DNA of 64,000 nt from Serinibacter arcticus. Lineage in GTDB: Bacteria; Actinomycetota; Actinomycetes; Actinomycetales; Beutenbergiaceae. Below the pieces are notes generated by a model, which had not been told where the DNA came from, made no database searches, and saw only the letters and a program-made list of their open reading frames with translations. The translations under genes and the position numbers were made by a program. Where the stretch lies: NCBI RefSeq assembly GCF_003121705.1, contig NZ_PYHR01000002.1:1674001-1738000 (forward strand). Reading direction: 5' to 3'. This document shows positions 1 to 64,000 of this stretch, in pieces. How positions within the stretch are numbered: the first letter of the stretch is position 1; every line of letters starts with the position of its first letter.

Positions 1-712
1 CGGCGAGGAGGAGCACGGTGCGCGGACCGCGCTCGAGCGGGGTCGGGACCGACGAGGACCAGCCCCCGGGCACCCGCCCCTGCTCGAGGTCGAGGGGCGG
101 CGCTCCCGGCGCCGGCACCAGGGGGTCGGCGAGCACCACATTCAGGTGCACCGGGCCGATCCCGGGACCTGCCGGCGGGTCCGCGCGCCGCGCCGACCCG
201 ACCGACGCGCGCACGAGACGGGCCACCTCGGTGGCCGCCTGGTAGGCCTCGTCGACCTCCGCCGTCGCGCGCGGCCGCGAGATCCCGTGACCCTCGCCGA
301 ACATGCCGACGTGCTCGGTCGTCTGGCTCGCGCCGCGCCTGACCAGCTCGGCCGGCCGGTCGCAGCTGACGACCACCAGCGGCACCCGCTGGTGCCCCGC
401 CTCGACGACGGCGGGGTGGAGGTTGGCGACGGCGGAGCCCGACGTCACCACGACCGCGACCGGTCGCTCCGAGCCGGCCGCGAGGCCGAGCGCCACGAAG
501 CCGGCGGACCGCTCGTCGATCACGACGTGCAGCCGCAGCACATCGGCCGCCTCGGCGTCCACCAGCGCGTAGGCCAGCGGTGCGCTGCGCGAGCCCGGCG
601 CGAGCACGACGTCGCGCACCCCGCACCCCACGAGCGCGCGGACCACGGCCCGGGCCAGCTGCTGGGCCTCGGGGAGGTCGGCCTCGGCGATCACGGCGGC
701 CCCGGCGCTCAC
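1..712 (-). CDS. menD: MenD, SEPHCHC synthase (N-terminal part, cut by window edge)
   Basis: Thiamine-diphosphate enzyme joining isochorismate and 2-oxoglutarate in menaquinone synthesis. The first 237 codons are visible; the rest lies left of base 1. The N-terminal domain shows APGSRSAPL, IDERSAGFVALGLA and VTSGSAVANLHPAVVEA, diagnostic of MenD and of its cofactor-activating glutamate region. The GTG start overlaps the TGA of menC by four bases, so the two are translationally coupled, menC first. Confidence is high because the motifs and the menC neighbour agree. Confidence 0.95.
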   Translation of the reverse strand, partial: MSAGAAVIAEADLPEAQQLARAVVRALVGCGVRDVVLAPGSRSAPLAYALVDAEAADVLRLHVVIDERSAGFVALGLAAGSERPVAVVVTSGSAVANLHPAVVEAGHQRVPLVVVSCDRPAELVRRGASQTTEHVGMFGEGHGISRPRATAEVDEAYQAATEVARLVRASVGSARRADPPAGPGIGPVHLNVVLADPLVPAPGAPPLDLEQGRVPGGWSSSVPTPLERGPRTVLLLA

Positions 713-1671
713 GCGGCCACCTCCGCGACGCGCGCCAGGCGCTCGAGCCAGCGCTCCGTCGTCGTCGCACCGGCGCCGCCGTCGGCCAGGGGCGACAGCT
801 CGTCGGCGCGCAGCACCGGCATCGTGCCGCCCTCGGGCAGCAGCGGCGTGGCGACGGCGTCGCGCTCGAGCAGGTGGACCGTGGCCAGCCCGCAGGCGTA
901 CGGCAGCTCGGGCAACGCCCCCGCGAGCGCCAACCCGGCGGCGATGCCCACCGACGACTCGAGCGCGGAGGACACGACCACCGGCAGCCCCACGGCCTCG
1001 GCCAGCTCGAGGCAGGCTCGCACGCCGCCGAGCGGCTGCACCTTGAGCACGACGACGTCGGCCGCCTCCGCCCGCCGGACCGCGAGTGGATCGGCGGCCC
1101 GCCTGATCGACTCGTCGGCGGCGATCGGGACGGACTGACGACGGCGGAGCGCCGCCAGGTCCGCGACGTCGGGGCACGGCTGCTCGGCGTACTCCAGACC
1201 GCCTGCGGCGCGGTCGAGCAGCGGCAGCCGCCGCAGCGCCTCGTCCAGGTCCCACGCGGCGTTCGCGTCGACCCGGATCCGGCCCGTCGGGCCGAGCGCG
1301 TCGCGGACGGCCTCGAGCCGCGCGATCTCCTCGTCCACGCTCTGGCCGGCCTGCGCGACCTTGACCTTCGCCGTCGTGCAGCCGCCGGAGCCCAGGACCA
1401 GGGAGCGGGCGACGTCCGGTCCGACCGCGGGGATCGTCACGTTCACCGGCACCCGCGTCCGCACCGGCGTCGGCCAGCCGCGGTCGGCGCTCTCGCGCGC
1501 GGCGCGCAACCAGGCGGCGGACTCCGCGTCGTCGTAGTCCCAGAACGGCGAGAACTCGCCCCAGCCCGAGTCGCCGCGGATCAGGACGCCGTCGCGCACG
1601 TCGAGGTTGCGGAACCGCGTCCGCAGCGGGGTGGCGTAGACGAGCGGACCGGGGAGCTGGCTGACGGGCAC
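709..1671 (-). CDS. menC: MenC, o-succinylbenzoate synthase
   Basis: Enolase-superfamily dehydratase forming o-succinylbenzoate for menaquinone. The 320-residue length is normal for the short actinobacterial type. Visible active-site features are the KVK pair (Lys102/Lys104), metal ligands near Asp135, Glu163 and Asp187 (VDANAAW, EYAEQP, AADES) and the opposite lysine Lys210 in VVLKVQPLGG. The start is GTG, nine bases after the stop of the CNNM-domain gene, and the stop overlaps the menD start, so this is a compact minus-strand operon. Confidence 0.95.
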   Translation of the reverse strand: MPVSQLPGPLVYATPLRTRFRNLDVRDGVLIRGDSGWGEFSPFWDYDDAESAAWLRAARESADRGWPTPVRTRVPVNVTIPAVGPDVARSLVLGSGGCTTAKVKVAQAGQSVDEEIARLEAVRDALGPTGRIRVDANAAWDLDEALRRLPLLDRAAGGLEYAEQPCPDVADLAALRRRQSVPIAADESIRRAADPLAVRRAEAADVVVLKVQPLGGVRACLELAEAVGLPVVVSSALESSVGIAAGLALAGALPELPYACGLATVHLLERDAVATPLLPEGGTMPVLRADELSPLADGGAGATTTERWLERLARVAEVAA

Positions 1672-1680
1672 CGCGTCAGC

Positions 1681-3198
1681 CTACGACTGCGGCCCCGTCG
1701 GCCCACTCGACCCGGCCGATCCGGCCGGCCCGGCCGTCTCGAGCCCGCGCGTGGGCGGGTCCCCTGCCTCCTCGGCGGCGATCTCGGGCTCCGCCGTCGC
1801 CGGCTCGATCCGGACCGAGACGATGCGGTGGCCGTCGACCTCGAGCACCGTGAGCCGGTGGCCGGCCGGGGCCTGTGCGTCGGACTCCTCGTCCGCGTCG
1901 ACCTCGCCCACCACGAGCACGCTGTCGCCGATGCGCGCCGTGCGGTCGAGCAGGTCGAGCACGAGACCCCCGACCGTCTCGTAGCCGCCGTCGGGCAGCG
2001 GGACGCCCGTGCGCTCCGTGGCGTCCTCGATGGTGAGACCGCCGGGCACGACGACCGGACCGTCGGGGTCGGGGCGGTGCTCGCGGGCCACGGCGTCGTG
2101 CTCGTCGTGGATCTCGCCGACGAGCTCCTCCACGAGGTCCTCGAGCGTCACGATGCCGTCCGTGCCGCCGTACTCGTCGATGACGACGGCCATGTGGAGG
2201 CGCTCGCGGCGCATCACGGACATGGAGGGCAGGAGCACGTTCGAGCCGGGCAGCACGAGGATGCGGCGGGTGAGGTCGCGGATGCTGCTGGCGGGCTCGC
2301 CGGGGACGTCGTCGACCAGGTCGGCCCCGGCGTCGTCGTCACCGCTGTGGCGGGCCGCCTCGAGCGACGGCGAGGCCGGGTCCACCCCCGCCAGGAACAG
2401 GTCACGGACGTGGACGAACCCGAGGATCGAGTCGACGTCGCCGTCCTTGACCGGGTAGCGCGAGTACGGCTCCTGCGCGACGTGCGCGATCGCCTCGGCG
2501 ATGGACATGTCGGCCTCGAGGAAGACGACGTCGTGGCGCGGACGCATCACCTCGACCAGCGTGCGGTCGGCGGCCTCGAACACGTCGCGCAGGATCGCGC
2601 GCTCGACGTCGGGCAGGCCCTCGTGGGCCACGACGAGGTCCCGCAGCTCCTCGTCGCTCATCTGCTCGCCGGACTGGTTCGGGTCGCCGCCGAGCAGCCG
2701 GACGACGGCGTTCGTCGACCGCGACAGCAGCCAGATGAAGGGCCGCATCAGCGACGCGAACGTGTCGAGCGGGGGCGCGACGGCGAGCGCCAGCTGCGAG
2801 GACCGCTGCAGCGCGAGGCGCTTCGGCACGAGCTCGCCGAGCACGAGCGACAGGTAGGCGATCACGAGGGTCATCGCCACGAGGGCGACGTTCGCGGCGA
2901 CCTGCTCCGACAGCCCCCAGGAGACGAACAGCGGGGCGATGTCCGGGGCGATGGTCGAGGCGCCGTAGGCGGCGGAGAAGAATCCGGCGACCGTCACCCC
3001 GATCTGGACGGCGGCGAGGAAGCGGTTGGGGTCGCGGGCCACCTCGGCGACACGACGGCCGCGGCGGCCCTTCTTGGCGATCTGGTCGACCTGGCTGTCC
3101 CGGAGCGAGACGAGGGCCAGCTCGGTACCGGCGAAGACGCCGCCGACGAGGATGAAGATGAGGACGAGCGCGATGTTTCCCCAGGTCTGGCCGTCCAT
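1681..3198 (-). CDS. CNNM/CBS-domain membrane protein (CorC/TlyC 'hemolysin' family)
   Basis: Integral membrane protein of the CNNM-CBS-CorC family, linked in other bacteria to divalent cation (Mg/Co) efflux; it is not a proven hemolysin. From the ATG at 3198 it has 505 residues: a CNNM membrane domain with about four helices (starting around residue 8, with FAGTELALVSLRDSQVDQIA), then a CBS pair with the linking motif EVMRPRHDVVFL and SRYPVKDG, then a C-terminal CorC/HlyC transporter-associated domain, and a low-complexity Pro/Gly tail. A TTG 17 codons upstream also keeps the frame but is a poorer start. It precedes menC by nine bases and may be co-transcribed with it. Confidence 0.85.
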   Translation of the reverse strand: MDGQTWGNIALVLIFILVGGVFAGTELALVSLRDSQVDQIAKKGRRGRRVAEVARDPNRFLAAVQIGVTVAGFFSAAYGASTIAPDIAPLFVSWGLSEQVAANVALVAMTLVIAYLSLVLGELVPKRLALQRSSQLALAVAPPLDTFASLMRPFIWLLSRSTNAVVRLLGGDPNQSGEQMSDEELRDLVVAHEGLPDVERAILRDVFEAADRTLVEVMRPRHDVVFLEADMSIAEAIAHVAQEPYSRYPVKDGDVDSILGFVHVRDLFLAGVDPASPSLEAARHSGDDDAGADLVDDVPGEPASSIRDLTRRILVLPGSNVLLPSMSVMRRERLHMAVVIDEYGGTDGIVTLEDLVEELVGEIHDEHDAVAREHRPDPDGPVVVPGGLTIEDATERTGVPLPDGGYETVGGLVLDLLDRTARIGDSVLVVGEVDADEESDAQAPAGHRLTVLEVDGHRIVSVRIEPATAEPEIAAEEAGDPPTRGLETAGPAGSAGSSGPTGPQS

Positions 3199-3273
3199 CA
3201 GGCGATGGCCTCGGCGCGACGGGTGGACCTGGGCTCGGGACTTCGACAATCATCCATCCGTCCATGCAACGGC

Positions 3274-3606
3274 ATGGAGGCGTTCCGCTGCAACTCCCGG
3301 CAGGGCGCGTCGTCGCTCTGCCCGGGCTGGGACGTGCACGACGTCGGCCGCTACCCCGCCGCGTCGGTCACGGGCGCGCTGACCCTGCAGCTGCGCACCT
3401 CGGGATCGACGGGCGGGGGCCGCGACCGGGTCCGCGGCCTGCGGGTGGTGACCGACGACGCCGCGCTCGACGTCGGGACCGGCCCGCTCGTCCACGGGTC
3501 GGCGCTCGACCTCCTGCTCGCCGTCTCGGGTCGGCCCGTGCCCGACGGCGCCCTGCGGGGCCCCGGCGCCGCGCGGCTCGGATCGGCCGGCGACACGCTC
3601 TCCTAG
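3274..3606 (+). pseudogene. Remnant of a mycothiol-dependent maleylpyruvate isomerase-family (MDMPI) gene
   Basis: A 110-codon frame with coding-like codon use. The front carries LCPGWDVHDV, which resembles the N-terminal motif of MDMPI/DinB-like proteins. The rest (about residues 50-108, including GLRVVTDDA, GTGPLVHGSALDLLLAVSGRP) resembles the C-terminal domain of that family. The roughly 100-150 residues expected in between are absent, so I read this as an internally deleted relic. A complete small protein cannot be excluded. Its TAG stop forms part of the TAGGCT hexamer before menB. Confidence 0.5.
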
Positions 3607-3609
3607 GCT
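3604..3609 (+). promoter_or_regulatory. -10 element (TAGGCT) of menB, leaderless type
   Basis: TAGGCT ends 6 bases before the menB ATG, so transcription would start at or next to the start codon. Confidence 0.5.
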
Positions 3610-3615
3610 GGCGGC

Positions 3616-4599
3616 ATGAGCGACAGCCTCCCCGCCCCGGTCTCCGACACGTTCGACCCGCGCCGCTGGCGCGTGGTGGAGGGCTTCGACCTCACGGACG
3701 TCACCTACCACCGGGGCGTGGAGCGCACCGTGGACGAGGACGGCGCGACGGTCGTGCGCGACCTCCCCGTCGTCCGCATCGCGTTCGACCGGCCCGAGGT
3801 CCGCAACGCCTTCCGTCCGCACACCGTCGACGAGCTCTACCGGGTGCTCGATCACGCGCGGATGACGGGCGACGTCGGCACCGTCCTCCTCACCGGCAAC
3901 GGCCCGAGCCCGAAGGACGGCGGGTACGCCTTCTGCTCCGGCGGCGACCAGCGCGTGCGGGGCAGGGACGGCTACCGGTACGCGGTGGAGGGCGAGGACG
4001 GGACCCCCACCGGCGAGACGCGCGAGTCGGTCGACCCGGCGCGGGCCGGGCGGCTGCACATCCTCGAGGTGCAGCGCCTGATGCGGACCATGCCCAAGGT
4101 GGTCATCGCCGTCGTGAACGGCTGGGCGGCCGGGGGCGGCCACTCGCTGTTCGTGGTCGCCGACCTCGCGATCGCGTCGCGCGAGCACGCCGCCTTCATG
4201 CAGACCGACGCCAACGTCGGGTCGTTCGACGCCGGGTACGGCTCCGCGCTGCTGGCACGGCAGGTGGGTCAGAAGCGCGCCCGCGAGATCTTCTTCCTGG
4301 CCCGGCGGTACTCCGCCGAGGACGCCGAGCGGTGGGGCGCGATCAACGAGGCCGTGGACCACGCGCGGCTCGAGGACGTGGCGCTGGAGTACGCGGCGAC
4401 GATCGCGACCAAGTCGCCGCAGGCGATCCGGATGCTGAAGTACTCCTTCAACCTGGCCGACGACGGCCTCGCGGGTCAGCAGGTCTTCGCCGGAGAGGCG
4501 ACGCGGCTGGCCTACATGACGGACGAGGCGGCCGAGGGGCGCGACGCGTTCCTCGAGCGGCGCGACCCCGACTGGTCGGGGTTCCCGCACTACTTCTGA
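3616..4599 (+). CDS. menB: MenB, 1,4-dihydroxy-2-naphthoyl-CoA synthase
   Basis: Crotonase-fold enzyme that closes the naphthoate ring of menaquinone by an intramolecular Claisen condensation. The 327 residues match the actinobacterial type with an N-terminal extension. Seen: RPEVRNAFRPHTVDEL, the oxyanion-loop motif CSGGDQ (107-112), GWAAGGGHS (169-177) and DAGYGS (205-210), which holds conserved active-site positions, then the C-terminal FFLARRYSAEDAERWGAIN region. It is on the opposite strand from menC/menD with its own leaderless-type promoter. Confidence 0.96.
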   Translation: MSDSLPAPVSDTFDPRRWRVVEGFDLTDVTYHRGVERTVDEDGATVVRDLPVVRIAFDRPEVRNAFRPHTVDELYRVLDHARMTGDVGTVLLTGNGPSPKDGGYAFCSGGDQRVRGRDGYRYAVEGEDGTPTGETRESVDPARAGRLHILEVQRLMRTMPKVVIAVVNGWAAGGGHSLFVVADLAIASREHAAFMQTDANVGSFDAGYGSALLARQVGQKRAREIFFLARRYSAEDAERWGAINEAVDHARLEDVALEYAATIATKSPQAIRMLKYSFNLADDGLAGQQVFAGEATRLAYMTDEAAEGRDAFLERRDPDWSGFPHYF

Positions 4600-4646
4600 G
4601 GGCGGGGCCGGGTCAAGCCGGGTGAGCGGGACGATCGGGGGGCGGC

Positions 4647-4817
4647 TCAGCCGCCGCTGATCAGCCCACCGACGAGAGCGACGCCGCGGCTGGCGATCGC
4701 GGCGCCGGCGAGGATGAGACCGGTCACCACGAGCAGGGCGATGGCGGCCGGGACGAGGGTGGAGACCCAGTCCCGACGGGTCGGGCGGGTCCGGGGCGAG
4801 GACAGCGAGGAGGTCAT
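4647..4817 (-). CDS. Small single-pass membrane protein
   Basis: A 56-residue frame: a basic Ser/Thr/Arg-rich cytoplasmic head (about residues 1-18) followed by one long hydrophobic segment (about 20-52) rich in Ala, Leu, Val and Gly. No family recognised. The ATG follows GGAGGC directly. It lies between convergent menB and the DUF3048 gene. The 3' end contains a 6-bp hairpin (GGCGGC/GCCGCC) across the stop codon. A longer upstream frame exists but its extra residues look non-coding. Confidence 0.5.
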   Translation of the reverse strand: MTSSLSSPRTRPTRRDWVSTLVPAAIALLVVTGLILAGAAIASRGVALVGGLISGG

Positions 4818-4950
4818 GCCTCCAGCGTGGCCGCGCCGCGGTCGCGCGGCATCACCCCACCGACCCTGCTGTGCGCGGGGATCTCGACCCCGGGCGGAGG
4901 GGTCGGTCATCCCCAGGGATGACGGCCGGGGCCGGGCACCCCGAGAGGGG

Positions 4951-6038
4951 TCAGGAGATGGCGACCCCGGAGCGACCGGAGCTCGGCACCAGCTCCACCC
5001 AGGTGGTGCCCGGCGCGAGCAGGATGGGGGCGCCGTCGGCCCCGGTGAGCACCACGGGCTCGGCGTCACCGGCCTTGCTCCACGTCCCCGGGACGGCGGC
5101 GCCGCCGCTGACCACCCAGACCTCGCCGCTGCCCACCATGACGGTCTCGGGCACGGTGTTGCCGGCCGGGTCGAGCGCGCCGGAGTCGCGCACCTCGACG
5201 CGCATCACGACGACGTTGGTCGCCCCGAGGCGGTCCCCCGCGGCCGTGACGGCAGGGGCGTTCCCCTCGTTGCGCAGCCAGCGCCCCGAGTCCGCGTCCC
5301 AGTCCCAGCTCGGCGACGCCGACGGGAAGGTCGCATCGACGCGCGAGGCCGGCGTCCCGGCCGTCGCCGCCGTGGCCTCGGCCGCCGTCGGGGCGAACGC
5401 GAACTGCGCGGGCGGCGGGGAGATCCGGTCGGGGCTCGCCGCGGCGAGGAAGTCGGCCATCGTGCCGTAGACGTTGTGGGGCGCCCGGCGCTCGCTGGAG
5501 CGGTACATCCCAGCCGCACCCTCGTCGAAGCTGAGCACCTGCAGCCCGGCCGCCCGCATCGAGGCGACGAACTGCGGCTGCCCTCCGGAGAACACCAGGA
5601 GTCCGTGCAGCGGCGCGGCGATCCCGGCGTCCATCGGGCGCACCGAGCGGATCGGGCCGACCGTCTCGGGGACCTGCGAGTGGTAGACCGCGTTGAAGCG
5701 CGTGATGCCGCCCTCGACCATCTCCTCCCAGACCACGTCGGCGGCGTCGAGCCCCGTCTGCGGCCGGGACTCGCTCGAGTTCTCGATCTTCACGGCGACG
5801 GCGGGGCGCACCTCGGGCGCCCCGGAGACGCCGGTCAGCGGCCAGGTCGGCGGGATCACGGGCTCGGGCGGGGCGACCTTGTCGACGGTGACGTCCGGCT
5901 CGATCGTGGTCGGGGGTCGGTGGGCTGCACGACCTCGGGCTCACCGGCGCAGGCCGCGAGCAGCCCGACCGTGAGCAGCAGACCCAGGGCCCGGAGCGCG
6001 GTAGGACGACGGCGAGCGCTGACGCGGTTCTGACGCAT
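4951..6038 (-). pseudogene. DUF3048 (YerB-like) lipoprotein, apparent frameshift
   Basis: The N-terminus, from an ATG at 6038, is a classic lipoprotein signal: basic start, hydrophobic stretch, lipobox LLAAC. The body (KIENSSESRPQTGLDAADVV, EGGITRFNAVYHS, GPIRSVRPMD) is the DUF3048 domain found in Bacillus YerB-type lipoproteins of unknown function. The two parts lie in different frames. Adding one G to the five-G run at 5912-5916 joins them into a continuous 362-residue protein of normal form. I infer a 1-base sequencing or assembly deletion, or less likely a recent mutation. As given, the reading frame is broken. Confidence 0.8.
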
Positions 6039-6074
6039 GGCGACACTGTGCCACGCGCTCTCCCGCGCGGCTCC

Positions 6075-6080
6075 TAGGCT
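6075..6080 (+). promoter_or_regulatory. -10 element (TAGGCT) of menE, leaderless type
   Basis: TAGGCT ends 7 bases before the GTG at 6088. The same CTCCTAGGCTGGCGG string precedes menB, suggesting matched expression. Confidence 0.5.
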
Positions 6081-6087
6081 GGCGGGC

Positions 6088-7230
6088 GTGCCACCCAACC
6101 CCGAGCCCGCGCCGCCGTCCTCGTCCCTGCACGAGGCGCTGGCTCGCGCGCTGACCGGTGGCCCCGCCGTCGTGCTGACGCCCGACCTCCCCGACGGCCG
6201 GACGCGCCCCCACGTCCCCGCGGGGGCGGCGCTCGTGCTGGGCACCTCGGGCTCGACGTCGGGTACCCCGCGCCTGGTCGCCCTGACGGCCGACGCGGTC
6301 CGCGCCTCCGCCGTCGCGACCCACGAGCGCCTCGGCGGCCCCGGCGGCTGGCTGCTCACCCTCCCGGCCCACCACGTGGCCGGCGTCATGGTCGCGGCCC
6401 GCACCCTCGTCGCCGGCACCCGGCTCACGACGGCGACCCCCGGCCCGTTCCGTCCCGCGACCTTCGCCGACGACGCCGAGCGCCACCTCGCGGCTCTGCG
6501 CACCGACGATCCGGCCGGGGCCCGTGCCTACACCTCCCTGGTGCCCACGCAGCTGCGCCGGGTGCTCGACGACCCCGGGGCCACGGCCGCCGCCGCCGCG
6601 TTCGACGCGGTCCTCGTCGGCGGCGCCGCCACCCCCGCCCCGCTCCTGGAGCAGGCGCGCGCCGCCGGGATCGCCGTCGTCACCACCTACGGCATGACCG
6701 AGACGAGCGGCGGCTGCGTGTACGACGGCGTCCCGCTGTCCGGCGTCACGGTGCGGATCGACGACGGCGGCCGCATCGTCCTCGCGGGCCCGCAGCTCGC
6801 GCTGGGGTACGTCACGGCGGATGGCCTCACGCCGATCGCGCCGGAGCTCACGACGGCGGACCGCGGCACCTGGGACGGTGCCGTGCTGCGGGTGCTGGGC
6901 CGGGCCGACGACGTGGTGCTCACCGGCGGGGTCAACGTCGACCCGGCCGACGTCGAGGCCGCCGCCCTCGCGGTCGACGGCGTGGCGGAGGTCTGCGTCG
7001 TCGGCGTCCCCGACCCCGAGTGGGGTCAGCTGGTCGCCGCCGCGATCGTGCCCGGCCCGGGCGCCGCGGACGAGGACGCGCTCGTCGTCGCCGTCCGGGC
7101 CGGTGTGCGGGACGCGCTCGGCGGCCCGTGGGTGCCGCGACGCGTCGTGCTGGTCCCCGAGCTGCCGCTGCGCGGTCCGGGCAAGCCCGACCGCGTCGCC
7201 GTCGCGCGCCTGCTCGCGCCGCCGGACTGA
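6088..7230 (+). CDS. menE: MenE, o-succinylbenzoate-CoA ligase
   Basis: ANL-superfamily enzyme that adenylates o-succinylbenzoate and transfers it to CoA. At 380 residues it is the short actinobacterial form. Seen: phosphate loop LGTSGSTSGTP (51-61), TTYGMTETSGG, and the C-terminal GPGKPDR with the catalytic lysine. I chose the GTG at 6088 rather than the in-frame ATG at 6037, because the upstream codons are unlike the family and a TAGGCT hexamer sits seven bases before 6088. menA follows 98 bases downstream. Confidence 0.93.
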   Translation: MPPNPEPAPPSSSLHEALARALTGGPAVVLTPDLPDGRTRPHVPAGAALVLGTSGSTSGTPRLVALTADAVRASAVATHERLGGPGGWLLTLPAHHVAGVMVAARTLVAGTRLTTATPGPFRPATFADDAERHLAALRTDDPAGARAYTSLVPTQLRRVLDDPGATAAAAAFDAVLVGGAATPAPLLEQARAAGIAVVTTYGMTETSGGCVYDGVPLSGVTVRIDDGGRIVLAGPQLALGYVTADGLTPIAPELTTADRGTWDGAVLRVLGRADDVVLTGGVNVDPADVEAAALAVDGVAEVCVVGVPDPEWGQLVAAAIVPGPGAADEDALVVAVRAGVRDALGGPWVPRRVVLVPELPLRGPGKPDRVAVARLLAPPD

Positions 7231-7328
7231 GGCCCGGTCCGCCCGGTCCGCCCCGTCCGCGAGCGTTAGGGTCGGGTGGCGCCGCGGACGATCCGGCGCC
7301 GACCCCCACGCGAGGAGCACGACCCGCC

Positions 7329-8246
7329 ATGACCACCCGAGCCCAGTGGGTCGAGGGCGCCCGCCCCCGCACGCTGCCCGCCGCCGTCGCCCCCGTCCTC
7401 GCCGGGACAGGGGCCGCGGCCGGTCTCGGGGCGTTTGACGGCGTCGCGGCCCTGCTGTGCGCGGTCCTGGCGATCGCGCTCCAGGTGGCCGTCAACTACG
7501 CCAACGACTACTCGGACGGCGTCCGCGGCACCGACGACGTCCGCACCGGCCCGATGCGCCTGGTCGGCTCCGGTGCCGCCACGCCCGCCGCCGTGAAGCG
7601 CGCCGCGCTGCTGGCCGGCGCGGTGGGCGGCGTCGCCGGTCTCGCGCTGTGCGCCTGGACCGGGCACTGGTGGCTGCTCGCGGTCGGCGCGGTCTGCCTG
7701 GTCGCGGCCTGGGGGTACACGGGCGGCTCGAAGCCGTACGGCTACCTCGGGCTCGGCGAGGTCATGGTCTTCGTCTTCTTCGGCCTCGTCGCGACGGCGG
7801 GAACGACGTTCGCACAGGCCGGCACCGTGAGCGTCGGCGCCTGGTGGGCCGCCGTGGCCGTCGGTTCGATCGCCTGCGCGATCCTCATGGCCAACAACCT
7901 GCGCGACGTCCACACCGACGGCCCCGCCGGGAAGCGCACGCTCGCCGTCCGCCTCGGTGAGCGTCGCGCGCGGATCTGCTACGCCGTCATGCTGGCGGTG
8001 CCGTACGTGGCCGCAGGGATCGCGGCGGCGACGGCGGCCGGGGCGTTCCCGCTGGCGCTCGCACCGCTGCTGGTCCTCACCACGCTGCCGATCGCGATCG
8101 CACTGTCGCTGATCGTGCTGCGGGGGGCGTCAGGTCGGGACCTCATCGGGGTGCTGCGCGACACGGGGCTGCTCGAGCTGGGCGTCGCGGTGGCGTTCGC
8201 GCTCGGGCTGTGGTGGAGCGGGCCGGCCGGGGGCCTCACGCTCTGA
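7329..8246 (+). CDS. menA: MenA, 1,4-dihydroxy-2-naphthoate polyprenyltransferase
   Basis: UbiA-superfamily membrane enzyme that prenylates dihydroxynaphthoate. It has 305 residues with eight or nine predicted hydrophobic helices. The first Asp-rich site is NDYSDGVRGTDD (59-70); the second conserved segment is NNLRDVHTDGPAGKRTLAVR. The ATG at 7329 follows a GAGGAG ribosome site about ten bases upstream. A TTAGGGT box at about 7265 could be its own promoter, though read-through from menE is also possible. Confidence 0.95.
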   Translation: MTTRAQWVEGARPRTLPAAVAPVLAGTGAAAGLGAFDGVAALLCAVLAIALQVAVNYANDYSDGVRGTDDVRTGPMRLVGSGAATPAAVKRAALLAGAVGGVAGLALCAWTGHWWLLAVGAVCLVAAWGYTGGSKPYGYLGLGEVMVFVFFGLVATAGTTFAQAGTVSVGAWWAAVAVGSIACAILMANNLRDVHTDGPAGKRTLAVRLGERRARICYAVMLAVPYVAAGIAAATAAGAFPLALAPLLVLTTLPIAIALSLIVLRGASGRDLIGVLRDTGLLELGVAVAFALGLWWSGPAGGLTL

Positions 8247-8271
8247 CCCTCGCGGGAGGGCCGGACGGGAG

Positions 8272-8523
8272 CTACTTCCCGTCGAGCGCCCGGTCCTCGG
8301 CCTCCTCGTCCTCACCCTTGGGCTGGTCGACGCGAGCGGCACGGGAGGCGAGCGAGTCCACCGCGGCGTTCCGCTGGCCACGCATCGTGAGGTAGCTGAC
8401 GGCGGCGGCGACGATGACGCTGACGATCAGCCACGGCCAGCCGCGCATCCCGACGAGGTAGAACAGGCCGAAGGACGCGAGCAGGACGCCGAGGCGCAGG
8501 AGCGAGTAGCGGAGCAGGGGCAC
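8272..8523 (-). CDS. DUF4229 small membrane protein
   Basis: An 83-residue protein with two hydrophobic segments (about 5-25 and 28-47) separated by a short RGWPW turn, and a charged C-terminus. This matches the actinobacterial DUF4229 family, function unknown, commonly found near menaquinone and cytochrome c maturation genes. The start is GTG with TACCCT six bases upstream (8530-8535), a leaderless arrangement. It is convergent with menA. Confidence 0.75.
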   Translation of the reverse strand: MPLLRYSLLRLGVLLASFGLFYLVGMRGWPWLIVSVIVAAAVSYLTMRGQRNAAVDSLASRAARVDQPKGEDEEAEDRALDGK

Positions 8524-8529
8524 GCCTCC

Positions 8530-8535
8530 AGGGTA
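8530..8535 (-). promoter_or_regulatory. -10 element (TACCCT) of the DUF4229 gene, leaderless type
   Basis: TACCCT on the minus strand lies 6 bases before the GTG start at 8523. Confidence 0.45.
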
Positions 8536-8588
8536 GTTCGTGCCGGGGGCCGTCCGGAGCCGGGCACGGAGTCACGACGAGGTCGTCG

Positions 8589-8594
8589 TAGCAT
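8589..8594 (+). promoter_or_regulatory. -10 element (TAGCAT), leaderless type
   Basis: TAGCAT is 6 bases before the ATG at 8601. Confidence 0.45.
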
Positions 8595-8600
8595 CGAAGG

Positions 8601-8918
8601 ATGCCTCGTCTCCTGCTGTTCGTCGTGCTCGCCGGCCTCGTGATCTACGGACTGGTGTGGCTGTCGATGCGTCTGCGCGAGCAGCGCGCCTCTCGCGCCA
8701 CCGCCCGACCCGCCCCGGACGACGACCCGCAGTTCCTGGCCCAGCTCGACCGGCAGCTGCGCGAGCGGCGCCGCCAGGAGGAGCAGGAGCGTCGCCGTCG
8801 CGAGGCCGCGACCGGCGACGACGCGGCCCCGCAGGACGGCGATGCGACGAAGGACGCCGGGGAGAACGAGAAGAAGGAGCCGAAGCCCGAGAGCGACGAC
8901 TCCTCCACCCCCGACTGA
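8601..8918 (+). CDS. Small membrane-anchored protein with charged tail
   Basis: A 105-residue protein: one N-terminal transmembrane helix (about 3-22), then a long highly charged, probably helical and disordered tail with a RERRRQEEQERRRRE stretch and an acidic Lys/Glu/Asp end. This layout is common for an uncharacterised actinobacterial protein beside the cytochrome c cluster, but I recognise no named domain. Its promoter diverges from that of the DUF4229 gene within about 75 bases. Confidence 0.6.
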   Translation: MPRLLLFVVLAGLVIYGLVWLSMRLREQRASRATARPAPDDDPQFLAQLDRQLRERRRQEEQERRRREAATGDDAAPQDGDATKDAGENEKKEPKPESDDSSTPD

Positions 8919-8965
8919 GTCGGGGCCCGCACCGCGGCGGGCTCACGCGTTCTCGAGCGTCGCGG

Positions 8966-9964
8966 TCAGACCCCCGCGTAGCTGTGCAGCGAGTTCACGA
9001 ACAGGTTCACCACGTAGTAGTTCACGAGGATCGAGATGAAGCCCGCCACGGAGAACCAGGCGGCGCGGCGACCCTCCCAGCCCCGGGTGGCGCGAGCGTG
9101 CAGGTACGCGGCGTACACGACCCAGATGATGAAGCTCCAGGTCTCCTTCGCGTCCCAGCCCCAGTAGCGGCCCCAGGAGTGCTCGGCCCAGATGGCCCCG
9201 GTGATGAGCACGAAGGTCCACAGCACGAAGCCGACGGCGTTGATGCGGAAGGCGAGGCGCTCGAGGTCGATGGCGGGCGGGAGCTGGGCGAGGATCCGGC
9301 GCTGAGCGCCGCCCTTCGTGACGGCCCGGTCCTTCGCGAGCTGCAGGCCCGAGACGACGGCCGCCGTCCCGAACACCCCCATGGAGCTCGCGGCGATCGA
9401 CACGTGGATGACGAGCCAGTAGCTCTGCAGCGCGGGCTGGACGGCGTTGGGGTCGGTGTACAGCTCGACGAGGGCGAGCGTGATCGCCGCCACCGCGAAC
9501 AGTGCGATGAACGTGCCGAGGAACCGCAGGTCGCGCCGGCGGTTGAGGCCGAGGAAGAGAGCCGAGGCGACCAGCACCGAGACCATCGTGAACTCGTACA
9601 TGTTGGCCCACGGGACCCGACCGGCGGCCACGCCGCGGGTGACCACGCCGGCGAGCAGCAGCAGCGTGGCGACGGTGAACGTCGACATCCCGATGCCGGC
9701 GGCCTTGCGGCGCTGCGGGAGCTGCTCGGCCTCCGTGGCGGGACCGCGCGGATCGGGCACCTCGGTGTCGACCGGGACGTCGGCGGAGACGGCGTCCTCG
9801 ACGGAGGACGGCGCCCCGACGGTCGCGAGCCGCCGTTCCTTCGTGCGAGCGGGGCGGTCGGCCGCCAGGCGCGAGAAGTCTGTCGCGAACGCGATGGTCG
9901 CGACCAGGTAGGCGGTCATCGCGGCCGTCACGAGGTACAGGCTGATCTGCCCGATGTCACCCAC
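8966..9964 (-). CDS. ccsB: CcsB (ResC), System II cytochrome c synthase subunit
   Basis: Multi-pass membrane protein that delivers heme to apocytochrome c with Ccs1. It has 332 residues; the WWD-family heme-handling motif reads WGRYWGWDAKETWSF, with conserved His residues in flanking loops and about eight helices. I chose the GTG at 9964: an AAGGAG site lies seven bases upstream, and the extra 27 codons up to 10045 are inside ccs1. The start overlaps the ccs1 stop by eight bases. It is the last gene of the operon. Confidence 0.93.
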   Translation of the reverse strand: MGDIGQISLYLVTAAMTAYLVATIAFATDFSRLAADRPARTKERRLATVGAPSSVEDAVSADVPVDTEVPDPRGPATEAEQLPQRRKAAGIGMSTFTVATLLLLAGVVTRGVAAGRVPWANMYEFTMVSVLVASALFLGLNRRRDLRFLGTFIALFAVAAITLALVELYTDPNAVQPALQSYWLVIHVSIAASSMGVFGTAAVVSGLQLAKDRAVTKGGAQRRILAQLPPAIDLERLAFRINAVGFVLWTFVLITGAIWAEHSWGRYWGWDAKETWSFIIWVVYAAYLHARATRGWEGRRAAWFSVAGFISILVNYYVVNLFVNSLHSYAGV

Positions 9965-11594
9965 GGGGTTCTCCTTCGTCCTTCGCCGTCCCACGCACGG
10001 GCCGCAGCACGCGCTCCAGCTCGCGTTCGAGCCCGGGGTCGTCACCGCGGGCGAGCGCGGCGGCAGTGACCACTGTACGTCCGTCGTCGTCGGTCCCGAC
10101 CCTCACGAACACCCGTCGCCGCGGGAGGAACAGGGAGGCCGCCAGGCCGGTGATCGCCAGCAGCGAGAACGTCAGCACCCACGGGAGGGTCGGGTCGTAG
10201 CGCAGGTCGAGCCCGACGTAGCGCGGCAGCGACTCGAACGTGATCGTGCCGAGCCCCTCGGGCAGGTCGACGGTCTCCCCCGGGCGGACGACGACGCGGT
10301 AGGGCTCCTCGCCGTCGGCCCCCGTCGTCATCACCTGGGTCATCGCGGTGGTGTCGAGCTGGTAGACGTTCTGCGGCACCCCGTCGTCGAGCCCGAGGTT
10401 GCCGTACCAGACGTCGAGCACGAGCACCGGATCGTGCGGCACCGGGGAGACCGAGTACGCGTTGCCGTCCTCGTCGACCACGCCCGTCGGCAGGAACGAG
10501 CCGTTGAGCCCGATCTGGTCCTGCGTCTGGGTGTCGGGGACCTTGATGACGCCGCGGGAGTCGTAGGTGAGCTGGTTGACGGCCACGAACGGGACCGCCT
10601 GCGAGAACGCGACGTTCCCCTCGCCGTCGCGCACCGTGACGTTCGGCGCGAAGCCGTTGCCCATGAGGTAGACGCTCGCGCCGCCCGTGCGCAGCGGGTG
10701 GTTGACCCGGATGAGCTCCGGCCGCGCCTCGGTCCCCGGTTCGGTGACCGTGACCTCGGCGCGGAAGTCCGCCGCCTGACCGGTCTCGTCGAACTCGGAG
10801 GAGAACCCGTCCAGCCGCATCCGGAACGGGTCGAGCCCCGACTCGTCGAACCAGGCCCCCGCCTCGAAGGAGTCGTAGGCGACCTGCGAGTTCGCGAAGG
10901 TGTCGCCCTCCACGACGATCACCTGGCCGCGGTAGTGCACGAACGTGCCGTACCCGACGGCCACGAGCAGGCCGACGAGCGAGAGGTGGAAGACGATGTT
11001 GCCGGTCTCGCGGGTGTAGCCGCGTTCGCCCGACAGCGTCGTCACGGGCCCGTCGGTCCGTCGTACGCGATAGCCCTTGAGGGCGCCGGCGGCGGCGTCC
11101 ACCGCGGCGTCGTGGGCCAGCGGCGTGGCGAACGCGTCCCTGACGGGGAACCGGGCGAACCGGCTCGGGGCGGCGGGCGGCGGCTTGCGCAGCGCCCGGA
11201 CGTGCTCCAGCGTGCGCGGCACGATGCAGCCCACGAGGCTGATGAACAGCAGCAGGTAGACGGCCGAGAACCACGGCGAGGCGAAGACGTCGAACAGGCC
11301 CCAGCGCTCGAGCACGGGCGCGAGGTCCGGGTGGTCGGTGTAGTACTGCGCGACCCGGGCCGGGTCCTGCGGGCGCTGCGGGAACAGCGTGCCGGGCAGC
11401 GCCGCGACGGCGAGCAGCAGCAGGAGCAGGAGCGCAACACGCATCGAGGTGAGCTGGCGCCAGGTCCAGCGCAGCCAGGCCACGACGCCGAAGCGGACCG
11501 GGGGGCCCGACGCCGCGCCGCCCGCGGCCGGTCCGCGGTCGCGCTGGTCGTCGTCGCCGCCGACGAGCCCCTCGGGGCGGTACCCGGCGCTCAC
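9957..11594 (-). CDS. ccs1: Ccs1/ResB, System II cytochrome c biogenesis protein
   Basis: Partner of CcsB in heme attachment to extracytoplasmic cytochromes c. It has 545 residues. Three N-terminal helices (RVALLLLLLLAVAALPGTLFPQ and following) carry the typical PQRPQDP...Y motif, then a large extracytoplasmic domain starts around GERGYTRETGNIVFHLSL, and a last helix occurs near WVLTFSLLAITGLAASLFLP. The GTG start overlaps the ccdA stop by four bases (GTGA). The frame remains open far upstream, but that part is antisense-like and within ccdA. Confidence 0.93.
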   Translation of the reverse strand: MSAGYRPEGLVGGDDDQRDRGPAAGGAASGPPVRFGVVAWLRWTWRQLTSMRVALLLLLLLAVAALPGTLFPQRPQDPARVAQYYTDHPDLAPVLERWGLFDVFASPWFSAVYLLLFISLVGCIVPRTLEHVRALRKPPPAAPSRFARFPVRDAFATPLAHDAAVDAAAGALKGYRVRRTDGPVTTLSGERGYTRETGNIVFHLSLVGLLVAVGYGTFVHYRGQVIVVEGDTFANSQVAYDSFEAGAWFDESGLDPFRMRLDGFSSEFDETGQAADFRAEVTVTEPGTEARPELIRVNHPLRTGGASVYLMGNGFAPNVTVRDGEGNVAFSQAVPFVAVNQLTYDSRGVIKVPDTQTQDQIGLNGSFLPTGVVDEDGNAYSVSPVPHDPVLVLDVWYGNLGLDDGVPQNVYQLDTTAMTQVMTTGADGEEPYRVVVRPGETVDLPEGLGTITFESLPRYVGLDLRYDPTLPWVLTFSLLAITGLAASLFLPRRRVFVRVGTDDDGRTVVTAAALARGDDPGLERELERVLRPVRGTAKDEGEPRG

Positions 11595-12361
11595 AGGACG
11601 GCCACGTACTGGTCGGCCCAGCCCTGGAGCGTCTGGGACAGCTGGATCCACAGCCCGGAGACGAGCGCGAGCCCGAGCAGGACGAGCATGATGCCTCCCG
11701 TTCGCATGATGGCGACGCGGTGTCGCTTGAGGAAGCCCACCGTGCGCGCCGACCGGCGGAACGCGAGCGCGATGAGCAGGAAGGGCAGGCCGAGCCCGAG
11801 GCAGTAGACGACGGCGAGCAGCGCGCCTCGACCGGGTGACCCGGTGGGCAGCGCGAGGACGGAGATGGCGGCCAGCGTCGGGCCGATGCACGGCGCCCAG
11901 CCGAAGCCGAAGGTGATGCCCAGGAGGCCGGCCCCCGCGAGGGACGCGCGGGGCGCGAGGTGCAGCCGCCGCTCGTTCTGCAGGAACGGCAGCCAGCCCG
12001 CGAACGACAGCCCCATGAGGATGACGACGACGCCGAGCACGCGCAGCGTGACGTCCTGGTAGGGCACGAACCGGGCCCCGAGCGTCACGAAGACGAGCGT
12101 GAAGGCCACGAAGACGAGCGTGAAGCCCCCGATGAACAGGAGCACGCCGGCGAGCAGCCGGCCCTTCTGCCTCCCTGTCGTCTCGGCGAGGTCGGCGCCC
12201 GTCATGCCTCCGAGGAAGCCGAGGTAGCCGGGCACGAGCGGGAGCACGCAGGGCGAGGCGAACGAGACGAAGCCGGCGATCAGCGCGACCGGAAGGGCGA
12301 GCAGGAGCGGTCCGGACAGGACCGTCTCCTGGAAGGACTGCGCGAGGGAACCGAGATCCAC
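11591..12361 (-). CDS. ccdA: CcdA, thiol-disulfide electron carrier of cytochrome c maturation
   Basis: Six-helix membrane protein of 256 residues that moves electrons from cytoplasmic thioredoxin to the outside thiol reductase. The redox cysteines are visible in FASPCVLPLVPGYLGFLGG (helix 1) and GFGWAPCIGPTLAAI (helix 4), each followed by Pro as usual. The start is GTG, six bases after the resA stop, and the stop overlaps ccs1. It acts with ResA (12368-12964). Confidence 0.95.
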   Translation of the reverse strand: MDLGSLAQSFQETVLSGPLLLALPVALIAGFVSFASPCVLPLVPGYLGFLGGMTGADLAETTGRQKGRLLAGVLLFIGGFTLVFVAFTLVFVTLGARFVPYQDVTLRVLGVVVILMGLSFAGWLPFLQNERRLHLAPRASLAGAGLLGITFGFGWAPCIGPTLAAISVLALPTGSPGRGALLAVVYCLGLGLPFLLIALAFRRSARTVGFLKRHRVAIMRTGGIMLVLLGLALVSGLWIQLSQTLQGWADQYVAVL

Positions 12362-12367
12362 GAACGC

Positions 12368-12964
12368 TCAGCCCTCGGCCAGGACGTCGTCGACGAGACC
12401 GCGCAGCGTCGTGCCGGTCGCGAGACCCACGATGCGGGCGGCCGGTCGGCCGTCGCGGTCGAGCACCACGGTGGTCGGCATGGCGCGCAGCGGCACGAGA
12501 CCCTCGAGCGCCGCCACCGCCCCGGCGTCGTGATCGTCCAGGCTCGGGTAGGTGATGCCGTACGTCGTGGCGAAGGCGTCGGCCGTCGCGGCGTCGTCCG
12601 TGCCGTTGATCCCGAGCAGCTGGACGCCTCGGTCCGCGTAGTCGACCGAGATCTCCGCCAGGTCGGGCGCCTCGGCGCGGCACGGCGGACAGGCGGCGTA
12701 CCAGAAGTTGAGGACGACGACGTCGCCGCGCCAGTCGGCGAGGTCGATCGCGTTCCCGGCGAAGTCGACGCCGGTGATGTCAGGGGCGTCGGGGCGCTCG
12801 GCGGGCGCCCACGTCGTGAACGCGCCGTTGCCCTCCTGGTAGCCCTGCTCGGCCACGGTCGGGTCGGTGTCGTCGCCGGGCGTGCACGCGCTCAGCGCGA
12901 GGCTCCCGACGGCGAGCGAGGCGAGCACCGCGACGGTGCGCGTCGCCGTCGTCCACCTACGCAC
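12368..12964 (-). CDS. resA: ResA/TlpA-type thiol-disulfide oxidoreductase lipoprotein
   Basis: Membrane-tethered thioredoxin-fold protein that keeps the CXXCH cysteines of apocytochrome c reduced. It has 198 residues with a lipoprotein signal (lipobox LSAC near residue 27). The redox motif is WYAACPPC, and the cis-Pro segment is AMPTTVVLD. The GTG start overlaps the stop of the histidine phosphatase gene by eight bases. Reductant is inferred to come from CcdA next door. Confidence 0.92.
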   Translation of the reverse strand: MRRWTTATRTVAVLASLAVGSLALSACTPGDDTDPTVAEQGYQEGNGAFTTWAPAERPDAPDITGVDFAGNAIDLADWRGDVVVLNFWYAACPPCRAEAPDLAEISVDYADRGVQLLGINGTDDAATADAFATTYGITYPSLDDHDAGAVAALEGLVPLRAMPTTVVLDRDGRPAARIVGLATGTTLRGLVDDVLAEG

Positions 12965-13604
12965 CGGCCACCCCCGAGGCGCCGGGGAGCAGCGAGGCGG
13001 CCGGCTCGGTGTAGTCGTGCCCGACGAGCGTCGGGCCGTCGAACGTGAGCGACGTCACCGACGCCAGCGAGCACTCGCGCGAGCGCGGGTCGTGCCAGAG
13101 CGGCTTGTTCTGGAGCGCGCGGCGCACGGCCCAGATGGGCGACTGGTGGGAGACGAGGACGGCCTCGTGACCCTCGGCGGCCTCGCGGGCCGCGGCGATC
13201 GCCTCGAACATGCGGTCGCGCTGCTGCGCGAACGGCTCGCCCCAGGACGGGCGGAACGGGTTGTAGAGGTGGCGCGCCGACGACGGCGTCGCGAGCGCCC
13301 GCCAGCCGCCCCCGGCGACCTGACGGCCCTCCAGCACGTTCTCGGCCTCGAGGAGGCGCTCGTCGATCGTGACGTCGAGCTGCAGCCCGGCGGCGAGCGG
13401 CGCGGCGGTCTGCTGCGCCCGCTCGAGCGGGGAGGAGACGATGTGCGTGATGTCGGCGCCGGCCGCGAGGAACGCGTCCGCGACGAGCCGGGCCATCGCG
13501 TGACCACGGTCGGAGAGCACGTAGCCCGGCAGTCGGCCGTAGAGAACCTTGTCGGGGTTCTCGACCTCGCCGTGCCTGAGCAGGTGGACCGTGGTTCTCG
13601 ACAT
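12957..13604 (-). CDS. Histidine phosphatase-superfamily protein
   Basis: A 215-residue phosphoglycerate-mutase-like phosphatase. The RHGE catalytic motif follows the N-terminal strand (LLRHGEVENP), the second arginine is in SSPLERAQQTA, and the second histidine is in VLVSHQSPI. Substrate unknown; it is clearly not the glycolytic enzyme (that is gpmA at 48381). This gene regularly precedes resA in actinobacterial cytochrome c clusters. The ATG is five bases after the marR stop, so the two are probably co-transcribed. Confidence 0.88.
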   Translation of the reverse strand: MSRTTVHLLRHGEVENPDKVLYGRLPGYVLSDRGHAMARLVADAFLAAGADITHIVSSPLERAQQTAAPLAAGLQLDVTIDERLLEAENVLEGRQVAGGGWRALATPSSARHLYNPFRPSWGEPFAQQRDRMFEAIAAAREAAEGHEAVLVSHQSPIWAVRRALQNKPLWHDPRSRECSLASVTSLTFDGPTLVGHDYTEPAASLLPGASGVAGA

Positions 13605-13609
13605 ACCCC

Positions 13610-14116
13610 CTAGTCTCGCAAACCCTCGGAGGGGTGCGGTCCCAGCAGGGTCTCGTCGAGCCCGGCGGCGAGGAGGACGGCGCGCATCGCGTCGCCGACC
13701 TGGGCCAGCTGCTCGCGCGGCACGACGTCGACCAGCCGGGCCCGGACGGAGCGGACGTGGAACGGCGCCGCGGCCTGGAGCCGGTCGAAGCCGTCCCGGG
13801 TCATGGTGGCGGCGATGCCGCGCTTGTCCTCGACCGTCGGGCGGCGCTCGACCAGTCCGGCCGCCTCGAGCCGGGTGACCGTGTGCGTCACGCGGCTGCG
13901 CGAGTGCGCGACCTGGTCGGCGAGGTCGGACATCCGCACGCTCCAGTCGGGAGCCTCGCTGAGCCGGACCAGGATCTCGTACTCCGGCATCGAGAGGCCG
14001 GTGGCGATCTCCAGGTCGCGCGAGACCACCCCCAGCAGGTAGGTCATACCCACGATCGAGGCGCGCCAGTCACGCTGCTGCTCCTCGTCGAGCCAGATGT
14101 CCTCGTCCCCCGTCAT
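13610..14116 (-). CDS. MarR-family transcriptional regulator
   Basis: A 168-residue winged-helix regulator. Seen: helix-turn-helix region VRMSDLADQVAHSRSRVTHT, then the wing VERRPTVEDKRGIAATMTRDG. I chose ATG 14116 because TACGCT lies six bases upstream; a GTG two codons earlier is in frame. It is the first gene of a minus-strand run that continues through the phosphatase, resA, ccdA, ccs1 and ccsB, and it is divergent from yceI. It probably controls yceI and its own operon from the shared spacer. The effector is unknown. Confidence 0.88.
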   Translation of the reverse strand: MTGDEDIWLDEEQQRDWRASIVGMTYLLGVVSRDLEIATGLSMPEYEILVRLSEAPDWSVRMSDLADQVAHSRSRVTHTVTRLEAAGLVERRPTVEDKRGIAATMTRDGFDRLQAAAPFHVRSVRARLVDVVPREQLAQVGDAMRAVLLAAGLDETLLGPHPSEGLRD

Positions 14117-14122
14117 CCGCAC

Positions 14123-14128
14123 AGCGTA
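14123..14128 (-). promoter_or_regulatory. -10 element (TACGCT) of marR, leaderless type
   Basis: TACGCT on the minus strand is 6 bases before ATG 14116. Repression at the dyads 14164-14208 would block it. Confidence 0.45.
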
Positions 14129-14163
14129 GTTGCGGGCCTCGCACCCCCGACGTGGCGAGTGTC

Positions 14164-14208
14164 ACTTGTAGCAACAACCGAACTGTGCTACTAATTGATT
14201 GTTCAAGT
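14164..14208. promoter_or_regulatory. Candidate MarR operator in the marR-yceI spacer
   Basis: This short, unusually AT-rich stretch contains inverted repeats: GTAGCA at 14168-14173 with TGCTAC at 14186-14191, ACTTG at 14164-14168 with CAAGT at 14204-14208, and TTGA/TCAA within 14195-14206. It sits between two divergent starts, the normal place for an autoregulating MarR protein. Site assignment is inference. Confidence 0.5.
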
Positions 14209-14233
14209 AAATCGTCAAGTGATCGGACCTCGC

Positions 14234-14764
14234 ATGAGCATCCCCGCCGCCACCTACGCCATCGACGCCTCGCACTCCGAGGTCGCCTTCAACATCCGTC
14301 ACGCCGGCGTCGCCAAGGTGCGCGGGCGCTTCACCGAGTTCACCGGCGAGATCGTCGTCGCCGACGACCTGGCCGCCTCGAGCGCCACCGTCACGATCGC
14401 CGCGAGCAGCGTCGACACCGGCAACGCGCAGCGCGACGGCCACCTCAAGTCCTCCGACTTCTTCAGCGTCGACACGACGCCCGAGTGGACCTTCGTCTCC
14501 TCCTCGGTGTCCGGTGCCGCCGACGAGTTCACCCTCGCGGGCGACCTCACGATCAACGGCATCACCAAGCCGGTCTCGATCGAGGTCGAGTACAACGGCA
14601 CGAACGTGGACGCCTACGGCGCCACCCGCGTCGGCTTCTCCGGCACCACGGAGATCAAGCGAGAGGACTTCAACATCACCTGGAACGCCCCGCTCGAGGC
14701 CGGCGGCTTCCTGCTCGGCGACAAGGTGAAGATCTTCCTCGAGATCTCCGCCACCAAGGCCTGA
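14234..14764 (+). CDS. YceI-family lipocalin-like protein
   Basis: A 176-residue beta-barrel of the YceI family; members with solved structures bind polyprenyl quinones or related lipids. Seen: AIDASHSEVAFNIRHAG at the front, KSSDFFSVDTTPEWTF (the FF-D-P motif of the family), LTINGITKPVSIEVEY, and a final GDKVKIFLEI strand. No signal peptide, so it is probably cytoplasmic. It is divergent from marR, a pairing often seen in actinobacteria. A link to the nearby menaquinone genes is plausible but unproven. Confidence 0.9.
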   Translation: MSIPAATYAIDASHSEVAFNIRHAGVAKVRGRFTEFTGEIVVADDLAASSATVTIAASSVDTGNAQRDGHLKSSDFFSVDTTPEWTFVSSSVSGAADEFTLAGDLTINGITKPVSIEVEYNGTNVDAYGATRVGFSGTTEIKREDFNITWNAPLEAGGFLLGDKVKIFLEISATKA

Positions 14765-14798
14765 TCCACCCTCCCCGAGCACCGCTCGGGTGAGACGC

Positions 14799-14830
14799 AG
14801 CGGGGCCCGTCCGTCCGGACGGGCCCCGCT
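14799..14830. terminator. Bidirectional hairpin terminator, yceI / glutaredoxin
   Basis: A perfect 14-bp G/C stem (14799-14812 with 14817-14830) with loop GTCC, between convergent genes. No U-tract, as usual in high-G+C actinobacteria. Confidence 0.75.
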
Positions 14831-14863
14831 GTCGTGTCGTCAGGTGCGCGCAGCGCGGGCGGG

Positions 14864-15142
14864 TCAGGCCCGCAGGGCGGCCAGCACCGCCGCGGCGTCC
14901 AGCCGCCAGTGACCGCGCGGCACGCCGTCGACCAGCACCACCGGCACGAGCTCCCCGTACTCGGCCAGCAGCTCGTCGCTCGAGTCGACGTCGACGCTGA
15001 CCCACCGCTGGCCCGAGGTGGCCGTGACGGCGTCGAGCACGCGGTGCGCGTCCTCGCACAGGTGGCACCCGCGGCGCTCCACCAGGAGCACGCGGGCGTC
15101 GGTGGCGGGCGGGGCCGGTGCGGGGATCGAGCTCTCGTCCAT
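14864..15142 (-). CDS. Glutaredoxin-family protein
   Basis: A 92-residue thioredoxin-fold protein with the redox motif RRGCHLCEDA (CXXC) near residue 26 and the conserved VPVVLVDG strand with cis-Pro. It matches the actinobacterial glutaredoxin-like (DUF836) group; the physiological partner is unknown. TACCGT six bases before the ATG (15149-15154) indicates a leaderless transcript. Its neighbour is a divergent HAD phosphatase. Confidence 0.85.
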   Translation of the reverse strand: MDESSIPAPAPPATDARVLLVERRGCHLCEDAHRVLDAVTATSGQRWVSVDVDSSDELLAEYGELVPVVLVDGVPRGHWRLDAAAVLAALRA

Positions 15143-15148
15143 GCGGAC

Positions 15149-15154
15149 ACGGTA
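15149..15154 (-). promoter_or_regulatory. -10 element (TACCGT) of the glutaredoxin gene, leaderless type
   Basis: TACCGT on the minus strand lies 6 bases before ATG 15142. Confidence 0.45.
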
Positions 15155-15231
15155 GGCCAGGCCGTCAGGGACCGGGGGCGCACCGCCGCCGGACGGCGAC
15201 CCGGGCTCGACCACCACGGGGAGGCGGCGCG

Positions 15232-15237
15232 TATCGT
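15232..15237 (+). promoter_or_regulatory. -10 element (TATCGT) of the HAD gene, leaderless type
   Basis: TATCGT is 7 bases before ATG 15245. Confidence 0.45.
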
Positions 15238-15244
15238 GGCCGCG

Positions 15245-16048
15245 ATGGATGCTCTCGCCACCCTGCCGGTGCTCACGTCCGCGAGCACCCGACCGGCCTG
15301 CGCCTTCTTCGACGTCGACAACACCCTGATCCGCGGCGCGAGCGGCTTCCACCTCGCGAAGGAGCTGTACCGCCGGCGGTTCTTCCGCCGTCGCGACATC
15401 GCCTGGTTCGCGGGCCAGGCCATCGCCTTCTTCCTGCGCGGCGAGGACGTCCAGCGCGTCGCGGCCGTCCGTTCCCGCGCCCTCGGCGTCATCCGCGGCC
15501 GCACCGAGGCCGAGATCGTCGAGATCGGCGAGGAGGTCTACGAGCAGGTGCTCGACAGCCGGATCTTCCCCGGCGCGCGCGCCCTCGTCTCCGCCCACCT
15601 CGAGGCGGGCCACCAGGTCTGGCTGGTCACCGCGACCCCGCGCGAGATCGGTGAGCTGATGGCGCGCCGCCTCGGCGCGACCGGCGCCGTCGCCACCGTC
15701 GCCGAGACGCGCGACGGGGTCTACACCGGCGAGCTCGTCGGCGACCTCATGCACGGGTCGCGCAAGGCCGAGGCCGTGCGTCAGCTCGCCGAGCGCGCGG
15801 GAGCCGACCTCAAGGACTGCGCCGCCTACGGCGACTCGGTCAACGACCTCGAGATGCTGCAGAGCGTCGGCTTCCCCTGCGCCATCAACCCCGAGCCGCA
15901 CCTGCGCGTGCACGCCCTCGAGGAGCGTTGGCCGGTACGCGACTTCCGCCGCCGCCGTTCGGGGCTGACCTCCGGCGCCGTCGTGGCGGGCGCGGGCGCC
16001 GGCCTGTGGGGTCTCGTCGTTCTCGTGCGGCGGTTCGCGCGGGGGTGA
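15245..16048 (+). CDS. HAD-IB family phosphatase (SerB-like) with C-terminal membrane segment
   Basis: A 267-residue haloacid-dehalogenase phosphatase. Catalytic motif I FFDVDNTLIRGAS, motif II LVTATPRE, and motif III/IV KAEAVRQL with AYGDSVNDLEML are present. The C-terminus carries one hydrophobic segment (GAVVAGAGAGLWGLVVLVRR) that may anchor it. The substrate is unknown; the family includes phosphoserine phosphatase-like and lipid phosphatase enzymes. The short ATG is supported by a leaderless -10. Confidence 0.88.
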   Translation: MDALATLPVLTSASTRPACAFFDVDNTLIRGASGFHLAKELYRRRFFRRRDIAWFAGQAIAFFLRGEDVQRVAAVRSRALGVIRGRTEAEIVEIGEEVYEQVLDSRIFPGARALVSAHLEAGHQVWLVTATPREIGELMARRLGATGAVATVAETRDGVYTGELVGDLMHGSRKAEAVRQLAERAGADLKDCAAYGDSVNDLEMLQSVGFPCAINPEPHLRVHALEERWPVRDFRRRRSGLTSGAVVAGAGAGLWGLVVLVRRFARG

Positions 16049-16104
16049 TCCCCGCGGATCGCGACGGCGATCAGGGAGGCGGGAGGGTCGGACGTGACGA
16101 ACCT

Positions 16105-16120
16105 TTCACCTCCCCTTCAC
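16105..16120 (+). promoter_or_regulatory. Two TTCAC direct repeats 11 bp apart (possible PHO-type box)
   Basis: TTCAC at 16105-16109 and 16116-16120, one 11-bp step apart, upstream of a TATAGAT-like -10 and of the HTH-MurA gene. The spacing matches actinobacterial phosphate-box units, but only two copies are present, so this is tentative. Confidence 0.25.
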
Positions 16121-16221
16121 GAGTCGTATAGATCACACGGCGCATGCGTGAGGCGAAGAACACGGCTCGCCGGGCTTCGAGGGCCTTGGAATATCTCAGG
16201 GAAGGTATACGCTCCCCTGTC

Positions 16222-17772
16222 ATGACGACAACGCTCGAGGACGCCACCACACCGCTCGCGGCCATCGGAACCCTGATCCGGGGAGCCCGCCAGAACATGG
16301 GTCTGACACAGACCCAGCTCGCCGAGCGGCTCGGCACGTCCCAGAGCGCGATCGCCCGCATCGAGCAGGGCAGCCAGAACCTCTCGGTCGACATGCTCGC
16401 CCGCATCAACGCGGCGCTCGACGCCGACCTGCTCCCGATCTCGACCGGGTCCCCGCGCCCGACGCACCTGCGCGTCACCGGCGGCCAGCGCCTGTCCGGC
16501 ACGATCACGGTGAACTCCTCCAAGAACGCGGCCGTCGCCCTGCTGTGCGCGTCGCTGCTGAACCGCGGTCGCACGGTGCTGCGCGGCGTCGCCCGCATCG
16601 TCGAGGTCGACCGCATCGTCGCCGTCCTGCAGTCCATCGGCGTTCAGGTGACGTGGTCGCCCGACGGTCACGACCTCGAGATCGTCCGCCCCGAGGTCCT
16701 CGACCTCACGACGATCGACGACGACGCCGCCAAGCGCACCCGCAGCATCATCATGTTCTTCGGCCCGCTGCTCGGCCAGGAGTCCTCGTTCGACCTGCCC
16801 TACGCGGGCGGCTGCAACCTCGGCACGCGCACCGTGGAGCCGCACATGATCGCGCTGCGACCGTTCGGCATGGACGTCGTGGCCAACGCCGGCGCCTACC
16901 ACGCCTCGGTCGTCCCCGACTCGGGCGAGCCCCTGTCCGTCGTGCTCACGGAGCGCGGCGACACCGTGACCGAGAACGCGATCATGGCCGCCGCCGGTCG
17001 TGACGGCGTCACGACCATCCGCAACGCCTCGCCGAACTACATGGTCCAGGACCTGTGCTTCTACCTCGAGCTGCTCGGCGTGGAGATCACGGGCATCGGC
17101 TCGACCACGCTGGTGATCAAGGGCCGCTCGCGCATCGACGCCGACGTGGAGTACGCCGTCTCGGAGGACCCGGTCGAGGCGATGAGCCTCCTGACCGCCG
17201 GCATCGTGACCGACTCCGAGATCACCGTGGCGCGCGTGCCGATCGAGTTCATGGAGATCGAGCTCGCGACGCTGAGCGAGATGGGCCTGCAGTACTCGCT
17301 GACGCAGGAGTACACCGCGACCAACGGACGCACCCGCCTCGTGGACATCACGGTCTACCCGAGCCAGCTCCGTGCGCCGATCGACAAGATCCACCCGATG
17401 CCCTTCCCGGGGCTTAACATCGACAACCTGCCGTTCTTCGCCGTCATCGCGGCGGGAGCCAGCGGCCAGACGACGATCCACGACTGGGTCTACGACAACC
17501 GCGCCATCCACCTGACGGACCTCACGCGTCTCGGCGCCGACGTCCGCCTGCTGGACCCGCACCGTCTCGACATCAGCGGCCCGACCCACTGGTCCGGCGC
17601 GGAGATCAGCTGCCCGCCGGCCCTGCGCCCCGCCGTCGTGATCCTGCTCGGGATGATGGCCGCCAAGGGCACGAGCGTGCTCCGCGGCGTCGACATCATC
17701 GCGCGCGGCTACGAGCAGCTCGCCGACCGGCTCATCGAGCTCGGCGCGCAGATCGAGACCTTCCGCGACTGA
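16222..17772 (+). CDS. MurA-like enolpyruvyl transferase with N-terminal helix-turn-helix
   Basis: A 516-residue fusion. Residues about 13-68 form an XRE-type helix-turn-helix (LIRGARQNMGLTQTQLAERL, SQSAIARIEQG). Residues about 82-512 form an EPSP/MurA inside-out barrel. MurA residues that can be matched are Lys101-Asn102 in SSKNAAV, the loop cysteine Cys198 in AGGCNLGTRTVEPH, the Asp in NIDNLPFF and the Arg in ALRPAVV, so it may be active. I cannot tell if it makes UDP-GlcNAc-enolpyruvate or is a regulatory paralogue. The start at ATG 16222 is the first to give a clean HTH; an in-frame ATG at 16144 looks non-coding. Confidence 0.85.
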   Translation: MTTTLEDATTPLAAIGTLIRGARQNMGLTQTQLAERLGTSQSAIARIEQGSQNLSVDMLARINAALDADLLPISTGSPRPTHLRVTGGQRLSGTITVNSSKNAAVALLCASLLNRGRTVLRGVARIVEVDRIVAVLQSIGVQVTWSPDGHDLEIVRPEVLDLTTIDDDAAKRTRSIIMFFGPLLGQESSFDLPYAGGCNLGTRTVEPHMIALRPFGMDVVANAGAYHASVVPDSGEPLSVVLTERGDTVTENAIMAAAGRDGVTTIRNASPNYMVQDLCFYLELLGVEITGIGSTTLVIKGRSRIDADVEYAVSEDPVEAMSLLTAGIVTDSEITVARVPIEFMEIELATLSEMGLQYSLTQEYTATNGRTRLVDITVYPSQLRAPIDKIHPMPFPGLNIDNLPFFAVIAAGASGQTTIHDWVYDNRAIHLTDLTRLGADVRLLDPHRLDISGPTHWSGAEISCPPALRPAVVILLGMMAAKGTSVLRGVDIIARGYEQLADRLIELGAQIETFRD

Positions 17773-17795
17773 TCCTGCTCCCGTCCGGGAGCGCA

Positions 17796-17833
17796 CGACG
17801 GCGGCCGTCACCCTCGGGTGGCGGCCGCCGTCG
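17796..17833 (+). terminator. Terminator of the HTH-MurA gene
   Basis: An 18-bp stem with a single G-T wobble (17796-17813 with 17816-17833) and a minimal TC loop, 23 bases after the stop codon. The stem sequence closely resembles that at 56416-56452. Confidence 0.75.
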
Positions 17834-17851
17834 CGTTGCGGGCGCCGCCGT

Positions 17852-17918
17852 CACACCCCACCACCCCGCGATCCGGGCGCACTCACCCGACCCAACGCGC
17901 CCCAACCACAGGGTCGCC
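17852..17918. repeat. Solo diverged copy of the 68-bp repeat unit
   Basis: This stretch aligns along its length with one unit of the tandem array at 26530-26920. It shares CACC-rich flanks, a GGGCGCAC-type block and the core CGCCCCAACCACAGGGTCGCC (compare CGCACCCCAACCACGGGGTCGCC in the array). It lies alone between two terminators, about 8.6 kb from the array, so this is a dispersed element and not only a local duplication. Confidence 0.6.
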
Positions 17919-17936
17919 CCCATCAGGGCACGCGAG

Positions 17937-17966
17937 AGGCCGCCGTCCCTGGTGGGACGACGGCCT
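17937..17966 (-). terminator. Terminator downstream of bS22
   Basis: A 13-bp stem with one mismatch (17937-17949 with 17954-17966), loop TGGT, 32 bases beyond the stop of the small ribosomal gene on the minus strand. Confidence 0.65.
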
Positions 17967-17998
17967 CCGGCTACCTCACGCGGCTCGCGCCGCGGCGG

Positions 17999-18097
17999 TC
18001 ACTTCTTGTTGCGACGCTGGTGACGCGTCTTGCGCAGCAGCTTGCGGTGCTTCTTCTTTGCCATCCGCTTGCGGCGCTTCTTGATGACGGAACCCAC
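17999..18097 (-). CDS. Small ribosomal protein bS22 (AURKAIP1/COX24 domain)
   Basis: A 32-residue, extremely basic protein starting MGSVIKKRRKRMAKKKHRKL. It is almost identical in pattern to the actinobacterial small-subunit protein bS22, seen in mycobacterial ribosome structures. The start is GTG, with a GAGG site about seven bases upstream. Length is as expected (about 32-33). A TAGACT -10-like box on the minus strand at 18193-18198 could be its promoter. Single-gene unit with its own terminator. Confidence 0.93.
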   Translation of the reverse strand: MGSVIKKRRKRMAKKKHRKLLRKTRHQRRNKK

Positions 18098-18280
18098 GGG
18101 GACCTCACAAATGTCGTCTGGAATCCCACAGCGAGTCGGATCCGGCGTGGCCGGGATCTGAGACATCGCGCCGCGGGCGCTGAATCCCGGACAGTCTAGC
18201 GCGTCGCAGCCACCGCTCCGGACGCGATCCGCCCTGCGCCGCCCCACCGCCGACGCCCGCCCTAATCCTGACGGACACGC

Positions 18281-19456
18281 TCAGTACGACGGGTCGATGC
18301 CGTTCGCCGGGAAGACCGCGTGGCGCGTCGCCAGGATCGCGCGGTCGACGTCGTCCGCCGGGTCGAATCCGGACGCGAACGGCACGAAGGCGTCCCCCTC
18401 GCCGTCGCCCCACCGCTCGGGTGCCGGCAGGCGGAGCCGCTGCTCGACAGCGGTGCGCCACGCGCGCGGCAGCTCGCCCTCGAGGTCGGGGTCGATCCCC
18501 GCCGAGATCGCCGTGAGCCCCGCCCACACGCGCGGCACCACCTCCACCACCGTGTAGCCGCCACCCCCGGTCGCGACCCACCGGTCTCCCGCGTGCTCGC
18601 GCGCGAGCTCCCGCACCAGCCGCGCCGCGGCGAGCTGGTGGTCCACGCTCACGCGCAGGTTGGTGAGCTGGTCGTTCCCGTGGGCGTCGGCCCCGTGCTG
18701 GCTCACGATGACGTCGGGCGCGAACTCGGCGACCAGCGGCGGCACGATCGCCTCGATCGCCCGCAGCCACTGCGGTCCGCGCGTGCGCGCGGGCAGCGCG
18801 AGGTTGACGGCCGACCCGACGGCGTCCGATCCCCCGGTGTCGGCGGGGAACCCGGTGCCGGGGAAGAGCGTCGTGCCCGACTCGTGGACGGAGATCGTCA
18901 GCACGCGCGGGTCGTTCCAGAAGATCTCCTGGACCCCGTCGCCGTGGTGGGCGTCCAGGTCGATGTAGGCGACCCTCGCGGCGCCGTTGTCGAGCAGCCA
19001 CTGGATCGCGACGCCGATGTCGTTGTAGACGCAGAAGCCGGAGGCCCGGTCGGGCATCGCGTGGTGCATGCCACCGGCGATCGAGACGGCGTGCGGCACG
19101 TCCGTGGTCCAGACCGAGCGGGCGGCGGCCAGCGTGGAGCCGACGATGCGACGGGCGGCGACGTGGATCTCCGGGAAGACCGGGTTCTCCTCGGTGCCGA
19201 TGCCGTAGCCCTCGTTGGCCACGCCCAGCGCGCCGGCGCGAACCGACTGGATGAACGGCGGCGTGTGCACGCTCGCGAGGACGGCGTCGTCGGCGGGCGC
19301 GACGTCGATCTCGACGACGCCGGGCAGCTCGAGCGCCCGCACCAGATCGCGGGTCAGCGACAGCCGGATCGGCGCCATCGGGTGCCCGGGGCCGAAGTCG
19401 TACCTCGGCAGGTCGTCGGACCACACGAACGCGGTCCGCGCACCAGCCTCCACCAT
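18281..19456 (-). CDS. acuC: AcuC-type deacetylase (histone deacetylase family)
   Basis: Zn-dependent deacetylase-fold enzyme of 391 residues, related to AcuC, which deacetylates acetyl-CoA synthetase in other bacteria. Seen: the conserved start (DLPRYDFGPGHPMAPIRLSL), GGMHHAM, the zinc/catalytic segment YIDLDAHHGDGVQEIFW, and SQHGADAHGNDQLTNL. I placed the start at ATG 19456, just behind a TAGGGG-like hexamer; a GTG two codons upstream is possible. The true target here is unknown. Confidence 0.9.
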   Translation of the reverse strand: MVEAGARTAFVWSDDLPRYDFGPGHPMAPIRLSLTRDLVRALELPGVVEIDVAPADDAVLASVHTPPFIQSVRAGALGVANEGYGIGTEENPVFPEIHVAARRIVGSTLAAARSVWTTDVPHAVSIAGGMHHAMPDRASGFCVYNDIGVAIQWLLDNGAARVAYIDLDAHHGDGVQEIFWNDPRVLTISVHESGTTLFPGTGFPADTGGSDAVGSAVNLALPARTRGPQWLRAIEAIVPPLVAEFAPDVIVSQHGADAHGNDQLTNLRVSVDHQLAAARLVRELAREHAGDRWVATGGGGYTVVEVVPRVWAGLTAISAGIDPDLEGELPRAWRTAVEQRLRLPAPERWGDGEGDAFVPFASGFDPADDVDRAILATRHAVFPANGIDPSY

Positions 19457-19544
19457 CGCCACCCCTATCGCTCCCGGCCCCGCGACCAGCCTAGGGTCAC
19501 GGCCGCGCGAGCGGCACCGCGGGCGCGAGCCCGGGGTGCACGAC

Positions 19545-19569
19545 GGCGGTCGGGACGCACCCGACCGCC
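19545..19569 (-). terminator. Terminator of the GH13 gene
   Basis: A perfect 10-bp stem GGCGGTCGGG/CCCGACCGCC with a 5-base loop, starting ten bases past the stop codon on the minus strand. Confidence 0.65.
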
Positions 19570-19578
19570 ACCGGATCC

Positions 19579-20832
19579 TCAGCCCCAGGCGAAGAGCACA
19601 CCGCCGTCGTCGGCGGTCACCCGGGCGCGCGGAGCCCCGGTCACGTCGAGCTCGACGACGAGCGCGCCGACGTCGCCGTCGCGCGGCTCGACCGCGAGCA
19701 CGCAGCGGGTGTTGCTCAGCTCGCGCACGGTCGTCCGCGCCCACAGCAGCCACGGGTGGCGGCGGCGCACCGCGACCAGGGCGCGGTGCGCGTCAGCCAC
19801 CGGGCCGTGCACGTCCGCCAGCGCGGACGGGTCGGTCGGGAAGGCCGGCCGCACGGCGTCGTCGCCCCCGAGCCGGTCCTCCTTCACCCCGAGCATCCCC
19901 ACCTCGTCACCCGCGTAGACCGAGGGCACGCCCGCCGTCGTCATCAGGACGACGAGCGCGAGCACCGCCTTGTCGACGCCGACCCGGCTCGCGATCCGCG
20001 TGACGTCGTGGTTGCCCACGAACGTCTGTGGCACGAACGTCGCCAGCAGGTCCTCGTGGCGGCGCAGCGTCCACTCCAGCTCGTAGAAGTTCTCCTGCTC
20101 GAGGCTGCTCCAGATCGCCTTCCACAGCTCGTACTGCGTCACGGAGTCGATACCGGACTCGGCCACGTACCCGGCGTAGTCGCCATGGATCATCTCGCCG
20201 AGGATCCACGCGCCGGGGTGGCGCTCGCGCACGCGCGGCAGCACCGCGGCCCAGAAGCCGGGGGCGACGGCGTAGGCCGCGTCCAGCCGCCAGCCGTCCG
20301 CACCGGCGTCGAGCCAGTGGATCATCACGTCGGCGACCCAGTCGGCGACGGCGGGGTTGTCGTGGTTGAGCGCGACGAGGCTCGAGTGCCCCTCGAAGTC
20401 GGCGAACGCCGGGCCGCCGTCGGCGTCCCAGTCGATGCGGAACCAGCCGGCCAGCTCGCCGTCGCGCCCCTCCGCCAGCGCCCGGCGCGCGAGCGGGTGC
20501 TCGCGGCCGACGTGGTTGAAGACGCCGTCGAGAAGGACGCGCACGCCGCGCTCCCGGGCGGCCCCGACCAGCGCGTCGAAGTCGGACCGACTCCCCAGCC
20601 TGGCGTCGATCTCGAGGTGGTCGAGCGTGTCGTAGCCGTGCGTGCTCGAGGTGAAGACCGGTCCCAGCAGCAGCCCGTTCAGGCCGAGCTCGACGACGTG
20701 GTCGACCCACGGCACCAGTCCGCGCAGCCCTCCTCCGGGTGACGGCGGGGCGTGCTCCTCGCGCACGGGCACACCGGCGAACCCCAGCGGGTAGACGTGC
20801 CACCACAGAACGTGCTCGGACCACGGGGTCAT
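19579..20832 (-). CDS. GH13 alpha-amylase-family glycosidase
   Basis: A 417-residue single-barrel glycoside hydrolase. The four GH13 regions are visible: DGVFNHVG (102-109), GWRLDAAYAV with nucleophile Asp184, ILGEMIHG with acid/base Glu213, and FVGNHDVTRI with His275-Asp276. No signal peptide, so it acts inside the cell, probably on maltodextrins like neopullulanase or cyclomaltodextrinase. Exact specificity is not readable. The ATG has an AAGGAG site seven bases upstream. A LacI-type palindrome (20855-20874) overlaps its promoter region, suggesting sugar-controlled expression. Confidence 0.9.
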   Translation of the reverse strand: MTPWSEHVLWWHVYPLGFAGVPVREEHAPPSPGGGLRGLVPWVDHVVELGLNGLLLGPVFTSSTHGYDTLDHLEIDARLGSRSDFDALVGAARERGVRVLLDGVFNHVGREHPLARRALAEGRDGELAGWFRIDWDADGGPAFADFEGHSSLVALNHDNPAVADWVADVMIHWLDAGADGWRLDAAYAVAPGFWAAVLPRVRERHPGAWILGEMIHGDYAGYVAESGIDSVTQYELWKAIWSSLEQENFYELEWTLRRHEDLLATFVPQTFVGNHDVTRIASRVGVDKAVLALVVLMTTAGVPSVYAGDEVGMLGVKEDRLGGDDAVRPAFPTDPSALADVHGPVADAHRALVAVRRRHPWLLWARTTVRELSNTRCVLAVEPRDGDVGALVVELDVTGAPRARVTADDGGVLFAWG

Positions 20833-20840
20833 GCGGATCT

Positions 20841-20888
20841 CCTTGGTGAGTTCGGCTCAACAACGTTGCTGAGCCTACCTCACCAAGG
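20841..20888. promoter_or_regulatory. 48-bp nested palindrome: LacI-type core inside a 10-bp inverted repeat
   Basis: The inner 20-bp dyad 20855-20874 (GCTCAACAACGTTGCTGAGC) is palindromic at 18 of 20 positions around AACGTT, the usual core of LacI-family operators. Around the same centre lies a perfect 10-bp outer repeat, CCTTGGTGAG (20841-20850) and CTCACCAAGG (20879-20888). It sits between the divergent GH13 and TetR genes, so two regulators could bind concentrically. The right arm also contains the GH13 ribosome-binding site as read on the minus strand. Confidence 0.7.
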
Positions 20889-20891
20889 GGC

Positions 20892-20897
20892 TAGGGT
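20892..20897 (+). promoter_or_regulatory. -10 element (TAGGGT) of the TetR gene, leaderless type
   Basis: TAGGGT is 7 bases before ATG 20905 and just outside the 48-bp palindrome. Confidence 0.5.
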
Positions 20898-20904
20898 GGA
20901 TCGC

Positions 20905-21521
20905 ATGAGCATCGAGCCCGACGGAGGCCGCCCCCGCCGGCGGCTGGACCCGGCCGAGCGCCGCCGCACCATCCTCGAGGCGGCCACCGAGCAGTTCGCC
21001 CTGACGGGTACGAGGGCACGGCCGTGTCGGCGGTGGCCGCGGCGGCCGACGCGTCCGAGGCCCTCGTCTACCGCTACTTCCCCACCAAGGCCGCGCTCTA
21101 CACCGACGTCCTCGCCCAGCACCTCGACGAGCTCAGTACCGCGCAGACCAGCGCGCAGGACGAGCTGCCCGTCGGGACCAGCGCCCGCGACCGGATCCGG
21201 ACCGCGATCCTGACGCACCTCGACGCCGTCGCCCACGGCCCCCTGGACTGGGCCGCCCCGCTGGCGGACTCCGCCGTCGAGCCGCCGACCGCCCGGGCCG
21301 TGCGCCGCGAGGCGCGCCAGGCACACCTCGCCCTCGTGGAGGCGGCGCTCCAGCCGCGGACGGACGCCCGCCACCGCTGGGCGGTCACCGGCTTCCTCGG
21401 GTTCCTGGACGTCGCCGTCGTGGCCTGGGTCGCCGGCGGCAGCCTCGAGGAGGAGCGCTGGCCGCTGGTCGACGCCGCCCTCGGTGCGCTCGAGGGAGCC
21501 CTCGGCGACTGGGGTCGCTAG
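20905..21521 (+). pseudogene. TetR-family regulator, apparent frameshift
   Basis: The front frame gives a TetR N-terminus (RRRTILEAATEQFALTG). The rest, in another frame, continues the helix-turn-helix as VSAVAAAADASEALVYRYFPTKAALY, then a ligand domain to residue about 205. The join needs one extra base near 21006-21009, most simply a fourth G in the GGG run, giving FALTGYEGTAVSAVA. The protein is otherwise complete, so a sequence error is more likely than gene death. It is divergent from the GH13 gene and may bind the outer arms of the palindrome. Confidence 0.8.
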
Positions 21522-21536
21522 CTCGAACCGACTCGC

Positions 21537-22916
21537 TCAGACGACCAGCGCGATCCCCACCACGAGCGGCAGCGAGACGAGCGAGGCGATGCTCGTCACC
21601 ATCGTCATGGATTTCAGGGCACCGCGGGTCGTGAGCCCGAGCAGCGTCTTGAACATCCAGAAGAAGTTGCTGTTGACGGTGAGTGCGAACATCGAGCCGG
21701 ACGCGATCGCGAGCCCGACGGCGATCGGGGCGACGTCGATCGACCCGAGCACCGGCGCGATGATGCCCGCGGCGGCGATGGCGGCGACGGACACGGATCC
21801 GATCGCGAGGTGCAGGATCGCCGCGACCATCCAGGCGAGCAGGATGCTCGTCAGGACCGCCGCACCGGAACCCGCCGAGAAGAGGCCGGCGAGCGTGTCG
21901 CCCATGCCGCTCGCGTCGATCACGGCCCCCAGGGAACCGCCGACCCCGGTGACGAGCAGGATCTCGCCCGTGGTGCGGAAGCCGCTGGACAGGGCCTGCG
22001 CGGCGCCGTCGCGACCGGTCGAGGCGATGACCAGGACGTAGGCGCCGAGGAGGCCGACGAACAGCGCGACGTTGGCGTTGCCGATGAACTCCACGAACGC
22101 GTTCGAGCGACCGGCGAGATCGGCGAACGCGCCGTAGGCGATCATCACGAGCGGCACGAGGATCGGCAGCAGCGAGATCCCGAGGGGGACGTCGACGTCG
22201 GGCTTCGCGGCGTCCTCCGACGGCCCCGAACCGACCGTGCCGGGGTCGACGTCGACGAGCGGGTCGTCGCCCGTGGTCGGCTCCTCGTCGGTGGCGGGCT
22301 TCCAGTAGCCGCGCCGGACGAGCAGGCCGAACAGCCACGTGGACACCAGCGCCGTGACCGGGCCGAGCACGATGCCGTACAGCAGCCACGTGCCGAGCGG
22401 GACGTCGAGCAGGCCCGCGATCGAGACGGCCGCGAGCCCCGGGATGACGAACACGTAGCCGGCGAAGATCCCGACGCCGATCGCGCCGGACAGGTGGGCG
22501 AGCCCCAGCCCGTTCTTCCCCACGAACGGTGCCGACGACCGGGCGATCGGCGCCGCCAGGACGACCTGGACGTCGACGTAGATCGACGGGAACACCGTCG
22601 ACATCGCCCCGGCCAGCGCGTACGGCAACCTGCCCGGTCCCACGACGCGCAGCAGCAGCCGGACGAGCTTGCGGAACGTCCCGAGCGAGTGCAGCAAGGC
22701 ACCTATCAGGACTCCGAACCCGATCAGCAGGCCGACCTTGGCCATGATCGAGCCGAACCCGCCCGTGATCGCCTCGACGGTGCCGGTCATGCCGACGCCG
22801 GAGGCGAGCCCGAGGTAGAGGCACGCGATGACCAGCGAGATCACCGGGTCGACCTTGAGCCAGATGATGAGTCCGATCACCAGCACGATGGCGATGACGG
22901 TGTGGACGACCTCCAT
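21537..22916 (-). CDS. GntP-family permease (gluconate/organic acid:H+ symporter)
   Basis: A 459-residue, 12-helix-type transporter. The N-terminal half shows the family pattern ITGGFGSIMAKVGLLIGFGV followed by GALLHSLGT. The substrate could be gluconate or another hydroxy acid; no kinase or dehydratase neighbour decides it. The ATG has an AAGGGAG site eight bases upstream. It is convergent with the TetR gene (15 bases apart) and divergent from trkH. Confidence 0.85.
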   Translation of the reverse strand: MEVVHTVIAIVLVIGLIIWLKVDPVISLVIACLYLGLASGVGMTGTVEAITGGFGSIMAKVGLLIGFGVLIGALLHSLGTFRKLVRLLLRVVGPGRLPYALAGAMSTVFPSIYVDVQVVLAAPIARSSAPFVGKNGLGLAHLSGAIGVGIFAGYVFVIPGLAAVSIAGLLDVPLGTWLLYGIVLGPVTALVSTWLFGLLVRRGYWKPATDEEPTTGDDPLVDVDPGTVGSGPSEDAAKPDVDVPLGISLLPILVPLVMIAYGAFADLAGRSNAFVEFIGNANVALFVGLLGAYVLVIASTGRDGAAQALSSGFRTTGEILLVTGVGGSLGAVIDASGMGDTLAGLFSAGSGAAVLTSILLAWMVAAILHLAIGSVSVAAIAAAGIIAPVLGSIDVAPIAVGLAIASGSMFALTVNSNFFWMFKTLLGLTTRGALKSMTMVTSIASLVSLPLVVGIALVV

Positions 22917-23075
22917 GCGATGGCTCCCTTGCCCTCGGTGACCACCGGTGTACCACGCGGGGCCGCTCGCTGACCACGGCCGCGCCGCACGGCGGTCCGG
23001 GCGGTGAGCGGCCTACAGTGGGCGCCGGACAGCACGCCGCCGTCCGTCGTCGTGCGCGTCGCAGGGAGGTCACGG

Positions 23076-24446
23076 GTGGAGATCCCGGCACCGCTCGTCG
23101 CCGCGCGCGACATCGTGGACCGCGTCGCCCGACGCTCCCCCGCCCGCCTCGCCGTCACCGTGTTCGCCTCGGTGATCGCCGTCATCACGTTCCTGCTGTG
23201 GCAGCCGGCGGCCACCACGAGCGGCGAGCGCCCGACCTTCGTGGACGCGCTGTTCACCGCCACCTCCGCCGTGTGCGTGACCGGCCTGACCACGGTCGAC
23301 ACCGCCACCTACTGGTCGCCGTTCGGGCAGGTGGTCATCGCCGTCGCGATCAAGATCGGTGGCCTCGGCGTCATGACGCTGGCCTCGATCCTGGGCCTGG
23401 CGGTCTCCCGGCGGATCGGTCTCACGCAGCGGCTCCTGACCGCGAGCGAGACGAAGACGAACAAGCTCGGCGAGGTCGGCGGGCTGATCCGCGCGGTCAT
23501 CGTCGCGTCCGTGGTGCTCGAGGTCGCGCTGGCGCTGATCCTCTTCCCCCGCTTCCTCACCCTCGGGCACGGCGCCGCCGACGCCGCCTGGGAGGCCACG
23601 TTCCTGTCGGTCTCGATCTTCAACAACGCGGGCTTCGTCATCATGCCGGAGGGCATGTACCCCTACGTGGGCGACTGGTGGATGTGCCTGCCGATCGTGG
23701 TGGGCACCTTCATCGGCGCCATCGGCTTCCCGGTGATCCTCAACGTCTGGACGCACCGGCACCAGCTCCGCCGCGTGGCGCTCCACACCAAGATGACGCT
23801 GGCCGCGAGCGGCGTGCTCGTCGTCGTCGGCACGGTGCTGATCGGCGCGTTCGAGTGGTTCAACGAGAAGACGTTCGGCGCGCTGCCCGTGGCCGACCGC
23901 ATCCTCGCCTCGCTGGTCGCCGGCATGACGCCGCGTTCGAGCGGCTTCTCCACGGTCGACGTCGGCGAGATGCGTGAGGCGACGTGGTTCCTCACCGACG
24001 CGCTGATGTTCGTCGGTGGCGGCAGCGCCTCGACGGCGGGCGGCATCAAGGTCACGACGCTGGCGGTCATGCTCCTCGCGATCGTGGCCGAGTCGCGCGG
24101 TGACCGCGACATCGACGCGTTCCGACGGCGGATCGACCCGACCGTGCTGCGGCTGGCGGTCGCGGTGTCGTTCATCGGTGCGACTCTCGTCGGCATCGCG
24201 ACGCTGCTCCTCCTGACGATGACGGACCTCACGCTGGACGTCATCCTGTTCGAGGTGATCTCGGCGTTCGCGACGTGCGGCCTCTCCACCGGCATCACCG
24301 CCGACCTCCCCGACGGCGCGCAGCTCGTGCTCGCCGCCCTCATGTTCTTCGGCCGCACCGGCACCATGACGCTGGCCGCGGCCCTGGCCCTGCGCAGCAG
24401 GCGCCGGGTCATCCGTCTGCCCGAGGAAAGGCCGATCATTGGTTGA
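23076..24446 (+). CDS. trkH: TrkH/KtrB-type potassium channel subunit
   Basis: K+ uptake membrane subunit of 456 residues with four pore repeats. Filter-like segments are TSAVCVTGLTTVDTATYWS, IFNNAGFVIM, MTPRSSGFSTVDVGEM and FEVISAFATCGLSTGI; SASTAGGIKVTT is also typical. I chose the GTG at 23076 since GGGAGG lies seven bases upstream; the frame extends back to 23004. A TACAGT box at 23013-23018 is a likely promoter. It overlaps trkA. Confidence 0.92.
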   Translation: MEIPAPLVAARDIVDRVARRSPARLAVTVFASVIAVITFLLWQPAATTSGERPTFVDALFTATSAVCVTGLTTVDTATYWSPFGQVVIAVAIKIGGLGVMTLASILGLAVSRRIGLTQRLLTASETKTNKLGEVGGLIRAVIVASVVLEVALALILFPRFLTLGHGAADAAWEATFLSVSIFNNAGFVIMPEGMYPYVGDWWMCLPIVVGTFIGAIGFPVILNVWTHRHQLRRVALHTKMTLAASGVLVVVGTVLIGAFEWFNEKTFGALPVADRILASLVAGMTPRSSGFSTVDVGEMREATWFLTDALMFVGGGSASTAGGIKVTTLAVMLLAIVAESRGDRDIDAFRRRIDPTVLRLAVAVSFIGATLVGIATLLLLTMTDLTLDVILFEVISAFATCGLSTGITADLPDGAQLVLAALMFFGRTGTMTLAAALALRSRRRVIRLPEERPIIG

Positions 24447-25137
24447 TGTGCGACCCGCGCGACCCGCTCGAGAGCGCCGCGCCGAGGTGGACTCCTCCAC
24501 CGTCCTGGTGATCGGGCTGGGGCGGTTCGGCGCCGCCCTCGCCTCGACGCTGGACCAGCTCGGACGCCGGGTGCTGGGCGTCGAGCGCGACCCCGACCTC
24601 ATCCGCACCTGGTCCGGGCGCATCCCGCTGGTCGAGGCGGACGCCACCAACCCCGAGGCCCTCGAGCAGCTCGGCGCACGCGACTTCCACACGGTGGTGG
24701 TCGGCGTCGGGACCGAGCTCGAGGCGAGCGTGCTCATCACGGGCAACCTCGTGGACCTCGAGATCCCGCAGATCTGGGGCAAGGCGATCTCCGCCGAGCA
24801 CGGCCGCATCCTGCGCCGCATCGGCGCCCACCACGTCGTCTACCCCGAGTTCGACGCCGGGCAGCGGGTCGCGCACCTCGTGTCGGGGAAGATGCTCGAC
24901 TACATCGAGATGGAGGACGGCTTCACGATCGTGAAGATGCGTCCGCCCCAGGAGCTGCACGGTTTCACGATCGCGCAGGCGCAAGTGCGCAAGCGCTACG
25001 GCGTGACGATCATCGGGGTCAAGGCTCCGGGCGTCCCGTTCCAGTACGCCCTCGACGAGACCCGGATCGACGGCGACGACCTGCTCATCGTCTCGGGCGA
25101 CTCGACGCTGCTGGAGCGGTTCGCGGCGCGGCCGTAG
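24439..25137 (+). CDS. trkA: TrkA/KtrA-type RCK regulatory subunit
   Basis: Cytoplasmic nucleotide-gated regulator of the TrkH channel, 232 residues. The N-terminal Rossmann domain has VLVIGLGRFGAALASTL and the acidic residue at GVERD, followed by TrkA-C (residues about 150-228, HGFTIAQAQVRKRYGVTIIG). The TTG start overlaps the trkH stop by eight bases and has AGGAAAGG upstream; GTG at 24448 is an alternative. The pair forms a complete two-gene K+ uptake system. Confidence 0.92.
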   Translation: MVDVRPARPARERRAEVDSSTVLVIGLGRFGAALASTLDQLGRRVLGVERDPDLIRTWSGRIPLVEADATNPEALEQLGARDFHTVVVGVGTELEASVLITGNLVDLEIPQIWGKAISAEHGRILRRIGAHHVVYPEFDAGQRVAHLVSGKMLDYIEMEDGFTIVKMRPPQELHGFTIAQAQVRKRYGVTIIGVKAPGVPFQYALDETRIDGDDLLIVSGDSTLLERFAARP

Positions 25138-25160
25138 GGGCGTCGTCGCCGCTGCGGGCT

Positions 25161-25294
25161 CCGCCCACCCCGGGGTTGCGGCGCACCCCCGTCTCCTCAC
25201 GCGCCCCAACCCCGGGCTCACCACCGCCGCACCCCGCCCACCCCGGGGTTGCGGCGCACCCCGCCCCCCTCACTCGCCCCAACCCCAGGCTCAC
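25161..25294. repeat. Two palindromic repeats (family A) at the 3' end of the first DUF559 gene
   Basis: Two copies 73 bp apart, 25161-25222 and 25234-25294. Each is an imperfect hairpin. Copy 1 has arms 25169-25184 and 25201-25216 (15 of 16 paired; right arm GCGCCCCAACCCCGGG) with a 16-base loop. Copy 2 has arms 25242-25257 and 25274-25289. The stop codon of the DUF559 gene (25291-25293) lies inside copy 2. The CCCCAACCCCGG core is shared with the array at 26530-26920. Confidence 0.75.
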
Positions 25295-26376
25295 CCTGCT
25301 CGCCGGCGTTCCGACACCGGTGCACTCCAGGCACCCGCACGGTCCAGGACGTCGCGCACCTGACGAACCATCGTTCCGCCTACCCCGAGGTGCTCCGCCC
25401 AGTAGTCCAGGACGCGAGCCCTCTCCGTGGCCACCACGGCGTTCCTCCGGGTGTCGTCCCGGACCGCGACCCCGTGATACTCGCGGCCGTTGAGCTCCAC
25501 GATGAGCCAGGAACCGTCGGGGAGCCGGAACCCGATGTCGCCTCGGGCGACGAGGACGCCGCTGGCGTCGACGATCCGGACCTGGATGTCGGTCGGCCGG
25601 AGGCCCGCCGCGTCGAGGTCGTAGTAGGCCCACGACTCGAGCGGCGACTCCCTCCGCCCGTCGACCAGCGCCCACACCACCGCCAGCCCTGCCGCGCCAC
25701 GCCGCCCGACGAGGAGCGCCCTGACCTCGGCGACCTCCTCCTCCGTGACGACCTGGCGGTGCAGCGCGCTGTCGAGCATCCCGAGCGCGGTGCGGGGGGA
25801 GCATCGCGGCAGCGCCTGCGCCAGTGCATCGACCGGATGGGCGCACCGAAAGGCACCGACCTGAACGGGCGAACGCGTCAGGGACACCTCCCGACACCGG
25901 AGCCCGTCCCGGTCCGAACGCGCAGAACCGCAGGTCACCTCCGGGGAGTGGACGGGCAGTCCCCAGACCCCGTGACACGCGAGAGCGGAGAACCCGACCG
26001 CCGTCGCCCGCCCACCGAACGCGAGGAGTGCGAGAGCTGCAGCGCGACGGTGCCTTGCATCGGGTCGTAGCTGCAGGGGGCTCGAGGAGGCGACGTCGTA
26101 GACGCCCCGCGTAGGTCGCCGCCAGCGTCCGGTCAGGACCCGGCGCTTCGCGACGGCGACCGAGACGCCGCACATCGCGAGCTGGGACGACGTGAGGAGG
26201 CCGTGCTGGGTGGTCGCCAGCCGCACGACCGCCGCGGGCAGGAGGTCGGCGAGCACCGGAGCTCGCAACGACGTCGGAGCGGCGGTGCTGCTGGTGTCGA
26301 GCAGCACCGGGACCGGTGCCCTCACGATCGGGGGCAGTCGTCTCTCGGCCGAGGTCGGGGTGGTGTCGGTGCCCAT
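25291..26376 (-). CDS. AbiEi-type winged-helix / DUF559-like nuclease-fold protein (paralogue A)
   Basis: A 361-residue protein. The N-terminal part (about 35-85, GLLTSSQLAMCGVSVAVAKR, RPTRGVYDV) resembles the winged helix of type IV antitoxins (AbiEi). The C-terminal part (about 250-350) has SPLESWAYYDL, DIGFRLPDGSWL and VELNGREYHG, resembling PD-(D/E)XK/Vsr-like DUF559 domains. It is a clear paralogue of the gene at 36970. Codon use is looser than its neighbours, and it is bounded on both sides by related repeats, suggesting an accessory element. I chose ATG 26376 because both paralogues then have CTGTCCCCAGG 77-78 bases upstream; ATG 26436 is also open. No AbiEii toxin partner is present. 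Confidence 0.7.
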   Translation of the reverse strand: MGTDTTPTSAERRLPPIVRAPVPVLLDTSSTAAPTSLRAPVLADLLPAAVVRLATTQHGLLTSSQLAMCGVSVAVAKRRVLTGRWRRPTRGVYDVASSSPLQLRPDARHRRAAALALLAFGGRATAVGFSALACHGVWGLPVHSPEVTCGSARSDRDGLRCREVSLTRSPVQVGAFRCAHPVDALAQALPRCSPRTALGMLDSALHRQVVTEEEVAEVRALLVGRRGAAGLAVVWALVDGRRESPLESWAYYDLDAAGLRPTDIQVRIVDASGVLVARGDIGFRLPDGSWLIVELNGREYHGVAVRDDTRRNAVVATERARVLDYWAEHLGVGGTMVRQVRDVLDRAGAWSAPVSERRRAG

Positions 26377-26452
26377 GCCCGAGGGAACCGCGACCCCGCA
26401 GCTCACCGCCAAGGTGTCGACCGACGATCTGCACATTCCGACGCGGCGTCCC

Positions 26453-26463
26453 CCTGGGGACAG
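26453..26463 (-). promoter_or_regulatory. Shared upstream box CTGTCCCCAGG (paralogue A)
   Basis: The same 11-mer occurs at 36882-36892 before paralogue B. It lies 77 bases from ATG 26376 here and 78 from ATG 36970 there. Conserved position suggests a promoter, leader or regulatory site; role unknown. Confidence 0.4.
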
Positions 26464-26499
26464 CGCTCGGCTGGCTGACGCCTCATCTGCGCCCCTCGC

Positions 26500-26926
26500 T
26501 CACCCGCCCCAGCCCACCCAGGGGTCCGGGCGCACCGCAACCCACCCGCACACCCCAACCCCGGCCTCACCGCACCACCCACCATCCAGCAGTCCAGGCG
26601 CACCGCAACCCACCCGCACACCCCAACCCCGGCCTCACCGCACCACCCACCACCCAGCAGTCCAGGCGCACCGCAACCCACCCGCACACCCCAACCCCGG
26701 CCTCACCGCACCACCCACCACCCAGCAGTCCAGGCGCACCGCAACCCACCCGCACACCCCAACCCCGGCCTCACCGCACCACCCACCACCCAGCAGTTCA
26801 GGCGCACCGCAACCCACCCGCGCACCCCAACCACGGGGTCGCCACCCCACACCACCCACCACCCAGCAGTTCAGGCGCACCGCACCCCACCCGCGCACCC
26901 CAGCCCCGGGGTCGCCGCCCTCCCCC
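26500..26926. repeat. 68-bp tandem repeat array
   Basis: Six successive GGCGCACC(G)C blocks begin at 26530, 26598, 26666, 26734, 26802 and 26875, a period of exactly 68 bp four times and then 73. Each unit runs through CACCCCAACCCCGGCCTCACC and CACCACCCACCACCCAGCAG. The first three full units are nearly identical; the outer ones diverge toward CCAACCACGGGGTCGCC. The strand is strongly C-rich. It fills most of the spacer between paralogue A and the serine hydrolase; I see no gene in it. 68 is not a multiple of three, so open frames through it are by-products. Confidence 0.85.
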
Positions 26927-26999
26927 GACCGTCCTCCCCCGCGCGGCCTCCGCCACGCGACTGATGCGCCGGACCGGCCCGGCGGGTTCTCATGGAGTC

Positions 27000-28420
27000 A
27001 TGAGCTCCTCGACCCGCAGACACGCCCCCGCCGCGCTCGTGGCCGCGCTCGCGCTCGTCCTCGGCGCCTGCAGCGGCCCCGCCGACGACGCGACCGACAC
27101 GCCGTCGACCACCGAGGACGCGACGTCCGCCTCCCCCACCGAGCCCGCCTCCGAGGAGACCGAGGCGGCCGAGGTCGTCGAGATCCCCGCCACCACGGTC
27201 GGGAGCAGGTCACCTGGACGATCGCGGCGCTGGCTCCCGATGCCGTCGTCGACCCCGCGGACGCGCAGGCCCGGCTCGCCCCGGCCGTCACCGCCCAGCT
27301 CGACGGCGCCGGTCTCGTGCAGGCCTTCGCAGGCGTTGCCGCCACCGGCCCCTGGGAGCCGATCGGCTACGAGGGCGACGACACCTCCGCCGTCGTGCAG
27401 CTGCGGGACGCGGGCGGCGAGAAGCTGGAGCTCACGCTCGCTCTCGACGCCGCCGGCCTGATCGAGCGCCTGTTCTTCCAGCCCGCCTTCGAGCACACGC
27501 CCGCGACCTCGTGGGAGGAGCTCGGCACCGCCGTCGAGAACCTGCCCGCCGAGACGACGCTCGTGGTCACGGACGTCACCGACCCCGACGCCCCCGAGGT
27601 GGTCTTCAGCTCCGGCGAGGAGGGCGCCTTCCCCGTCGGCTCGATCGTCAAGCTGTACGTGCTCGGCGCCGTCGTCGACGCGGTCGAGGCGGGGACGCTG
27701 ACGTGGGAGGACACGCTCACCGTCACCGACGACCTCAAGAGCCTGCCGAGCGGCGAGCTCCAGGACGCCCCGAGCGGCACCACGGTCACCGTCCGCGAGG
27801 CCGCCGAGGCGATGATCGCGATCAGCGACAACACCGCCACCGACATGCTCGTCGCTGCCGTCGGTCGCGAGGCCGTCGAGACGCAGCTGGCCGAGATGGG
27901 CCACCACGACCCCTCCCTGAACATCCCGCTGCTCACGACGCGCGACCTGTTCGTGATCGGGTGGGGCGACGACGCCACGCGCCGCACGACCTGGGCCGAC
28001 GGCGACGAGACCGTCCGTCGTGACCTGCTCGCCTCGCTGCCCTCCGGGCTCCCCGGGGTCGACCCGCTGACGGTCTCGACGCCCGTCTGGCAGGACGGCG
28101 TGGACTGGTTCGCGACGCCGGAGGACCTCGTCGCGGCGCACCTCGCCCTGCAGAAGAAGGCGGAGACCCCGGCCGGTGAGCCGGTGCCGGACATCCTCGG
28201 CGCCAATCCGGGCTTCGCCCCCGAGGTGGCGTCGACCTTCGACGAGGTCGCGTTCAAGGGCGGAAGCTCCATGGGCGTGCTCGCGCTGAGCTGGTTCGTC
28301 TCCGGCCCCGACGGCGACCACGTCCTCACGCTGCAGGCCCGCAGCGACCAGCCGTCGCTGACCACCGACGGCCGGCCCTACCTGGCGGCGACGCAGGACG
28401 CGGTGATGCTCCTCGAGTGA
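27000..28420 (+). pseudogene. Class A beta-lactamase-related serine hydrolase lipoprotein, apparent frameshift
   Basis: The front encodes a lipoprotein signal (ALVLGAC lipobox) and an acidic Ser/Thr-rich linker. The second frame carries the transpeptidase/beta-lactamase fold: SxxK as GSIVKLYV, SDN as AISDNTATDML, and KGG as AFKGGSSMG, with a KTG-equivalent role. Inserting one G in the GGG run at about 27202-27204 joins the frames (TVGEQVTWTIAALAP) and gives 473 residues. It resembles actinobacterial LppW/LpqF-like lipoproteins. Whether it hydrolyses beta-lactams is unknown. As given, the frame is broken; I suspect a sequence error. Confidence 0.8.
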
Positions 28421-28458
28421 GGCTCCTGGAGTCAGGCTCCGGCGAGACGCCGTCGGGA

Positions 28459-30351
28459 TCAGACCTGGGGCGGTGTCGGCAGCGGCCACCACACGCCGTC
28501 GCCCCCGCTCCCGATGCCGGCGAGGCCGGCCAGCGCGAGCCCGACGGCGAGCCCCACCAGCAGCAGCACCCACACCTGCCGCACCGTCCCGCTCGGGGCC
28601 ACGGACCGCCAGAACGCCCGCGCCCCGAGGCGCGTGGCGTCGGCGACCGGCACCCACCAGGCGGCGGTCAGCCCGGCCGCGAGCGCCAGCGGCGTGACGA
28701 GCAGCGACCAGCCCGCGGGCACCTGACCCACGAGCTCACCGGCCGCGACCGTCATGCCGAGCCACCACAGGCTCACGGCCACGATCGCGCCGACGCCCAG
28801 CGGGACCACCGCGGTGAGCAGCCCGAGGGCGACCATCGGGAGCGTCCACCCGACCGCGGCCCAGCGGTCGGAGGGGCGGGGCCCGTGCCCGAGCCGGCGC
28901 ACGCGGGTGCGGCGTTCGACGAGCCCGAGCGCGGTCAGCAGCGCGAAGCCGATCCCCGCCGTCGTGACGGCGACGCCGGGCCAGCCGAACGCGAGCGCCA
29001 CCACGAACGCGCCCGAGGAGACGACGAGCGCCCGCTGCGGTCGCGGCGGCAGCGCCCACGCCGGCGGCGGCGCCTGCGGGGCTGCCGCCCAGGGGACGTC
29101 GGCGGGGCCGCCCTGCCCGGCCGCGACGAGCCCCGGCGCCGCGGCGCCAGGCTGCGGGGAGACCAGCGGGGACGACGGCGAGGTCCGGCCGCGCTCGTCG
29201 GCCTTCCGTCCGCGACGGGAGCGGGACGGCGGGTACACGGTCGTGGCGTCGGCGCCCGGAGCCGCCCCCGCCGCCGCGGTGTCGACGCCCGCGGAGGTGC
29301 GAGGCTGCTGCGCCGGCGGTTGCGTCGTCGGCATCCGCCGCGTGGGCGCCGGTCCGGCACCCGGCCCTGCCCCGTCCCTTACCCCGGTACCGGCCCCGGC
29401 CCCGGCCCCGGCCGCAGCCTCGGGCTGCGCCGTCGTCCCCTCGCCCCGCCACGTCGGCCCGGGCGGTGCCGGCACCAGCGTGGTCGCGTCGGCCCCGGCG
29501 ACGGGGCCGGGGGGCGCCGGGACGAGGGCGGTCGCGGCGGGGACCTCCTGGTCGACGCCGAGCGCGTCGTTCTCGAGCACCTGCAGCAGCACGTGCGGTT
29601 CGGGCCGCGCGGCGGGATCGGGTGCGAGGGCGTTCCGGAACGCAGCCGCCACCGCGGGCGAGAGGTGGTCGAGATCGGGCCGCGCCGTCGTCATCCGTCC
29701 CAGGACGGCCTCCATCGGGCCGCGACCGAACGGCGGCCGACCCGTGGCCGCGAAGAGCAGCACCGCGGCCCAGCCGAACCAGTCCCCCGCGCGGCCGAGC
29801 GCGCCGCCCGACAGCGTCGCGGGGTCGAGGAACCCCGGGGTCCCGGTGACGAAGCCGGTGTGGGTGAGGCGGTCGTCGTCGGCCAGCTGCGCGATGCCGA
29901 AGTCGATGAGCACGGGGCCGTCGTAGGTGACCATGACGTTGCCCGGCTTGAGGTCGCGGTGCAGCAGCCCGGCGTCGTGCACCTGCGCGACGGCCTCGAA
30001 CAGGCCCTCCGCGAGCGGGTGGAGGTCGACCGGGTCGAAGGCGCCCTCCTGGGCGACGGACTCCTCGAGGCTCAGTCCCTCGACGAGGTCCGTGACGACG
30101 AACGCGAGGTCGTCCTCCACCTCGGCGTCGAGCACCCGCGCCACGCGGTTCCCGCGCACGCGGTGGAGGTTGGCCACCTCGCGCGCCAGCCGTGAACGCG
30201 CGTCCGGGTCGGCGCTGATCGCGGGGTGCAGCAGCTTGATCGCGACGGCGGAGCCCTCGGCGTCGCGCGCCTCCCAGACCGTCCCCATGCCCCCGGACCC
30301 GAGACGGTGCACGAGGGTGTACCCCCCGACCTCGTCCCCGGCGCTGACCAT
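28459..30351 (-). CDS. Membrane Ser/Thr protein kinase (PknB-like)
   Basis: A 630-residue Hanks-type kinase. Gly loop LGSGGMGTVW (18-27), Lys39, HRDLKPGN (131-138) and DFG (150-152) are all intact. After about residue 270 comes a long Ala/Pro/Gly linker with repeated GGCCCC hexamers in the DNA (about 29385-29415). The C-terminus has about five or six hydrophobic helices instead of PASTA repeats. It is divergent from four ORFs that include WXG-like proteins, so it may regulate them. Leaderless start: TACGTT seven bases before the ATG. Confidence 0.88.
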   Translation of the reverse strand: MVSAGDEVGGYTLVHRLGSGGMGTVWEARDAEGSAVAIKLLHPAISADPDARSRLAREVANLHRVRGNRVARVLDAEVEDDLAFVVTDLVEGLSLEESVAQEGAFDPVDLHPLAEGLFEAVAQVHDAGLLHRDLKPGNVMVTYDGPVLIDFGIAQLADDDRLTHTGFVTGTPGFLDPATLSGGALGRAGDWFGWAAVLLFAATGRPPFGRGPMEAVLGRMTTARPDLDHLSPAVAAAFRNALAPDPAARPEPHVLLQVLENDALGVDQEVPAATALVPAPPGPVAGADATTLVPAPPGPTWRGEGTTAQPEAAAGAGAGAGTGVRDGAGPGAGPAPTRRMPTTQPPAQQPRTSAGVDTAAAGAAPGADATTVYPPSRSRRGRKADERGRTSPSSPLVSPQPGAAAPGLVAAGQGGPADVPWAAAPQAPPPAWALPPRPQRALVVSSGAFVVALAFGWPGVAVTTAGIGFALLTALGLVERRTRVRRLGHGPRPSDRWAAVGWTLPMVALGLLTAVVPLGVGAIVAVSLWWLGMTVAAGELVGQVPAGWSLLVTPLALAAGLTAAWWVPVADATRLGARAFWRSVAPSGTVRQVWVLLLVGLAVGLALAGLAGIGSGGDGVWWPLPTPPQV

Positions 30352-30358
30352 GGGGAAG

Positions 30359-30364
30359 AACGTA
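30359..30364 (-). promoter_or_regulatory. -10 element (TACGTT) of the kinase gene, leaderless type
   Basis: TACGTT on the minus strand is 7 bases before ATG 30351. Confidence 0.45.
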
Positions 30365-30490
30365 TCCCGAGGGTGCGGCCGGTCGCCGGGTGCCGCGCGG
30401 CGATGGGGAGTTCTCCCCACCGGCCCGATCCCCACGCCGGCCTGCCCTCTGCCTAGCGTGATCCCAGGACGACGAGAGGAGCGTGACGTC

Positions 30491-30820
30491 ATGGGCGACA
30501 CGGTGTGGTTGGACCCGGCGGGGCTGCGCAGCGTGGCCGGCAAGGTTCGCGAGGTGGAGACGCCGCTGACGGAGGCGGCACCCGACGTCGCGACGGCCTC
30601 GAGCGCGTCGGGATCGGCCGGTCACGACATCGCCGCGGACGCGCTGTCGAAGTACGCCTCGTGGTGGGATCCGTTCGCCACCAGCCTCCGCGGCGTCGCG
30701 AGCGCCGCCGCGACGACGATGGAGAGCGTCGCCGACGCCTACACCGCGACCGACGACGCGTCCGCCGACGCGTTCGTCCGGGCCACGACCGGGCCCGGGA
30801 CCGGGGCGGTGCCCCGGTGA
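30491..30820 (+). CDS. WXG100-like small helical protein
   Basis: A 109-residue, Ala/Ser-rich, predicted all-helical protein with no signal peptide. It begins MGDTVWLDPAGLRSVAGKV, like many actinobacterial ESX-type substrates (family WXG100 / DUF6317-like), and has a central SKYASWWDPF turn (Trp58-Trp59). I infer a type VII-like secreted or partner protein. A GAGAGGAG site lies about ten bases upstream. Its stop overlaps the next start by four bases (GTGA), so the two are coupled. Confidence 0.6.
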   Translation: MGDTVWLDPAGLRSVAGKVREVETPLTEAAPDVATASSASGSAGHDIAADALSKYASWWDPFATSLRGVASAAATTMESVADAYTATDDASADAFVRATTGPGTGAVPR

Positions 30821-32121
30821 GCCTGTTCACCCGTCCCGACGGGAGTCCCGAGGTGCTGCGGAGCACCGCGGCCGATCAACGGCGCGTGCACACGACGACC
30901 GAGACGGCTGCGGCCGATCTCCGGCGCGAGGGCGGTTCGCTCGGTGACGTGTGGGAGGGCGACTCCTCGCTCGTCGCCGTCACGAGCCTCAACGGCCTCG
31001 CCACCCTCGTGGAGGAGCTGTCCGGAGCCGCACAGCGCGCCTCTGCCGCGATCGACACCTACGCCACGGCTCTGGAGACCTTCCAGGACGAGGTCGACGA
31101 CCTCAACGCCCGGCACGCGACGGCGCTCGCCCGGTACCAGCGCCGCCCGAACCCGCCGACGACCCCCGAGGAGTCCGTCGAGGCGCAGGACGAGGTGACG
31201 GTCTTCGACACCGCGGTGCTCGGGCTCTGGGAGGAGTACCACGACGCCAAGGACACGTTCGAGGACGCGGCGCTGGCGCTGGTCCAGGTGATCGACGCCG
31301 ACATGCCGCCCCACGTGCCGGAGCACGCCGAGGGCATCAACGACTACCTGCAGGGCCTGATGATCGACTGGATGCAGGAGGTGCCGATCCTCCAGGACTT
31401 CCACCAGCTCGTCGAGGCGGGGATGAACCTCGCCCCGGTGCCGGCCGCCGCACTCAGCGTGTACACGAACATCAGCAAGATCGTCGACCACGTGCGCACG
31501 GGCACGCCGCTGACCTCGAACGGCATCTTCGGCCGTTTCCTCGACACGAAGCTGAAGATCCCGCCCGCCTTCCTCAACGGCATGGCCACCGGCAGCGTCT
31601 CCGGTCCCCTCTCGCGCCTGCTGATGGGGGCCCCGGTCTCCGTGAACGGTGTCCTCACGGCGAGCCGGACCCAGAGCCTGCTCACGCTCGCCCGGGGCAA
31701 CACCGCCCTCGGCACCGTGGGCAACGTCGGGATGCTCCGCGGTCTGGGCATCGTGGGCGGCGTGGCCTCCACGGGACTGAGCCTGGCGAACGTCATCTCG
31801 CAGGGGAACCCGGTGGACGCCTTCAGGGCCAACGGCACCGAGTACGTCCAGGACATCGCCGAGGTCGGGTTCAACGCGTCGCTCACCGCCGCGATGATCG
31901 CCCCCAATCCGGTGACGATCGGCGCCGCCGCCGTCACCGGGGTCATCTACGGCGGCCTCGCCGTCTGGAACAACCGTGAGGCGATCGCCGACGGTATCGG
32001 GGAGGCCTGGGACGCGACCACCGACTTCGTGGACGACGTCGGCGACGCGATCGGTGACGCGGCGGAGAACGTCGGGGACGCGATCGGCGACGCCGTCTCC
32101 TCGCTCAACCCCTTCGACTGA
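30817..32121 (+). CDS. WXG-domain protein with hydrophobic C-terminal region (candidate secreted effector)
   Basis: 434 residues. The N-terminus (about 10-120) is helical with the turn VWEGDSS (Trp46-Glu-Gly48), a WXG motif. A middle helical part (about 120-200) is followed by a Gly/Ala/Val-rich region (about 240-390) with several hydrophobic stretches. The tail repeats DAIGDAAENVGDAIGDAVSS in heptad-like fashion. The architecture resembles type VII/polymorphic effector carriers, but no toxin domain is recognised. Coupled to the small WXG gene before it. Confidence 0.6.
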   Translation: MSLFTRPDGSPEVLRSTAADQRRVHTTTETAAADLRREGGSLGDVWEGDSSLVAVTSLNGLATLVEELSGAAQRASAAIDTYATALETFQDEVDDLNARHATALARYQRRPNPPTTPEESVEAQDEVTVFDTAVLGLWEEYHDAKDTFEDAALALVQVIDADMPPHVPEHAEGINDYLQGLMIDWMQEVPILQDFHQLVEAGMNLAPVPAAALSVYTNISKIVDHVRTGTPLTSNGIFGRFLDTKLKIPPAFLNGMATGSVSGPLSRLLMGAPVSVNGVLTASRTQSLLTLARGNTALGTVGNVGMLRGLGIVGGVASTGLSLANVISQGNPVDAFRANGTEYVQDIAEVGFNASLTAAMIAPNPVTIGAAAVTGVIYGGLAVWNNREAIADGIGEAWDATTDFVDDVGDAIGDAAENVGDAIGDAVSSLNPFD

Positions 32122-32211
32122 CCCCGGCCCCCCGCGGAGCGCTCGACGCCACGCGCGTCGCCGCGCCTGTCCTACCCTGAATCCGTCCTCAGCCCCCGAA
32201 AGGCCCCCGCC

Positions 32212-33015
32212 ATGCCCACGATCGACTCGGGCCGCCAGCGCGCGCGGCTCACGCACGAGCACCTCGACGTCGTCACCCACCTCCTGCACGGGCAGCCGGT
32301 TCCGGCGGGGCGCGCCGACGCCGAGCGCGAGCTGACCGACGCCGGCCTCCTGCGCTCGGGAGCACCGGTGGAGTTCCTCGCCGAGCTGGTCGCGCAGCTC
32401 ACGCAGGCGGAGATCTCGATCGACGTCGAGATCTCCGGACGGGACGGGGTCTCGACCCACGGCGCCCTGCTGACCTCGACCCTGTGCTGGACCGTGCAGG
32501 GGTGGCCGGGCACGGAGGAGAAGGAGTACGCGCTGCTGGACCCCCGGCTCCTGCCGACCTGGCTCGCCGCCACGCTGGGGCTGAGCACCGAGGGAAGCAG
32601 CGAGAGCGAGCCCGAGGTCGACTCGACCGTCGGGGCCCTCGACGCCGCGCTCGCCACCCGCGGCGCCCTGGAGGCGAGGCTCGACGCCGGCGGCAGCCTC
32701 CTGGACGGGGCGGCCGAGACCCTGGGTGCGATCGGCGAGACCCCGGGCATCCCCCCTCGGCTCGCCGAGCTCCTGACCTTCGAGCGCCGCGCGTGGCGCG
32801 TGACCTGCTCCTGGCGTCAGGGCGACCAGCTGGCCGTCAGGGCGGTCGCCGTCGTCGACGCCGGCCCCCAGGGGCTGTGGCAGCGCGCGCTTCCCGCCGA
32901 GCCCGTCGGCCCGGAGCCCCTCCCTCCGACGACCGCCCTGCGCTTCCGGCGGCTCTCGCCCTCGGAGACGTTCCGTGCCGTGGGCGAGCTGGTTCCCCGG
33001 TCGACCGAGCGATGA
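32212..33015 (+). CDS. EspG-like protein of the WXG cluster (tentative)
   Basis: A 267-residue soluble protein. The opening LTHEHLDVVTHLLHG and the ERELTDAGLL segment recall EspG-type chaperones of ESX systems, which bind WXG/PE-PPE substrates; the resemblance is weak and based on pattern and context. A GAAAGG site precedes the ATG, and a TACCCT box at about 32172 may be a promoter. Its stop overlaps the next start (ATGA). Otherwise of unknown function. Confidence 0.5.
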   Translation: MPTIDSGRQRARLTHEHLDVVTHLLHGQPVPAGRADAERELTDAGLLRSGAPVEFLAELVAQLTQAEISIDVEISGRDGVSTHGALLTSTLCWTVQGWPGTEEKEYALLDPRLLPTWLAATLGLSTEGSSESEPEVDSTVGALDAALATRGALEARLDAGGSLLDGAAETLGAIGETPGIPPRLAELLTFERRAWRVTCSWRQGDQLAVRAVAVVDAGPQGLWQRALPAEPVGPEPLPPTTALRFRRLSPSETFRAVGELVPRSTER

Positions 33016-34166
33016 CCCCCGTCACCGGGGGCGGACCGGGCGGATCCGTCGGTCCCGCCGCCCCCGACCTCGGGCGGCTCGGCCTCCCCGCCCAGCAGCG
33101 GATCGACACCGGCACCGCCCCGATCTCGATGACGCTGCGCGGTCACGACCAGCGCGGCCCCGACGCCCTGGAGCTGTGGGGGGCGGGGGTTCCGACGCTC
33201 CTCGGCTCGCCGCAGGGCCGTCACCTGGCCTCCCCCCTCCCCGTCCGGGCCCTCCTGCCGGACCGGATCCTCGAGGGATTCCTCGGCACGCCGCCGCCCG
33301 AGGCGATGACCGCGCGCGTGGGGCGGGCCGTCTCGGAGCTGACCAACCCTGCCTGGTGGGTCCGACAGGTCACGAGCCGCGAGGAGAACGCGCACCCGCT
33401 GACCCTCGGCGAGACGCTCTGGTCGGTGCGGACCACCCGCGGCCGGACGTTCTCCTTCCGCCGGGGCGAGTCGGAGATCGCCACCATGGTCAAGGGCCGG
33501 ATCAGCGCGACGGCGGAGCTGACCCCGCTCGACCACCTCGCCGTGGCGACGCTGTCGCTGGTGGCCGAGGAGACGACGATCACCTCCGCCTTCGCCGGCG
33601 AGGCGGGCGTGGAGCCCCTCCCGCAGGACCCGCTCGCCCCGACCGGAGGCCCGCGATTCCCGGTCGGACCGGACGGCGCACCGGCCGAGCAGCTCCACCG
33701 GTGCCCGCACGGTGACGTCTGGGTCAGCGGGCGCGAGACCGCCGACGGCGGCCGGACCTGGACCACCACCGCCTGGGGGCCTGCCGTGCCGACGGCGACG
33801 GTGACCGTCCCGCTCCTCGGCGGCCGGTCGGGGTCGGCCCGGGTGACGGTGCACCTGTCCGGGGCCACCCGGACGGCCGAGTTGGCACCGGGCGGGTCGC
33901 CCACGGCGCCGGGCGACGCGCCCGAGACCGATCGGGGACTCCTGGGACGCGCCCGTGACGCCGTCGCCGGCCGGCCCGCCACCGCCGTCGACCTCACGCT
34001 GGATGGCCGGACGTGGAGCGTGCTGCCGCAGGACCGGCTGACCCGCACCGTCACCCGCGGCGGGACGGCCCTGGCGTCGTGGTGGGGCCCCGATCTGGTC
34101 GTGCACGAGGCGGCGGACCCGCTCGACACGGCGATCGCCGTCGCCCTCCACCACGCGCAGATCTGA
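33012..34166 (+). CDS. Hypothetical protein of the WXG cluster
   Basis: A 384-residue protein with no recognised domain, no signal peptide and no membrane segment. It is rich in strands and Trp (NPAWWVRQV, LGETLWSVRTTRGRTFSFRRG, TWTTTAWGP), with a Pro/Gly/Ala linker near residue 300 and a C-terminal LTLDGRTWSVLPQDRL region. The ATG overlaps the stop of the EspG-like gene by four bases, so it probably belongs to the same complex or pathway. I do not know its function. Confidence 0.65.
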   Translation: MTPVTGGGPGGSVGPAAPDLGRLGLPAQQRIDTGTAPISMTLRGHDQRGPDALELWGAGVPTLLGSPQGRHLASPLPVRALLPDRILEGFLGTPPPEAMTARVGRAVSELTNPAWWVRQVTSREENAHPLTLGETLWSVRTTRGRTFSFRRGESEIATMVKGRISATAELTPLDHLAVATLSLVAEETTITSAFAGEAGVEPLPQDPLAPTGGPRFPVGPDGAPAEQLHRCPHGDVWVSGRETADGGRTWTTTAWGPAVPTATVTVPLLGGRSGSARVTVHLSGATRTAELAPGGSPTAPGDAPETDRGLLGRARDAVAGRPATAVDLTLDGRTWSVLPQDRLTRTVTRGGTALASWWGPDLVVHEAADPLDTAIAVALHHAQI

Positions 34167-34219
34167 GCCGGAACGGGCCACCGACCCCGCCAACGCTCGC
34201 CGCCACCCCACCCGCCGCC

Positions 34220-34225
34220 TACGGT
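34220..34225 (+). promoter_or_regulatory. -10 element (TACGGT) of otsA, leaderless type
   Basis: TACGGT is 7 bases before the GTG at 34233, which decides that start over the in-frame GTG at 34224 (inside the box). Confidence 0.5.
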
Positions 34226-34232
34226 GGAGGGT

Positions 34233-35747
34233 GTGAGTACAGCAGCCGCAGACCACACGACCACCGGCGGCACGGTCCCCGACCCCGACCCTGCCTCCCC
34301 CACCGACCCGACCGGCACCAGGACGGCGGGCGAGTACGACCTCGTCGTCGTCGCGAACCGCCTCCCCGTCGACGTGACGGTCACCGACTCCGGCATCGAG
34401 ACCACGCGGGCGCCCGGCGGCCTGGTCACCGCGCTCGCGCCGATCATGCGAGACGCCGACGGCGCCTGGGTGGGCTGGGCCGGCACCCCCGACCTCGAGC
34501 TCGACGCGTTCGACGACGACGACATCTTCATGGTCCCGGTGGACCTCAGCGCGACCGAGGTCGAGGCGTACTACGAAGGTTTCTCCAACGGCACCCTGTG
34601 GCCGCTGCTGCACGACGCCGTCGTCGACCCCGAGTTCCACCGCGCCTGGTGGAACTCCTACGTCACGGTCAACCGCCGGTTCGCGACGGCGGCCGCCAAG
34701 GCCGCGGCCCCGGGCGGGACCGTGTGGGTGCAGGACTACCAGCTGATGCTGGTCCCGAGCCTGCTGCGAGCGCTGCGGCCCGACCTGAAGATCGGCTTCT
34801 TCCTCCACATCCCGTTCCCGCCGCCGGAGATCTTCTCCCAGCTGCCGTGGCGCAAGCAGGTCGTCGAGGGCATGCTCGGCGCGGACCTCGTGGGCACGCA
34901 GCGGGTCAGCGACGCCGCGAACATCCTGCGCTCGGTCCGTCGCCACACGGACCTCACCACCCGCGGCCAGGTCGTCACGGTCGGTGGCCGGTGGACGCGC
35001 CCCGAGCGCCACGTGCGCATCGCCGCGTTCCCGATCTCCATCGACACGACGGCGATCGCCGCGCTGGCCGAGACGCCTGAGGTGATCGAGCGGGCGGCCC
35101 AGATCCGGCGCGAGCTCGGCGATCCCGCCGTCATGCTGCTCGGCGTCGACCGTCTCGACTACACCAAGGGCATCCGGCACCGCCTCAAAGCCTTCGGCGA
35201 GCTCCTCGAGGACGGTTCGGTGAGCGTGCCCGACGTGACGCTCGTCCAGGTGGCCAGCCCTTCCCGCGAGCAGGTGGAGCGGTACAAGGTGCTGCGCGAC
35301 GACGTCGAGGTGACGGTCGGCCGCATCAACGGCGACCACGGCGCCCTCGGCAAGGCCGCCATCCACTACATGCACCACTCCTACCCGCTGGAGGAGATGG
35401 TCGCGATGTACCGGGCGGCCGACGTCATGCTCGTCACGGCGCTCCGCGACGGCATGAACCTGGTGGCGAAGGAGTACATCGCCGCCCGGACCGACCTCGA
35501 CGGCGTGCTGGTGCTGAGCGAGTTCGCCGGTGCCGCCGACGAGCTGGGCCAGGCGCTCATCATCAACCCGCACGACATCGACGGCCTCAAGCGGGCGATC
35601 ATGGAGGCCATCTCGATGAGCTCCCGGGAGAAGCGACGGCGGATGAGATCGCTGCGCCGTCGGGTCATCGACTCCGACGTGCAGTCCTGGGCCGCCTCGT
35701 TCCTCGGGACGCTGCGCGCGACGCCGGCGCGGGACAGCCATGTCTGA
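34233..35747 (+). CDS. otsA: OtsA, trehalose-6-phosphate synthase
   Basis: GT20 glycosyltransferase making trehalose 6-phosphate from a nucleotide-glucose and glucose 6-phosphate. 504 residues. Seen: VVVANRLPVDV near residue 37, VGWAGT, WVQDYQLMLVP, GFFLHIPFPPPEIF, LLGVDRLDYTKGI and RDGMNLVAKEYIAAR, all typical donor/acceptor motifs. The first 30 residues are a Thr/Pro-rich disordered head. The stop overlaps otsB by eight bases, giving a complete OtsAB pathway for stress protection. Confidence 0.95.
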   Translation: MSTAAADHTTTGGTVPDPDPASPTDPTGTRTAGEYDLVVVANRLPVDVTVTDSGIETTRAPGGLVTALAPIMRDADGAWVGWAGTPDLELDAFDDDDIFMVPVDLSATEVEAYYEGFSNGTLWPLLHDAVVDPEFHRAWWNSYVTVNRRFATAAAKAAAPGGTVWVQDYQLMLVPSLLRALRPDLKIGFFLHIPFPPPEIFSQLPWRKQVVEGMLGADLVGTQRVSDAANILRSVRRHTDLTTRGQVVTVGGRWTRPERHVRIAAFPISIDTTAIAALAETPEVIERAAQIRRELGDPAVMLLGVDRLDYTKGIRHRLKAFGELLEDGSVSVPDVTLVQVASPSREQVERYKVLRDDVEVTVGRINGDHGALGKAAIHYMHHSYPLEEMVAMYRAADVMLVTALRDGMNLVAKEYIAARTDLDGVLVLSEFAGAADELGQALIINPHDIDGLKRAIMEAISMSSREKRRRMRSLRRRVIDSDVQSWAASFLGTLRATPARDSHV

Positions 35748-36573
35748 GGCGCCCGTGGTGCCGGGTGAGGCGTTCGCCTCCGCTTCGGAGGTGCACGACG
35801 CCGTGGCTCGCGTCGCGTCGTCGGCGCACCTCGCCGTCGCCCTCGACTTCGACGGCGTGCTCGCCCCCCTGGGCGACGACCCGATGGGCGTGACGATGGC
35901 CCCCGGCGCGGCCGAGGCCCTCACGGCGCTCGCCGCCCTGCCGGCCACGACGCTGGCGCTGGTCTCCGGACGACGCCTCGTCGATCTCGTGACGCTCGCG
36001 TCGCCGCCGGTGGGCACCCTGCTGGCCGCGTCGCACGGGGCCGAGCACGGTCACGTCGAGGACTCGGGCGTGGTCACGGACCCGCTGGACGCCGACGCCG
36101 CCGAGTCCGACCTCCTGGAACGGTTGGACGAGGCGCTCACCGCGATCGCCGGGGACACCCCCGGCGTCTGGGTCGAGCGCAAGACGTTCGCGCGCGTGCT
36201 CCACACACGCACCGCGGAGGCCCCCGAGGCCGCGGCGGCGACCGACCGCGCGGTCGAGGGGCCGGCCTCCTGGGACGGTGTGCACGCGATCGTGGGCAAG
36301 TCCGTGGTCGAGCTGGCGGTGCGCTCGGTGACGAAGGCCGACGGCGTGGCGTGGGTCCGCGAGAGCGTGGCCGCCCGGGCGGGGGTCGAGGCGAGCGAGG
36401 TCGCCGTCGTGTTCGCCGGTGACGACACGACCGACGAGAACGCGCTCCTCTCGCTCGGCGTGGACGACCTCGGCGTCAAGGTGGGTCACGGGGAGACCGC
36501 GGCGACGCTCCGGATCGCCGACGAGCCCGCCGTCGTGGACCTGGTGCGCGCGCTGATCGCCGCGCGGGCCTGA
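35740..36573 (+). CDS. otsB: OtsB, trehalose-6-phosphate phosphatase
   Basis: HAD-type phosphatase of 277 residues finishing trehalose synthesis. Motif I ALDFDGVLAPLGDDP, motif II LALVSGRR, the conserved HGAEHG segment and motif IV FAGDDTTDENAL are intact. It is coupled to otsA by an eight-base overlap. The downstream 396-bp spacer is filled with palindromic repeats (36604-36806). Confidence 0.95.
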   Translation: MSEAPVVPGEAFASASEVHDAVARVASSAHLAVALDFDGVLAPLGDDPMGVTMAPGAAEALTALAALPATTLALVSGRRLVDLVTLASPPVGTLLAASHGAEHGHVEDSGVVTDPLDADAAESDLLERLDEALTAIAGDTPGVWVERKTFARVLHTRTAEAPEAAAATDRAVEGPASWDGVHAIVGKSVVELAVRSVTKADGVAWVRESVAARAGVEASEVAVVFAGDDTTDENALLSLGVDDLGVKVGHGETAATLRIADEPAVVDLVRALIAARA

Positions 36574-36603
36574 CACCGGGGCGCCCCGGCGCGCAAGCCG
36601 GCC

Positions 36604-36806
36604 GCGCCCTTGTGGTCGCAGGGGCTGGTCGACCGTGCCCTTGTGGTCGCTGCAGGCGTCGAATCACGACCACAGGGGCGCGCTCGAACGGCCCGACGCG
36701 CCCTCCTGGTCGCGAGAACGATCCGACCGCTCCCTTGTGGTCGCGACGCCGACCCGACCGCTCCCTCGCGGTCGCTGTACGTGGCGGATCGCGACCACGC
36801 GGGCGC
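36604..36806. repeat. Palindromic repeat cluster (family B), upstream of DUF559 paralogue B
   Basis: Seven arms of the motif GCGCCCTTGTGGTCGC or its inverse lie at 36604-36619, 36635-36650, 36666-36680 (inverse), 36698-36713, 36729-36744, 36760-36775 and 36791-36806 (inverse). Two pairs form complete 46-47-bp hairpins, 36635-36680 and 36760-36806, with related loops (CTGCAGGCGTCGAATCA, CTGTACGTGGCGGATCG). The others are solo arms. The rest of 36574-36969 shows nothing except the CTGTCCCCAGG box. Confidence 0.85.
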
Positions 36807-36881
36807 AGTCGGGGACGCCACAACCACCGAGCGCGGGTGGCGCGCGTGTCATTCGCCTCGGTGACCTGGCACGCACGTCGA

Positions 36882-36892
36882 CTGTCCCCAGG
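36882..36892 (+). promoter_or_regulatory. Shared upstream box CTGTCCCCAGG (paralogue B)
   Basis: Identical to the box at 26453-26463 and at the same distance (78 versus 77 bases) from the ATG. Confidence 0.4.
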
Positions 36893-36969
36893 ACACGAAC
36901 GTGTGGCCTCGATCCCCGCCTGCTCCGGACGCCCTGGCGCGCGGCGTCGACGTCGGGTGGTCTTCACCG

Positions 36970-37971
36970 ATGTCCCCCACCACCCTTCCCGTTCTCCGTC
37001 TCGTACCTGACGACCTCCTGGTCGGCGCGCTTCGAGAGGTCGCCGTGCGACAGCTCGGAATCCTCTCCGTCGCCCAGCTGAGGGATCACGGCGTCACCCG
37101 CTCCACCGTGCGGAACCGCGTCGAGAAGCGCCGCTGGCGCTCGGTCGCGCGCGGCGTCGTCGACGTCGGAGCCGTTCCCCCGGACCAGCTCCACCCGGCC
37201 GAACGCCTGACGCGGTCAGCGGTCCTCGGCCTGGTGGCGCGAGGTCCGGACGCGATCGCCGTCGGGCTCTCGGCACTGGCGCTGTTCGGGGTGTGGGGTG
37301 TCCCGCTGAACACTCCCCCGCAGGTGACCAAACCGGACGCGAGCGGACGGAAGAAGCGGGCCGAGGTCGTCTGCCGACGCTTCGTGCCCGGCGACTCGAT
37401 CACTCACGTGAACGGATTCCGGGTCGTCACGGCCGACCGGGCACTGGCGCAGGCGATCGTCGAGGTGGACGCGCGGACAGCTCTGGGTCTGCTGGACAGC
37501 GCGCTGCACCGAGGGGTCATCGACGTCGGCGACCTCGAGCGGGTCAGCTCGCTCGCCTCCCGTCGGCGAGGCGCCAGGAAGATCTGGGACGTGTGGCGGC
37601 TGGTGGACGGACGGCGCGAATCGCCGCTGGAGTCCTGGGCCTACTACGACCTCGTCGCCGCCGGGCTGACCCCGACCGACATCCAGGTGACCTTCCGAGA
37701 CTCCTTCGGCCGGGTCCTCGCCCGCGCGGACATCGGCTTCAAGCTGCCCGACGGGAGCTGGCTGCTCATCGAGCTCGACGGCAGGGAGTACCACCCGCCC
37801 GGGCTGGCCGGCGTCGAGGAGTCGCGCGACAACACCCTCTCGATCGATGCCTTCGGCACGACGCTCCGGTACCGCGGCCATCACCTCGGACCGCGGGGGC
37901 AGATGATCCGCGAGGTTCGCCGGGCGCTCGAGGCACGGCACTGGGTGCCTGCACGGGCCGCTGCGGCGTGA
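36970..37971 (+). CDS. AbiEi-type winged-helix / DUF559-like nuclease-fold protein (paralogue B)
   Basis: A 333-residue paralogue of the protein at 25291-26376. Near-identical blocks are DGRRESPLESWAYYDL, AAGLTPTDIQV, ADIGFKLPDGSWL and IELDGREYHPP; the last three hold the acidic residues expected of a PD-(D/E)XK/Vsr-like core. The N-terminus (GILSVAQLRDHGVTRSTVRN, WRSVARGVVDV) resembles the AbiEi winged helix. It is flanked on both sides by family B palindromes. I chose ATG 36970 over the in-frame GTG 36901 by the conserved distance to the CTGTCCCCAGG box. No toxin partner is adjacent. DNA nicking or repeat binding is speculation. Confidence 0.72.
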   Translation: MSPTTLPVLRLVPDDLLVGALREVAVRQLGILSVAQLRDHGVTRSTVRNRVEKRRWRSVARGVVDVGAVPPDQLHPAERLTRSAVLGLVARGPDAIAVGLSALALFGVWGVPLNTPPQVTKPDASGRKKRAEVVCRRFVPGDSITHVNGFRVVTADRALAQAIVEVDARTALGLLDSALHRGVIDVGDLERVSSLASRRRGARKIWDVWRLVDGRRESPLESWAYYDLVAAGLTPTDIQVTFRDSFGRVLARADIGFKLPDGSWLLIELDGREYHPPGLAGVEESRDNTLSIDAFGTTLRYRGHHLGPRGQMIREVRRALEARHWVPARAAAA

Positions 37972-37987
37972 GTCGGGCACCCGGACC

Positions 37988-38096
37988 GCGCCCTTGCGGT
38001 CACGTCGCCTCGCCCACCGTGCCCTTGTGGTCGCTGTACGACGCCGATCACGACCACAAGGGCGCGTTCAAACCACCTGCGCGACCACAAGGGCGC
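37988..38096. repeat. Palindromic repeat cluster (family B), downstream of DUF559 paralogue B
   Basis: A solo arm at 37988-38003, one full 47-bp hairpin 38019-38065 (GTGCCCTTGTGGTCGC, loop CTGTACGACGCCGATCA, then CGACCACAAGGGCGC), and an inverted solo arm at 38082-38096. The loop is nearly the same as in the upstream hairpins. The first arm begins 17 bases after the stop codon of paralogue B. Confidence 0.85.
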
Positions 38097-38152
38097 GGTC
38101 ACACCCGCCCCGGCGAGTGACCGACCTCACAGCGCCACCACTCCGTCTGTGG

Positions 38153-38158
38153 CACAAT
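38153..38158 (+). promoter_or_regulatory. Possible -10 (CACAAT) of the UgpC/MsmK gene
   Basis: CACAAT in the 190-base spacer before 38287; no convincing -35. It would give a leader of about 120 bases in which I see no known riboswitch. Confidence 0.25.
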
Positions 38159-38286
38159 GGCTCCGCCTCACGAGCGTCGGCCACGGCCGAGCAGCGCACC
38201 GCGAGGCGTGTCAGCGCAGACGCACTGCCACTCTTCACAACGGATCGTCCGGCACGTACCTGCCGGTGAAGGGATTGCGATCACCT

Positions 38287-39414
38287 ATGGCTACCGTCAC
38301 CTACGACAACGCCACCCGCATCTACCCCGGGGCCACTCGCCCCTCGGTCGACGCCCTCAGCCTCGAGGTCGCGGACGGCGAGTTCCTCGTCCTCGTCGGC
38401 CCCTCCGGCTGCGGAAAGTCCACCTCGCTGCGCATGCTCGCCGGCCTCGAGGACGTCAACTCCGGCCGCATCCTGATCGGCGACCGCGACGTCACCGACG
38501 TGCAGCCGAAGGACCGCGACATCGCGATGGTGTTCCAGAACTACGCGCTGTACCCGCACATGTCCGTCGCCGACAACATGGGCTTCGCCCTGAAGATCGC
38601 CGGCACCCCGAAGCCGGAGATCCGTCAGCGCGTCGAGGAGGCTGCCAAGATCCTCGACCTCGAGCAGTACCTCGACCGCAAGCCGAAGGCCCTCTCCGGT
38701 GGTCAGCGTCAGCGTGTCGCCATGGGCCGCGCCATCGTCCGTCAGCCGCAGGTGTTCCTCATGGACGAGCCGCTGTCGAACCTCGACGCCAAGCTTCGCG
38801 TGCAGACCCGTACGCAGATCGCCTCGCTCCAGCGTCGTCTCGGCGTCACCACGGTCTACGTCACGCACGACCAGACCGAGGCCCTCACCATGGGCGACCG
38901 CATCGCGGTCCTCAAGGACGGCCTGCTCCAGCAGGTCGGCACGCCGCGTGAGATGTACGACACGCCCGCCAACATCTTCGTCGCCGGCTTCATCGGTTCG
39001 CCGGCCATGAACATCGGTGAGTTCCACATCGAGAACGGCGCCGCCAAGCTCGGCCCGGCGAGCATCCCGCTCTCCCGCGAGACCCTCGCCGGCGTCAGCG
39101 ACGCCGACGGCGGCAAGATCAACCTCGGCTTCCGCCCGGAGTCGCTGGACGTCAGCGACGAGGGCTCCGAGGGCGCCTTCCCCGTCGAGGTCAACCTCGT
39201 CGAGGAGCTCGGCTCCGACGCGTTCGTCTACGGCCAGCTGGCCGGCGGCGGCGAGGCTGCCGAGCACATCTCCTCGGGCGCCGGTCAGGCCCAGATCATC
39301 GTGCGCGTCGACCCGCGCCGCGTCCCGGCCAAGGGTTCGCGTCTCTGGGTCAAGATCCGCCAGGGCGAGCAGCACCACTTCGCGTCCGCCTCGGGTCTGC
39401 GTCTGCCCAACTGA
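38287..39414 (+). CDS. ugpC: Multi-sugar ABC importer ATPase (UgpC/MsmK/MsiK type)
   Basis: A 375-residue ATP-binding subunit. Walker A GPSGCGKST (38-46), Q-loop FQNYALYPHMS, signature LSGGQRQR, Walker B VFLMDEP, and the C-terminal TOBE/OB regulatory domain (about 240-370). In actinobacteria this type energises several unlinked carbohydrate importers (MsiK), and here no permease or binding protein is adjacent, which fits. Codon use is very biased, suggesting high expression. A strong hairpin follows the stop. Confidence 0.92.
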   Translation: MATVTYDNATRIYPGATRPSVDALSLEVADGEFLVLVGPSGCGKSTSLRMLAGLEDVNSGRILIGDRDVTDVQPKDRDIAMVFQNYALYPHMSVADNMGFALKIAGTPKPEIRQRVEEAAKILDLEQYLDRKPKALSGGQRQRVAMGRAIVRQPQVFLMDEPLSNLDAKLRVQTRTQIASLQRRLGVTTVYVTHDQTEALTMGDRIAVLKDGLLQQVGTPREMYDTPANIFVAGFIGSPAMNIGEFHIENGAAKLGPASIPLSRETLAGVSDADGGKINLGFRPESLDVSDEGSEGAFPVEVNLVEELGSDAFVYGQLAGGGEAAEHISSGAGQAQIIVRVDPRRVPAKGSRLWVKIRQGEQHHFASASGLRLPN

Positions 39415-39435
39415 CGCCAGCCCCACCCAGCACCA

Positions 39436-39473
39436 CCGCGAGGGCGGTCCCGTCACCGGGGCCGCCCTCGCGG
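39436..39473 (+). terminator. Terminator of the UgpC/MsmK gene
   Basis: A 16-bp stem with one mismatch (39436-39451 with 39458-39473), 6-base loop, 22 bases past the stop. Confidence 0.75.
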
Positions 39474-39565
39474 CACGTCCGGCCCCGCGAGCCTCGTGCA
39501 GCACCCGACGACACCGACGTCGTCGCCTCGCCCGGACGTCCGCACGCCCCACCCCCGCGGTACGG

Positions 39566-39571
39566 GAGAAT
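39566..39571 (+). promoter_or_regulatory. -10 element (GAGAAT) of the ABC ATPase gene, leaderless type
   Basis: GAGAAT is 6 bases before ATG 39578. Confidence 0.4.
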
Positions 39572-39577
39572 GGACCC

Positions 39578-40357
39578 ATGGCTCACACAGCTGAACCGAT
39601 CATCGTCGCCAGCGGCCTCCGCGCCGGGTACCTGGGCGAGGAGGTCCTCCGCGGCATCGACCTCACGATCGCGCGCAAGGACGCCCCCGTCGGCATCGTC
39701 GGGCCCTCGGGCGCCGGCAAGTCGACGATCGTCCGCGCCCTCATGGGGATCATCACGCCCTACGCCGGGTCCGTGACCTTCCGCGGCCGCACCGTGAGCA
39801 AGCTGCGCCGCGGCGACCGCAAGATCTTCGCCGGCGAGGTCCGCCGGGTCTCCCAGGACGGCGTCCCCACCACCGACCCGCGCCTCACCGCCGAGGCGTA
39901 CCTCAAGGGCGCGCTCAAGGACGCCCGCAAGGCGGGCCGGACGCACGGCACCACGATCGAGGGGCTGCTGAACTTCGTCGCCCTCGAGCAGCACTTCATC
40001 GGTCGCCGCATCATCACGATGTCGGGCGGCGAGCGCCAGCGCCTCGCCCTCGCCCACGCCCTGGCGACCCGCCCCGACGTCCTCATCCTCGACGAGCCGC
40101 TGACCGCGATCGACCCCGGCCTGCGCTCGGAGGTCCTGCGCCGCGTCAAGGAGCTGACCGTCGACCTCGGCATCAGCGTGCTGCTGGTCTCCCACGACCT
40201 CGAGTCGGTCGACCGCCTGTGCCCCACGGTGCACGCGCTCGCCGACGGCGTGTTCGTCCAGAGCGGTCCCCTCTCGGAGATCCTCGCGGCCCCGGCCCAC
40301 CCCGTCGTGGCCGATCTCGCCGCCGCGGCCCCGCTGACGGCCCAGCGACTGCGCTGA
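39578..40357 (+). CDS. ABC transporter ATP-binding protein (orphan)
   Basis: A 259-residue ATPase with Walker A GPSGAGKST, signature MSGGERQRLALAHALA, Walker B VLILDEPLTAIDPG and switch His in LVSHDLES. It resembles peptide/nickel-type (Dpp/Opp) ATPases. An unusual basic insert (SKLRRGDRKIFAGEVRRVSQ) replaces the usual Q-loop surroundings. No permease or binding protein lies next to it. The gene for a DUF4032 protein follows 59 bases later, so a joint role is possible. Confidence 0.85.
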   Translation: MAHTAEPIIVASGLRAGYLGEEVLRGIDLTIARKDAPVGIVGPSGAGKSTIVRALMGIITPYAGSVTFRGRTVSKLRRGDRKIFAGEVRRVSQDGVPTTDPRLTAEAYLKGALKDARKAGRTHGTTIEGLLNFVALEQHFIGRRIITMSGGERQRLALAHALATRPDVLILDEPLTAIDPGLRSEVLRRVKELTVDLGISVLLVSHDLESVDRLCPTVHALADGVFVQSGPLSEILAAPAHPVVADLAAAAPLTAQRLR

Positions 40358-40416
40358 CCACCGGCCACCCCCGGCCACGTCGCGACGCCCCACCCCGGCT
40401 CCCCGAAGGACCTCCC

Positions 40417-41679
40417 GTGTCGAACCGTCTGCAGATCACCGCAGCCTCCCCCGATCCCGCGCTCCTCACGCTCCCGTGGCACATCCCGCTGGAGGAGTGG
40501 CCGGAGGAGGTGCTGGCCGCGCTCCCCCGCGGGCTGTCGCGCCACGTGGTCCGGTTCGTCAAGCTCTCGGGGCGCGTGATCGCCGTCAAGGAGATCGGCG
40601 AGACCGTGGCCCACCGCGAGTACGAGCTGCTCCGCCAGCTCTCGCGGATCGACGTCCCCTCCGTCGAGCCGGTCGGCGTCATCACCGGCCGCCGCAGCCG
40701 CGACGGCGAGGAGCTCAACTCGGTCCTCATCACCGAGCACCTCCAGTTCTCGCTGCCCTACCGCGCGTTGTTCAGCCAGTACCTGCGACCCGACACCGCG
40801 ACACGCCTCATCGACGCCCTGGCCGTCCTGCTCGTGCGCCTGCACCTCAACGGCTTCTACTGGGGCGACGTCTCGCTCTCCAACACGCTGTTCCGGCGCG
40901 ACGCCGGCGCCTTCGCCGCCTACCTCGTCGACGCCGAGACCGGTGACCTCCAGGAGCGCCTCACCGACGGTCAGCGCGGCTACGACCTCGAGATCGCCCG
41001 CGTCAACGTCATCGGCGAGCTGATGGACCTGGAAGCAGGCGAGATCCTCGACTCCTCGGTCGACACCGTCACCGTCGGCGAGATGCTCGTCGTGCGCTAC
41101 GAGGAGCTCTGGAAGGAGCTGACGGTCTCGGAGTGGTTCGAGCCGGGCGACATGTGGCGCGTGCAGTCCCGCATCAGCCGCCTCAACCACCTCGGGTTCG
41201 ACGTCGGCGAGCTCGACATGTCCACGGACGTCGACGGCACCCGGATCCGCATCCAGCCCAAGGTCGTCGACGCCGGGCACCACCACCGCCGCCTCATGCG
41301 TCTCACGGGGCTGGACGTCCAGGAGAACCAGGCCCGCCGGCTGCTCAACGACATGGACGCCTACCGGGCGGCCATGGACCGCCAGGGCGAGGACGAGGAG
41401 TTCGTCGCGCACGACTGGCTGACGAACATCTTCGAGCCAGCGATCCGCGCCGTCCCCCGCGAGCTGCGCGGCAAGCTCGAGCCCGCGGAGATCTTCCACG
41501 AGCTGCTCGAGCACCGCTGGTACCGCTCGCAGGAGGCCCAGCGCGACCTCCCGCTGCTCGAGGCGGTGCCGACCTACATCGACCAGGTGCTGCGCCACCG
41601 GCCGGACGAGAAGGCGGTCCTCGGCCTCGACACGGCCACGCTCCGCGCGCTGGACGAGGACGACGAGATCATCGGCTGA
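40417..41679 (+). CDS. DUF4032 / lipopolysaccharide kinase-like protein
   Basis: A 420-residue protein conserved in actinobacteria. The N-terminal half has a degenerate kinase-like fold: VIAVKEIGE (Lys), HREYELLRQL (Glu), a RLHLNGFYWGDVSLSNTLF segment in place of the HxD catalytic loop (WGDVSLSN), and VDAETGD for the metal loop. The C-terminal half is the DUF4032 domain. It resembles InaA/WaaP-type kinases; substrate unknown. A GAAGGA site is seven bases before the GTG start. Confidence 0.85.
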   Translation: MSNRLQITAASPDPALLTLPWHIPLEEWPEEVLAALPRGLSRHVVRFVKLSGRVIAVKEIGETVAHREYELLRQLSRIDVPSVEPVGVITGRRSRDGEELNSVLITEHLQFSLPYRALFSQYLRPDTATRLIDALAVLLVRLHLNGFYWGDVSLSNTLFRRDAGAFAAYLVDAETGDLQERLTDGQRGYDLEIARVNVIGELMDLEAGEILDSSVDTVTVGEMLVVRYEELWKELTVSEWFEPGDMWRVQSRISRLNHLGFDVGELDMSTDVDGTRIRIQPKVVDAGHHHRRLMRLTGLDVQENQARRLLNDMDAYRAAMDRQGEDEEFVAHDWLTNIFEPAIRAVPRELRGKLEPAEIFHELLEHRWYRSQEAQRDLPLLEAVPTYIDQVLRHRPDEKAVLGLDTATLRALDEDDEIIG

Positions 41680-41710
41680 GAGCCGGGTCGGCCGAACCCG
41701 CACCACCCCG

Positions 41711-41762
41711 AGCACGACGACGGGCGCCCACCTCTCGCGAGGTGGGCGCCCGTCGTCGTGCT
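41711..41762. terminator. Bidirectional terminator, DUF4032 gene / rlmB
   Basis: A perfect 24-bp stem (41711-41734 with 41739-41762), loop TCGC, between convergent genes; among the strongest hairpins here. Confidence 0.85.
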
Positions 41763-41775
41763 ACCGGTCCTGAGC

Positions 41776-42753
41776 TCAGCCGCGAGCGCGCGCGACCTCG
41801 TAGAGCGCGAGCGACGCGGCGACGGAGGCGTTGAGGCTCTCCACGCTGGAGGTGATCGGGATCGAGGCGATCACGTCGCACGTGTCGCGCACGAGGCGCG
41901 ACAGCCCCTTGCCCTCGGCCCCGGCCACGAGCACCACGGGACCGTCGGCGACGTCGAGGTCGCCGATCTGGGTCGAGCCGTCGCCGGCCAGGCCGACGAC
42001 GAAGAACCCGGCCTGCTGGAAGTCGCGCAGCGTGCGGGTGAGGTTGGTCGCGCGGGCGACGGGCACCCGGGCGGCCGCACCGGCCGAGGTCTTCCACGCG
42101 GCGGCGTTCACGCCCGCGGAGCGACGCTCGGGGACGACGACGCCGTGGGCGCCGAAGGCACCGGCCGAGCGGATGATCGCGCCGAGGTTGCGGGTGTCGG
42201 TGACGCCGTCGAGCGCCACGATCAGACCGGCCGTCCTCGAGGCGAGCGCCGCCTCGATCAGGTCCTCCGGCTCCGCGTACTCGTACTCGCCGACAGTGAG
42301 CAGCACGCCCTGGTGGATGCCGCGCTCGGCGAGGTTGTCGAGCTCGACCTTGGTCGTCTCGATCAGGGGCACGCCCTGGTTCAGGGCGAGCCGGAGGATC
42401 TCGCGGACACGGTCGTCGGCCTCGACCGTCGAGAGCACGTAGAGCGTCTTGGCCGGGACGCCGGCGCGCAGCGCCTCGACGACCGAGTTGCGGCCGTAGA
42501 CCGTCTCGTCGCCGACGGCGCGGGCCGAGCTGCGGCTGCGGCCGGCCTGGCGGGAGCTCGCGGGGCGCTTCTCGTCGCGGCGTGCGGCCGCAGCGGCGCG
42601 CTTCGCGGCCGGGTGGTACGGACGGTCGACGGCCTTCGGCGTCGGGCCGCGTCCCTCGAGACCCTGCCGACGGTTGCCGCCGGAGCCGACGGTGGCGCCC
42701 TTCTTGCTGCCGGCCTTGCGCGTCGCGCCCCGCCGCTGGGAGTTTCCTGCCAT
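41776..42753 (-). CDS. rlmB: RlmB, 23S rRNA G2251 2'-O-methyltransferase
   Basis: SPOUT-fold rRNA methyltransferase of 325 residues. A basic disordered head (about 1-80) is followed by the substrate-binding domain (VYGRNSVVEALRAG) and the knotted SAM domain: DGVTDTRNLGAIIRSA, VLVAGAEGKGLS and IPITSSVESLNASVAASLALYE. I chose ATG 42753, two bases after the cysS stop; the open frame upstream is inside cysS and has no family similarity. cysS-rlmB is a common actinobacterial pair. Confidence 0.93.
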   Translation of the reverse strand: MAGNSQRRGATRKAGSKKGATVGSGGNRRQGLEGRGPTPKAVDRPYHPAAKRAAAAARRDEKRPASSRQAGRSRSSARAVGDETVYGRNSVVEALRAGVPAKTLYVLSTVEADDRVREILRLALNQGVPLIETTKVELDNLAERGIHQGVLLTVGEYEYAEPEDLIEAALASRTAGLIVALDGVTDTRNLGAIIRSAGAFGAHGVVVPERRSAGVNAAAWKTSAGAAARVPVARATNLTRTLRDFQQAGFFVVGLAGDGSTQIGDLDVADGPVVLVAGAEGKGLSRLVRDTCDVIASIPITSSVESLNASVAASLALYEVARARG

Positions 42754-42755
42754 CG

Positions 42756-44177
42756 TCACTGTCCCTTGATCGTCCAGCGGGCTCCGCCCGCCGCGTCCTC
42801 GACGACGACACCGGCCGCCGTCAGGACGTCGCGCAGCTCGTCCGCGCGCGTCCAGTCCTTCGCTTCTCTCGCCGCCCGACGCTGCGCCAGCACGCTCTCC
42901 ACGAGCGAGCCCAGCGCGTCCTGCACGGCCCCCGAACCGTCCGCACCGTGCCACAGGTGCGCCAGCGGGTCCAGGCCGAGAACGTCAAGCATCCCACGGA
43001 CCTGCAGCGCCGCGCTCCCGGCCGCCTCGGACTCTCCCGCCGCGAGGGCGGCGTTGCCCCGTCGGACGTGCTCGTGCACGACGGCGATCGCGGCGGCGAC
43101 GTTCACGTCGTCGTCCATCGCGGCGACGAAGTCCGCGGGCAGCTCGACGCTCGCGACGGCGTCGGAGGTCGCCTCCGCCGTGGCCTCGGCGGCCCGCGTC
43201 ACGAACCCGACCAGGCGCTCCCAGGTCGCGGCCGCCTCGGCGAGCGTGGCGTCGGAGAACTCGACCGTCGAGCGGTAGTGCACGCCCGCGAGCGCGAACC
43301 TGAGCACGGCCGGCGCCGTGCGCTCGAGCACCGCCGTCACGGACAGGTAGTTGCCGAGCGACTTGCTCATCTTCTCGCCGCCGGAGGTGACCCAGGCGTT
43401 GTGCAGCCAGTACTGCGCGAACCCGTAGCCGGCCGCGCGGCTCTGGGCCTGCTCGTTCTCGTGGTGGGGGAAGCGCAGGTCGATGCCGCCGCCGTGGATG
43501 TCGAAGCTCTCGCCGAGGTAGCGGCGTGCCATCGCGGAGCACTCCAGGTGCCACCCGGGCCGGCCGCGGCCGTACGGGGTGTCCCAGGACGCCGTCGCCG
43601 GCTCGGCGGCGCGCGGCGCCTTCCAGAGCGCGAAGTCGTGCGGACTGCGCTTGTCCGGTGCGGCGTCGGCGCTGCCGTCGACGCTGAGGTTCTCCAGCAG
43701 CTGGCGGGTCAGCGAGCCGTACTCGGGCAGCGAGCGCACGTCGAACCACACGTTGCCGGCGTCACCGACGTAGGCGTGGCCGCGCTCGACCAGCCGCGTC
43801 ATCAGCTCGACCATGTCGGTGACGTGGCCGGTGGCACGGGGCTCGTAGGTCGGCGCCTCGATGCCGATCGCCTCGTAGGCGGCGGTGAACATCCGCTCGT
43901 GGGTGTAGGCCCAGGCCCACCACGGGCGGTCGGCCTCCCCGGCCTTCGTGAGGATCTTGTCGTCGATGTCGGTGACGTTGCGCACGAGCGTGACGTCGTA
44001 GCCGGAGCGGCGCAGCCAGCGCACGAGGACGTCGAAGGCGACGGCGGAGCGCAGGTGACCGACGTGCGGCTCGCCCTGGACCGTGGCCCCGCAGACGTAC
44101 ATCCCGACCCGACCGGGGGTGAGGGGGATGAACTCGCGCACGGAGCGCGTGGCGGAGTCGTACAGGTGCAGGGTCAC
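42756..44177 (-). CDS. cysS: CysS, cysteinyl-tRNA synthetase
   Basis: Class I synthetase of 473 residues. HIGH-type PHVGHLRS, zinc-site Cys in [29 protein letters not shown] with zinc ligands, and KMSKS in [11 protein letters not shown]. The GTG at 44177 is chosen because TAGGGT (minus strand, 44185-44190) lies seven bases before it; the GTG at 44186 would overlap that box. It leads rlmB. Confidence 0.95.
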
Positions 44178-44184
44178 GACGTCC

Positions 44185-44190
44185 ACCCTA
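44185..44190 (-). promoter_or_regulatory. -10 element (TAGGGT) of cysS, leaderless type
   Basis: TAGGGT is 7 bases before GTG 44177 and rules out the GTG at 44186. Confidence 0.5.
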
Positions 44191-44198
44191 GCGACGAC

Positions 44199-44234
44199 GA
44201 GGCCCGGAGCCGCTGCGGAGCCGCTCCGGGCCTC
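44199..44234 (-). terminator. Terminator of carD
   Basis: A perfect 12-bp stem GAGGCCCGGAGC/GCTCCGGGCCTC (44199-44210 with 44223-44234), 12-base loop, 49 bases past the carD stop on the minus strand. Confidence 0.7.
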
Positions 44235-44283
44235 GTCGGTGACACGCTGCGCCCTCGGCGGTCAGGCCGGGGGCGATGGTCGA

Positions 44284-44766
44284 TCAGGACGCGAGAACCT
44301 CGTCGAGGATGGCCTCGGCCCTGTCCTCGTCGGTCTTCTCGGCGAGCGCGAGCTCGGACACCAGGATCTGGCGAGCCCGGGCGAGCATGCGCTTCTCGCC
44401 GGCCGACAGACCGCGGCTGGTGTCGCGGCGGGAGAGGTCGCGGACGACCTCGGCCACCTTGATGACATCACCCGACGCGATCTTCTCGACGTTCGCCTTG
44501 TAGCGACGCGACCAGTTCGTGGGCTCCTCGGTGTACTCGGCGCGCAGCACCTCGAACACCTTGTCGAGCCCTTCGCGGCCCACGACGTCGCGAACGCCGA
44601 CGAGGTCGACATTCTCTGCCGGGACCTCGATCTTCAGATCGCCCTGGGCGATCTTGAGAGTGAGATAGATCTTCTCCTCGCCGCGCAGCACGCGCGTGGA
44701 GATCTTCTCGATGAGAGCCGCACCGTGGTGCGGGTAGACAACAGTCTCGCCGACCTCAAAAGACAT
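44284..44766 (-). CDS. carD: CarD-family RNA polymerase-binding regulator
   Basis: A 160-residue transcription factor that binds RNA polymerase beta and stabilises open promoters, controlling rRNA and growth in actinobacteria. The N-terminal Tudor-like domain starts [20 protein letters not shown]; the helical DNA-contact domain includes [17 protein letters not shown] with its conserved Trp. An AAAGGGGAG site precedes the ATG; TAGACT on the minus strand at 44793-44798 is the probable -10. Confidence 0.96.
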
Positions 44767-44951
44767 CTAGGGCACTCCCCTTTCCACGGCTTAGTCTACC
44801 ACGGGTAAAGAGCAGGACTTCCCGCCCCACCTGCACGAATACCCCTGTCGGAGCGAATTGTCCGCCCGGTCCGGGCGGACGTGACGTGCGGCGTCGTGCG
44901 CCCGCTCCCGGTACGGTGAGGGGGTCCGCTCACGTCCTGCCTGGAGGATGC

Positions 44952-45455
44952 ATGTCCCGCACCGTCACCCGGCTCGCCACTGGCGTCGTCGCCGGCGGCC
45001 TCGCCCTCGTCCTCTCGGCCTGCTCGCCGGTCCTGACCACGAAGCCGTACGCCTCGAGCGACGGTGCCCGCGTCACGTGGGAGGGCTCGAACTCGGTCAA
45101 GGGCGAGAACGTCCTCGTCCTCGCCGCCGCGGAGGGCGGTCCCGCCCGGATCGTCGGCGGCCTCACGAACATGACCTCCGAGAGCGTCGAGCTCACCTTC
45201 GGCTTCGTCGACGGCGAGTCCGAGACCCTCACCATCAACCCCCGCAGCACCGTGCTGCTCAACGGGACGGGCGAGAACGACGTCGTCCTGCAGGACGTGC
45301 CCGTCGGGCCCGGGGCGATCGTCCAGATGTCGTTCTCCACCCGGACGCTCGGCGAGGTCGTCCTGCCCATCCCGGTGCTCGACGGCACGCTCGAGGCCTA
45401 CGCCGATCTCGTCCCCGAGCCGTACGAGGTGCAGCCGGCGGGCGCCGGCGGCTAA
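44952..45455 (+). CDS. Hypothetical lipoprotein
   Basis: A 167-residue protein with a clear lipoprotein signal (lipobox LSAC near residue 24) and a beta-rich domain after it (YASSDGARVTWEG, VGGLTNMTSESVELTFGF). It resembles copper-chaperone-like/DUF461-type lipoproteins only in overall form: conserved Met/His ligands are not evident. A GGAGG site precedes the ATG, and a TACGGT box (about 44913) may be the promoter. Convergent with regX3. Confidence 0.75.
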   Translation: MSRTVTRLATGVVAGGLALVLSACSPVLTTKPYASSDGARVTWEGSNSVKGENVLVLAAAEGGPARIVGGLTNMTSESVELTFGFVDGESETLTINPRSTVLLNGTGENDVVLQDVPVGPGAIVQMSFSTRTLGEVVLPIPVLDGTLEAYADLVPEPYEVQPAGAGG

Positions 45456-45470
45456 CCGCCCTCCGCTCGC

Positions 45471-45514
45471 GACGACGACGCCCGGCCGGGTCTCCCCGGC
45501 CGGGCGTCGTCGTC
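45471..45514. terminator. Bidirectional terminator, lipoprotein / regX3
   Basis: A perfect 20-bp stem (45471-45490 with 45495-45514), loop TCTC, between convergent genes. Confidence 0.85.
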
Positions 45515-45520
45515 CGTGGC

Positions 45521-46213
45521 TCAGGTGACGAGCTTGTAGCCGAGCCCTCGCACCGTCACGAGGACGGCCGGCTGGCTGGGGTCGCTCTCGATCTTGGAGC
45601 GCAGCCGCTTGACGTGGACGTCGAGCGTCTTGGTGTCGCCGACGTAGTTCGCCCCCCAGATGCGGTCGATCAGCTGCCCCCGGGTGAGGACGCGGTCGGG
45701 GTTGCGCAGGAACATCTCCAACAGCTCGAACTCCCGCAGCGGCACGGCCACCAGCTCGCCGTCGACGTTCACCTCGTGACGCTGCGTGTCCATGACGATG
45801 CGCCCGACGCTGATCACGTCCGCCGCCTCCTCGCCCTCGCCGCCGACGAGCTCGCCCCGCCGGCGCAGCACCGCCCGCATCCGCGCGAGCAGCTCGCGGT
45901 AGGAGTAGGGCTTGGTGACGTAGTCGTCGGCGCCGAGCTCCAGGCCGACCACCTTGTCGATCTCGTCGTCCTTCGCCGTCAGCATGATGACCGGGACGTC
46001 GCTCGTGCGTCGCAGCTCGCGACACACCTCCGTGCCGTCCATGCCGGGCAGCATCAGGTCGAGCAGGACGAGGTCGGCGCCGCCCTGACCGAAGAGCTCG
46101 ACGGCCTCGGTGCCCGAGGCCGCCTGGACGACGTCGAAACCGTCCTTCTCGAGGCGGTAGGCCAGCGGGGCGCGGTAGGACTCCTCGTCCTCGACGAGCA
46201 GGATGCGGGTCAT
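45521..46213 (-). CDS. regX3: RegX3-type response regulator (OmpR family)
   Basis: A 230-residue regulator. Receiver domain with acidic pocket VEDEES, phosphorylated Asp in LVLLDLMLPG, and MLTAKDD and TKPYSYREL (Lys); then an OmpR winged helix (about 130-228, VPLREFELLEMFLRN, RLRSKIE). It pairs with SenX3 upstream (ATGA overlap) and lies opposite phoU, the standard actinobacterial phosphate-sensing locus. Confidence 0.93.
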   Translation of the reverse strand: MTRILLVEDEESYRAPLAYRLEKDGFDVVQAASGTEAVELFGQGGADLVLLDLMLPGMDGTEVCRELRRTSDVPVIMLTAKDDEIDKVVGLELGADDYVTKPYSYRELLARMRAVLRRRGELVGGEGEEAADVISVGRIVMDTQRHEVNVDGELVAVPLREFELLEMFLRNPDRVLTRGQLIDRIWGANYVGDTKTLDVHVKRLRSKIESDPSQPAVLVTVRGLGYKLVT

Positions 46214-47442
46214 GCGGGTCCTTCCGTTCGGTGGCGCCCGGTGACGAGCGTGCCGGTGGTCGCGTCGGCGGTCGACGCCGGGGCGTCCTCGCCGGAGGAG
46301 GGGTCGGTGGGACGGGCCGCGGGGATGCGGAGGGTGAAGGTCGAGCCGCGGCCCGGCGTCGACCACACCGTGACCTCGCCGCCGTGGTCGGCGGCGACGT
46401 GCTTGACGATCGACAGACCGAGGCCGGTGCCGCCGGTCTGGCGCGACCGGGCGGGATCGACGCGGTAGAAGCGCTCGAACACCCGCGGCAGGTTGGTCGG
46501 GTCGATCCCGATCCCCTGGTCCACGACGGCGATCTCGACCAGGTCGTCCTCACCGTGCCGCACGGCGACGGCGATGCGCGTCCCCGGCTCCGAGTAGCGC
46601 AGCGCGTTGTCGAGCAGGTTGCGCAGGGCGGTCACCAGCAGCGCCGGGTCACCGTGGACGGCGAGGTCGCCGCCCCGGCCGGCGCGGATGGCGATGTCGC
46701 GCGCTCGCGCCTCGACCCCGGCACGCTCGACGGCCTCGTCGACGATGTCGTCGACGAGCACGCTCCGCGCCTCGAGCTGGACGTCGGCGTCCTGCAGCCG
46801 CGAGAGGTCGATGATGTCCTGCACCAGGCCGGACAGCCGACGGGACTCGCGTCCCATGCTCTCGGCGAAGGTCCGGACGGCCTCGGGGTCGTCGGCCGCG
46901 TCGGTGATCGTCTCGGCGAGGAGGGCGATGGCCCCGACCGGGGTCTTCAGCTCGTGGGACACGTTGGCGATGAAGTCCCGCCGCACGTCGTCGAGCCGGA
47001 TCTGCGCGGTGCGGTCCTCCGCGAGGATGAGGACGCGGCCCCGCGTCAGCGAGACGACCTGGACCGAGGCGACGAAGCGGCCCGACCCGACGGCGGGTCC
47101 GCGGGGCAGCGACAGCTGGACCGCTCGCGACCCACCCTCGAGCCTCGCCTCCACGACCAGCCCGACGAGCTCGGCGTGCGCGAGGCGACCACCGCGGATG
47201 ATCCCGAGGGCGTGGGCGGGGGCGCTGGCCCGCAGCACCTCGTCGTCGGGCCCGAGCACGACCGAGGTGGAGGGGAGGTGCGCGAGCAGGCTCGACAGGT
47301 CGCTGCCGACGTCGGCGTCCGCGCTCCCCCGCTCCTGGGACGAGCGCTGGGCCCGCTCGCTCAGCCGGAACGAGAGGACGCCGACGACGATCACCAGCAG
47401 CGCCAGCAGCACTGCGGTGACGATGCCCAACGAGTCACTCAC
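46210..47442 (-). CDS. senX3: SenX3-type sensor histidine kinase
   Basis: A 410-residue kinase: one N-terminal helix (about 7-26), a PAS-like sensory region (about 50-150), HisKA with FIANVSHELKTPVGAI (His phosphoacceptor) and an HATPase domain with N-box LRNLLDNALRYS and G-boxes DQGIGI and GGTGLGLSIVKH. The single helix and PAS match SenX3, not a two-helix sensor. I chose GTG 47442: TAGGGT lies seven bases upstream. Confidence 0.92.
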   Translation of the reverse strand: MSDSLGIVTAVLLALLVIVVGVLSFRLSERAQRSSQERGSADADVGSDLSSLLAHLPSTSVVLGPDDEVLRASAPAHALGIIRGGRLAHAELVGLVVEARLEGGSRAVQLSLPRGPAVGSGRFVASVQVVSLTRGRVLILAEDRTAQIRLDDVRRDFIANVSHELKTPVGAIALLAETITDAADDPEAVRTFAESMGRESRRLSGLVQDIIDLSRLQDADVQLEARSVLVDDIVDEAVERAGVEARARDIAIRAGRGGDLAVHGDPALLVTALRNLLDNALRYSEPGTRIAVAVRHGEDDLVEIAVVDQGIGIDPTNLPRVFERFYRVDPARSRQTGGTGLGLSIVKHVAADHGGEVTVWSTPGRGSTFTLRIPAARPTDPSSGEDAPASTADATTGTLVTGRHRTEGPA

Positions 47443-47449
47443 GACCCTG

Positions 47450-47455
47450 ACCCTA
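47450..47455 (-). promoter_or_regulatory. -10 element (TAGGGT) of senX3, leaderless type
   Basis: TAGGGT on the minus strand is 7 bases before GTG 47442. Confidence 0.5.
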
Positions 47456-47503
47456 CGACCGCGCCGCACCGACCGCAGACCGGGTCCGCGCCGCGCGGCG
47501 GGT

Positions 47504-47532
47504 GTTCATCCCGGCATCACCCGTCGTTCACC
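47504..47532 (+). promoter_or_regulatory. PHO-box-like direct repeats between senX3 and phoU
   Basis: Three units in exact 11-bp steps: GTTCATC at 47504, CATCACC at 47515 and GTTCACC at 47526. This matches the 11-bp direct-repeat code (GTTCACC-type) bound by PhoP/RegX3 regulators in actinobacteria, at the expected locus. Binding is inferred. Confidence 0.65.
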
Positions 47533-47619
47533 TCCTCGTCCGGTTGTGACAGCATCGGCGTGGCAGTCTCTGGCGGAAGGCACGACCGGCACGGCCGGAC
47601 ACGAACTGAGGAGCACACG

Positions 47620-48294
47620 GTGCGGGAGATCTTTCGGCAGGACCTGGAGCAGGTGGGCGACGACCTGGTCCTGATGGCACAGAAGGTGCGCACCGCGATG
47701 TCCGACGCGACGGCGGCGCTTCAGAACGGCGATCTGGCCCGCGCCGAGCGCGTGATCGCCTCCGACCACGAGATCGACCAGGTGCACGACTCGCTCGAGG
47801 CGCAGTGCGTCACCCTCCTGGCCCGCCAGCAGCCCGTCGCGACGGACCTGCGCATCGTCGTGACCGGCCTGCGGCTCTCCGCGACGCTCGAGCGCATGGG
47901 CGACCTCGCCCGCCACGTCGCCGACGTCGCCCGCGGCCGCTACCCCGACCTCGCCCTGCCGCCGATGGCGAAGGACCTCTTCGACCAGGTCGTCACGGCG
48001 GTCAACGCCGTGGCGAACGACGTCGTCGACCTCCTCGAGGGCCACGACCTCGCGCTGGCGACCCGTGTGCTCGAGGACGACGACAAGCTCGACGCCCTCC
48101 ACAAGGAGACCTTCCGCCTGATGCTGGCGCCGTCGGCCGACGTCACCGGCCTCACGGCGCAGCAGCTCGTGGACATCACGCTCCTGGGCCGCTACTTCGA
48201 GCGCTTCGGCGACCACTCCGTGTCGGTCGCGCGCCGCATCATGTTCCTCGTCACCGGCGACCCGAGCGCGCACGTCGAGGCCGTCCAGAGCTGA
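47620..48294 (+). CDS. phoU: PhoU, phosphate-signalling negative regulator
   Basis: A 224-residue two-repeat helical-bundle protein that mutes the SenX3-type kinase when phosphate is plentiful. Repeat signatures RVIASDHEIDQVHDSLEAQC and RYFERFGDHSVSVARRI are typical metal-binding helices (ExxxD). The GTG has a GAGGAG site seven bases upstream. It is divergent from senX3 with PHO-type repeats between; no pst genes are in the window. Confidence 0.94.
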   Translation: MREIFRQDLEQVGDDLVLMAQKVRTAMSDATAALQNGDLARAERVIASDHEIDQVHDSLEAQCVTLLARQQPVATDLRIVVTGLRLSATLERMGDLARHVADVARGRYPDLALPPMAKDLFDQVVTAVNAVANDVVDLLEGHDLALATRVLEDDDKLDALHKETFRLMLAPSADVTGLTAQQLVDITLLGRYFERFGDHSVSVARRIMFLVTGDPSAHVEAVQS

Positions 48295-48320
48295 CACCTC
48301 CCGCACTCCCCGCGTACGGC

Positions 48321-48350
48321 GAAGGCCCCGTCCACCCGGACGGGGCCTTC
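48321..48350. terminator. Bidirectional terminator, phoU / gpmA
   Basis: A perfect 13-bp stem GAAGGCCCCGTCC/GGACGGGGCCTTC, loop ACCC, between convergent genes. Confidence 0.8.
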
Positions 48351-48380
48351 GTCGTGCGTGCGGTCGGTCGTGGCGCGGGG

Positions 48381-49118
48381 TCAGCGACCCTGGTTGGCCA
48401 CGGCGGCGATCGCGGCGGCGGCAGCGTCGGCGTCGAGGTAGGTGCCACCGGCCTTGACGGGCACCAGGTTCTCGTCGAGCTCGTACACCAGCGGGATGCC
48501 CGTGGGGACGTTGAGCCCGGCGATCGTGGCGTCGTCGATGCCGTCGAGGTGCTTGATGATCGCGCGGAGCGAGTTGCCGTGGGCGGCCACCAGGACGGTC
48601 TTGCCGTCCTTCAGGTCGGGCACGACGGCGCTCTCCCAGTAGGGCAGGGCACGGACGAGCACCTGGGCCAGGGCCTCGGCGCGCGGGATCGGCTCACCGG
48701 CGTAGCGGGCCTCGCTGTCCTGGGAGTACTCCGAGCCCAGCTCGATGTCCGGCGGCGGGACGTCGTAGGAGCGGCGCCAGAGCATGAACTGCTCCTCGCC
48801 GTACTCCTCGAGCGTCTGCTTCTTGTCCTTGCCCTGGAGCGCACCGTAGTGACGCTCGTTCAGGCGCCAGGAGCGCTTGGTCTCGATCCAGTGGCGGTCG
48901 GCGGAGTCGAGGGCGAGGTTCGCCGTCGTGATCGCGCGGCGCAGGAGCGACGTGTGCACGACGTCCGGGAGGATGCCGGCCTCGGCCAGCAGGCGACCGC
49001 CGCGCTTGGCCTCCTCGACGCCCTTCTCGGACAGGGCCACGTCCACCCAGCCGGTGAACAGGTTCTTCGCGTTCCACTCGCTCTCGCCGTGGCGGAGCAG
49101 TACCAGGGTGTAGGTCAT
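48381..49118 (-). CDS. gpmA: GpmA, 2,3-bisphosphoglycerate-dependent phosphoglycerate mutase
   Basis: Glycolytic mutase of 245 residues. Catalytic [42 protein letters not shown] and second histidine [13 protein letters not shown] are complete. It lies beside phoU/senX3, as in other actinobacteria. CATGAT six bases before the ATG (49125-49130) suggests a leaderless transcript; a GGAGGC immediately before the ATG is too close to be an ordinary ribosome site. Confidence 0.95.
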
Positions 49119-49124
49119 GCCTCC

Positions 49125-49130
49125 ATCATG
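49125..49130 (-). promoter_or_regulatory. -10 element (CATGAT) of gpmA, leaderless type
   Basis: CATGAT on the minus strand is 6 bases before ATG 49118. Confidence 0.4.
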
Positions 49131-49204
49131 GCGCACGACGGCGACGCGTGCAGGGCCCTTCTGCTCCTCGGGCACCCCCGGGTGACGTCATCGGGGCGGG
49201 GACG

Positions 49205-49238
49205 CCGAAGGCCCGCACCTACCGGTGCGGGCCTTCGG
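49205..49238 (-). terminator. Terminator of lsr2
   Basis: A perfect 15-bp stem (49205-49219 with 49224-49238), loop TACC, 41 bases beyond the lsr2 stop. Confidence 0.8.
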
Positions 49239-49278
49239 TGGAACTGTGCGACGGCGGTGCCGTGCTGGTCGGGGCTCG

Positions 49279-49614
49279 TCAGTGCGCAGCCTCGTAGGCC
49301 TCGCGCACCTCGGCCGGGATCCGGCCCCGCTCGCTGACCGTGTGGCCGTTCTCCGCCGCCCACGACCGGATGGTCGACGCGTCGGAGGACCGGCTCGCGC
49401 GGCCGCGGCCTCGAGGGGCGGCCGTGGCCTGCTTGCGACCGCCGGAGCGGCGACCCGCGCCGACCCAGGGGGCCAGGGCGTCACGCAGCTTGGCTGCGTT
49501 CGCGTCCGAGAGGTCGATCTCGTAGCTCGCTCCGTCGAGTCCGAAGCTCACCGTCTCGGCGGCGTCTCCGCCGTCGATGTCGTCCACGAGGACAACGCTC
49601 ACTCTCTGCACCAT
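49279..49614 (-). CDS. lsr2: Lsr2-family nucleoid-associated protein
   Basis: A 111-residue H-NS-like silencer of AT-rich DNA. The N-terminal dimerisation/oligomerisation domain (about 1-52, MVQRVSVVLVDDIDGGDAAE) is linked by a basic Gly/Arg stretch to the C-terminal DNA-binding domain (about 74-111, IRSWAAENGHTVSERGRIP), with the minor-groove RGR at 96-98. It has an excellent AGGAGG site. Unlike most genes here it has a canonical -35/-10 promoter and a leader with a hairpin. Confidence 0.95.
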   Translation of the reverse strand: MVQRVSVVLVDDIDGGDAAETVSFGLDGASYEIDLSDANAAKLRDALAPWVGAGRRSGGRKQATAAPRGRGRASRSSDASTIRSWAAENGHTVSERGRIPAEVREAYEAAH

Positions 49615-49630
49615 GAAGTTTTCCTCCTGT

Positions 49631-49658
49631 CCGCATTCCGGCGAAACCCGGAATGCGG
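49631..49658 (-). promoter_or_regulatory. Hairpin in the lsr2 leader
   Basis: A perfect 11-bp stem CCGCATTCCGG/CCGGAATGCGG with a 6-base loop (49642-49647) between promoter and ribosome site. It may stabilise the mRNA or control translation; role unknown. Confidence 0.5.
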
Positions 49659-49662
49659 CACC

Positions 49663-49691
49663 ACACTGCCAAGTGAAAACACCATTGTCAA
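49663..49691 (-). promoter_or_regulatory. lsr2 promoter (TTGACA - 17 - CAGTGT)
   Basis: On the minus strand TTGACA (49686-49691) and CAGTGT (49663-49668) are 17 bases apart, a near-consensus housekeeping promoter. The surrounding 49670-49740 is the most AT-rich DNA in the region, as expected for Lsr2 autoregulation. Confidence 0.65.
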
Positions 49692-49723
49692 TCAGAGATT
49701 GCTAGGAAATCGTCAGTTCTCGA

Positions 49724-49882
49724 TTACTGCTGTGATTCCCGACGCAGCTGCTGCTCCTGCGCAAGTCGCTGTGCGCGTTCCTTGCGATCGGCCTGAATCA
49801 TCGAGCGGACGACGATTCCGAACAGCGCGAGCACACCGATCGACGGCACCAGCGCACCGAGATTCGCCCAGAAGTCCGACAT
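49724..49882 (-). CDS. Small membrane protein downstream of lysS
   Basis: A 52-residue frame starting MSDFWANLGALVPSIGVLAL: one transmembrane helix (about 8-27) followed by a charged Gln/Arg/Glu tail (MIQADRKERAQRLAQEQQLR). It starts ten bases after the lysS stop on the same strand, so it is probably co-transcribed. The length, helix-then-coil form and position suggest a real gene, but I recognise no family. Confidence 0.65.
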   Translation of the reverse strand: MSDFWANLGALVPSIGVLALFGIVVRSMIQADRKERAQRLAQEQQLRRESQQ

Positions 49883-49892
49883 GCCGCTCAGC

Positions 49893-51455
49893 CTACGCCC
49901 GGCCCGCGGACGGCTTCACCAGCGGGAACAGGATCGTCTCGCGGATCCCGCGACCCGTGAGCGCCATGAGGAGGCGGTCCACGCCCATGCCCATCCCGCC
50001 CATCGGCGGGAGCGCGTGCTCGACGGCCCGCAGGAAGTCCTCGTCCAGGAGCATCGCCTCGGGGTCGCCCGCGGCCGCGAGCAGCGCCTGCGCCTCGAAC
50101 CGCTCGCGCTGGACCACGGGGTCGATCAGCTCGGAGTACCCGGTCGCGAGCTCGAAACCGCGGATGTACAGGTCCCACTTCTCCGTGACGCCCGGCTTGC
50201 TGCGGTGCGCGCGCGTCAGCGGCGAGGTGTCGACGGGGAAGTCCCGCACGAACGTGGGCGCCACCAGGTGGTCGCCCACGAGGTGCTCGAACAGCTCCTC
50301 GGCGACCTTCCCGGGGGTCGGCGCCTTGCCCGAGACGTCCAGTCCGAGCTTCTCCGCGTGACGGTGCAGATCGGCGAGCGGCACCTCGGGGGTGATCTCC
50401 TCGCCCAGCGCGTGCGAGACGGAGTCGTAGAGCGAGATCTGCGCCCACTCGCCGCCGACCTCGTAGGGCGTGCCGTCGGCGAGCGTCACCGTCGTCGTGC
50501 CGAAGACGTTCTGGGCCGCCTCCTGCACGAGCCCCTGGGTCATCGCGGCGATGCCGTCGTAGTCCGTCCAGGCCTCGTAGGCCTCCATCGCGGAGAACTC
50601 CGGGCTGTGGGAGGAGTCGACGCCCTCGTTGCGGAAGTTGCGACCGATCTCGTACACGCGATCGACCCCGCCGACCACGGCCTGCTTGAGGAACAGCTCC
50701 GTGGCAATACGCAGGTAGAGGTCCACGTCGAACGCATTCATGTGCGTGACGAAAGGACGCGCGGCAGCGCCACCGGCAAGCGTCTGCAGCGTCGGGGTCT
50801 CGACCTCGACGTAGTCGCGCGCGTGGAAGGACTCGCGCAGGGAACGCATCACTCCCGCGCGAATGCGCACCATGTCGCGCGCGTCGGGACGGGCGATGAG
50901 ATCGAGATAGCGACGACGCACCCGCGTCTCCTCGCTCGTCTCCTTGTGCAGCGTCGGCAGCGGGCGCAGCGCCTTGGACGCGAGCGTCCAGGAGGTGGCC
51001 ATGACCGAGAGCTCGCCGCGTCGCGAGCTGATGACGCGGCCCGAGACGAACAGGAAGTCGCCGAGGTCGATGTCGGTCTTGAACGCGGCGAGCCGCTCCT
51101 CGCCGACCTCGGCCAGCGACAGCATCGCCTGCAGCGTGGTGCCCGAACCGTCGGCGATCGAGACGAAGCAGAGCTTGCCGGTGTTGCGCAGGTGGACCAC
51201 GCGGCCGGCGACGCCGACGACGTCGTCCGTCTCCTCGCCCTGCTCCAGGTGCGCGTACCCCGCGCGGACGGCGGCGATCGTCGTCGTCACCGGAACCTCG
51301 ACCGGGTACGGCTCCACGCCGTCGGCCAGCAGCCGCTCACGCTTGTCCTTGCGCACCCGCACCTGCTCGGGATCGGCGCCGAGCTCGAGCTCGACGGCGT
51401 CGACGCCCTCGGCGTCGTCGGGGGCGGACGGGAGGGGGCTGGGCGTGTCGGTCAC
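49893..51455 (-). CDS. lysS: LysS, class II lysyl-tRNA synthetase
   Basis: A 520-residue enzyme: disordered acidic head (about 1-30), OB-fold anticodon domain (about 60-165), then the class II core with motif 2 [21 protein letters not shown] and motif 3 [15 protein letters not shown]. The start is GTG with TAGGAT six bases upstream (51462-51467). It is followed by a small membrane-protein gene and then lsr2 with its own promoter. Confidence 0.96.
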
Positions 51456-51461
51456 CCCCAG

Positions 51462-51467
51462 ATCCTA
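51462..51467 (-). promoter_or_regulatory. -10 element (TAGGAT) of lysS, leaderless type
   Basis: TAGGAT on the minus strand is 6 bases before GTG 51455; it overlaps the end of the panC frame. Confidence 0.5.
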
Positions 51468-53297
51468 CCGAGGGGCGACGTCGGGCTCCCCCGCGTCGTC
51501 GCGGCCGACGGCGCCGCCGACCACCAGCGGGGTCGTGTCGATGAGCCTCACCCCGTCGACGACGGCGGCCACGACGTAGGTCAGCTCGCCGGCCTCGTCC
51601 GGACCGGCCGGGAGGAACGTCGTCGGGGTCACGAGATCGGCGTAGTCGAGCGCGACGCCGTCGACGCCCGTCACCTCGGCGCGGGCGGCGCGGAGCACGG
51701 CGGTCACGTCGCCCCCGGCGCCGGCGATGCGTCGCGCGGCCACGACCGAGCGCGACAGGGCCAGCGCCTGCTCGCGGCCCGACGGCGTCAACCGCGCGTT
51801 GCGGCTGGACATCGCCAGCCCGTCGGCCTCGCGGGCGACGGGGGCGGCCAGCACCCACAGCGGCATCGCGAGCTCGGCGACCATCCCGCGCACGACGGCG
51901 AGCTGCTGGGCGTCCTTCTCCCCGAACACCGCGACGTCGGGCTGCGTGAGGTGGAGCAGCTTGGCCACGACGGTGAGCACGCCGTCGAAGTGCCCGGGCC
52001 GGGACGCCCCCTCGTACCGCCTGGCCACGGGGCCGGCGACGACGCCGGCCGCGCGCTCCCCCACGCCGTCGGGGTACATCTCCGCCACGCCGGGGGCGAA
52101 GACGAGGTCGGGGGCGTCGGGGCCGAGGCTCCCGAGTGCCGCGAGGTCGCCCTCGAGCGTGCGCGGGTAGGCCTCGAGGTCGCGCGGGTCCCCGAACTGG
52201 GTCGGGTTGACGAAGATCGTCACGATCACGTGGTCGGCGGCCGTGCGGGCGGCCCGGACCAGCCCGAGGTGGCCCTCGTGCAGCGCCCCCATCGTCATGA
52301 CGACGGCGACCCGGCCGCCGAGGCGCGCCCGCGCCGCCCGCAGGTCGGCACGGGTGCGGACGACGGCGGTGCCCGCGGCGGTCGCGACGGCCGCCGGCAG
52401 CGCGGGGCCGGGGTGCTCGCGCAGCAGGCGCTCGAGCTCGGCGGCCCGGTCGTCCGAGATGCGTCCGGCCTCCCGGGCGAGCAGCGCGGTGGAGCGGGCG
52501 AGGGCGCGGTAGGCGGCGCCGGTCGCCAGCGCGTCGTCGGTGCCCGCGAGGGCGTCGAGGTGGCCGGACACCGTGCCGACGTCGCCCCGGCTGACCGGGC
52601 CGGTGAGCGCCTGCTCCCCCGCCGTGAGCGCCCCCTCGAGCGCGGCCCGGGTGAGCGGACCGAGGAGCCGGGCGCCGTCGTCGACCCCCGCCTCCTCGAG
52701 CACCCGGCGCGCCTGGACCAGGAGCGTCACGAGGTGGTTGCTCGCGTGGCTGAGGGCCGCGTGGTACGCGCCGCGGGCGGCGTCGGCCAGGAGCACCGGC
52801 TCGCCCCCGATCTCGACGACGAGCGCCTGCCCGATGGGCTGGACGGGCGCCGGGGCGGTGACGGCGAACGGGGCGCCCTCGAGCCGCGAGAGGTCGAGTG
52901 AGGTGCCGGTGAAGGTCATGGCCGGGTGGACGGCGAGCGGGATCGCCCCCGCCTCGAGGGCGGGCCGGAGCACCTCGACGCCGTGCCGACCGCTCGTGTG
53001 CAGCACGATCTGCCCGGGCCGGAACCCGCCCTGGGCGGCGATCCAGGCGGCGACGGACGTGATCGCGTCGTCGGGCACCGTCAGGAGCACGAGGTCGCTG
53101 GCGCGCGCGACGTCGACCATGTCGAGCACGGGGACGCCGGTCAGGAGGGTGTCGATGCGGTCGAGGCTGTCGGGCGAGCCGCCGCTGGCCCCGACCACCT
53201 CGTGGCCGACCTGGCGGAGCGCGCTGCCGAGCACCGCCCCGACCCTGCCCGCTCCGACGATCCCGACGCTGAGCCGTCCCGGCCGCTGAGAGTTCAC
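51465..53297 (-). CDS. panC: DUF2520-PanC fusion (pantothenate synthetase)
   Basis: A 610-residue two-domain protein in one uninterrupted frame. Residues about 1-300 are a Rossmann/DUF2520 protein (VGIVGAGRVGAVLGSALRQV, LHTSGRHGVEVL, HPAMTFTG). Residues about 315-600 are PanC, which joins pantoate and beta-alanine: MTMGALHEGHL, FVNPTQFG, GVLTVVAKLLH, FGEKDAQQLAVV and MSSRNARL are intact. In many actinobacteria these are adjacent separate genes. The GTG overlaps the stop of the sensor kinase by four bases. No panB or panD is in view. Confidence 0.9.
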   Translation of the reverse strand: MNSQRPGRLSVGIVGAGRVGAVLGSALRQVGHEVVGASGGSPDSLDRIDTLLTGVPVLDMVDVARASDLVLLTVPDDAITSVAAWIAAQGGFRPGQIVLHTSGRHGVEVLRPALEAGAIPLAVHPAMTFTGTSLDLSRLEGAPFAVTAPAPVQPIGQALVVEIGGEPVLLADAARGAYHAALSHASNHLVTLLVQARRVLEEAGVDDGARLLGPLTRAALEGALTAGEQALTGPVSRGDVGTVSGHLDALAGTDDALATGAAYRALARSTALLAREAGRISDDRAAELERLLREHPGPALPAAVATAAGTAVVRTRADLRAARARLGGRVAVVMTMGALHEGHLGLVRAARTAADHVIVTIFVNPTQFGDPRDLEAYPRTLEGDLAALGSLGPDAPDLVFAPGVAEMYPDGVGERAAGVVAGPVARRYEGASRPGHFDGVLTVVAKLLHLTQPDVAVFGEKDAQQLAVVRGMVAELAMPLWVLAAPVAREADGLAMSSRNARLTPSGREQALALSRSVVAARRIAGAGGDVTAVLRAARAEVTGVDGVALDYADLVTPTTFLPAGPDEAGELTYVVAAVVDGVRLIDTTPLVVGGAVGRDDAGEPDVAPR

Positions 53298-54818
53298 CCC
53301 ACCATTCTCGCGCTCGCGGGGATCAGGACCGTCACCTCCGTGCGGCCGGGCTCCGAGGTGAGGGTGATCGTGCCGGCGTGGGCGGTGACGATCGCCTCGA
53401 CGATCGCGAGGCCGAGGCCGGTCGAGCGTGCGGCGCCGTCGCCACCGCCGCGCGCCGCGTCACCGCGGGAGAACCGGTCGAAGATGCCGGGCTGCTGGTC
53501 GGCCGGGATGCCGGGGCCGTCGTCGCGCACCGTGATCCTGACGTGGGCGTCGGTGCGGTCGAGGCCGAGCGTGACCGTGGTACCGGCGGGGGTGTGGACG
53601 CGGCAGTTGGCGAGGAGGTTGACCAGCACCTGGCGCAGTCGCGCCTCGTCACCGCGAACCAGCAGCTCCTCGAGCCCGCCGTCCTCGGGCAGGTCCAGGC
53701 GCCAGACGTGGTCGCGACCGGCGGCGTGGGCGTCGGAGACGGCGTCGGCAGCGACGGCGACGAGGTCGACGTCCGACTCGACGATCTCGCGGCCGGCGTC
53801 GAGCCGGGCGAGGAGCAGGAGATCCTCCACGAGCGCCTGCATGCGGCGGCTCTCGGACGCGACCCGGGTGACGGCGTGCGTCGAGTCCGCCGACAGGTCG
53901 CCGTGGCGGAGCACGAGCTCGGAGTAGCCGCGGATGGAGGCCAGCGGCGTGCGCAGCTCGTGCGAGGCGTCGGCGACGAACTGCCGCACCTGCTGCTCGC
54001 TCGCGTGCCGGGCCGTCAGCGACGTCTCCACGTGGCCGAGCAGCCGGTTCAGCGCGGCCCCGACCTGGCCGACCTCCGTGCGCTCGTCGGTGTCGGCGTC
54101 GGGCACGCGCTCGTCGATCGCGACCACGCCGCGATCCAGCGGCAGCTCCGAGACCCGGGTCGCGGTCTGCGCCACCCGGTCGAGCGGGCGCAGCGAGCGG
54201 CGCACAAGCCAGGTCGCGAGCGCCGTCGCACCGACGACGACGGCGAGGCCGACGACGACCTCGACCCCCACGTAGCTGCTCAGGGTCGCGGCCGCGGTGC
54301 TCCAGGGCAGCGCCGTCGCCATCCGCGATCCGTCCTCCCGCTCGACGGTGAGGGCGCGATAGGTGCCGAGGCCGTCGATCTGGATCCAGGTCGGGCTCGC
54401 GCCGGCGGCCAGCACCTGGCCGGCCTGGTCGGGGGTGAGCTCCTGCGGCTGGGCCGAGTCGTCGAGGTAGCCCGCGGCGACGACGGCGCCGTCGCGCTCC
54501 TCGACGACGACGGTGCCGACCGCCTGGCCACGGACGTTGAGCCCGGGCGGGCCGTCGTCCCACGGGAAGGGGGCGGCTCGCCCGAGGAGTCGGTCGAGCC
54601 GGTCTGCTGGCCGCCGGACTGCCCCGGCGGGGAGCCGAGGCCCTCCCCGCGCCCCGCCCGCGCTCGCTGGCGCTGAGGAGCGCGTCGTCGACCCGCCCCG
54701 CGAGTTCCGCGCGCAGGCTGACGGCCGAGAAGACCCCGAGGATGACGGCGACGAGGAGCGCGACGAGGGCGACCAGCGCGATGAGCTGCGTGCGCAGCCG
54801 GAGCGGGCGAGCCGTCAC
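53294..54818 (-). pseudogene. Sensor histidine kinase (two apparent frameshifts)
   Basis: Frame 1 gives the N-terminus: membrane helix (LIALVALVALLVAVILGVFS) and the start of the sensor domain. A middle part lies in a second frame (GLGSPPGQSGGQQTGSTDSS). The rest, in a third frame, has FPWDDGPPGLNVRG, a second helix, HAMP, HisKA with FVADASHELRTPLASIRGYS, and an HATPase domain with DDGPGIP. Two added bases restore 508 codons: one near 54652-54659 (CCCC or CCC run) and one in the GGGGG run 54569-54573. The GTG start overlaps the regulator stop by four bases. It resembles MprB/TcrY-type kinases; I suspect sequence errors. Confidence 0.8.
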
Positions 54819-55599
54819 GTGGTCGGGCCCGTCGGCACCGCGGGCTTGAGCACGTAGCCGGCACCGCGCAGCGTGTGGATCATCGGCTCGCGGCCGGCGT
54901 CGATCTTGCGGCGCAGGTAGGAGATGTAGAGCTCGACGATGTTGGCCTGGCCGCCGAAGTCGTACTGCCAGACGCGGTCGAGGATCTGCGCCTTCGACAG
55001 CACCCGACGCGGGTTGCGCATGAGGTAGCGCAGCAGCTCGAACTCGGTGGCGGTCAGCTGGACCTCGACGCCGCCGCGACGCACCTCGTGCGAGTCCTCG
55101 TCGAGCGTGAGGTCGCCGACCTCGAGCACGGCGTCCGGCCGCTGCGCGAGCGCCCCGAGCGGCGCATCAGGGCGCGCAGCCGGGCGACCACCTCCTCGAG
55201 GCTGAACGGCTTGGTGACGTAGTCGTCGCCGCCGGCGGTCAGACCGTGCACGCGGTCCTCGAGCGCGTCACGCGCGGTGAGGAAGAGGACGGGAACCGTG
55301 TGGGTGGCGCGGAGCCGACGCAGCACCTCGAAGCCGTCGAGGCCGGGCATCATCACGTCGAGCACGACGACGTCGGGATCGAGGTCCTTCGCCGCCCTGA
55401 GCGCGGCGTGCCCGTCGGGCGCCGTCTCCACGCGCCAGCCCTCGTAGCGCAGCACGGTGGCGAGCAGCTCGCGCAGGCTCGCCTCGTCGTCGACCACGAG
55501 CACGCGCAGCGGCCCGCCGTCGGGACGGGTGAGGACCTCGGCGGGGGCGCCCTGCGCGGCGGTGGTGGGCGTGCCCGAGGGGGCGGACGTGGTCGACAT
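54815..55599 (-). pseudogene. OmpR-family response regulator (apparent frameshift)
   Basis: The receiver domain (VDDEASLRELLATVLRYEGW, phospho-Asp in VVVLDVMMPGLDG, FLTARDA, TKPFSLEE) is in one frame. The winged-helix DNA-binding domain (VGDLTLDEDSHEV, LTATEFELLRYL, LYISYLRRKIDAG) is in another. One extra C in the CCCC run 55153-55156 joins them (RRSGALAQRPDAVLEVGD), giving 261 residues. The start at 55599 is supported by CATGAT seven bases upstream. It leads an operon with the kinase and DUF2520-PanC. Confidence 0.8.
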
Positions 55600-55606
55600 G
55601 GGAGAC

Positions 55607-55612
55607 ATCATG
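55607..55612 (-). promoter_or_regulatory. -10 element (CATGAT) of the response regulator, leaderless type
   Basis: CATGAT on the minus strand is 7 bases before ATG 55599. It would drive the regulator-kinase-panC operon. Confidence 0.4.
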
Positions 55613-55686
55613 CTCCCGCCACCCCCGGCGGTTCCTCGGTGCCACCTGTGCGCTTCCTGTGAGCCCCACGCCCGAGCGGGTTCCGC

Positions 55687-55692
55687 CATGAT
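55687..55692 (+). promoter_or_regulatory. -10 element (CATGAT) of the DUF805 gene, leaderless type
   Basis: CATGAT is 7 bases before ATG 55700. The divergent response regulator uses the same hexamer and spacing. Confidence 0.4.
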
Positions 55693-55699
55693 GTCGGTC

Positions 55700-56398
55700 A
55701 TGGCCTACGACCTCCCTCCTCCCCCGTACCAGGCACCGACCCCGCCACCGGCGTACTCCGCCGGGCCCGGTGCCACCGACGTCCCGCTGGACCAGCCGTT
55801 GTACGGGGCGACGTTCCGCCAGGCGCTCAGCCGCTTCTTCCGCAAGTACGCGGTCTTCACGGGCCGCGCGAGCCTGTCGGAGATGTGGTGGGCCTACCTG
55901 GCCCAGGTGCTGGGTGTCGGCGTCTTCTACGTGCTGCTCATCGTGCTGAGCGTGTCGCTCACCGACCCCAGGACCGGGGAGATCCCCGACGACCGCGCGT
56001 GGCCCATCGCGATCCCCGGCCTCTTCCTGCTCGTCATCACGCTCGGCACCTTCCTGCCGATGCTCGCGGTCATCGTGCGCCGCCTGCACGACACCGGACG
56101 CCCCGGCTGGTGGTACCTGATCACCTTCGTCCCCCTCGGCAGCATCGTGCTGCTGGTGTTCCTGTGCCAGAACAGCACGGTGACCGGGTTCGCCTTCGAC
56201 AGCCGCAACGGGCAGCCGAGCCTGGCGGTGAACCCGATCCTGCGCGGCCAGGTCGGCGGGTTCGCCCCCGGCGGCTGGGGCGGGCCCGCGGGCTACGGAG
56301 CTCCTGCGTTCGGCCCGCCGCAGGGCGGACCCGGGTACGGCCAGCCCCCGCAGGACGCGCCCACCTACGGCCAGCCCCCGCAGGACCGCCCGTACTGA
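55700..56398 (+). CDS. DUF805 membrane protein
   Basis: A 232-residue protein: Pro/Ala-rich cytoplasmic head (about 1-30), then the DUF805 domain (about 40-175) with YAVFTGRASLSEMWWAYL and RRLHDTGRPGWWYLI, with four hydrophobic segments. The C-terminal tail is Gly/Pro/Gln-rich with GYGQPPQDAPTYGQPPQD repeats. Function is unknown (the family is often near secreted or stress genes). Divergent from the two-component system. Confidence 0.88.
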   Translation: MAYDLPPPPYQAPTPPPAYSAGPGATDVPLDQPLYGATFRQALSRFFRKYAVFTGRASLSEMWWAYLAQVLGVGVFYVLLIVLSVSLTDPRTGEIPDDRAWPIAIPGLFLLVITLGTFLPMLAVIVRRLHDTGRPGWWYLITFVPLGSIVLLVFLCQNSTVTGFAFDSRNGQPSLAVNPILRGQVGGFAPGGWGGPAGYGAPAFGPPQGGPGYGQPPQDAPTYGQPPQDRPY

Positions 56399-56415
56399 CG
56401 GCGGGACGCGAGCGC

Positions 56416-56452
56416 GACGACGGCCGCCACCCCTCGGGTGGCGGCCGTCGTC
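56416..56452. terminator. Bidirectional terminator, DUF805 gene / PH-domain gene
   Basis: A perfect 17-bp stem (56416-56432 with 56436-56452), loop CTC, between convergent genes. It resembles the stem at 17796-17833. Confidence 0.8.
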
Positions 56453-56490
56453 GTGCTCGGGGCCCCGAGGCCGGGGTCAGGGCTCAGGGG

Positions 56491-58164
56491 TCAGGGCTGC
56501 GGCGGCCCGCCGACCTCGGCGGACGCCGTCGGGGCCGCCCCGGCCGCGGGCTCGGGCGCCGCCCCGTCGGCCGCCTCGTCCCGGTGCATCCACCGCTCGG
56601 GTCCGGCGGACCGACGCGCGCTGCGCGCCCGCTCGGCCTGCTCGACGAGGAGCTGGGCCGCGACGCCGGCGTCCAGGTGCGGCAGGCTCGGCTCGATCGA
56701 GCCCGAGCTGTGCGGCGTGAACGAGACCAGGCGAAGACGACGCTCGAGCGGGCCCTGGGTGACACCGAGGGACTGCGTGCGCTCGTGCGGCACGATCGAG
56801 AGCTCGCGGAAGATGCGTCCCTTGCGCAGCGCGATGACGCTGCCGAGCACGCGGAACGCGTTGCGCCGGTAGGCGATCGGGTCGAGCCACCGGGCGCGAC
56901 GCGGTGACGGGACCCAGCCCTCGCCGTCGTCGATCCCGGTCAGCCCGGCCTGCAGGACGGGCAGGTCCTCGTCCTCGAGCTCGGGGACCGCGAGCCTGAT
57001 CAGCATGATCAGCTCGTCGCTCGATCCCACCGGCAGGAGGACGTCGGAGGTCTCGGTGCCGTCCGAGGAGGTCCCCTGCGAGGCGAGCGTGAGCCGGGCG
57101 CGCCACCAGCCGAAGCGGCGCCAGATCGGCCCCTGCAGCACAGTGAGCGCCTGGATCCGCCCCGGCGGGATGGTGCGGGCCTTGGTCTCCAGCAGTCCGT
57201 GCCGGACGCGGAGGCCGTCGGGCGACGTGGCCACGCGGAAGTTGAACTCCGTGGAGAACCGGCTCCACAGGAAGCCGACGGCGCCGAGGAGACCGAAGAG
57301 GCTGCTGAAGATCCACTCGCCGCCGCCGCTGAGCAGGCCACCCACGACCACGCCCGTCACGCCGAGGACGACGCCGACCGTGGCTCCGTGCGCGAGGAGC
57401 GAGCCGACGAGACGCCCCGCCGGCAGGGCGAACACCTGGTGCTCGGGCGCCTCGGGGGCCAGTCGCCGGCCGGCCGGGCGGGCCGGGCGGGCCGGGTTGG
57501 CAAGGTTGGCCGGTTTGGCCGGGCCGGTCGGGGCGGCGCCGTCGACCGCCGGGGCGGTCACGCCGTCGGCACCCACGACCGCGTCGGCGACCTCCGCGGG
57601 CGAGGTGGCGCCCTCGAGGTCGGCGTCCTCGACCGAGTCGATGTCGACGCCCGCCGCGCGGGCCAGGATCTCGTTGCGGACGTCGCTGGCCTCGTCCATC
57701 GTCAGGTAGGCCAGCGACATGTTGGCCTCGGCGCCGCCGGCCGACTCGACCTTGATGCCGGCGAAGCCGAAGATCCGGCCGAGGATCGGCTGGGTGACCT
57801 CGACGGCCTGGATGCGGGTCAGGCGCGCCACCCGCTCCTTGCGGAAGAAGATCCCGGAGCGCTGGACGACGGCCTCGGTCGTGATCGCGTACTCCGTCCG
57901 CCGCCAGGCGAAGTAGGAGTAGGTCAGGCCGATGAGGGTCGCCACGAGGATGACGCCCGCGAGGATGAGGACGAGCGTGAGGACGGGGAGGTCGATGCGG
58001 AGCAGGTCGTCGAGCCCCTGGATCACGAGGATCACGACGAGCGCCGCCGCGATCTTCCAGGCGTTCAGGAGCGGCGTCACCCGGTGCAGGCGACGCCAGG
58101 CGGTCCCGTCGACCGGCGGGGTTCCCGCCGGGCCGGGCTCGGGCGGGAGGGCGGCGTCGGTCAC
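56491..58164 (-). CDS. Multi-PH-domain membrane protein (YdbT-like)
   Basis: 557 residues. Two hydrophobic segments (about 35-75) are followed by a bacterial PH (bPH2) domain (YFAWRRTEYAITTEAVVQRSG, RIQAVEVTQPI), a linker rich in Ala/Pro, another membrane pair (about 255-300) and two more PH-like repeats (GRIQALTVLQGPIWRRFGWW; ERTQSLGVTQGPLERRLRL). It corresponds to B. subtilis YdbT, partner of YdbS. The GTG overlaps the stop of the smaller PH gene by four bases. Confidence 0.88.
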   Translation of the reverse strand: MTDAALPPEPGPAGTPPVDGTAWRRLHRVTPLLNAWKIAAALVVILVIQGLDDLLRIDLPVLTLVLILAGVILVATLIGLTYSYFAWRRTEYAITTEAVVQRSGIFFRKERVARLTRIQAVEVTQPILGRIFGFAGIKVESAGGAEANMSLAYLTMDEASDVRNEILARAAGVDIDSVEDADLEGATSPAEVADAVVGADGVTAPAVDGAAPTGPAKPANLANPARPARPAGRRLAPEAPEHQVFALPAGRLVGSLLAHGATVGVVLGVTGVVVGGLLSGGGEWIFSSLFGLLGAVGFLWSRFSTEFNFRVATSPDGLRVRHGLLETKARTIPPGRIQALTVLQGPIWRRFGWWRARLTLASQGTSSDGTETSDVLLPVGSSDELIMLIRLAVPELEDEDLPVLQAGLTGIDDGEGWVPSPRRARWLDPIAYRRNAFRVLGSVIALRKGRIFRELSIVPHERTQSLGVTQGPLERRLRLVSFTPHSSGSIEPSLPHLDAGVAAQLLVEQAERARSARRSAGPERWMHRDEAADGAAPEPAAGAAPTASAEVGGPPQP

Positions 58165-58655
58165 AGCCCGGCCAGCCGCGACTCGCCGAGCTGCGTGAGG
58201 CGGTCCTTGAGCCGCGCGGCCTCGGCGCTCAGCAGACCCGGGATCGTGGCGTCCGTGCTGGCCGAGGCGGTGTGGAGCTTGACCTCCGCGATCCCGAGCC
58301 CGCGGGTCAGCGGGCCGGAGGAGACGTCCGTGAACTGCATGCGGCCGTAGGGCACCACGACGAGCGTGCGGAACAGCACGCCCTTGCGGACGAGCAGGTC
58401 CTCGTCGCGCTCGGCGTAGCCCACGGCCCGCACCTGACGCGGGACGAGCCACACGGTCCACACGAGCAGCACGGCCACGACGACGGCCGCCGTCCACACC
58501 CAGCCACCGAAGATCACCCCGAGCACGATGCCGGCGACGAGCGGGAGGCCCAGCCAGATCGCGGCGGTGATCAGGCGCGCCCTGATCAGCTTGTCGGAGA
58601 CGCGGACCCAGGTCACGCCGTCGGGCTCGAACGGATCCTGCTGCGGAAGACTCAT
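58161..58655 (-). CDS. PH-domain membrane protein (YdbS-like)
   Basis: A 164-residue protein: two hydrophobic segments (about 28-70) and one bPH2 domain (RAVGYAERDEDLLVRKGVLF, VPYGRMQFTDVSSGPLTRGLG). It is the YdbS-type partner of the larger PH protein downstream and is coupled to it (GTGA). This pair in other actinobacteria follows folK and DUF3180, as here. Role unclear (membrane stress resistance in Bacillus). An in-frame ATG three codons earlier is possible. Confidence 0.88.
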   Translation of the reverse strand: MSLPQQDPFEPDGVTWVRVSDKLIRARLITAAIWLGLPLVAGIVLGVIFGGWVWTAAVVVAVLLVWTVWLVPRQVRAVGYAERDEDLLVRKGVLFRTLVVVPYGRMQFTDVSSGPLTRGLGIAEVKLHTASASTDATIPGLLSAEAARLKDRLTQLGESRLAGL

Positions 58656-58719
58656 GGCCCACATGGTGCCAGGTGGGCCCGTGCCCGTGGGGGCCCGGGG
58701 GCGCGAGTCCCCCGGCGTC

Positions 58720-59184
58720 TCAGCCCGTGGCCGGTCCCTGACCCGGGGTGTCGTCGTCCTCGGGCACGCGGCACCAGTGCTGGGCCACCAGGCCGGCGAC
58801 GACGCAGGCGAGCGCGGCGGCCGCCGTCCCGCCTCCCACGAGGGCGTCGGCGCGGGCCGCGGGGGCCCCGAGCCGGTCCAGGACGGCGGCGGTCTGCCCG
58901 AGCCCGGCGCCGACGGCGAGCGCCCCGACGTAGGAGGCCGACATCGCGAGGGCGGCCACGCGCGACGCGGCCACGGCGTCCATCGAGACCTTGCCGGCCA
59001 CGAACCGTCGCACGCGCCAGCCGAGCGCCAGCACGATCGCCGCGAAGGCGGCGAGCAGGACGATGAGGATGGACGGCGGCGGGACGGTCCGTCCCGCGCG
59101 CTCGAGCCACCGCAGCGCGAGCAGGGTGACGACGAAGCCGACGACGGCGATCGCCAGCAGGTGGCTCGCCCGGGTGCGTTCCAT
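58720..59184 (-). CDS. DUF3180 membrane protein
   Basis: A 154-residue protein with four hydrophobic segments, including the family's TRASHLLAIAVVGFVVTLLAL start and a SRVAALAMSASYVGALAVGAGLG repeat. DUF3180 is an actinobacterial family almost always just after folK, function unknown. Its ATG lies 22 bases after the stop of the FolB-FolK-like gene, so they are probably co-transcribed. Its presence marks this as the folate locus. Confidence 0.85.
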   Translation of the reverse strand: MERTRASHLLAIAVVGFVVTLLALRWLERAGRTVPPPSILIVLLAAFAAIVLALGWRVRRFVAGKVSMDAVAASRVAALAMSASYVGALAVGAGLGQTAAVLDRLGAPAARADALVGGGTAAAALACVVAGLVAQHWCRVPEDDDTPGQGPATG

Positions 59185-59206
59185 CAGAGGGCCGACCGCG
59201 ACGAGG

Positions 59207-60754
59207 TCACTCGTACCAGTCGAGCGCGAGCCAGCGGACCTGCTCGCGGTCGGGCGCGGTCTCGGCCAGCACGACGACGGGGCCGCCGCCGAGACCGGGC
59301 AGGATCGCCTGCGGCTCCAGCTGGGCCCACGGCACGAGGACGGTGGCGCTCGAGTCGACGCCGGGGAGCGGGAGCTCGACGCCGTCGTGGACGCCGACGA
59401 GGTCGCCGACGGTGAGGATCTCGACCTCGACGCCGGACCGGCTCGCCGACGCGAGCGTGATCGCCTCGGCAAGGTCACCCGGGCCGAGCGTGGTGCGGAC
59501 GGTGACGACGGCGGAGTGCAGGTCGCCGCCCCGGGTCGTGGTGCGCGCCAGCGGGGACACGCCGGTCACCTCGATGCCGGCGGCGGCGCCGAGGGCGCGC
59601 ACGGTGCCGGCGAGCTCGGTCTGCGCGGCACCGCCGCGGCCGGACAGCACGAGGCGGGCGGGCAGCGGGGCATCGACGCTCGGGCGGCGGGACTGGACGG
59701 CCTGGAGCGCGGTCGGCGGGACGAGGTCGGAGGCGGGGCCCGGTTCGGGCTCGGGGTCCGGTCCGGGCTCGGCGGCAGGGGCGGGCGCAAGCTCGTCCGC
59801 GATCTCCGGGGGCAGCGTGCGGACGGTCGTGCCGAGGTCGGCCTGGTCGATCTCAGGCTCGATCTCGGGCTCGTCGGCGGGCGCCAGCTCGTCGGCCGGG
59901 GCAGGCTCGACGGCGGCCGCCTCCCGCAGCGAGCCGACCTCGGGTTCGAGGTCGGAGCTTCCCGCCGTCGCGCCGCTCGGTGCGAGAACGGGAACGGGTG
60001 AGGCAGGGGCGGCCGACGCGGCGGTGGCACCGGCCGCGAGGGCCCCGGCCCCGAGGGCACCGCCGGTGATGCCCGCCAGGGTGCCGGGGACGTGGTGCTG
60101 GGCGACGCCGCGACCGCTGACCAGCGAGTCGAAGTCGGGGGCGGCGTCGTGCTCGGCGCGATCACCGCGGTCCTCGACCGGCTCGACGGCGGCCGGCTCG
60201 GCCTCGAGGGCGTCGGCCTCGGGGTGCGAGGTGTCGTCGTCCGCGTCCAGCTCCACGACGGGAACCGGCGCGAGGGGGACGGGAGCCACGGGGACGGGCG
60301 TGGGCACCGCAACCGGCGCGGGCGCCGACGGCACCACCGGGGCGGAGACCGGAGCAGGAGCCTCGACGGGCGTGGCCGAGACCGACGGCGTGGCAGCCGC
60401 AGCCACTGCGCCGCCCTCGTGCGCGACCACGCGACGGGGGCGCCGGATGCTGACCTCGACGTCGAGCACGGGCACGCCGAGCGAGGCCTCGGGGCGGTGC
60501 AGCGTCACCTCGACGGCGTCGACGTCGACCGCGTCGCGCACGGCGCCCGCCACACCCTCGGCGCGTGCGAGCAGCGACGGGTGGGTCCAGGAGAGCGCCT
60601 CGGCCGCCGCCCTGGCGGCGGCGGCGAGGTCGATCTCGTGGTCGGCGTGCAGCACGAGATCGGCGAGGAACGGCTCGTAGCGCTCGGCGTCGCCCGCGGT
60701 GGCGGCCACGACGCCGCGACCCGCGAGGCCGACGATCCGGAAGGTGTCAGTCAC
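59207..60754 (-). CDS. Degenerate FolB-FolK fusion protein with long linker
   Basis: A 515-residue open frame where folB-folK is expected. Residues about 1-113 resemble dihydroneopterin aldolase (FRIVGLAGRGVV, LADLVLHADHEIDLA, VDAVEVTLHRPEAS), but the tyrosine helix is missing and the catalytic Lys of the HKPxA motif is Arg. Residues about 359-515 resemble the pyrophosphokinase FolK (GIEVTGVSPLARTT, LVPWAQLEPQAIL), yet the RxxRWGPRTLDxD block holding the Mg-binding Asp pair is deleted. The middle is about 230 residues of Ala/Pro/Glu. The frame is intact, so a new non-catalytic role is possible. GTG 60754 is set by TAGGGT seven bases upstream. Confidence 0.7.
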   Translation of the reverse strand: MTDTFRIVGLAGRGVVAATAGDAERYEPFLADLVLHADHEIDLAAAARAAAEALSWTHPSLLARAEGVAGAVRDAVDVDAVEVTLHRPEASLGVPVLDVEVSIRRPRRVVAHEGGAVAAAATPSVSATPVEAPAPVSAPVVPSAPAPVAVPTPVPVAPVPLAPVPVVELDADDDTSHPEADALEAEPAAVEPVEDRGDRAEHDAAPDFDSLVSGRGVAQHHVPGTLAGITGGALGAGALAAGATAASAAPASPVPVLAPSGATAGSSDLEPEVGSLREAAAVEPAPADELAPADEPEIEPEIDQADLGTTVRTLPPEIADELAPAPAAEPGPDPEPEPGPASDLVPPTALQAVQSRRPSVDAPLPARLVLSGRGGAAQTELAGTVRALGAAAGIEVTGVSPLARTTTRGGDLHSAVVTVRTTLGPGDLAEAITLASASRSGVEVEILTVGDLVGVHDGVELPLPGVDSSATVLVPWAQLEPQAILPGLGGGPVVVLAETAPDREQVRWLALDWYE

Positions 60755-60761
60755 GTTCCCC

Positions 60762-60767
60762 ACCCTA
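60762..60767 (-). promoter_or_regulatory. -10 element (TAGGGT) of the FolB-FolK-like gene, leaderless type
   Basis: TAGGGT on the minus strand is 7 bases before GTG 60754, and only 35 bases downstream of the ftsH stop. Confidence 0.5.
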
Positions 60768-60801
60768 GCCACGCGGAGCGCCCAGGCACCGGTCGGACGA
60801 C

Positions 60802-62832
<2,031 letters not shown>

Positions 62833-63033
62833 GTAGCGGGCCTGGCGGCCCTTCCTTCCGATCGCTGATACTGCAGCGACTCTAAGCGACCACGCGTCAC
62901 GGGACGCGCGGTGTTCGCTCAGCGCTGCACCGAAGGAGAACGAGAGCGGGCGCGATAACGTTCCCGGTCGCCGTCGGGAACACCCCGTCCCGTCGCGAGC
63001 TGTCGGCCTCGGCGGCGGGGGCCGGAGGGGCGA

Positions 63034-63603
63034 TCAGCCGCCGTAGACGTGCGGCGCGAGCACCGCGACGAACGGGAGCTGGCGGTAGCGCTCGGCGTAG
63101 TCGAGGCCGTAGCCGACGACGAACTCGTTGGCGATGTCGAAGCCCAGGTAGCGCACGTCGACCTCGACCTTGGCCGCCTCGGGCTTGCGCAGCAGGGTCG
63201 CGATCTCGACGGACGCCGGCCCGCGCGAGCGCAGGTTCTCGATCAGCCACGACAGCGTCAGACCGGAGTCGATGATGTCCTCGACGATCAGCACGTGCTT
63301 GCCGGTGAGGTCGGTGTCGAGGTCCTTGAGGATCCGCACGACGCCGGAGGACTTGGTGCCGGCACCGTAGGAGGACACGGCCATCCAGTCCATGGAGACG
63401 TCGGAGCGCAGGTGGCGCATGAGGTCGCTCATGACCATCGCCGCGCCCTTGAGCACGCCCACCAGGAGGATCTCCTCACCGGCGTAGTCGGTGTCGATCT
63501 CCGCGGCCATCTCCGACAGGCGCTGCCGGATCTGCTCCTCGCTCACGACGATGTTGACGAGGTCGCCGCCGACCTCCGGGTAGCTCCAGGCCTGGTTGCT
63601 CAC
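63034..63603 (-). CDS. hpt: Hypoxanthine phosphoribosyltransferase
   Basis: Purine salvage enzyme of 189 residues forming IMP/GMP. PRPP loop LIVEDIIDSGLTLSW, LVGVLKGAAM, SSYGAGTKSSGVV and the FVVGYGLDYAERYR segment are typical. Start GTG. It sits between tilS and ftsH, the standard order. Confidence 0.95.
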   Translation of the reverse strand: MSNQAWSYPEVGGDLVNIVVSEEQIRQRLSEMAAEIDTDYAGEEILLVGVLKGAAMVMSDLMRHLRSDVSMDWMAVSSYGAGTKSSGVVRILKDLDTDLTGKHVLIVEDIIDSGLTLSWLIENLRSRGPASVEIATLLRKPEAAKVEVDVRYLGFDIANEFVVGYGLDYAERYRQLPFVAVLAPHVYGG

Positions 63604-63709
63604 GGCTCCAGCGTTTCACACTCGCGACGGCGGGGGCCAACCGCCGGGCGAGCTCGCACCCGCCGACCCACCAACACGAGGGCGCGCCCACCAGGGGGCG
63701 CGGGACACC

Positions 63710-64000
63710 TCAGCGGTCGAGACGCAGCTCCCCGTCCTGCCGCACCACGCGCACTCCCCCGGGCACGTCGGCGCCGCGCTGCCCGCGCCAGGACGTCGCG
63801 AGCGCGGCGACGGCGTCCAGGTGCACCGCCCCGAGGTCCCCGGCCGGCGACCCGGCGCTCACGAGCCAGGTCCGCAGCACCCGGGGCAGCAGCGCGGGCG
63901 GCGCCGCGAGCAGGGCCTCGACCGCCAGCCCCGACGGCGTCGTGGCGGCCTCCAGCGCCTCGGCGGCGAGGACGTCGAGCAGGTCGGCGTCGGCCCGCAG
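63710..64000 (-). CDS. tilS: TilS, tRNA(Ile)-lysidine synthetase (C-terminal part, cut by window edge)
   Basis: Only the last 96 codons are present: AAEALEAATTPSGLAVEALL, the LPRVLRTWLVSAG helix and AALATSWRGQRGADVPGGVR, ending RLDR. This matches the C-terminal domain of actinobacterial TilS, which modifies the tRNA-Ile wobble base; the catalytic ATPase part lies outside the window. The identification also rests on its place upstream of hpt-ftsH. Confidence 0.85.
   Translation of the reverse strand: MRADADLLDVLAAEALEAATTPSGLAVEALLAAPPALLPRVLRTWLVSAGSPAGDLGAVHLDAVAALATSWRGQRGADVPGGVRVVRQDGELRLDR

Follow-up and report, generated by a model that had tools for sequence, protein, structure and literature searches.

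A dyad between a murA-type gene and bS22 belongs to a repeat family that brackets an AbiEi-Vsr fusion gene, a candidate one-gene mobile module

The window, which is the whole stretch of 64,000 nucleotides that was analysed, carries a short intergenic segment (17852-17918) between a murA-type gene, encoding an EPSP synthase domain and an HTH, and a bS22-like gene, a homologue of which is annotated AURKAIP1/COX24. In this segment lies a solo dyad, which is enclosed, as read by eye, by two ordinary terminator-like hairpins. Further along the window, a single gene, p1, has dyads of this family to its left and right. Its product joins an AbiEi-type part to a Vsr-like nuclease part, and a related gene, p2, is flanked by repeats of a family of its own (Table 1).

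Table 1. Repeats and family genes in the window (positions are those of the window)
Feature	Position	Strand	Remarks
Solo 54-bp dyad	17862..17915	+	Inverted half-sites 17862-17880 and 17897-17915; between murA-type gene and bS22
Two tandem dyads, family of the solo dyad	25164..25295	+	3' side of p1; overlap its stop end by 5 bp
Family gene p1	25291..26436	-	AbiEi-type DNA-binding part and C-terminal Vsr-like (MTES_1575/DUF559) nuclease part; start uncertain (26436 or 26376)
Array of six dyads, family of the solo dyad	26515..26916	+	5' side of p1; inside over-long mechanical ORF 26192-28420
Second repeat family, upstream of p2	36600..36810	+	GCGCCCTTGTGGTCGCTGC and its inverse; limits by eye
Family gene p2	36970..37971	+	48% identical to p1; own repeat family
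Second repeat family, downstream of p2	37980..38105	+	Limits by eye

The original prediction held that the segment aligns over nearly its full length with one unit of a distant array. It does so with the array unit at 26786-26853, at a strict local score of 57, while 500 dinucleotide shuffles gave a mean of 27 and a maximum of 47, none of them reaching the observed value. When the solo dyad was left out and a position-specific model was made with the 14 other units in alignment A1, this model gave it 48.8 bits; the best score in reversed, uncomplemented DNA was 5.0 bits (both strands of the own DNA, 1.17 million positions), and the ranked scores drop from 27 to 15 bits once the members of the dyad family end. 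Chance likeness of C-rich intergenic DNA would be the simplest explanation in a sequence of 73% GC with a C-rich repeat, and we rejected it as virtually without credit in view of the shuffles, the distance between 48.8 and 5.0 bits, and the ten loci that the model recovers.

The repeated unit itself had to be redrawn. What had been taken for a 68-bp unit is a 54-bp dyad: the constant part of the 16 units compared is a pair of inverted 19-bp half-sites with the consensus SASCCYGSRSWTSSGGYGC, 35 bp from start to start, and this offset is identical in the solo dyad and in the 15 others. The figure of 68 bp is the tandem spacing inside part of one array; the spacing is 71-74 bp elsewhere and 63 bp at C2:2317284. 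Nor is the solo dyad a single dispersed copy, since another two dyads occupy 25164-25295 and the genome has seven additional loci elsewhere. The suggestion of a genome-wide element family, rather than duplication in place, was borne out by the profile search, in which a sequence-only model of 15 units found 10 loci in the 4.06-Mb genome, with 21 units and a partial one among them (150 of about 10,000 first-look candidates were scored per genome); further copies exist, and the score of the solo copy is better than that of shuffled C-rich DNA. The same search in 23 other genomes of the taxonomic family, with 150 of roughly 10,000 first-look candidates scored in each, gave no match to this dyad family at E 1e-4. 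The prediction had missed both the dyad nature of the unit and the nuclease gene that its family encloses between 25164 and 26916. Of the ten loci, those at 25164-25295 and 26515-26916 have p1, and no other gene, between them. By a simple GC-based gene call the dyad loci are intergenic with three exceptions, one overlapping a called 59-aa ORF, one being the array inside the over-long ORF and one overlapping the end of p1 by 5 bp.

The product of p1 matches AbiEi models in its N-terminal part (Pfam AbiEi_4, E 1.2e-5; PADLOC AbiEi, E 2.6e-12). The AbiEi model PDLC02228 matches all six own proteins scanned, at E 1.1e-7 to 7.2e-17, and Pfam AbiEi_4 exceeds its cut-off in two of them. Matches of the C-terminal part are weaker: NF007294/DUF559 at E 0.019 in p1, below cut-off, and MTES_1575 in the nuclease part of four of the six proteins, at E 1.4e-4 to 4.8e-3, below the curated cut-off. 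A profile of the six paralogs found PDB 3hrl at E 0.003 and, weakly, at E 0.62, the mobile intron protein 3r3p, which we take to be a Vsr-fold homing endonuclease (family label EDxHD). Among 99 family proteins, 94 of them represented in most of the columns named here, conservation is highest at D254 (100%), E268 (100%) and E221 (98%), followed by A102 (96%), G271 (95%), D270 (93%), R286 (90%) and H275 (80%). By comparison with related nucleases, the conserved residues are presumably those of a nuclease active site. Structure models of the window proteins were poor (pLDDT 48.9 and 33.9); for the better one, the best Foldseek match had E 0.11, with no confident fold match; that no family is listed there is uninformative, and VIA aligned this model (pLDDT 48.9) to AbaSI 4par with Z 5.0 and an rmsd of 5.7 over 108 residues, which is inside the range of unrelated rows. 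On viral contigs, a search for the protein family with one peptide pattern confirmed no relative. On plasmids, matches to the gene-bearing junction query extended over parts of it only, with none of the 11 records covering most of the query.

Ten family genes are present in the own genome at E 1e-12, and when their flanks were read, each gene was found to have on both sides a repeat that differs from those of the other genes. In a 10x10 matrix of left against right flanks, both the row and the column maximum fall on the diagonal for 10/10 genes, own pairs scoring 50-130 and all other combinations at most 42 (0/100000 permutations were as good). The single ordinary gene in the own-genome sample that scored high is a lipoprotein-like gene located between two copies of another dyad, and this dyad was later found on both sides of the tenth family gene, which provided an unplanned confirmation.

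Nine of the ten repeat families also have copies away from their own gene. In 0.58 Mb of own DNA, which included 0.38 Mb of stretches distributed over the chromosome (two of these stretches had been positioned at known hits), such copies were found for F1-F5 and F7-F9 and none for F6, while F10 has two copies beside the lipoprotein-like gene; reversed-query controls gave 0 in all 11 cases. These BLAST counts are low, because the search recovered only 4 of the 8 F1 loci that are distant from the gene. The lipoprotein-like gene lies between its two tenth-family dyads without a family gene (L212:10679-11776), a possible composite arrangement. It had been asked whether copies lie at gene ends. Of 35 off-gene places in nine families, 17 lie between convergent genes, 10 between tandem and 2 between divergent ones; 4 fall inside called ORFs, and for 2 the position relative to genes could not be assigned (the called coding fraction being 0.84, with a few rows overlapping between families, at L111 and L208).

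Scattering of this type is not confined to the own genome. Four genomes in which the family gene has the motif GTGATCATGCA contain 413, 90, 68 and 106 copies of this motif. Since reversed GTGATCATGCA contains CTAG, a tetranucleotide that is rare in such genomes, it would have been an unfair control, and therefore three other genomes, which were not chosen for the motif, were used; they have 4, 1 and 2 sites. Convergent pairs of GTGATCATGCA (all 90 sites of G027 and 58 of the 106 sites of G045) gave 33 spacings, of 36-40, 47-49, 60 and 69-70 bp. Among the periods of 6-20 bp tried, 10.5 bp fitted best, with a Rayleigh R of 0.889 that none of 20000 uniform draws equalled; this statistic may be inflated by the copying of a few ancestral dyads, and the distances still fall on helical turns. 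According to PMC7319586, AbiEi of S. agalactiae binds a pair of 23-bp inverted repeats with 3 bp between them, and Rv2827c binds inverted-repeat pairs with a 13-bp gap. The two gaps differ by about one turn.

Do these dyads act in RNA or in DNA? Hairpins or terminators at gene ends would be a natural explanation for dyads that can fold, the more so as several other family genes have dyads in the form of near-perfect palindromes and roughly every second off-gene place lies between convergent genes. However, in the 15 units of the solo dyad's family the 19-pair stem showed no covariation (66.3% paired against 66.4% in shuffles), and its covariation score was matched by 195 of 500 shuffles in this one family. 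Another family is helically phased, and the solo dyad, as read by eye, already sits between two terminator-like hairpins. We thus consider an RNA role very improbable and, because the stem lacks covariation, we read the dyad of this family as a site on double-stranded DNA.

A site on DNA may also be an operator. The dyads could belong to an AbiEi-type repressor that controls its own gene, the scattered copies controlling other genes or acting as decoys and the nuclease having another job. Known AbiEi proteins autoregulate through their paired 23-bp inverted repeats (PMC7319586), repeats do lie upstream of the family genes, and helical phasing would suit protein dimers. Yet the repeats are found on both sides of the genes, only two of the off-gene places are between divergent genes as opposed to 17 between convergent ones, and the three most conserved columns are in the nuclease part. 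Autoregulation combined with a regulon therefore seems unlikely to us, even if it is the strongest of the alternatives.

Comparison with relatives is consistent with gain and loss of whole blocks. In S. arcticus (L116), the murA-bS22 junction lacks the dyad. An empty site of the type that had been looked for is found there only to this extent, since the junction differs beyond the dyad: the terminator-like hairpins also differ, and we do not regard it as a clean insertion. Elsewhere, congeners lack entire gene-plus-repeat blocks. The p1 block with both arrays is missing in S. arcticus, and neither congener has p2 and its repeats: the flanking pieces there are about 150 bp apart, compared with 1671 bp here. 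Similarly, both congeners lack g258 and g260, G002 lacks g259 and G001 lacks p3. G002 has p3-p6, p6 as a shorter frame, and G001 has p4 and g259, with p5 and p6 as two frames each; these split orthologues (L315 and L319) suggest decaying modules. At the nine gene-less pairs of site and genome (p1, p2 twice, p3, g258 twice, g259, and g260 twice) no cognate repeat was seen above the reversed-query level in these diverged relatives; F9 at a gene-less site of G002 was slightly above that level (34 against 23). Counting against mobility, no insertion with a clean target duplication was seen, the relatives being too diverged. The surroundings change as well: in G027 and G045, which belong to one genus, the gene (62.5% protein identity) and its repeats are shared, and no other sequence of the 1.5-kb flanks is. 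As separate observations, orthologous congener sites at L286, L301, L321 and L326 hold other dyad-like repeats, by eye, as if repeatedly occupied, and at the site orthologous to the C2:1515668 dyads, G002 has about 1.4 kb without a family gene (L323:1295-2732; S. arcticus).

These gains and losses bear on a role in defence or addiction, in which the nuclease would harm foreign or own DNA while the dyads titrate it or mark self, the host being kept dependent. AbiEi domains are known from abortive-infection toxin-antitoxin pairs, as the PADLOC match indicates, and MTES_1575 nuclease domains, described as Vsr fold, occur in a large HEPN conflict fusion protein according to PMC3710099. Nevertheless, the one neighbour scanned for p1 is a TrkA-like protein and the one scanned for p2 a trehalose phosphatase, neither of them a toxin partner, and ten mutually distinct gene-motif sets together with the congener losses and gains are better suited to selfish turnover. 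We hold this possibility to be slightly less likely than that of autoregulation.

The association of gene and repeat extends through the order and, to a lesser degree, the phylum. A family gene is matched in 46/59 sampled genomes of the order and in 28/90 genomes sampled across the phylum, with up to 14 family genes in other genomes. For 49 of 55 order genes the two flanks have a repeat in common that scores above the 95% control level (33), and for 43 it exceeds the 99% level (48), the genes coming from 30 genomes (nine from the own one) and the control pairing the left flank of one gene with the right flank of a gene from another genome (n=660, maximum 362). Minus the nine own genes, the counts are 40/46 and 34/46. 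All cross-genome left/right combinations gave 163/2838 above 33 and 24/2838 above 48, and the highest scores belong for the most part to syntenic or same-motif pairs. Ordinary genes exceeded 48 in 1 of 135 cases in the own-genome sample and in 0 of 739 in 80 other loci; at the looser level of 33 they did so in 93/874, about one in ten, which counts against the module reading. In the phylum, where four of 44 genes were skipped for short flanks, 22/40 genes exceeded the 99% control there (32.2), or 20/38 minus two genes of the own order. The sets of 55 and 40 genes are mostly the better-scoring places listed and no random draw, and it also speaks against the module reading that 6/55 order genes and 18/40 phylum genes had no common flank repeat at the thresholds used, that F6 lacks an off-gene copy in the sampled DNA, that the gene-less sites have no cognate dyad and that the matches of the nuclease part stay below their curated cut-offs.

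Motif sharing was also compared with protein similarity across genomes. Among 854 cross-genome pairs from 43 genes (12 of the 55 having been dropped for a flank score under 48), the motif was common, with a score of 30 or more, in 8/58 pairs at a protein similarity of >=0.3 and in 1/796 below it. Over all pairs, similarity of protein and of motif were weakly related (rho 0.09, 158/2000 permutations as high), which again counts against the module reading, and the signal is concentrated in the close pairs, several of them syntenic. G031, G049 and G065, and partly G040 and G056, are syntenic over the whole locus and hence not independent; G045 and G024 have a downstream neighbour gene in common, and G027 and G038 have an identical core motif in unrelated surroundings.

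Taken together, our preferred reading, to which we assign a probability of roughly 0.6, is that the repeat serves as cognate DNA site for a single-gene mobile module whose spread is driven by its nuclease. The module would consist of an AbiEi-Vsr fusion gene with dyads or arrays on both sides, made up of a motif of roughly 20 bp that no other family gene of the genome has. Two protein molecules may occupy the two half-sites of a dyad through their AbiEi-like part, the nuclease would then nick or cut at or near the dyads, and repair from a copy elsewhere could spread the dyads or the whole block of gene and dyads. The solo dyad would in this case be a non-autonomous copy or a footprint of the p1 module. 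That gene and dyad are cognate is very probable from the sequence comparisons; direct binding of the dyads by the family protein is a prediction we consider probable, and mobility driven by the nuclease is one that we lean towards.

Such a module resembles several known systems without coinciding with any of them. The closest is REPIN-RAYT, described in PMC3116915 as scattered inverted doublets together with a cognate enzyme gene, present in single copy and adjoined by these repeats, with several repeat-enzyme pairs per genome; here too, scattered extragenic inverted doublets go with a cognate enzyme gene, in different pairs per genome. In contrast, the enzyme here is an AbiEi-type part fused to a Vsr-like nuclease and no Y1/HUH transposase, the one family tested shows no sign of stem covariation, and half-sites, in one family, are helically phased as for binding to double-stranded DNA. 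The modules would thus work like REPIN-RAYT but lack its defining enzyme, since the Y1 transposase PF01797 has no match in the own genome (G000), while 5/14 control genomes match. The resemblance might also mean that an unrelated transposase moves the dyads as MITE- or REP-like elements, into which the nuclease genes inserted as passengers. The Y1 family, the one transposase family searched, is nevertheless absent from the genome, and passengers would not be expected to have a motif of their own in 10/10 cases, which makes this explanation improbable.

AbiEi antitoxins of the type IV toxin-antitoxin system AbiE are related through the N-terminal part, but the proteins here are fused to a nuclease, have repeats on both sides and scattered, and lack an AbiEii in the one neighbour scanned per window gene. 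With Vsr-fold homing endonucleases they would share a Vsr-like nuclease and a mobile gene; nuclease-type residues are conserved, and there is the weak match to 3r3p; the difference is that the gene here brings its sites along, and has many of them scattered. Because the gene-less sites compared lack the cognate repeat, the modules depart from classical homing. As regards insertion sequences, flank repeats are present here, and no clean target-site duplication was seen in relatives that are too diverged. Finally, the C-terminal part is weakly similar to MTES_1575/DUF559 REase domains, and the passages on these domains in PMC3710099 do not mention repeats.

Nuclease genes that each have a private motif look like a previously undescribed kind of mobile DNA; none of the literature matches listed describes the association of gene and repeat, and a description elsewhere is possible. 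We would also rather expect than not that Actinomycetota carry a large undescribed class of AbiEi-Vsr modules, each with its own dyad family, which would generate much short intergenic repeat DNA. If true, this would account for how many of the short repeats between genes of high-GC actinobacteria arose, and provide a role for a common, unexplained gene family. Moreover, dozens of natural protein-site pairs, whose specificity apparently differs between paralogs, would be a test bed for the evolution of AbiEi-type DNA recognition, and the family is a possible source of new site-specific nucleases.

The architecture of the flanks is not uniform. In the clade of L245, L249, L240, L241 and L277, motif copies upstream of the gene mostly have a single orientation and those downstream the opposite one, and other family genes have complete dyads on each side, so that two architectures occur within one family. 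In addition, a family gene of G077 (L254) has AT-rich flanking dyads, and the architecture is thus not tied to GC-rich repeats.

What the first reader, a model, noticed from the sequence alone, without database searches (positions are those of the whole stretch)
59207..60754. Folate locus replaced by one inactive-looking FolB-FolK fusion; folE and folP missing
The flanks (ftsH on one side, DUF3180 and two PH genes on the other) define the usual actinobacterial folate cluster. Between them is one frame of 515 codons. Its ends resemble FolB and FolK but lack the FolB tyrosine helix and catalytic lysine, and the FolK WGPRTLDxD metal motif. folE and folP are absent here. The frame is undamaged, with its own leaderless promoter. 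Inference: the lineage lost de novo folate synthesis (or moved it) and the relics were fused and retained for another function.
Basis: partly seen in the sequence, partly recalled or inferred. Interest (0 to 1): 0.8.

Follow-up and report, generated by a model that had tools for sequence, protein, structure and literature searches.

The report
Dead folate double-enzyme kept by selection
A small group of actinobacteria has lost the genes for making folate (vitamin B9), yet has kept one two-part folate enzyme whose catalytic residues are almost all gone but whose folded parts are still protected by selection, which suggests the dead enzyme has a second job.

Summary
Window 59207-60754(-) is an intact 515-codon frame with an N-terminal FolB fold and a C-terminal FolK fold (AlphaFold pLDDT 93 each; top PDB matches are dihydroneopterin aldolase and HPPK). 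Nearly all catalytic and pterin-anchoring residues are gone. The host is a Serinibacter (Beutenbergiaceae). Its 4.06-Mb genome (99.7% complete) has no folE, folK or folP (the only pterin-binding hit is MetH-sized), but keeps DHFR and FolC, so it should depend on external folate. The same combination occurs in all six genomes of one clade (three Serinibacter plus three other genera). The 17 relatives with a complete locus have an intact FolB-FolK fusion. The fusion is therefore ancestral; relics were not fused later. folE and folP were probably lost once, and in all six genomes the dead fusion has a TAnnnT leaderless promoter 12-13 nt before its GTG. dN/dS is 0.24-0.29 in the two domains; the linker is little constrained. 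This is a double pseudoenzyme with a retained non-catalytic role, probably as a protein partner or scaffold, perhaps for the adjacent membrane protein DUF3180 (inferred). No folate transporter was identified.

The parts
59207..60754 (-). pFolBK: intact 515-aa frame, FolB-like domain + low-complexity linker + FolK-like domain (double pseudoenzyme)
60419..60754 (-). FolB-like (T-fold) domain, residues 1-112; catalytic Lys, Tyr and pocket residues lost
   Evidence: AF2 pLDDT 93.1; best PDB match M. tuberculosis DHNA 1nbu, E 1.2e-6, TM 0.80; residue table; dN/dS 0.29
59663..60418 (-). Pro/Ala/Glu-rich linker, residues 113-364, not conserved
   Evidence: 8 invariant columns of 252 against 39/112 and 42/151 in the domains; substitutions spread over codon positions 79/81/107
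59210..59662 (-). FolK-like (HPPK) domain, residues 365-515; RxRxxxWGPRT catalytic loop deleted, DxD lost
   Evidence: AF2 pLDDT 93.4; best PDB match HPPK 2qx0, E 6e-10, TM 0.85; dN/dS 0.24
60762..60767 (-). TAGGGT, -10-like (TAnnnT) leaderless promoter element 13 nt before the GTG
   Evidence: signal type described in PMC3160421
58720..59184 (-). DUF3180 membrane protein gene, starts 22 nt after the pFolBK stop
   Evidence: Pfam PF11377 E 1.5e-22; adjacency kept in all six genomes; spacing
60802..62832 (-). ftsH, upstream anchor of the ancestral folate operon
58161..58664 (-). PH-domain (bPH_2) gene 1 of the conserved downstream block
56491..58164 (-). PH-domain gene 2 of the conserved downstream block

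Best explanation
A common ancestor of Serinibacter and three related genera had the normal operon ftsH-folE-folP-folBK-DUF3180-PH-PH. It lost folE and folP (deletion between ftsH and folBK) and became dependent on external folate, which it still reduces (DHFR) and polyglutamylates (FolC). The ancestral bifunctional FolB-FolK protein lost both active sites but kept its two folds, gained (or unmasked) a leaderless promoter, and has since evolved under purifying selection as a double pseudoenzyme. Shown computationally: gene loss, active-site loss, clade monophyly, conserved folds and promoter, protein-level constraint. Inferred: folate dependence in life; that the protein acts without catalysis and probably without pterin binding, because pterin-anchoring residues are gone too, most likely as a protein partner or oligomeric scaffold. 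The adjacent DUF3180 membrane protein is the first candidate partner (this last step about 35% likely).
For: Genome census: folE 0/6 in the clade and 18/18 outside; FolK 0/6 against 17/18 (the exception is G003, 580 contigs); stand-alone folP hits outside but only a MetH-sized frame (~1200 aa), or none in G006, in the six. DHFR and FolC in all six. Same locus and gene order in all six. In 5 of the 6, pFolBK directly follows ftsH, whereas a folE frame follows or overlaps the ftsH stop in intact relatives. Clade monophyletic, support 1.000, sister to the folate-competent Beutenbergia-sized genome. Catalytic columns lost while scaffold and C-terminal tail (VPW...VRWLALDW) columns are mainly 5/5 kept. 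dN/dS 0.29 [0.17-0.50] and 0.24 [0.15-0.36], like the neighbours DUF3180 and PH1. Third-position excess of substitutions in the domains (p 7e-4 and 8e-9), not significant in the linker (p 0.06). Confident AF2 folds matching DHNA and HPPK. TAnnnT at -12/-13 in 6/6, background 0.0003.
Against: No expression or interaction data. No folate transporter was found (TIGR04518 0/11; PF03092 only weak hits), so the uptake route is open. dN/dS is somewhat higher than in the intact fusions measured (0.07-0.21), so constraint is partly relaxed. The G005 copy is broken by two frame shifts (probably assembly errors: folC and DUF3180 are split there too). AF2 was guided by an alignment containing intact relatives, so the fold is partly assumed. 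The link to DUF3180 rests on adjacency alone. FolE2 was not searched.
Confidence: 0.8

Rival explanations
1. The protein is a folate or pterin sensor or salvage factor: catalysis is lost but it still binds pterins or folate, for example to regulate uptake or store folate.
For: It kept both pterin-enzyme folds in organisms that must import folate. The threonine of the FolK ARTxx stretch is kept 5/5.
Against: The FolB Glu of the LIET stretch (position 74 in the S. aureus enzyme, the pterin anchor of the fold, own knowledge) is lost in 3/5. FolK Asn55-type and Phe123-type residues are lost 5/5, and the Trp loop is deleted.
Confidence: 0.15
2. It is a passenger: a slowly decaying relic kept only as a translated leader or coupling device for the downstream DUF3180/PH genes.
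For: DUF3180 starts 22 nt after its stop; gene order is conserved.
Against: Amino-acid constraint in the two domains (dN/dS 0.24-0.29), no such signal in the linker, and invariant residues specific to the clade (E27, L43, R64; FolK-domain A18, E81, S105) need protein-level selection. A leader would not conserve residues at its start.
Confidence: 0.06
3. It is still a folate enzyme with a rebuilt active site.
For: The second FolK Asp became Glu in 5/5, so a metal-ligand-like residue remains at that position.
Against: Lys, Tyr, the WGPRT loop, Asn and His are gone in most or all, and the partner enzymes FolE and FolP are missing from the genome, so there would be neither substrate nor consumer.
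Confidence: 0.03
4. Folate genes moved elsewhere in the genome and the local copy is redundant.
Against: Whole-genome profile searches find none of FolE1, FolK or a stand-alone FolP in six genomes of 95-100% completeness, while the same searches ring in the relatives and in most control genomes.
Confidence: 0.02

Closest known systems
Bifunctional FolB-FolK (DHNA-HPPK) of Streptococcus pneumoniae (PDB 2cg8) and the intact fusions of Ruania, Occultella, Cellulomonas and Actinomyces
   Same: Same domain order, same folds, and orthologous locus in the actinobacteria
   Different: Active sites lost, catalytic loop of FolK deleted, long variable linker, folE and folP gone
Dihydroneopterin aldolase FolB (PF02152; M. 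tuberculosis 1nbu)
   Same: T-fold, TM 0.80, 27% identity
   Different: No catalytic Lys or Tyr; 14.8 bits against a Pfam cut-off of 31.8
HPPK FolK (PF01288, TIGR01498)
   Same: HPPK fold, TM 0.85
   Different: No Asn10/Asn55/Glu77/Asp95/Asp97-type residues, loop deleted; 12.4 bits against a cut-off of 25.7
Pseudoenzymes in general (own knowledge: catalytically dead, fold-conserved proteins acting as scaffolds or regulators)
   Same: Fold kept, catalysis lost, purifying selection kept
   Different: Two fused dead domains of one pathway kept after the pathway itself was lost; no DHNA/HPPK pseudoenzyme turned up in the papers searched

Membership tests
FolB (dihydroneopterin aldolase) | T-fold architecture | tested here: met
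   AF2 pLDDT 93.1, Foldseek to 1nbu/1dhn TM 0.78-0.83
FolB (dihydroneopterin aldolase) | Catalytic Lys (VHKP) and Tyr (NY/DY) residues | tested here: not met
   44/44 in intact relatives, 0/5 in the clade
FolB (dihydroneopterin aldolase) | Pfam curated score | tested here: not met
   14.8 against 31.8 bits; intact relatives 114-120 bits
FolB (dihydroneopterin aldolase) | Aldolase activity | not testable with these tools
   needs purified protein
FolK (HPPK) | HPPK fold | tested here: met
   AF2 pLDDT 93.4, Foldseek to 2qx0/5etq TM 0.85
FolK (HPPK) | Metal-binding DxD and WGPRT catalytic loop | tested here: not met
   Loop deleted; neither Asp is kept as Asp in any of five
FolK (HPPK) | Pfam/NCBIfam curated score | tested here: not met
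   12.4 against 25.7 bits; TIGR01498 12.0 against 54.1
Pseudoenzyme (retained, functional) | Loss of catalytic residues with fold conserved | tested here: met
Pseudoenzyme (retained, functional) | Purifying selection on the protein | tested here: met
   dN/dS upper bounds 0.50 and 0.36; third-position excess
Pseudoenzyme (retained, functional) | Demonstrated non-catalytic function | not testable with these tools
   needs interaction or deletion experiments
Pseudogene in decay | Frame disruption or neutral substitution pattern in relatives | tested here: not met
   Intact in 5/6; the sixth (G005) has frame shifts also in folC and DUF3180
Folate auxotroph | No folE, folK or folP in the genome, folate-using enzymes present | tested here: met
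   FolE2 not searched
Folate auxotroph | A folate transporter | tested here: inconclusive
   No FolT; only weak PF03092 hits
Folate auxotroph | No growth without folate | not testable with these tools
   needs culture

The most novel reading that the evidence does not exclude
The actinobacterial FolB-FolK protein has a second, non-folate role that is old and important enough to outlive the loss of folate synthesis, probably through a physical partnership with DUF3180 or another product of the ftsH-to-PH block; the dead Serinibacter-group protein would be that role laid bare.
Probability: 0.4. Interest if true: 0.75.

Novelty: new variant of a known kind. Interest (0 to 1): 0.6.

Why it matters
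FolB and FolK are treated as pure folate enzymes, and FolK as a drug target. A lineage that has thrown away the pathway but kept a catalytically dead FolB-FolK under selection in four genera points to an unrecognised non-catalytic role and gives a natural separation-of-function mutant. It also predicts folate dependence for a group of actinobacteria, which is directly testable and useful for culturing them.

Tried and rejected
Relocation of folate genes: rejected by whole-genome searches. Late fusion of two relics: rejected because the intact fusion is ancestral. The ECF S-component gene near metH in Serinibacter (G000:C2:1172653-1173066) looked like a FolT candidate, but similar genes are present in folate-competent relatives, it matches no NCBIfam model, and it was not found in G006, G022 and G023; rejected. 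PF03092 hits are weak and mostly under the cut-off, in folate makers too. PabB as extra evidence: the clade lacks the third chorismate-binding enzyme seen in four of the five folate makers tested, but so does the folate-competent G001, so it is only weakly consistent. The degenerate FolB profile over 149 genomes of the order finds nothing above 51 bits outside the clade, against 176-185 inside. Pseudogene decay from the broken G005 copy: discounted because folC and DUF3180 are split there too. Literature on Serinibacter, folate auxotrophy, dead DHNA/HPPK and DUF3180 gave nothing.

Full report
What is there. The frame at 59207-60754 on the minus strand is open for 515 codons from a GTG. It lies between ftsH and a DUF3180 gene followed by two PH-domain genes. 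Curated profiles hardly see it: FolB 14.8 bits (cut-off 31.8) at the N-terminus and HPPK 12.4 bits (cut-off 25.7) at the C-terminus.

Identity of the host. The window lies in a 4.06-Mb genome, 99.7% complete. A congeneric genome (G004) has the contig length and coordinates of Serinibacter arcticus K3-2, so the window is from a Serinibacter, family Beutenbergiaceae. Names of the other clade genera are not given by the tools; by taxonomy Salana and Miniimonas are candidates (own inference).

Homology. All but one of the 24 family genomes carry a FolB-FolK fusion at the same place; the exception, G003, is a 580-contig assembly. Most fusions are plainly intact (HGVLPEERR, NY, VHKPEAP, GGNxGD, WGERTLDxD); two tested score 114-120 bits for both Pfam families. 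Six genomes carry the altered form: G000, G004, G005 (Serinibacter) and G006, G022, G023 (three other genera). Alignment with intact relatives aligns both domains end to end. AlphaFold2 gives pLDDT 93.1 and 93.4, and Foldseek finds M. tuberculosis dihydroneopterin aldolase (TM 0.80) and HPPK (TM 0.85) as best solved structures. The alignments included intact relatives, so the fold prediction is not wholly independent.

Active sites. Of columns at least 90% conserved in intact relatives, the catalytic ones are lost: FolB His of HG (0/5), Arg of EER (0/5), Tyr (0/5), Lys (0/5), and the Glu of LIET kept in only 2/5; FolK GSN-type Asn (0/5), Asn of QPDxLN (0/5), Glu (0/5), the RxRxxxWGPRT loop deleted, both Asp changed (the second to Glu in 5/5), His lost in 4/5, Phe lost in 5/5. 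The structural columns and the C-terminal tail VPW...VRWLALDW are mainly kept in 5/5. Residue roles are from established knowledge of DHNA and HPPK; mutants of the matching residues appear among the structural hits (for example HPPK N10A, N55A, E77A, R92A, D95A, D97A, H115A, F123A and DHNA K98A, Y53F).

Pathway. FolE1 is missing in 6/6 of these genomes and present in 18/18 others. FolK is missing in 6/6 and present in 17/18; the exception is the fragmented G003. The only pterin-binding hit in five of the six is a MetH-sized frame of about 1200 aa, and G006 has none. DHFR and FolC are present in all six. No FolT was found and PF03092 gives only weak hits, so the uptake route is unknown. FolE2 was not searched.

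History. A concatenated HPT-FtsH-PH1-PH2 tree puts the six in one clade (support 1.000), sister to G001, which has the size of Beutenbergia cavernae and an intact locus. In the intact relatives examined a folE frame follows or overlaps the ftsH stop; in five of the six pFolBK follows instead, and in G005 there is an insertion of about 3 kb. All six have TAnnnT with its first T 12 or 13 nt before the GTG, the hallmark of leaderless genes (PMC3160421), against a background of 0.0003 per position. The most economical history is one loss of folE and folP and of both active sites in the stem of the clade, with the fusion itself much older. The order of these steps was not resolved.

Selection. Between G000 and G004 dN/dS is 0.29 [0.17-0.50] for the FolB part and 0.24 [0.15-0.36] for the FolK part, close to DUF3180 (0.23) and PH1 (0.20), and somewhat above the intact fusions measured (0.07-0.21). 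Substitutions favour third positions in the domains (p 7e-4, 8e-9) but not significantly in the linker (p 0.06). Invariant columns: 39 of 112 (FolB part), 8 of 252 (linker), 42 of 151 (FolK part). Some invariant residues are new to the clade (E27, L43, R64; FolK-domain A18, E81, S105). The broken G005 copy is discounted because its DUF3180 and folC are split too. A profile of the dead FolB form finds no further lineage among 149 genomes of the order (a sample, not exhaustive).

Mechanism. Catalysis is excluded, as far as sequence can, by residues and by the missing partner enzymes. Pterin binding is unlikely because anchor residues are gone. What is kept is the fold, many scaffold positions and the tail, which fits a scaffold or protein partner. 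The adjacent DUF3180 gene, kept next to FolBK in all six genomes, is the first candidate partner (inference, about 35%).

Verdict. A real, well-supported double pseudoenzyme in a predicted folate-auxotrophic clade; its function is inferred, not shown.

Noticed in passing
G000:C2:1172653-1173066 (loci L151, L164): ECF S-component-like gene near metH in all three Serinibacter genomes; similar genes occur in folate-competent relatives; substrate unknown.
   Followed up: partly
L169 (G005), pFolBK and DUF3180; also folC at G005:C1:1892069-1893366: Several genes of G005 are split by frame shifts, which look like assembly errors.
   Followed up: partly
L006, L011, L012, L020, L022, L023 and others: Intact FolB-FolK fusions of Ruania and Occultella relatives carry a long Pro/Glu-rich C-terminal extension ending in a conserved W-x-P-L-x-R-type motif; the dead forms lack it.
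   Followed up: no
G006 whole genome: No pterin-binding domain at all (no MetH hit), unlike the other five genomes of the clade.
   Followed up: no
L070: 6988-9335; L169 between ftsH and pFolBK: Insertions of about 2.3 kb and 3.3 kb inside the otherwise conserved block in S. arcticus and G005.
   Followed up: no
G001 (size of Beutenbergia cavernae): Only two chorismate-binding-enzyme hits although folate genes are present: no clear separate PabB.
   Followed up: no
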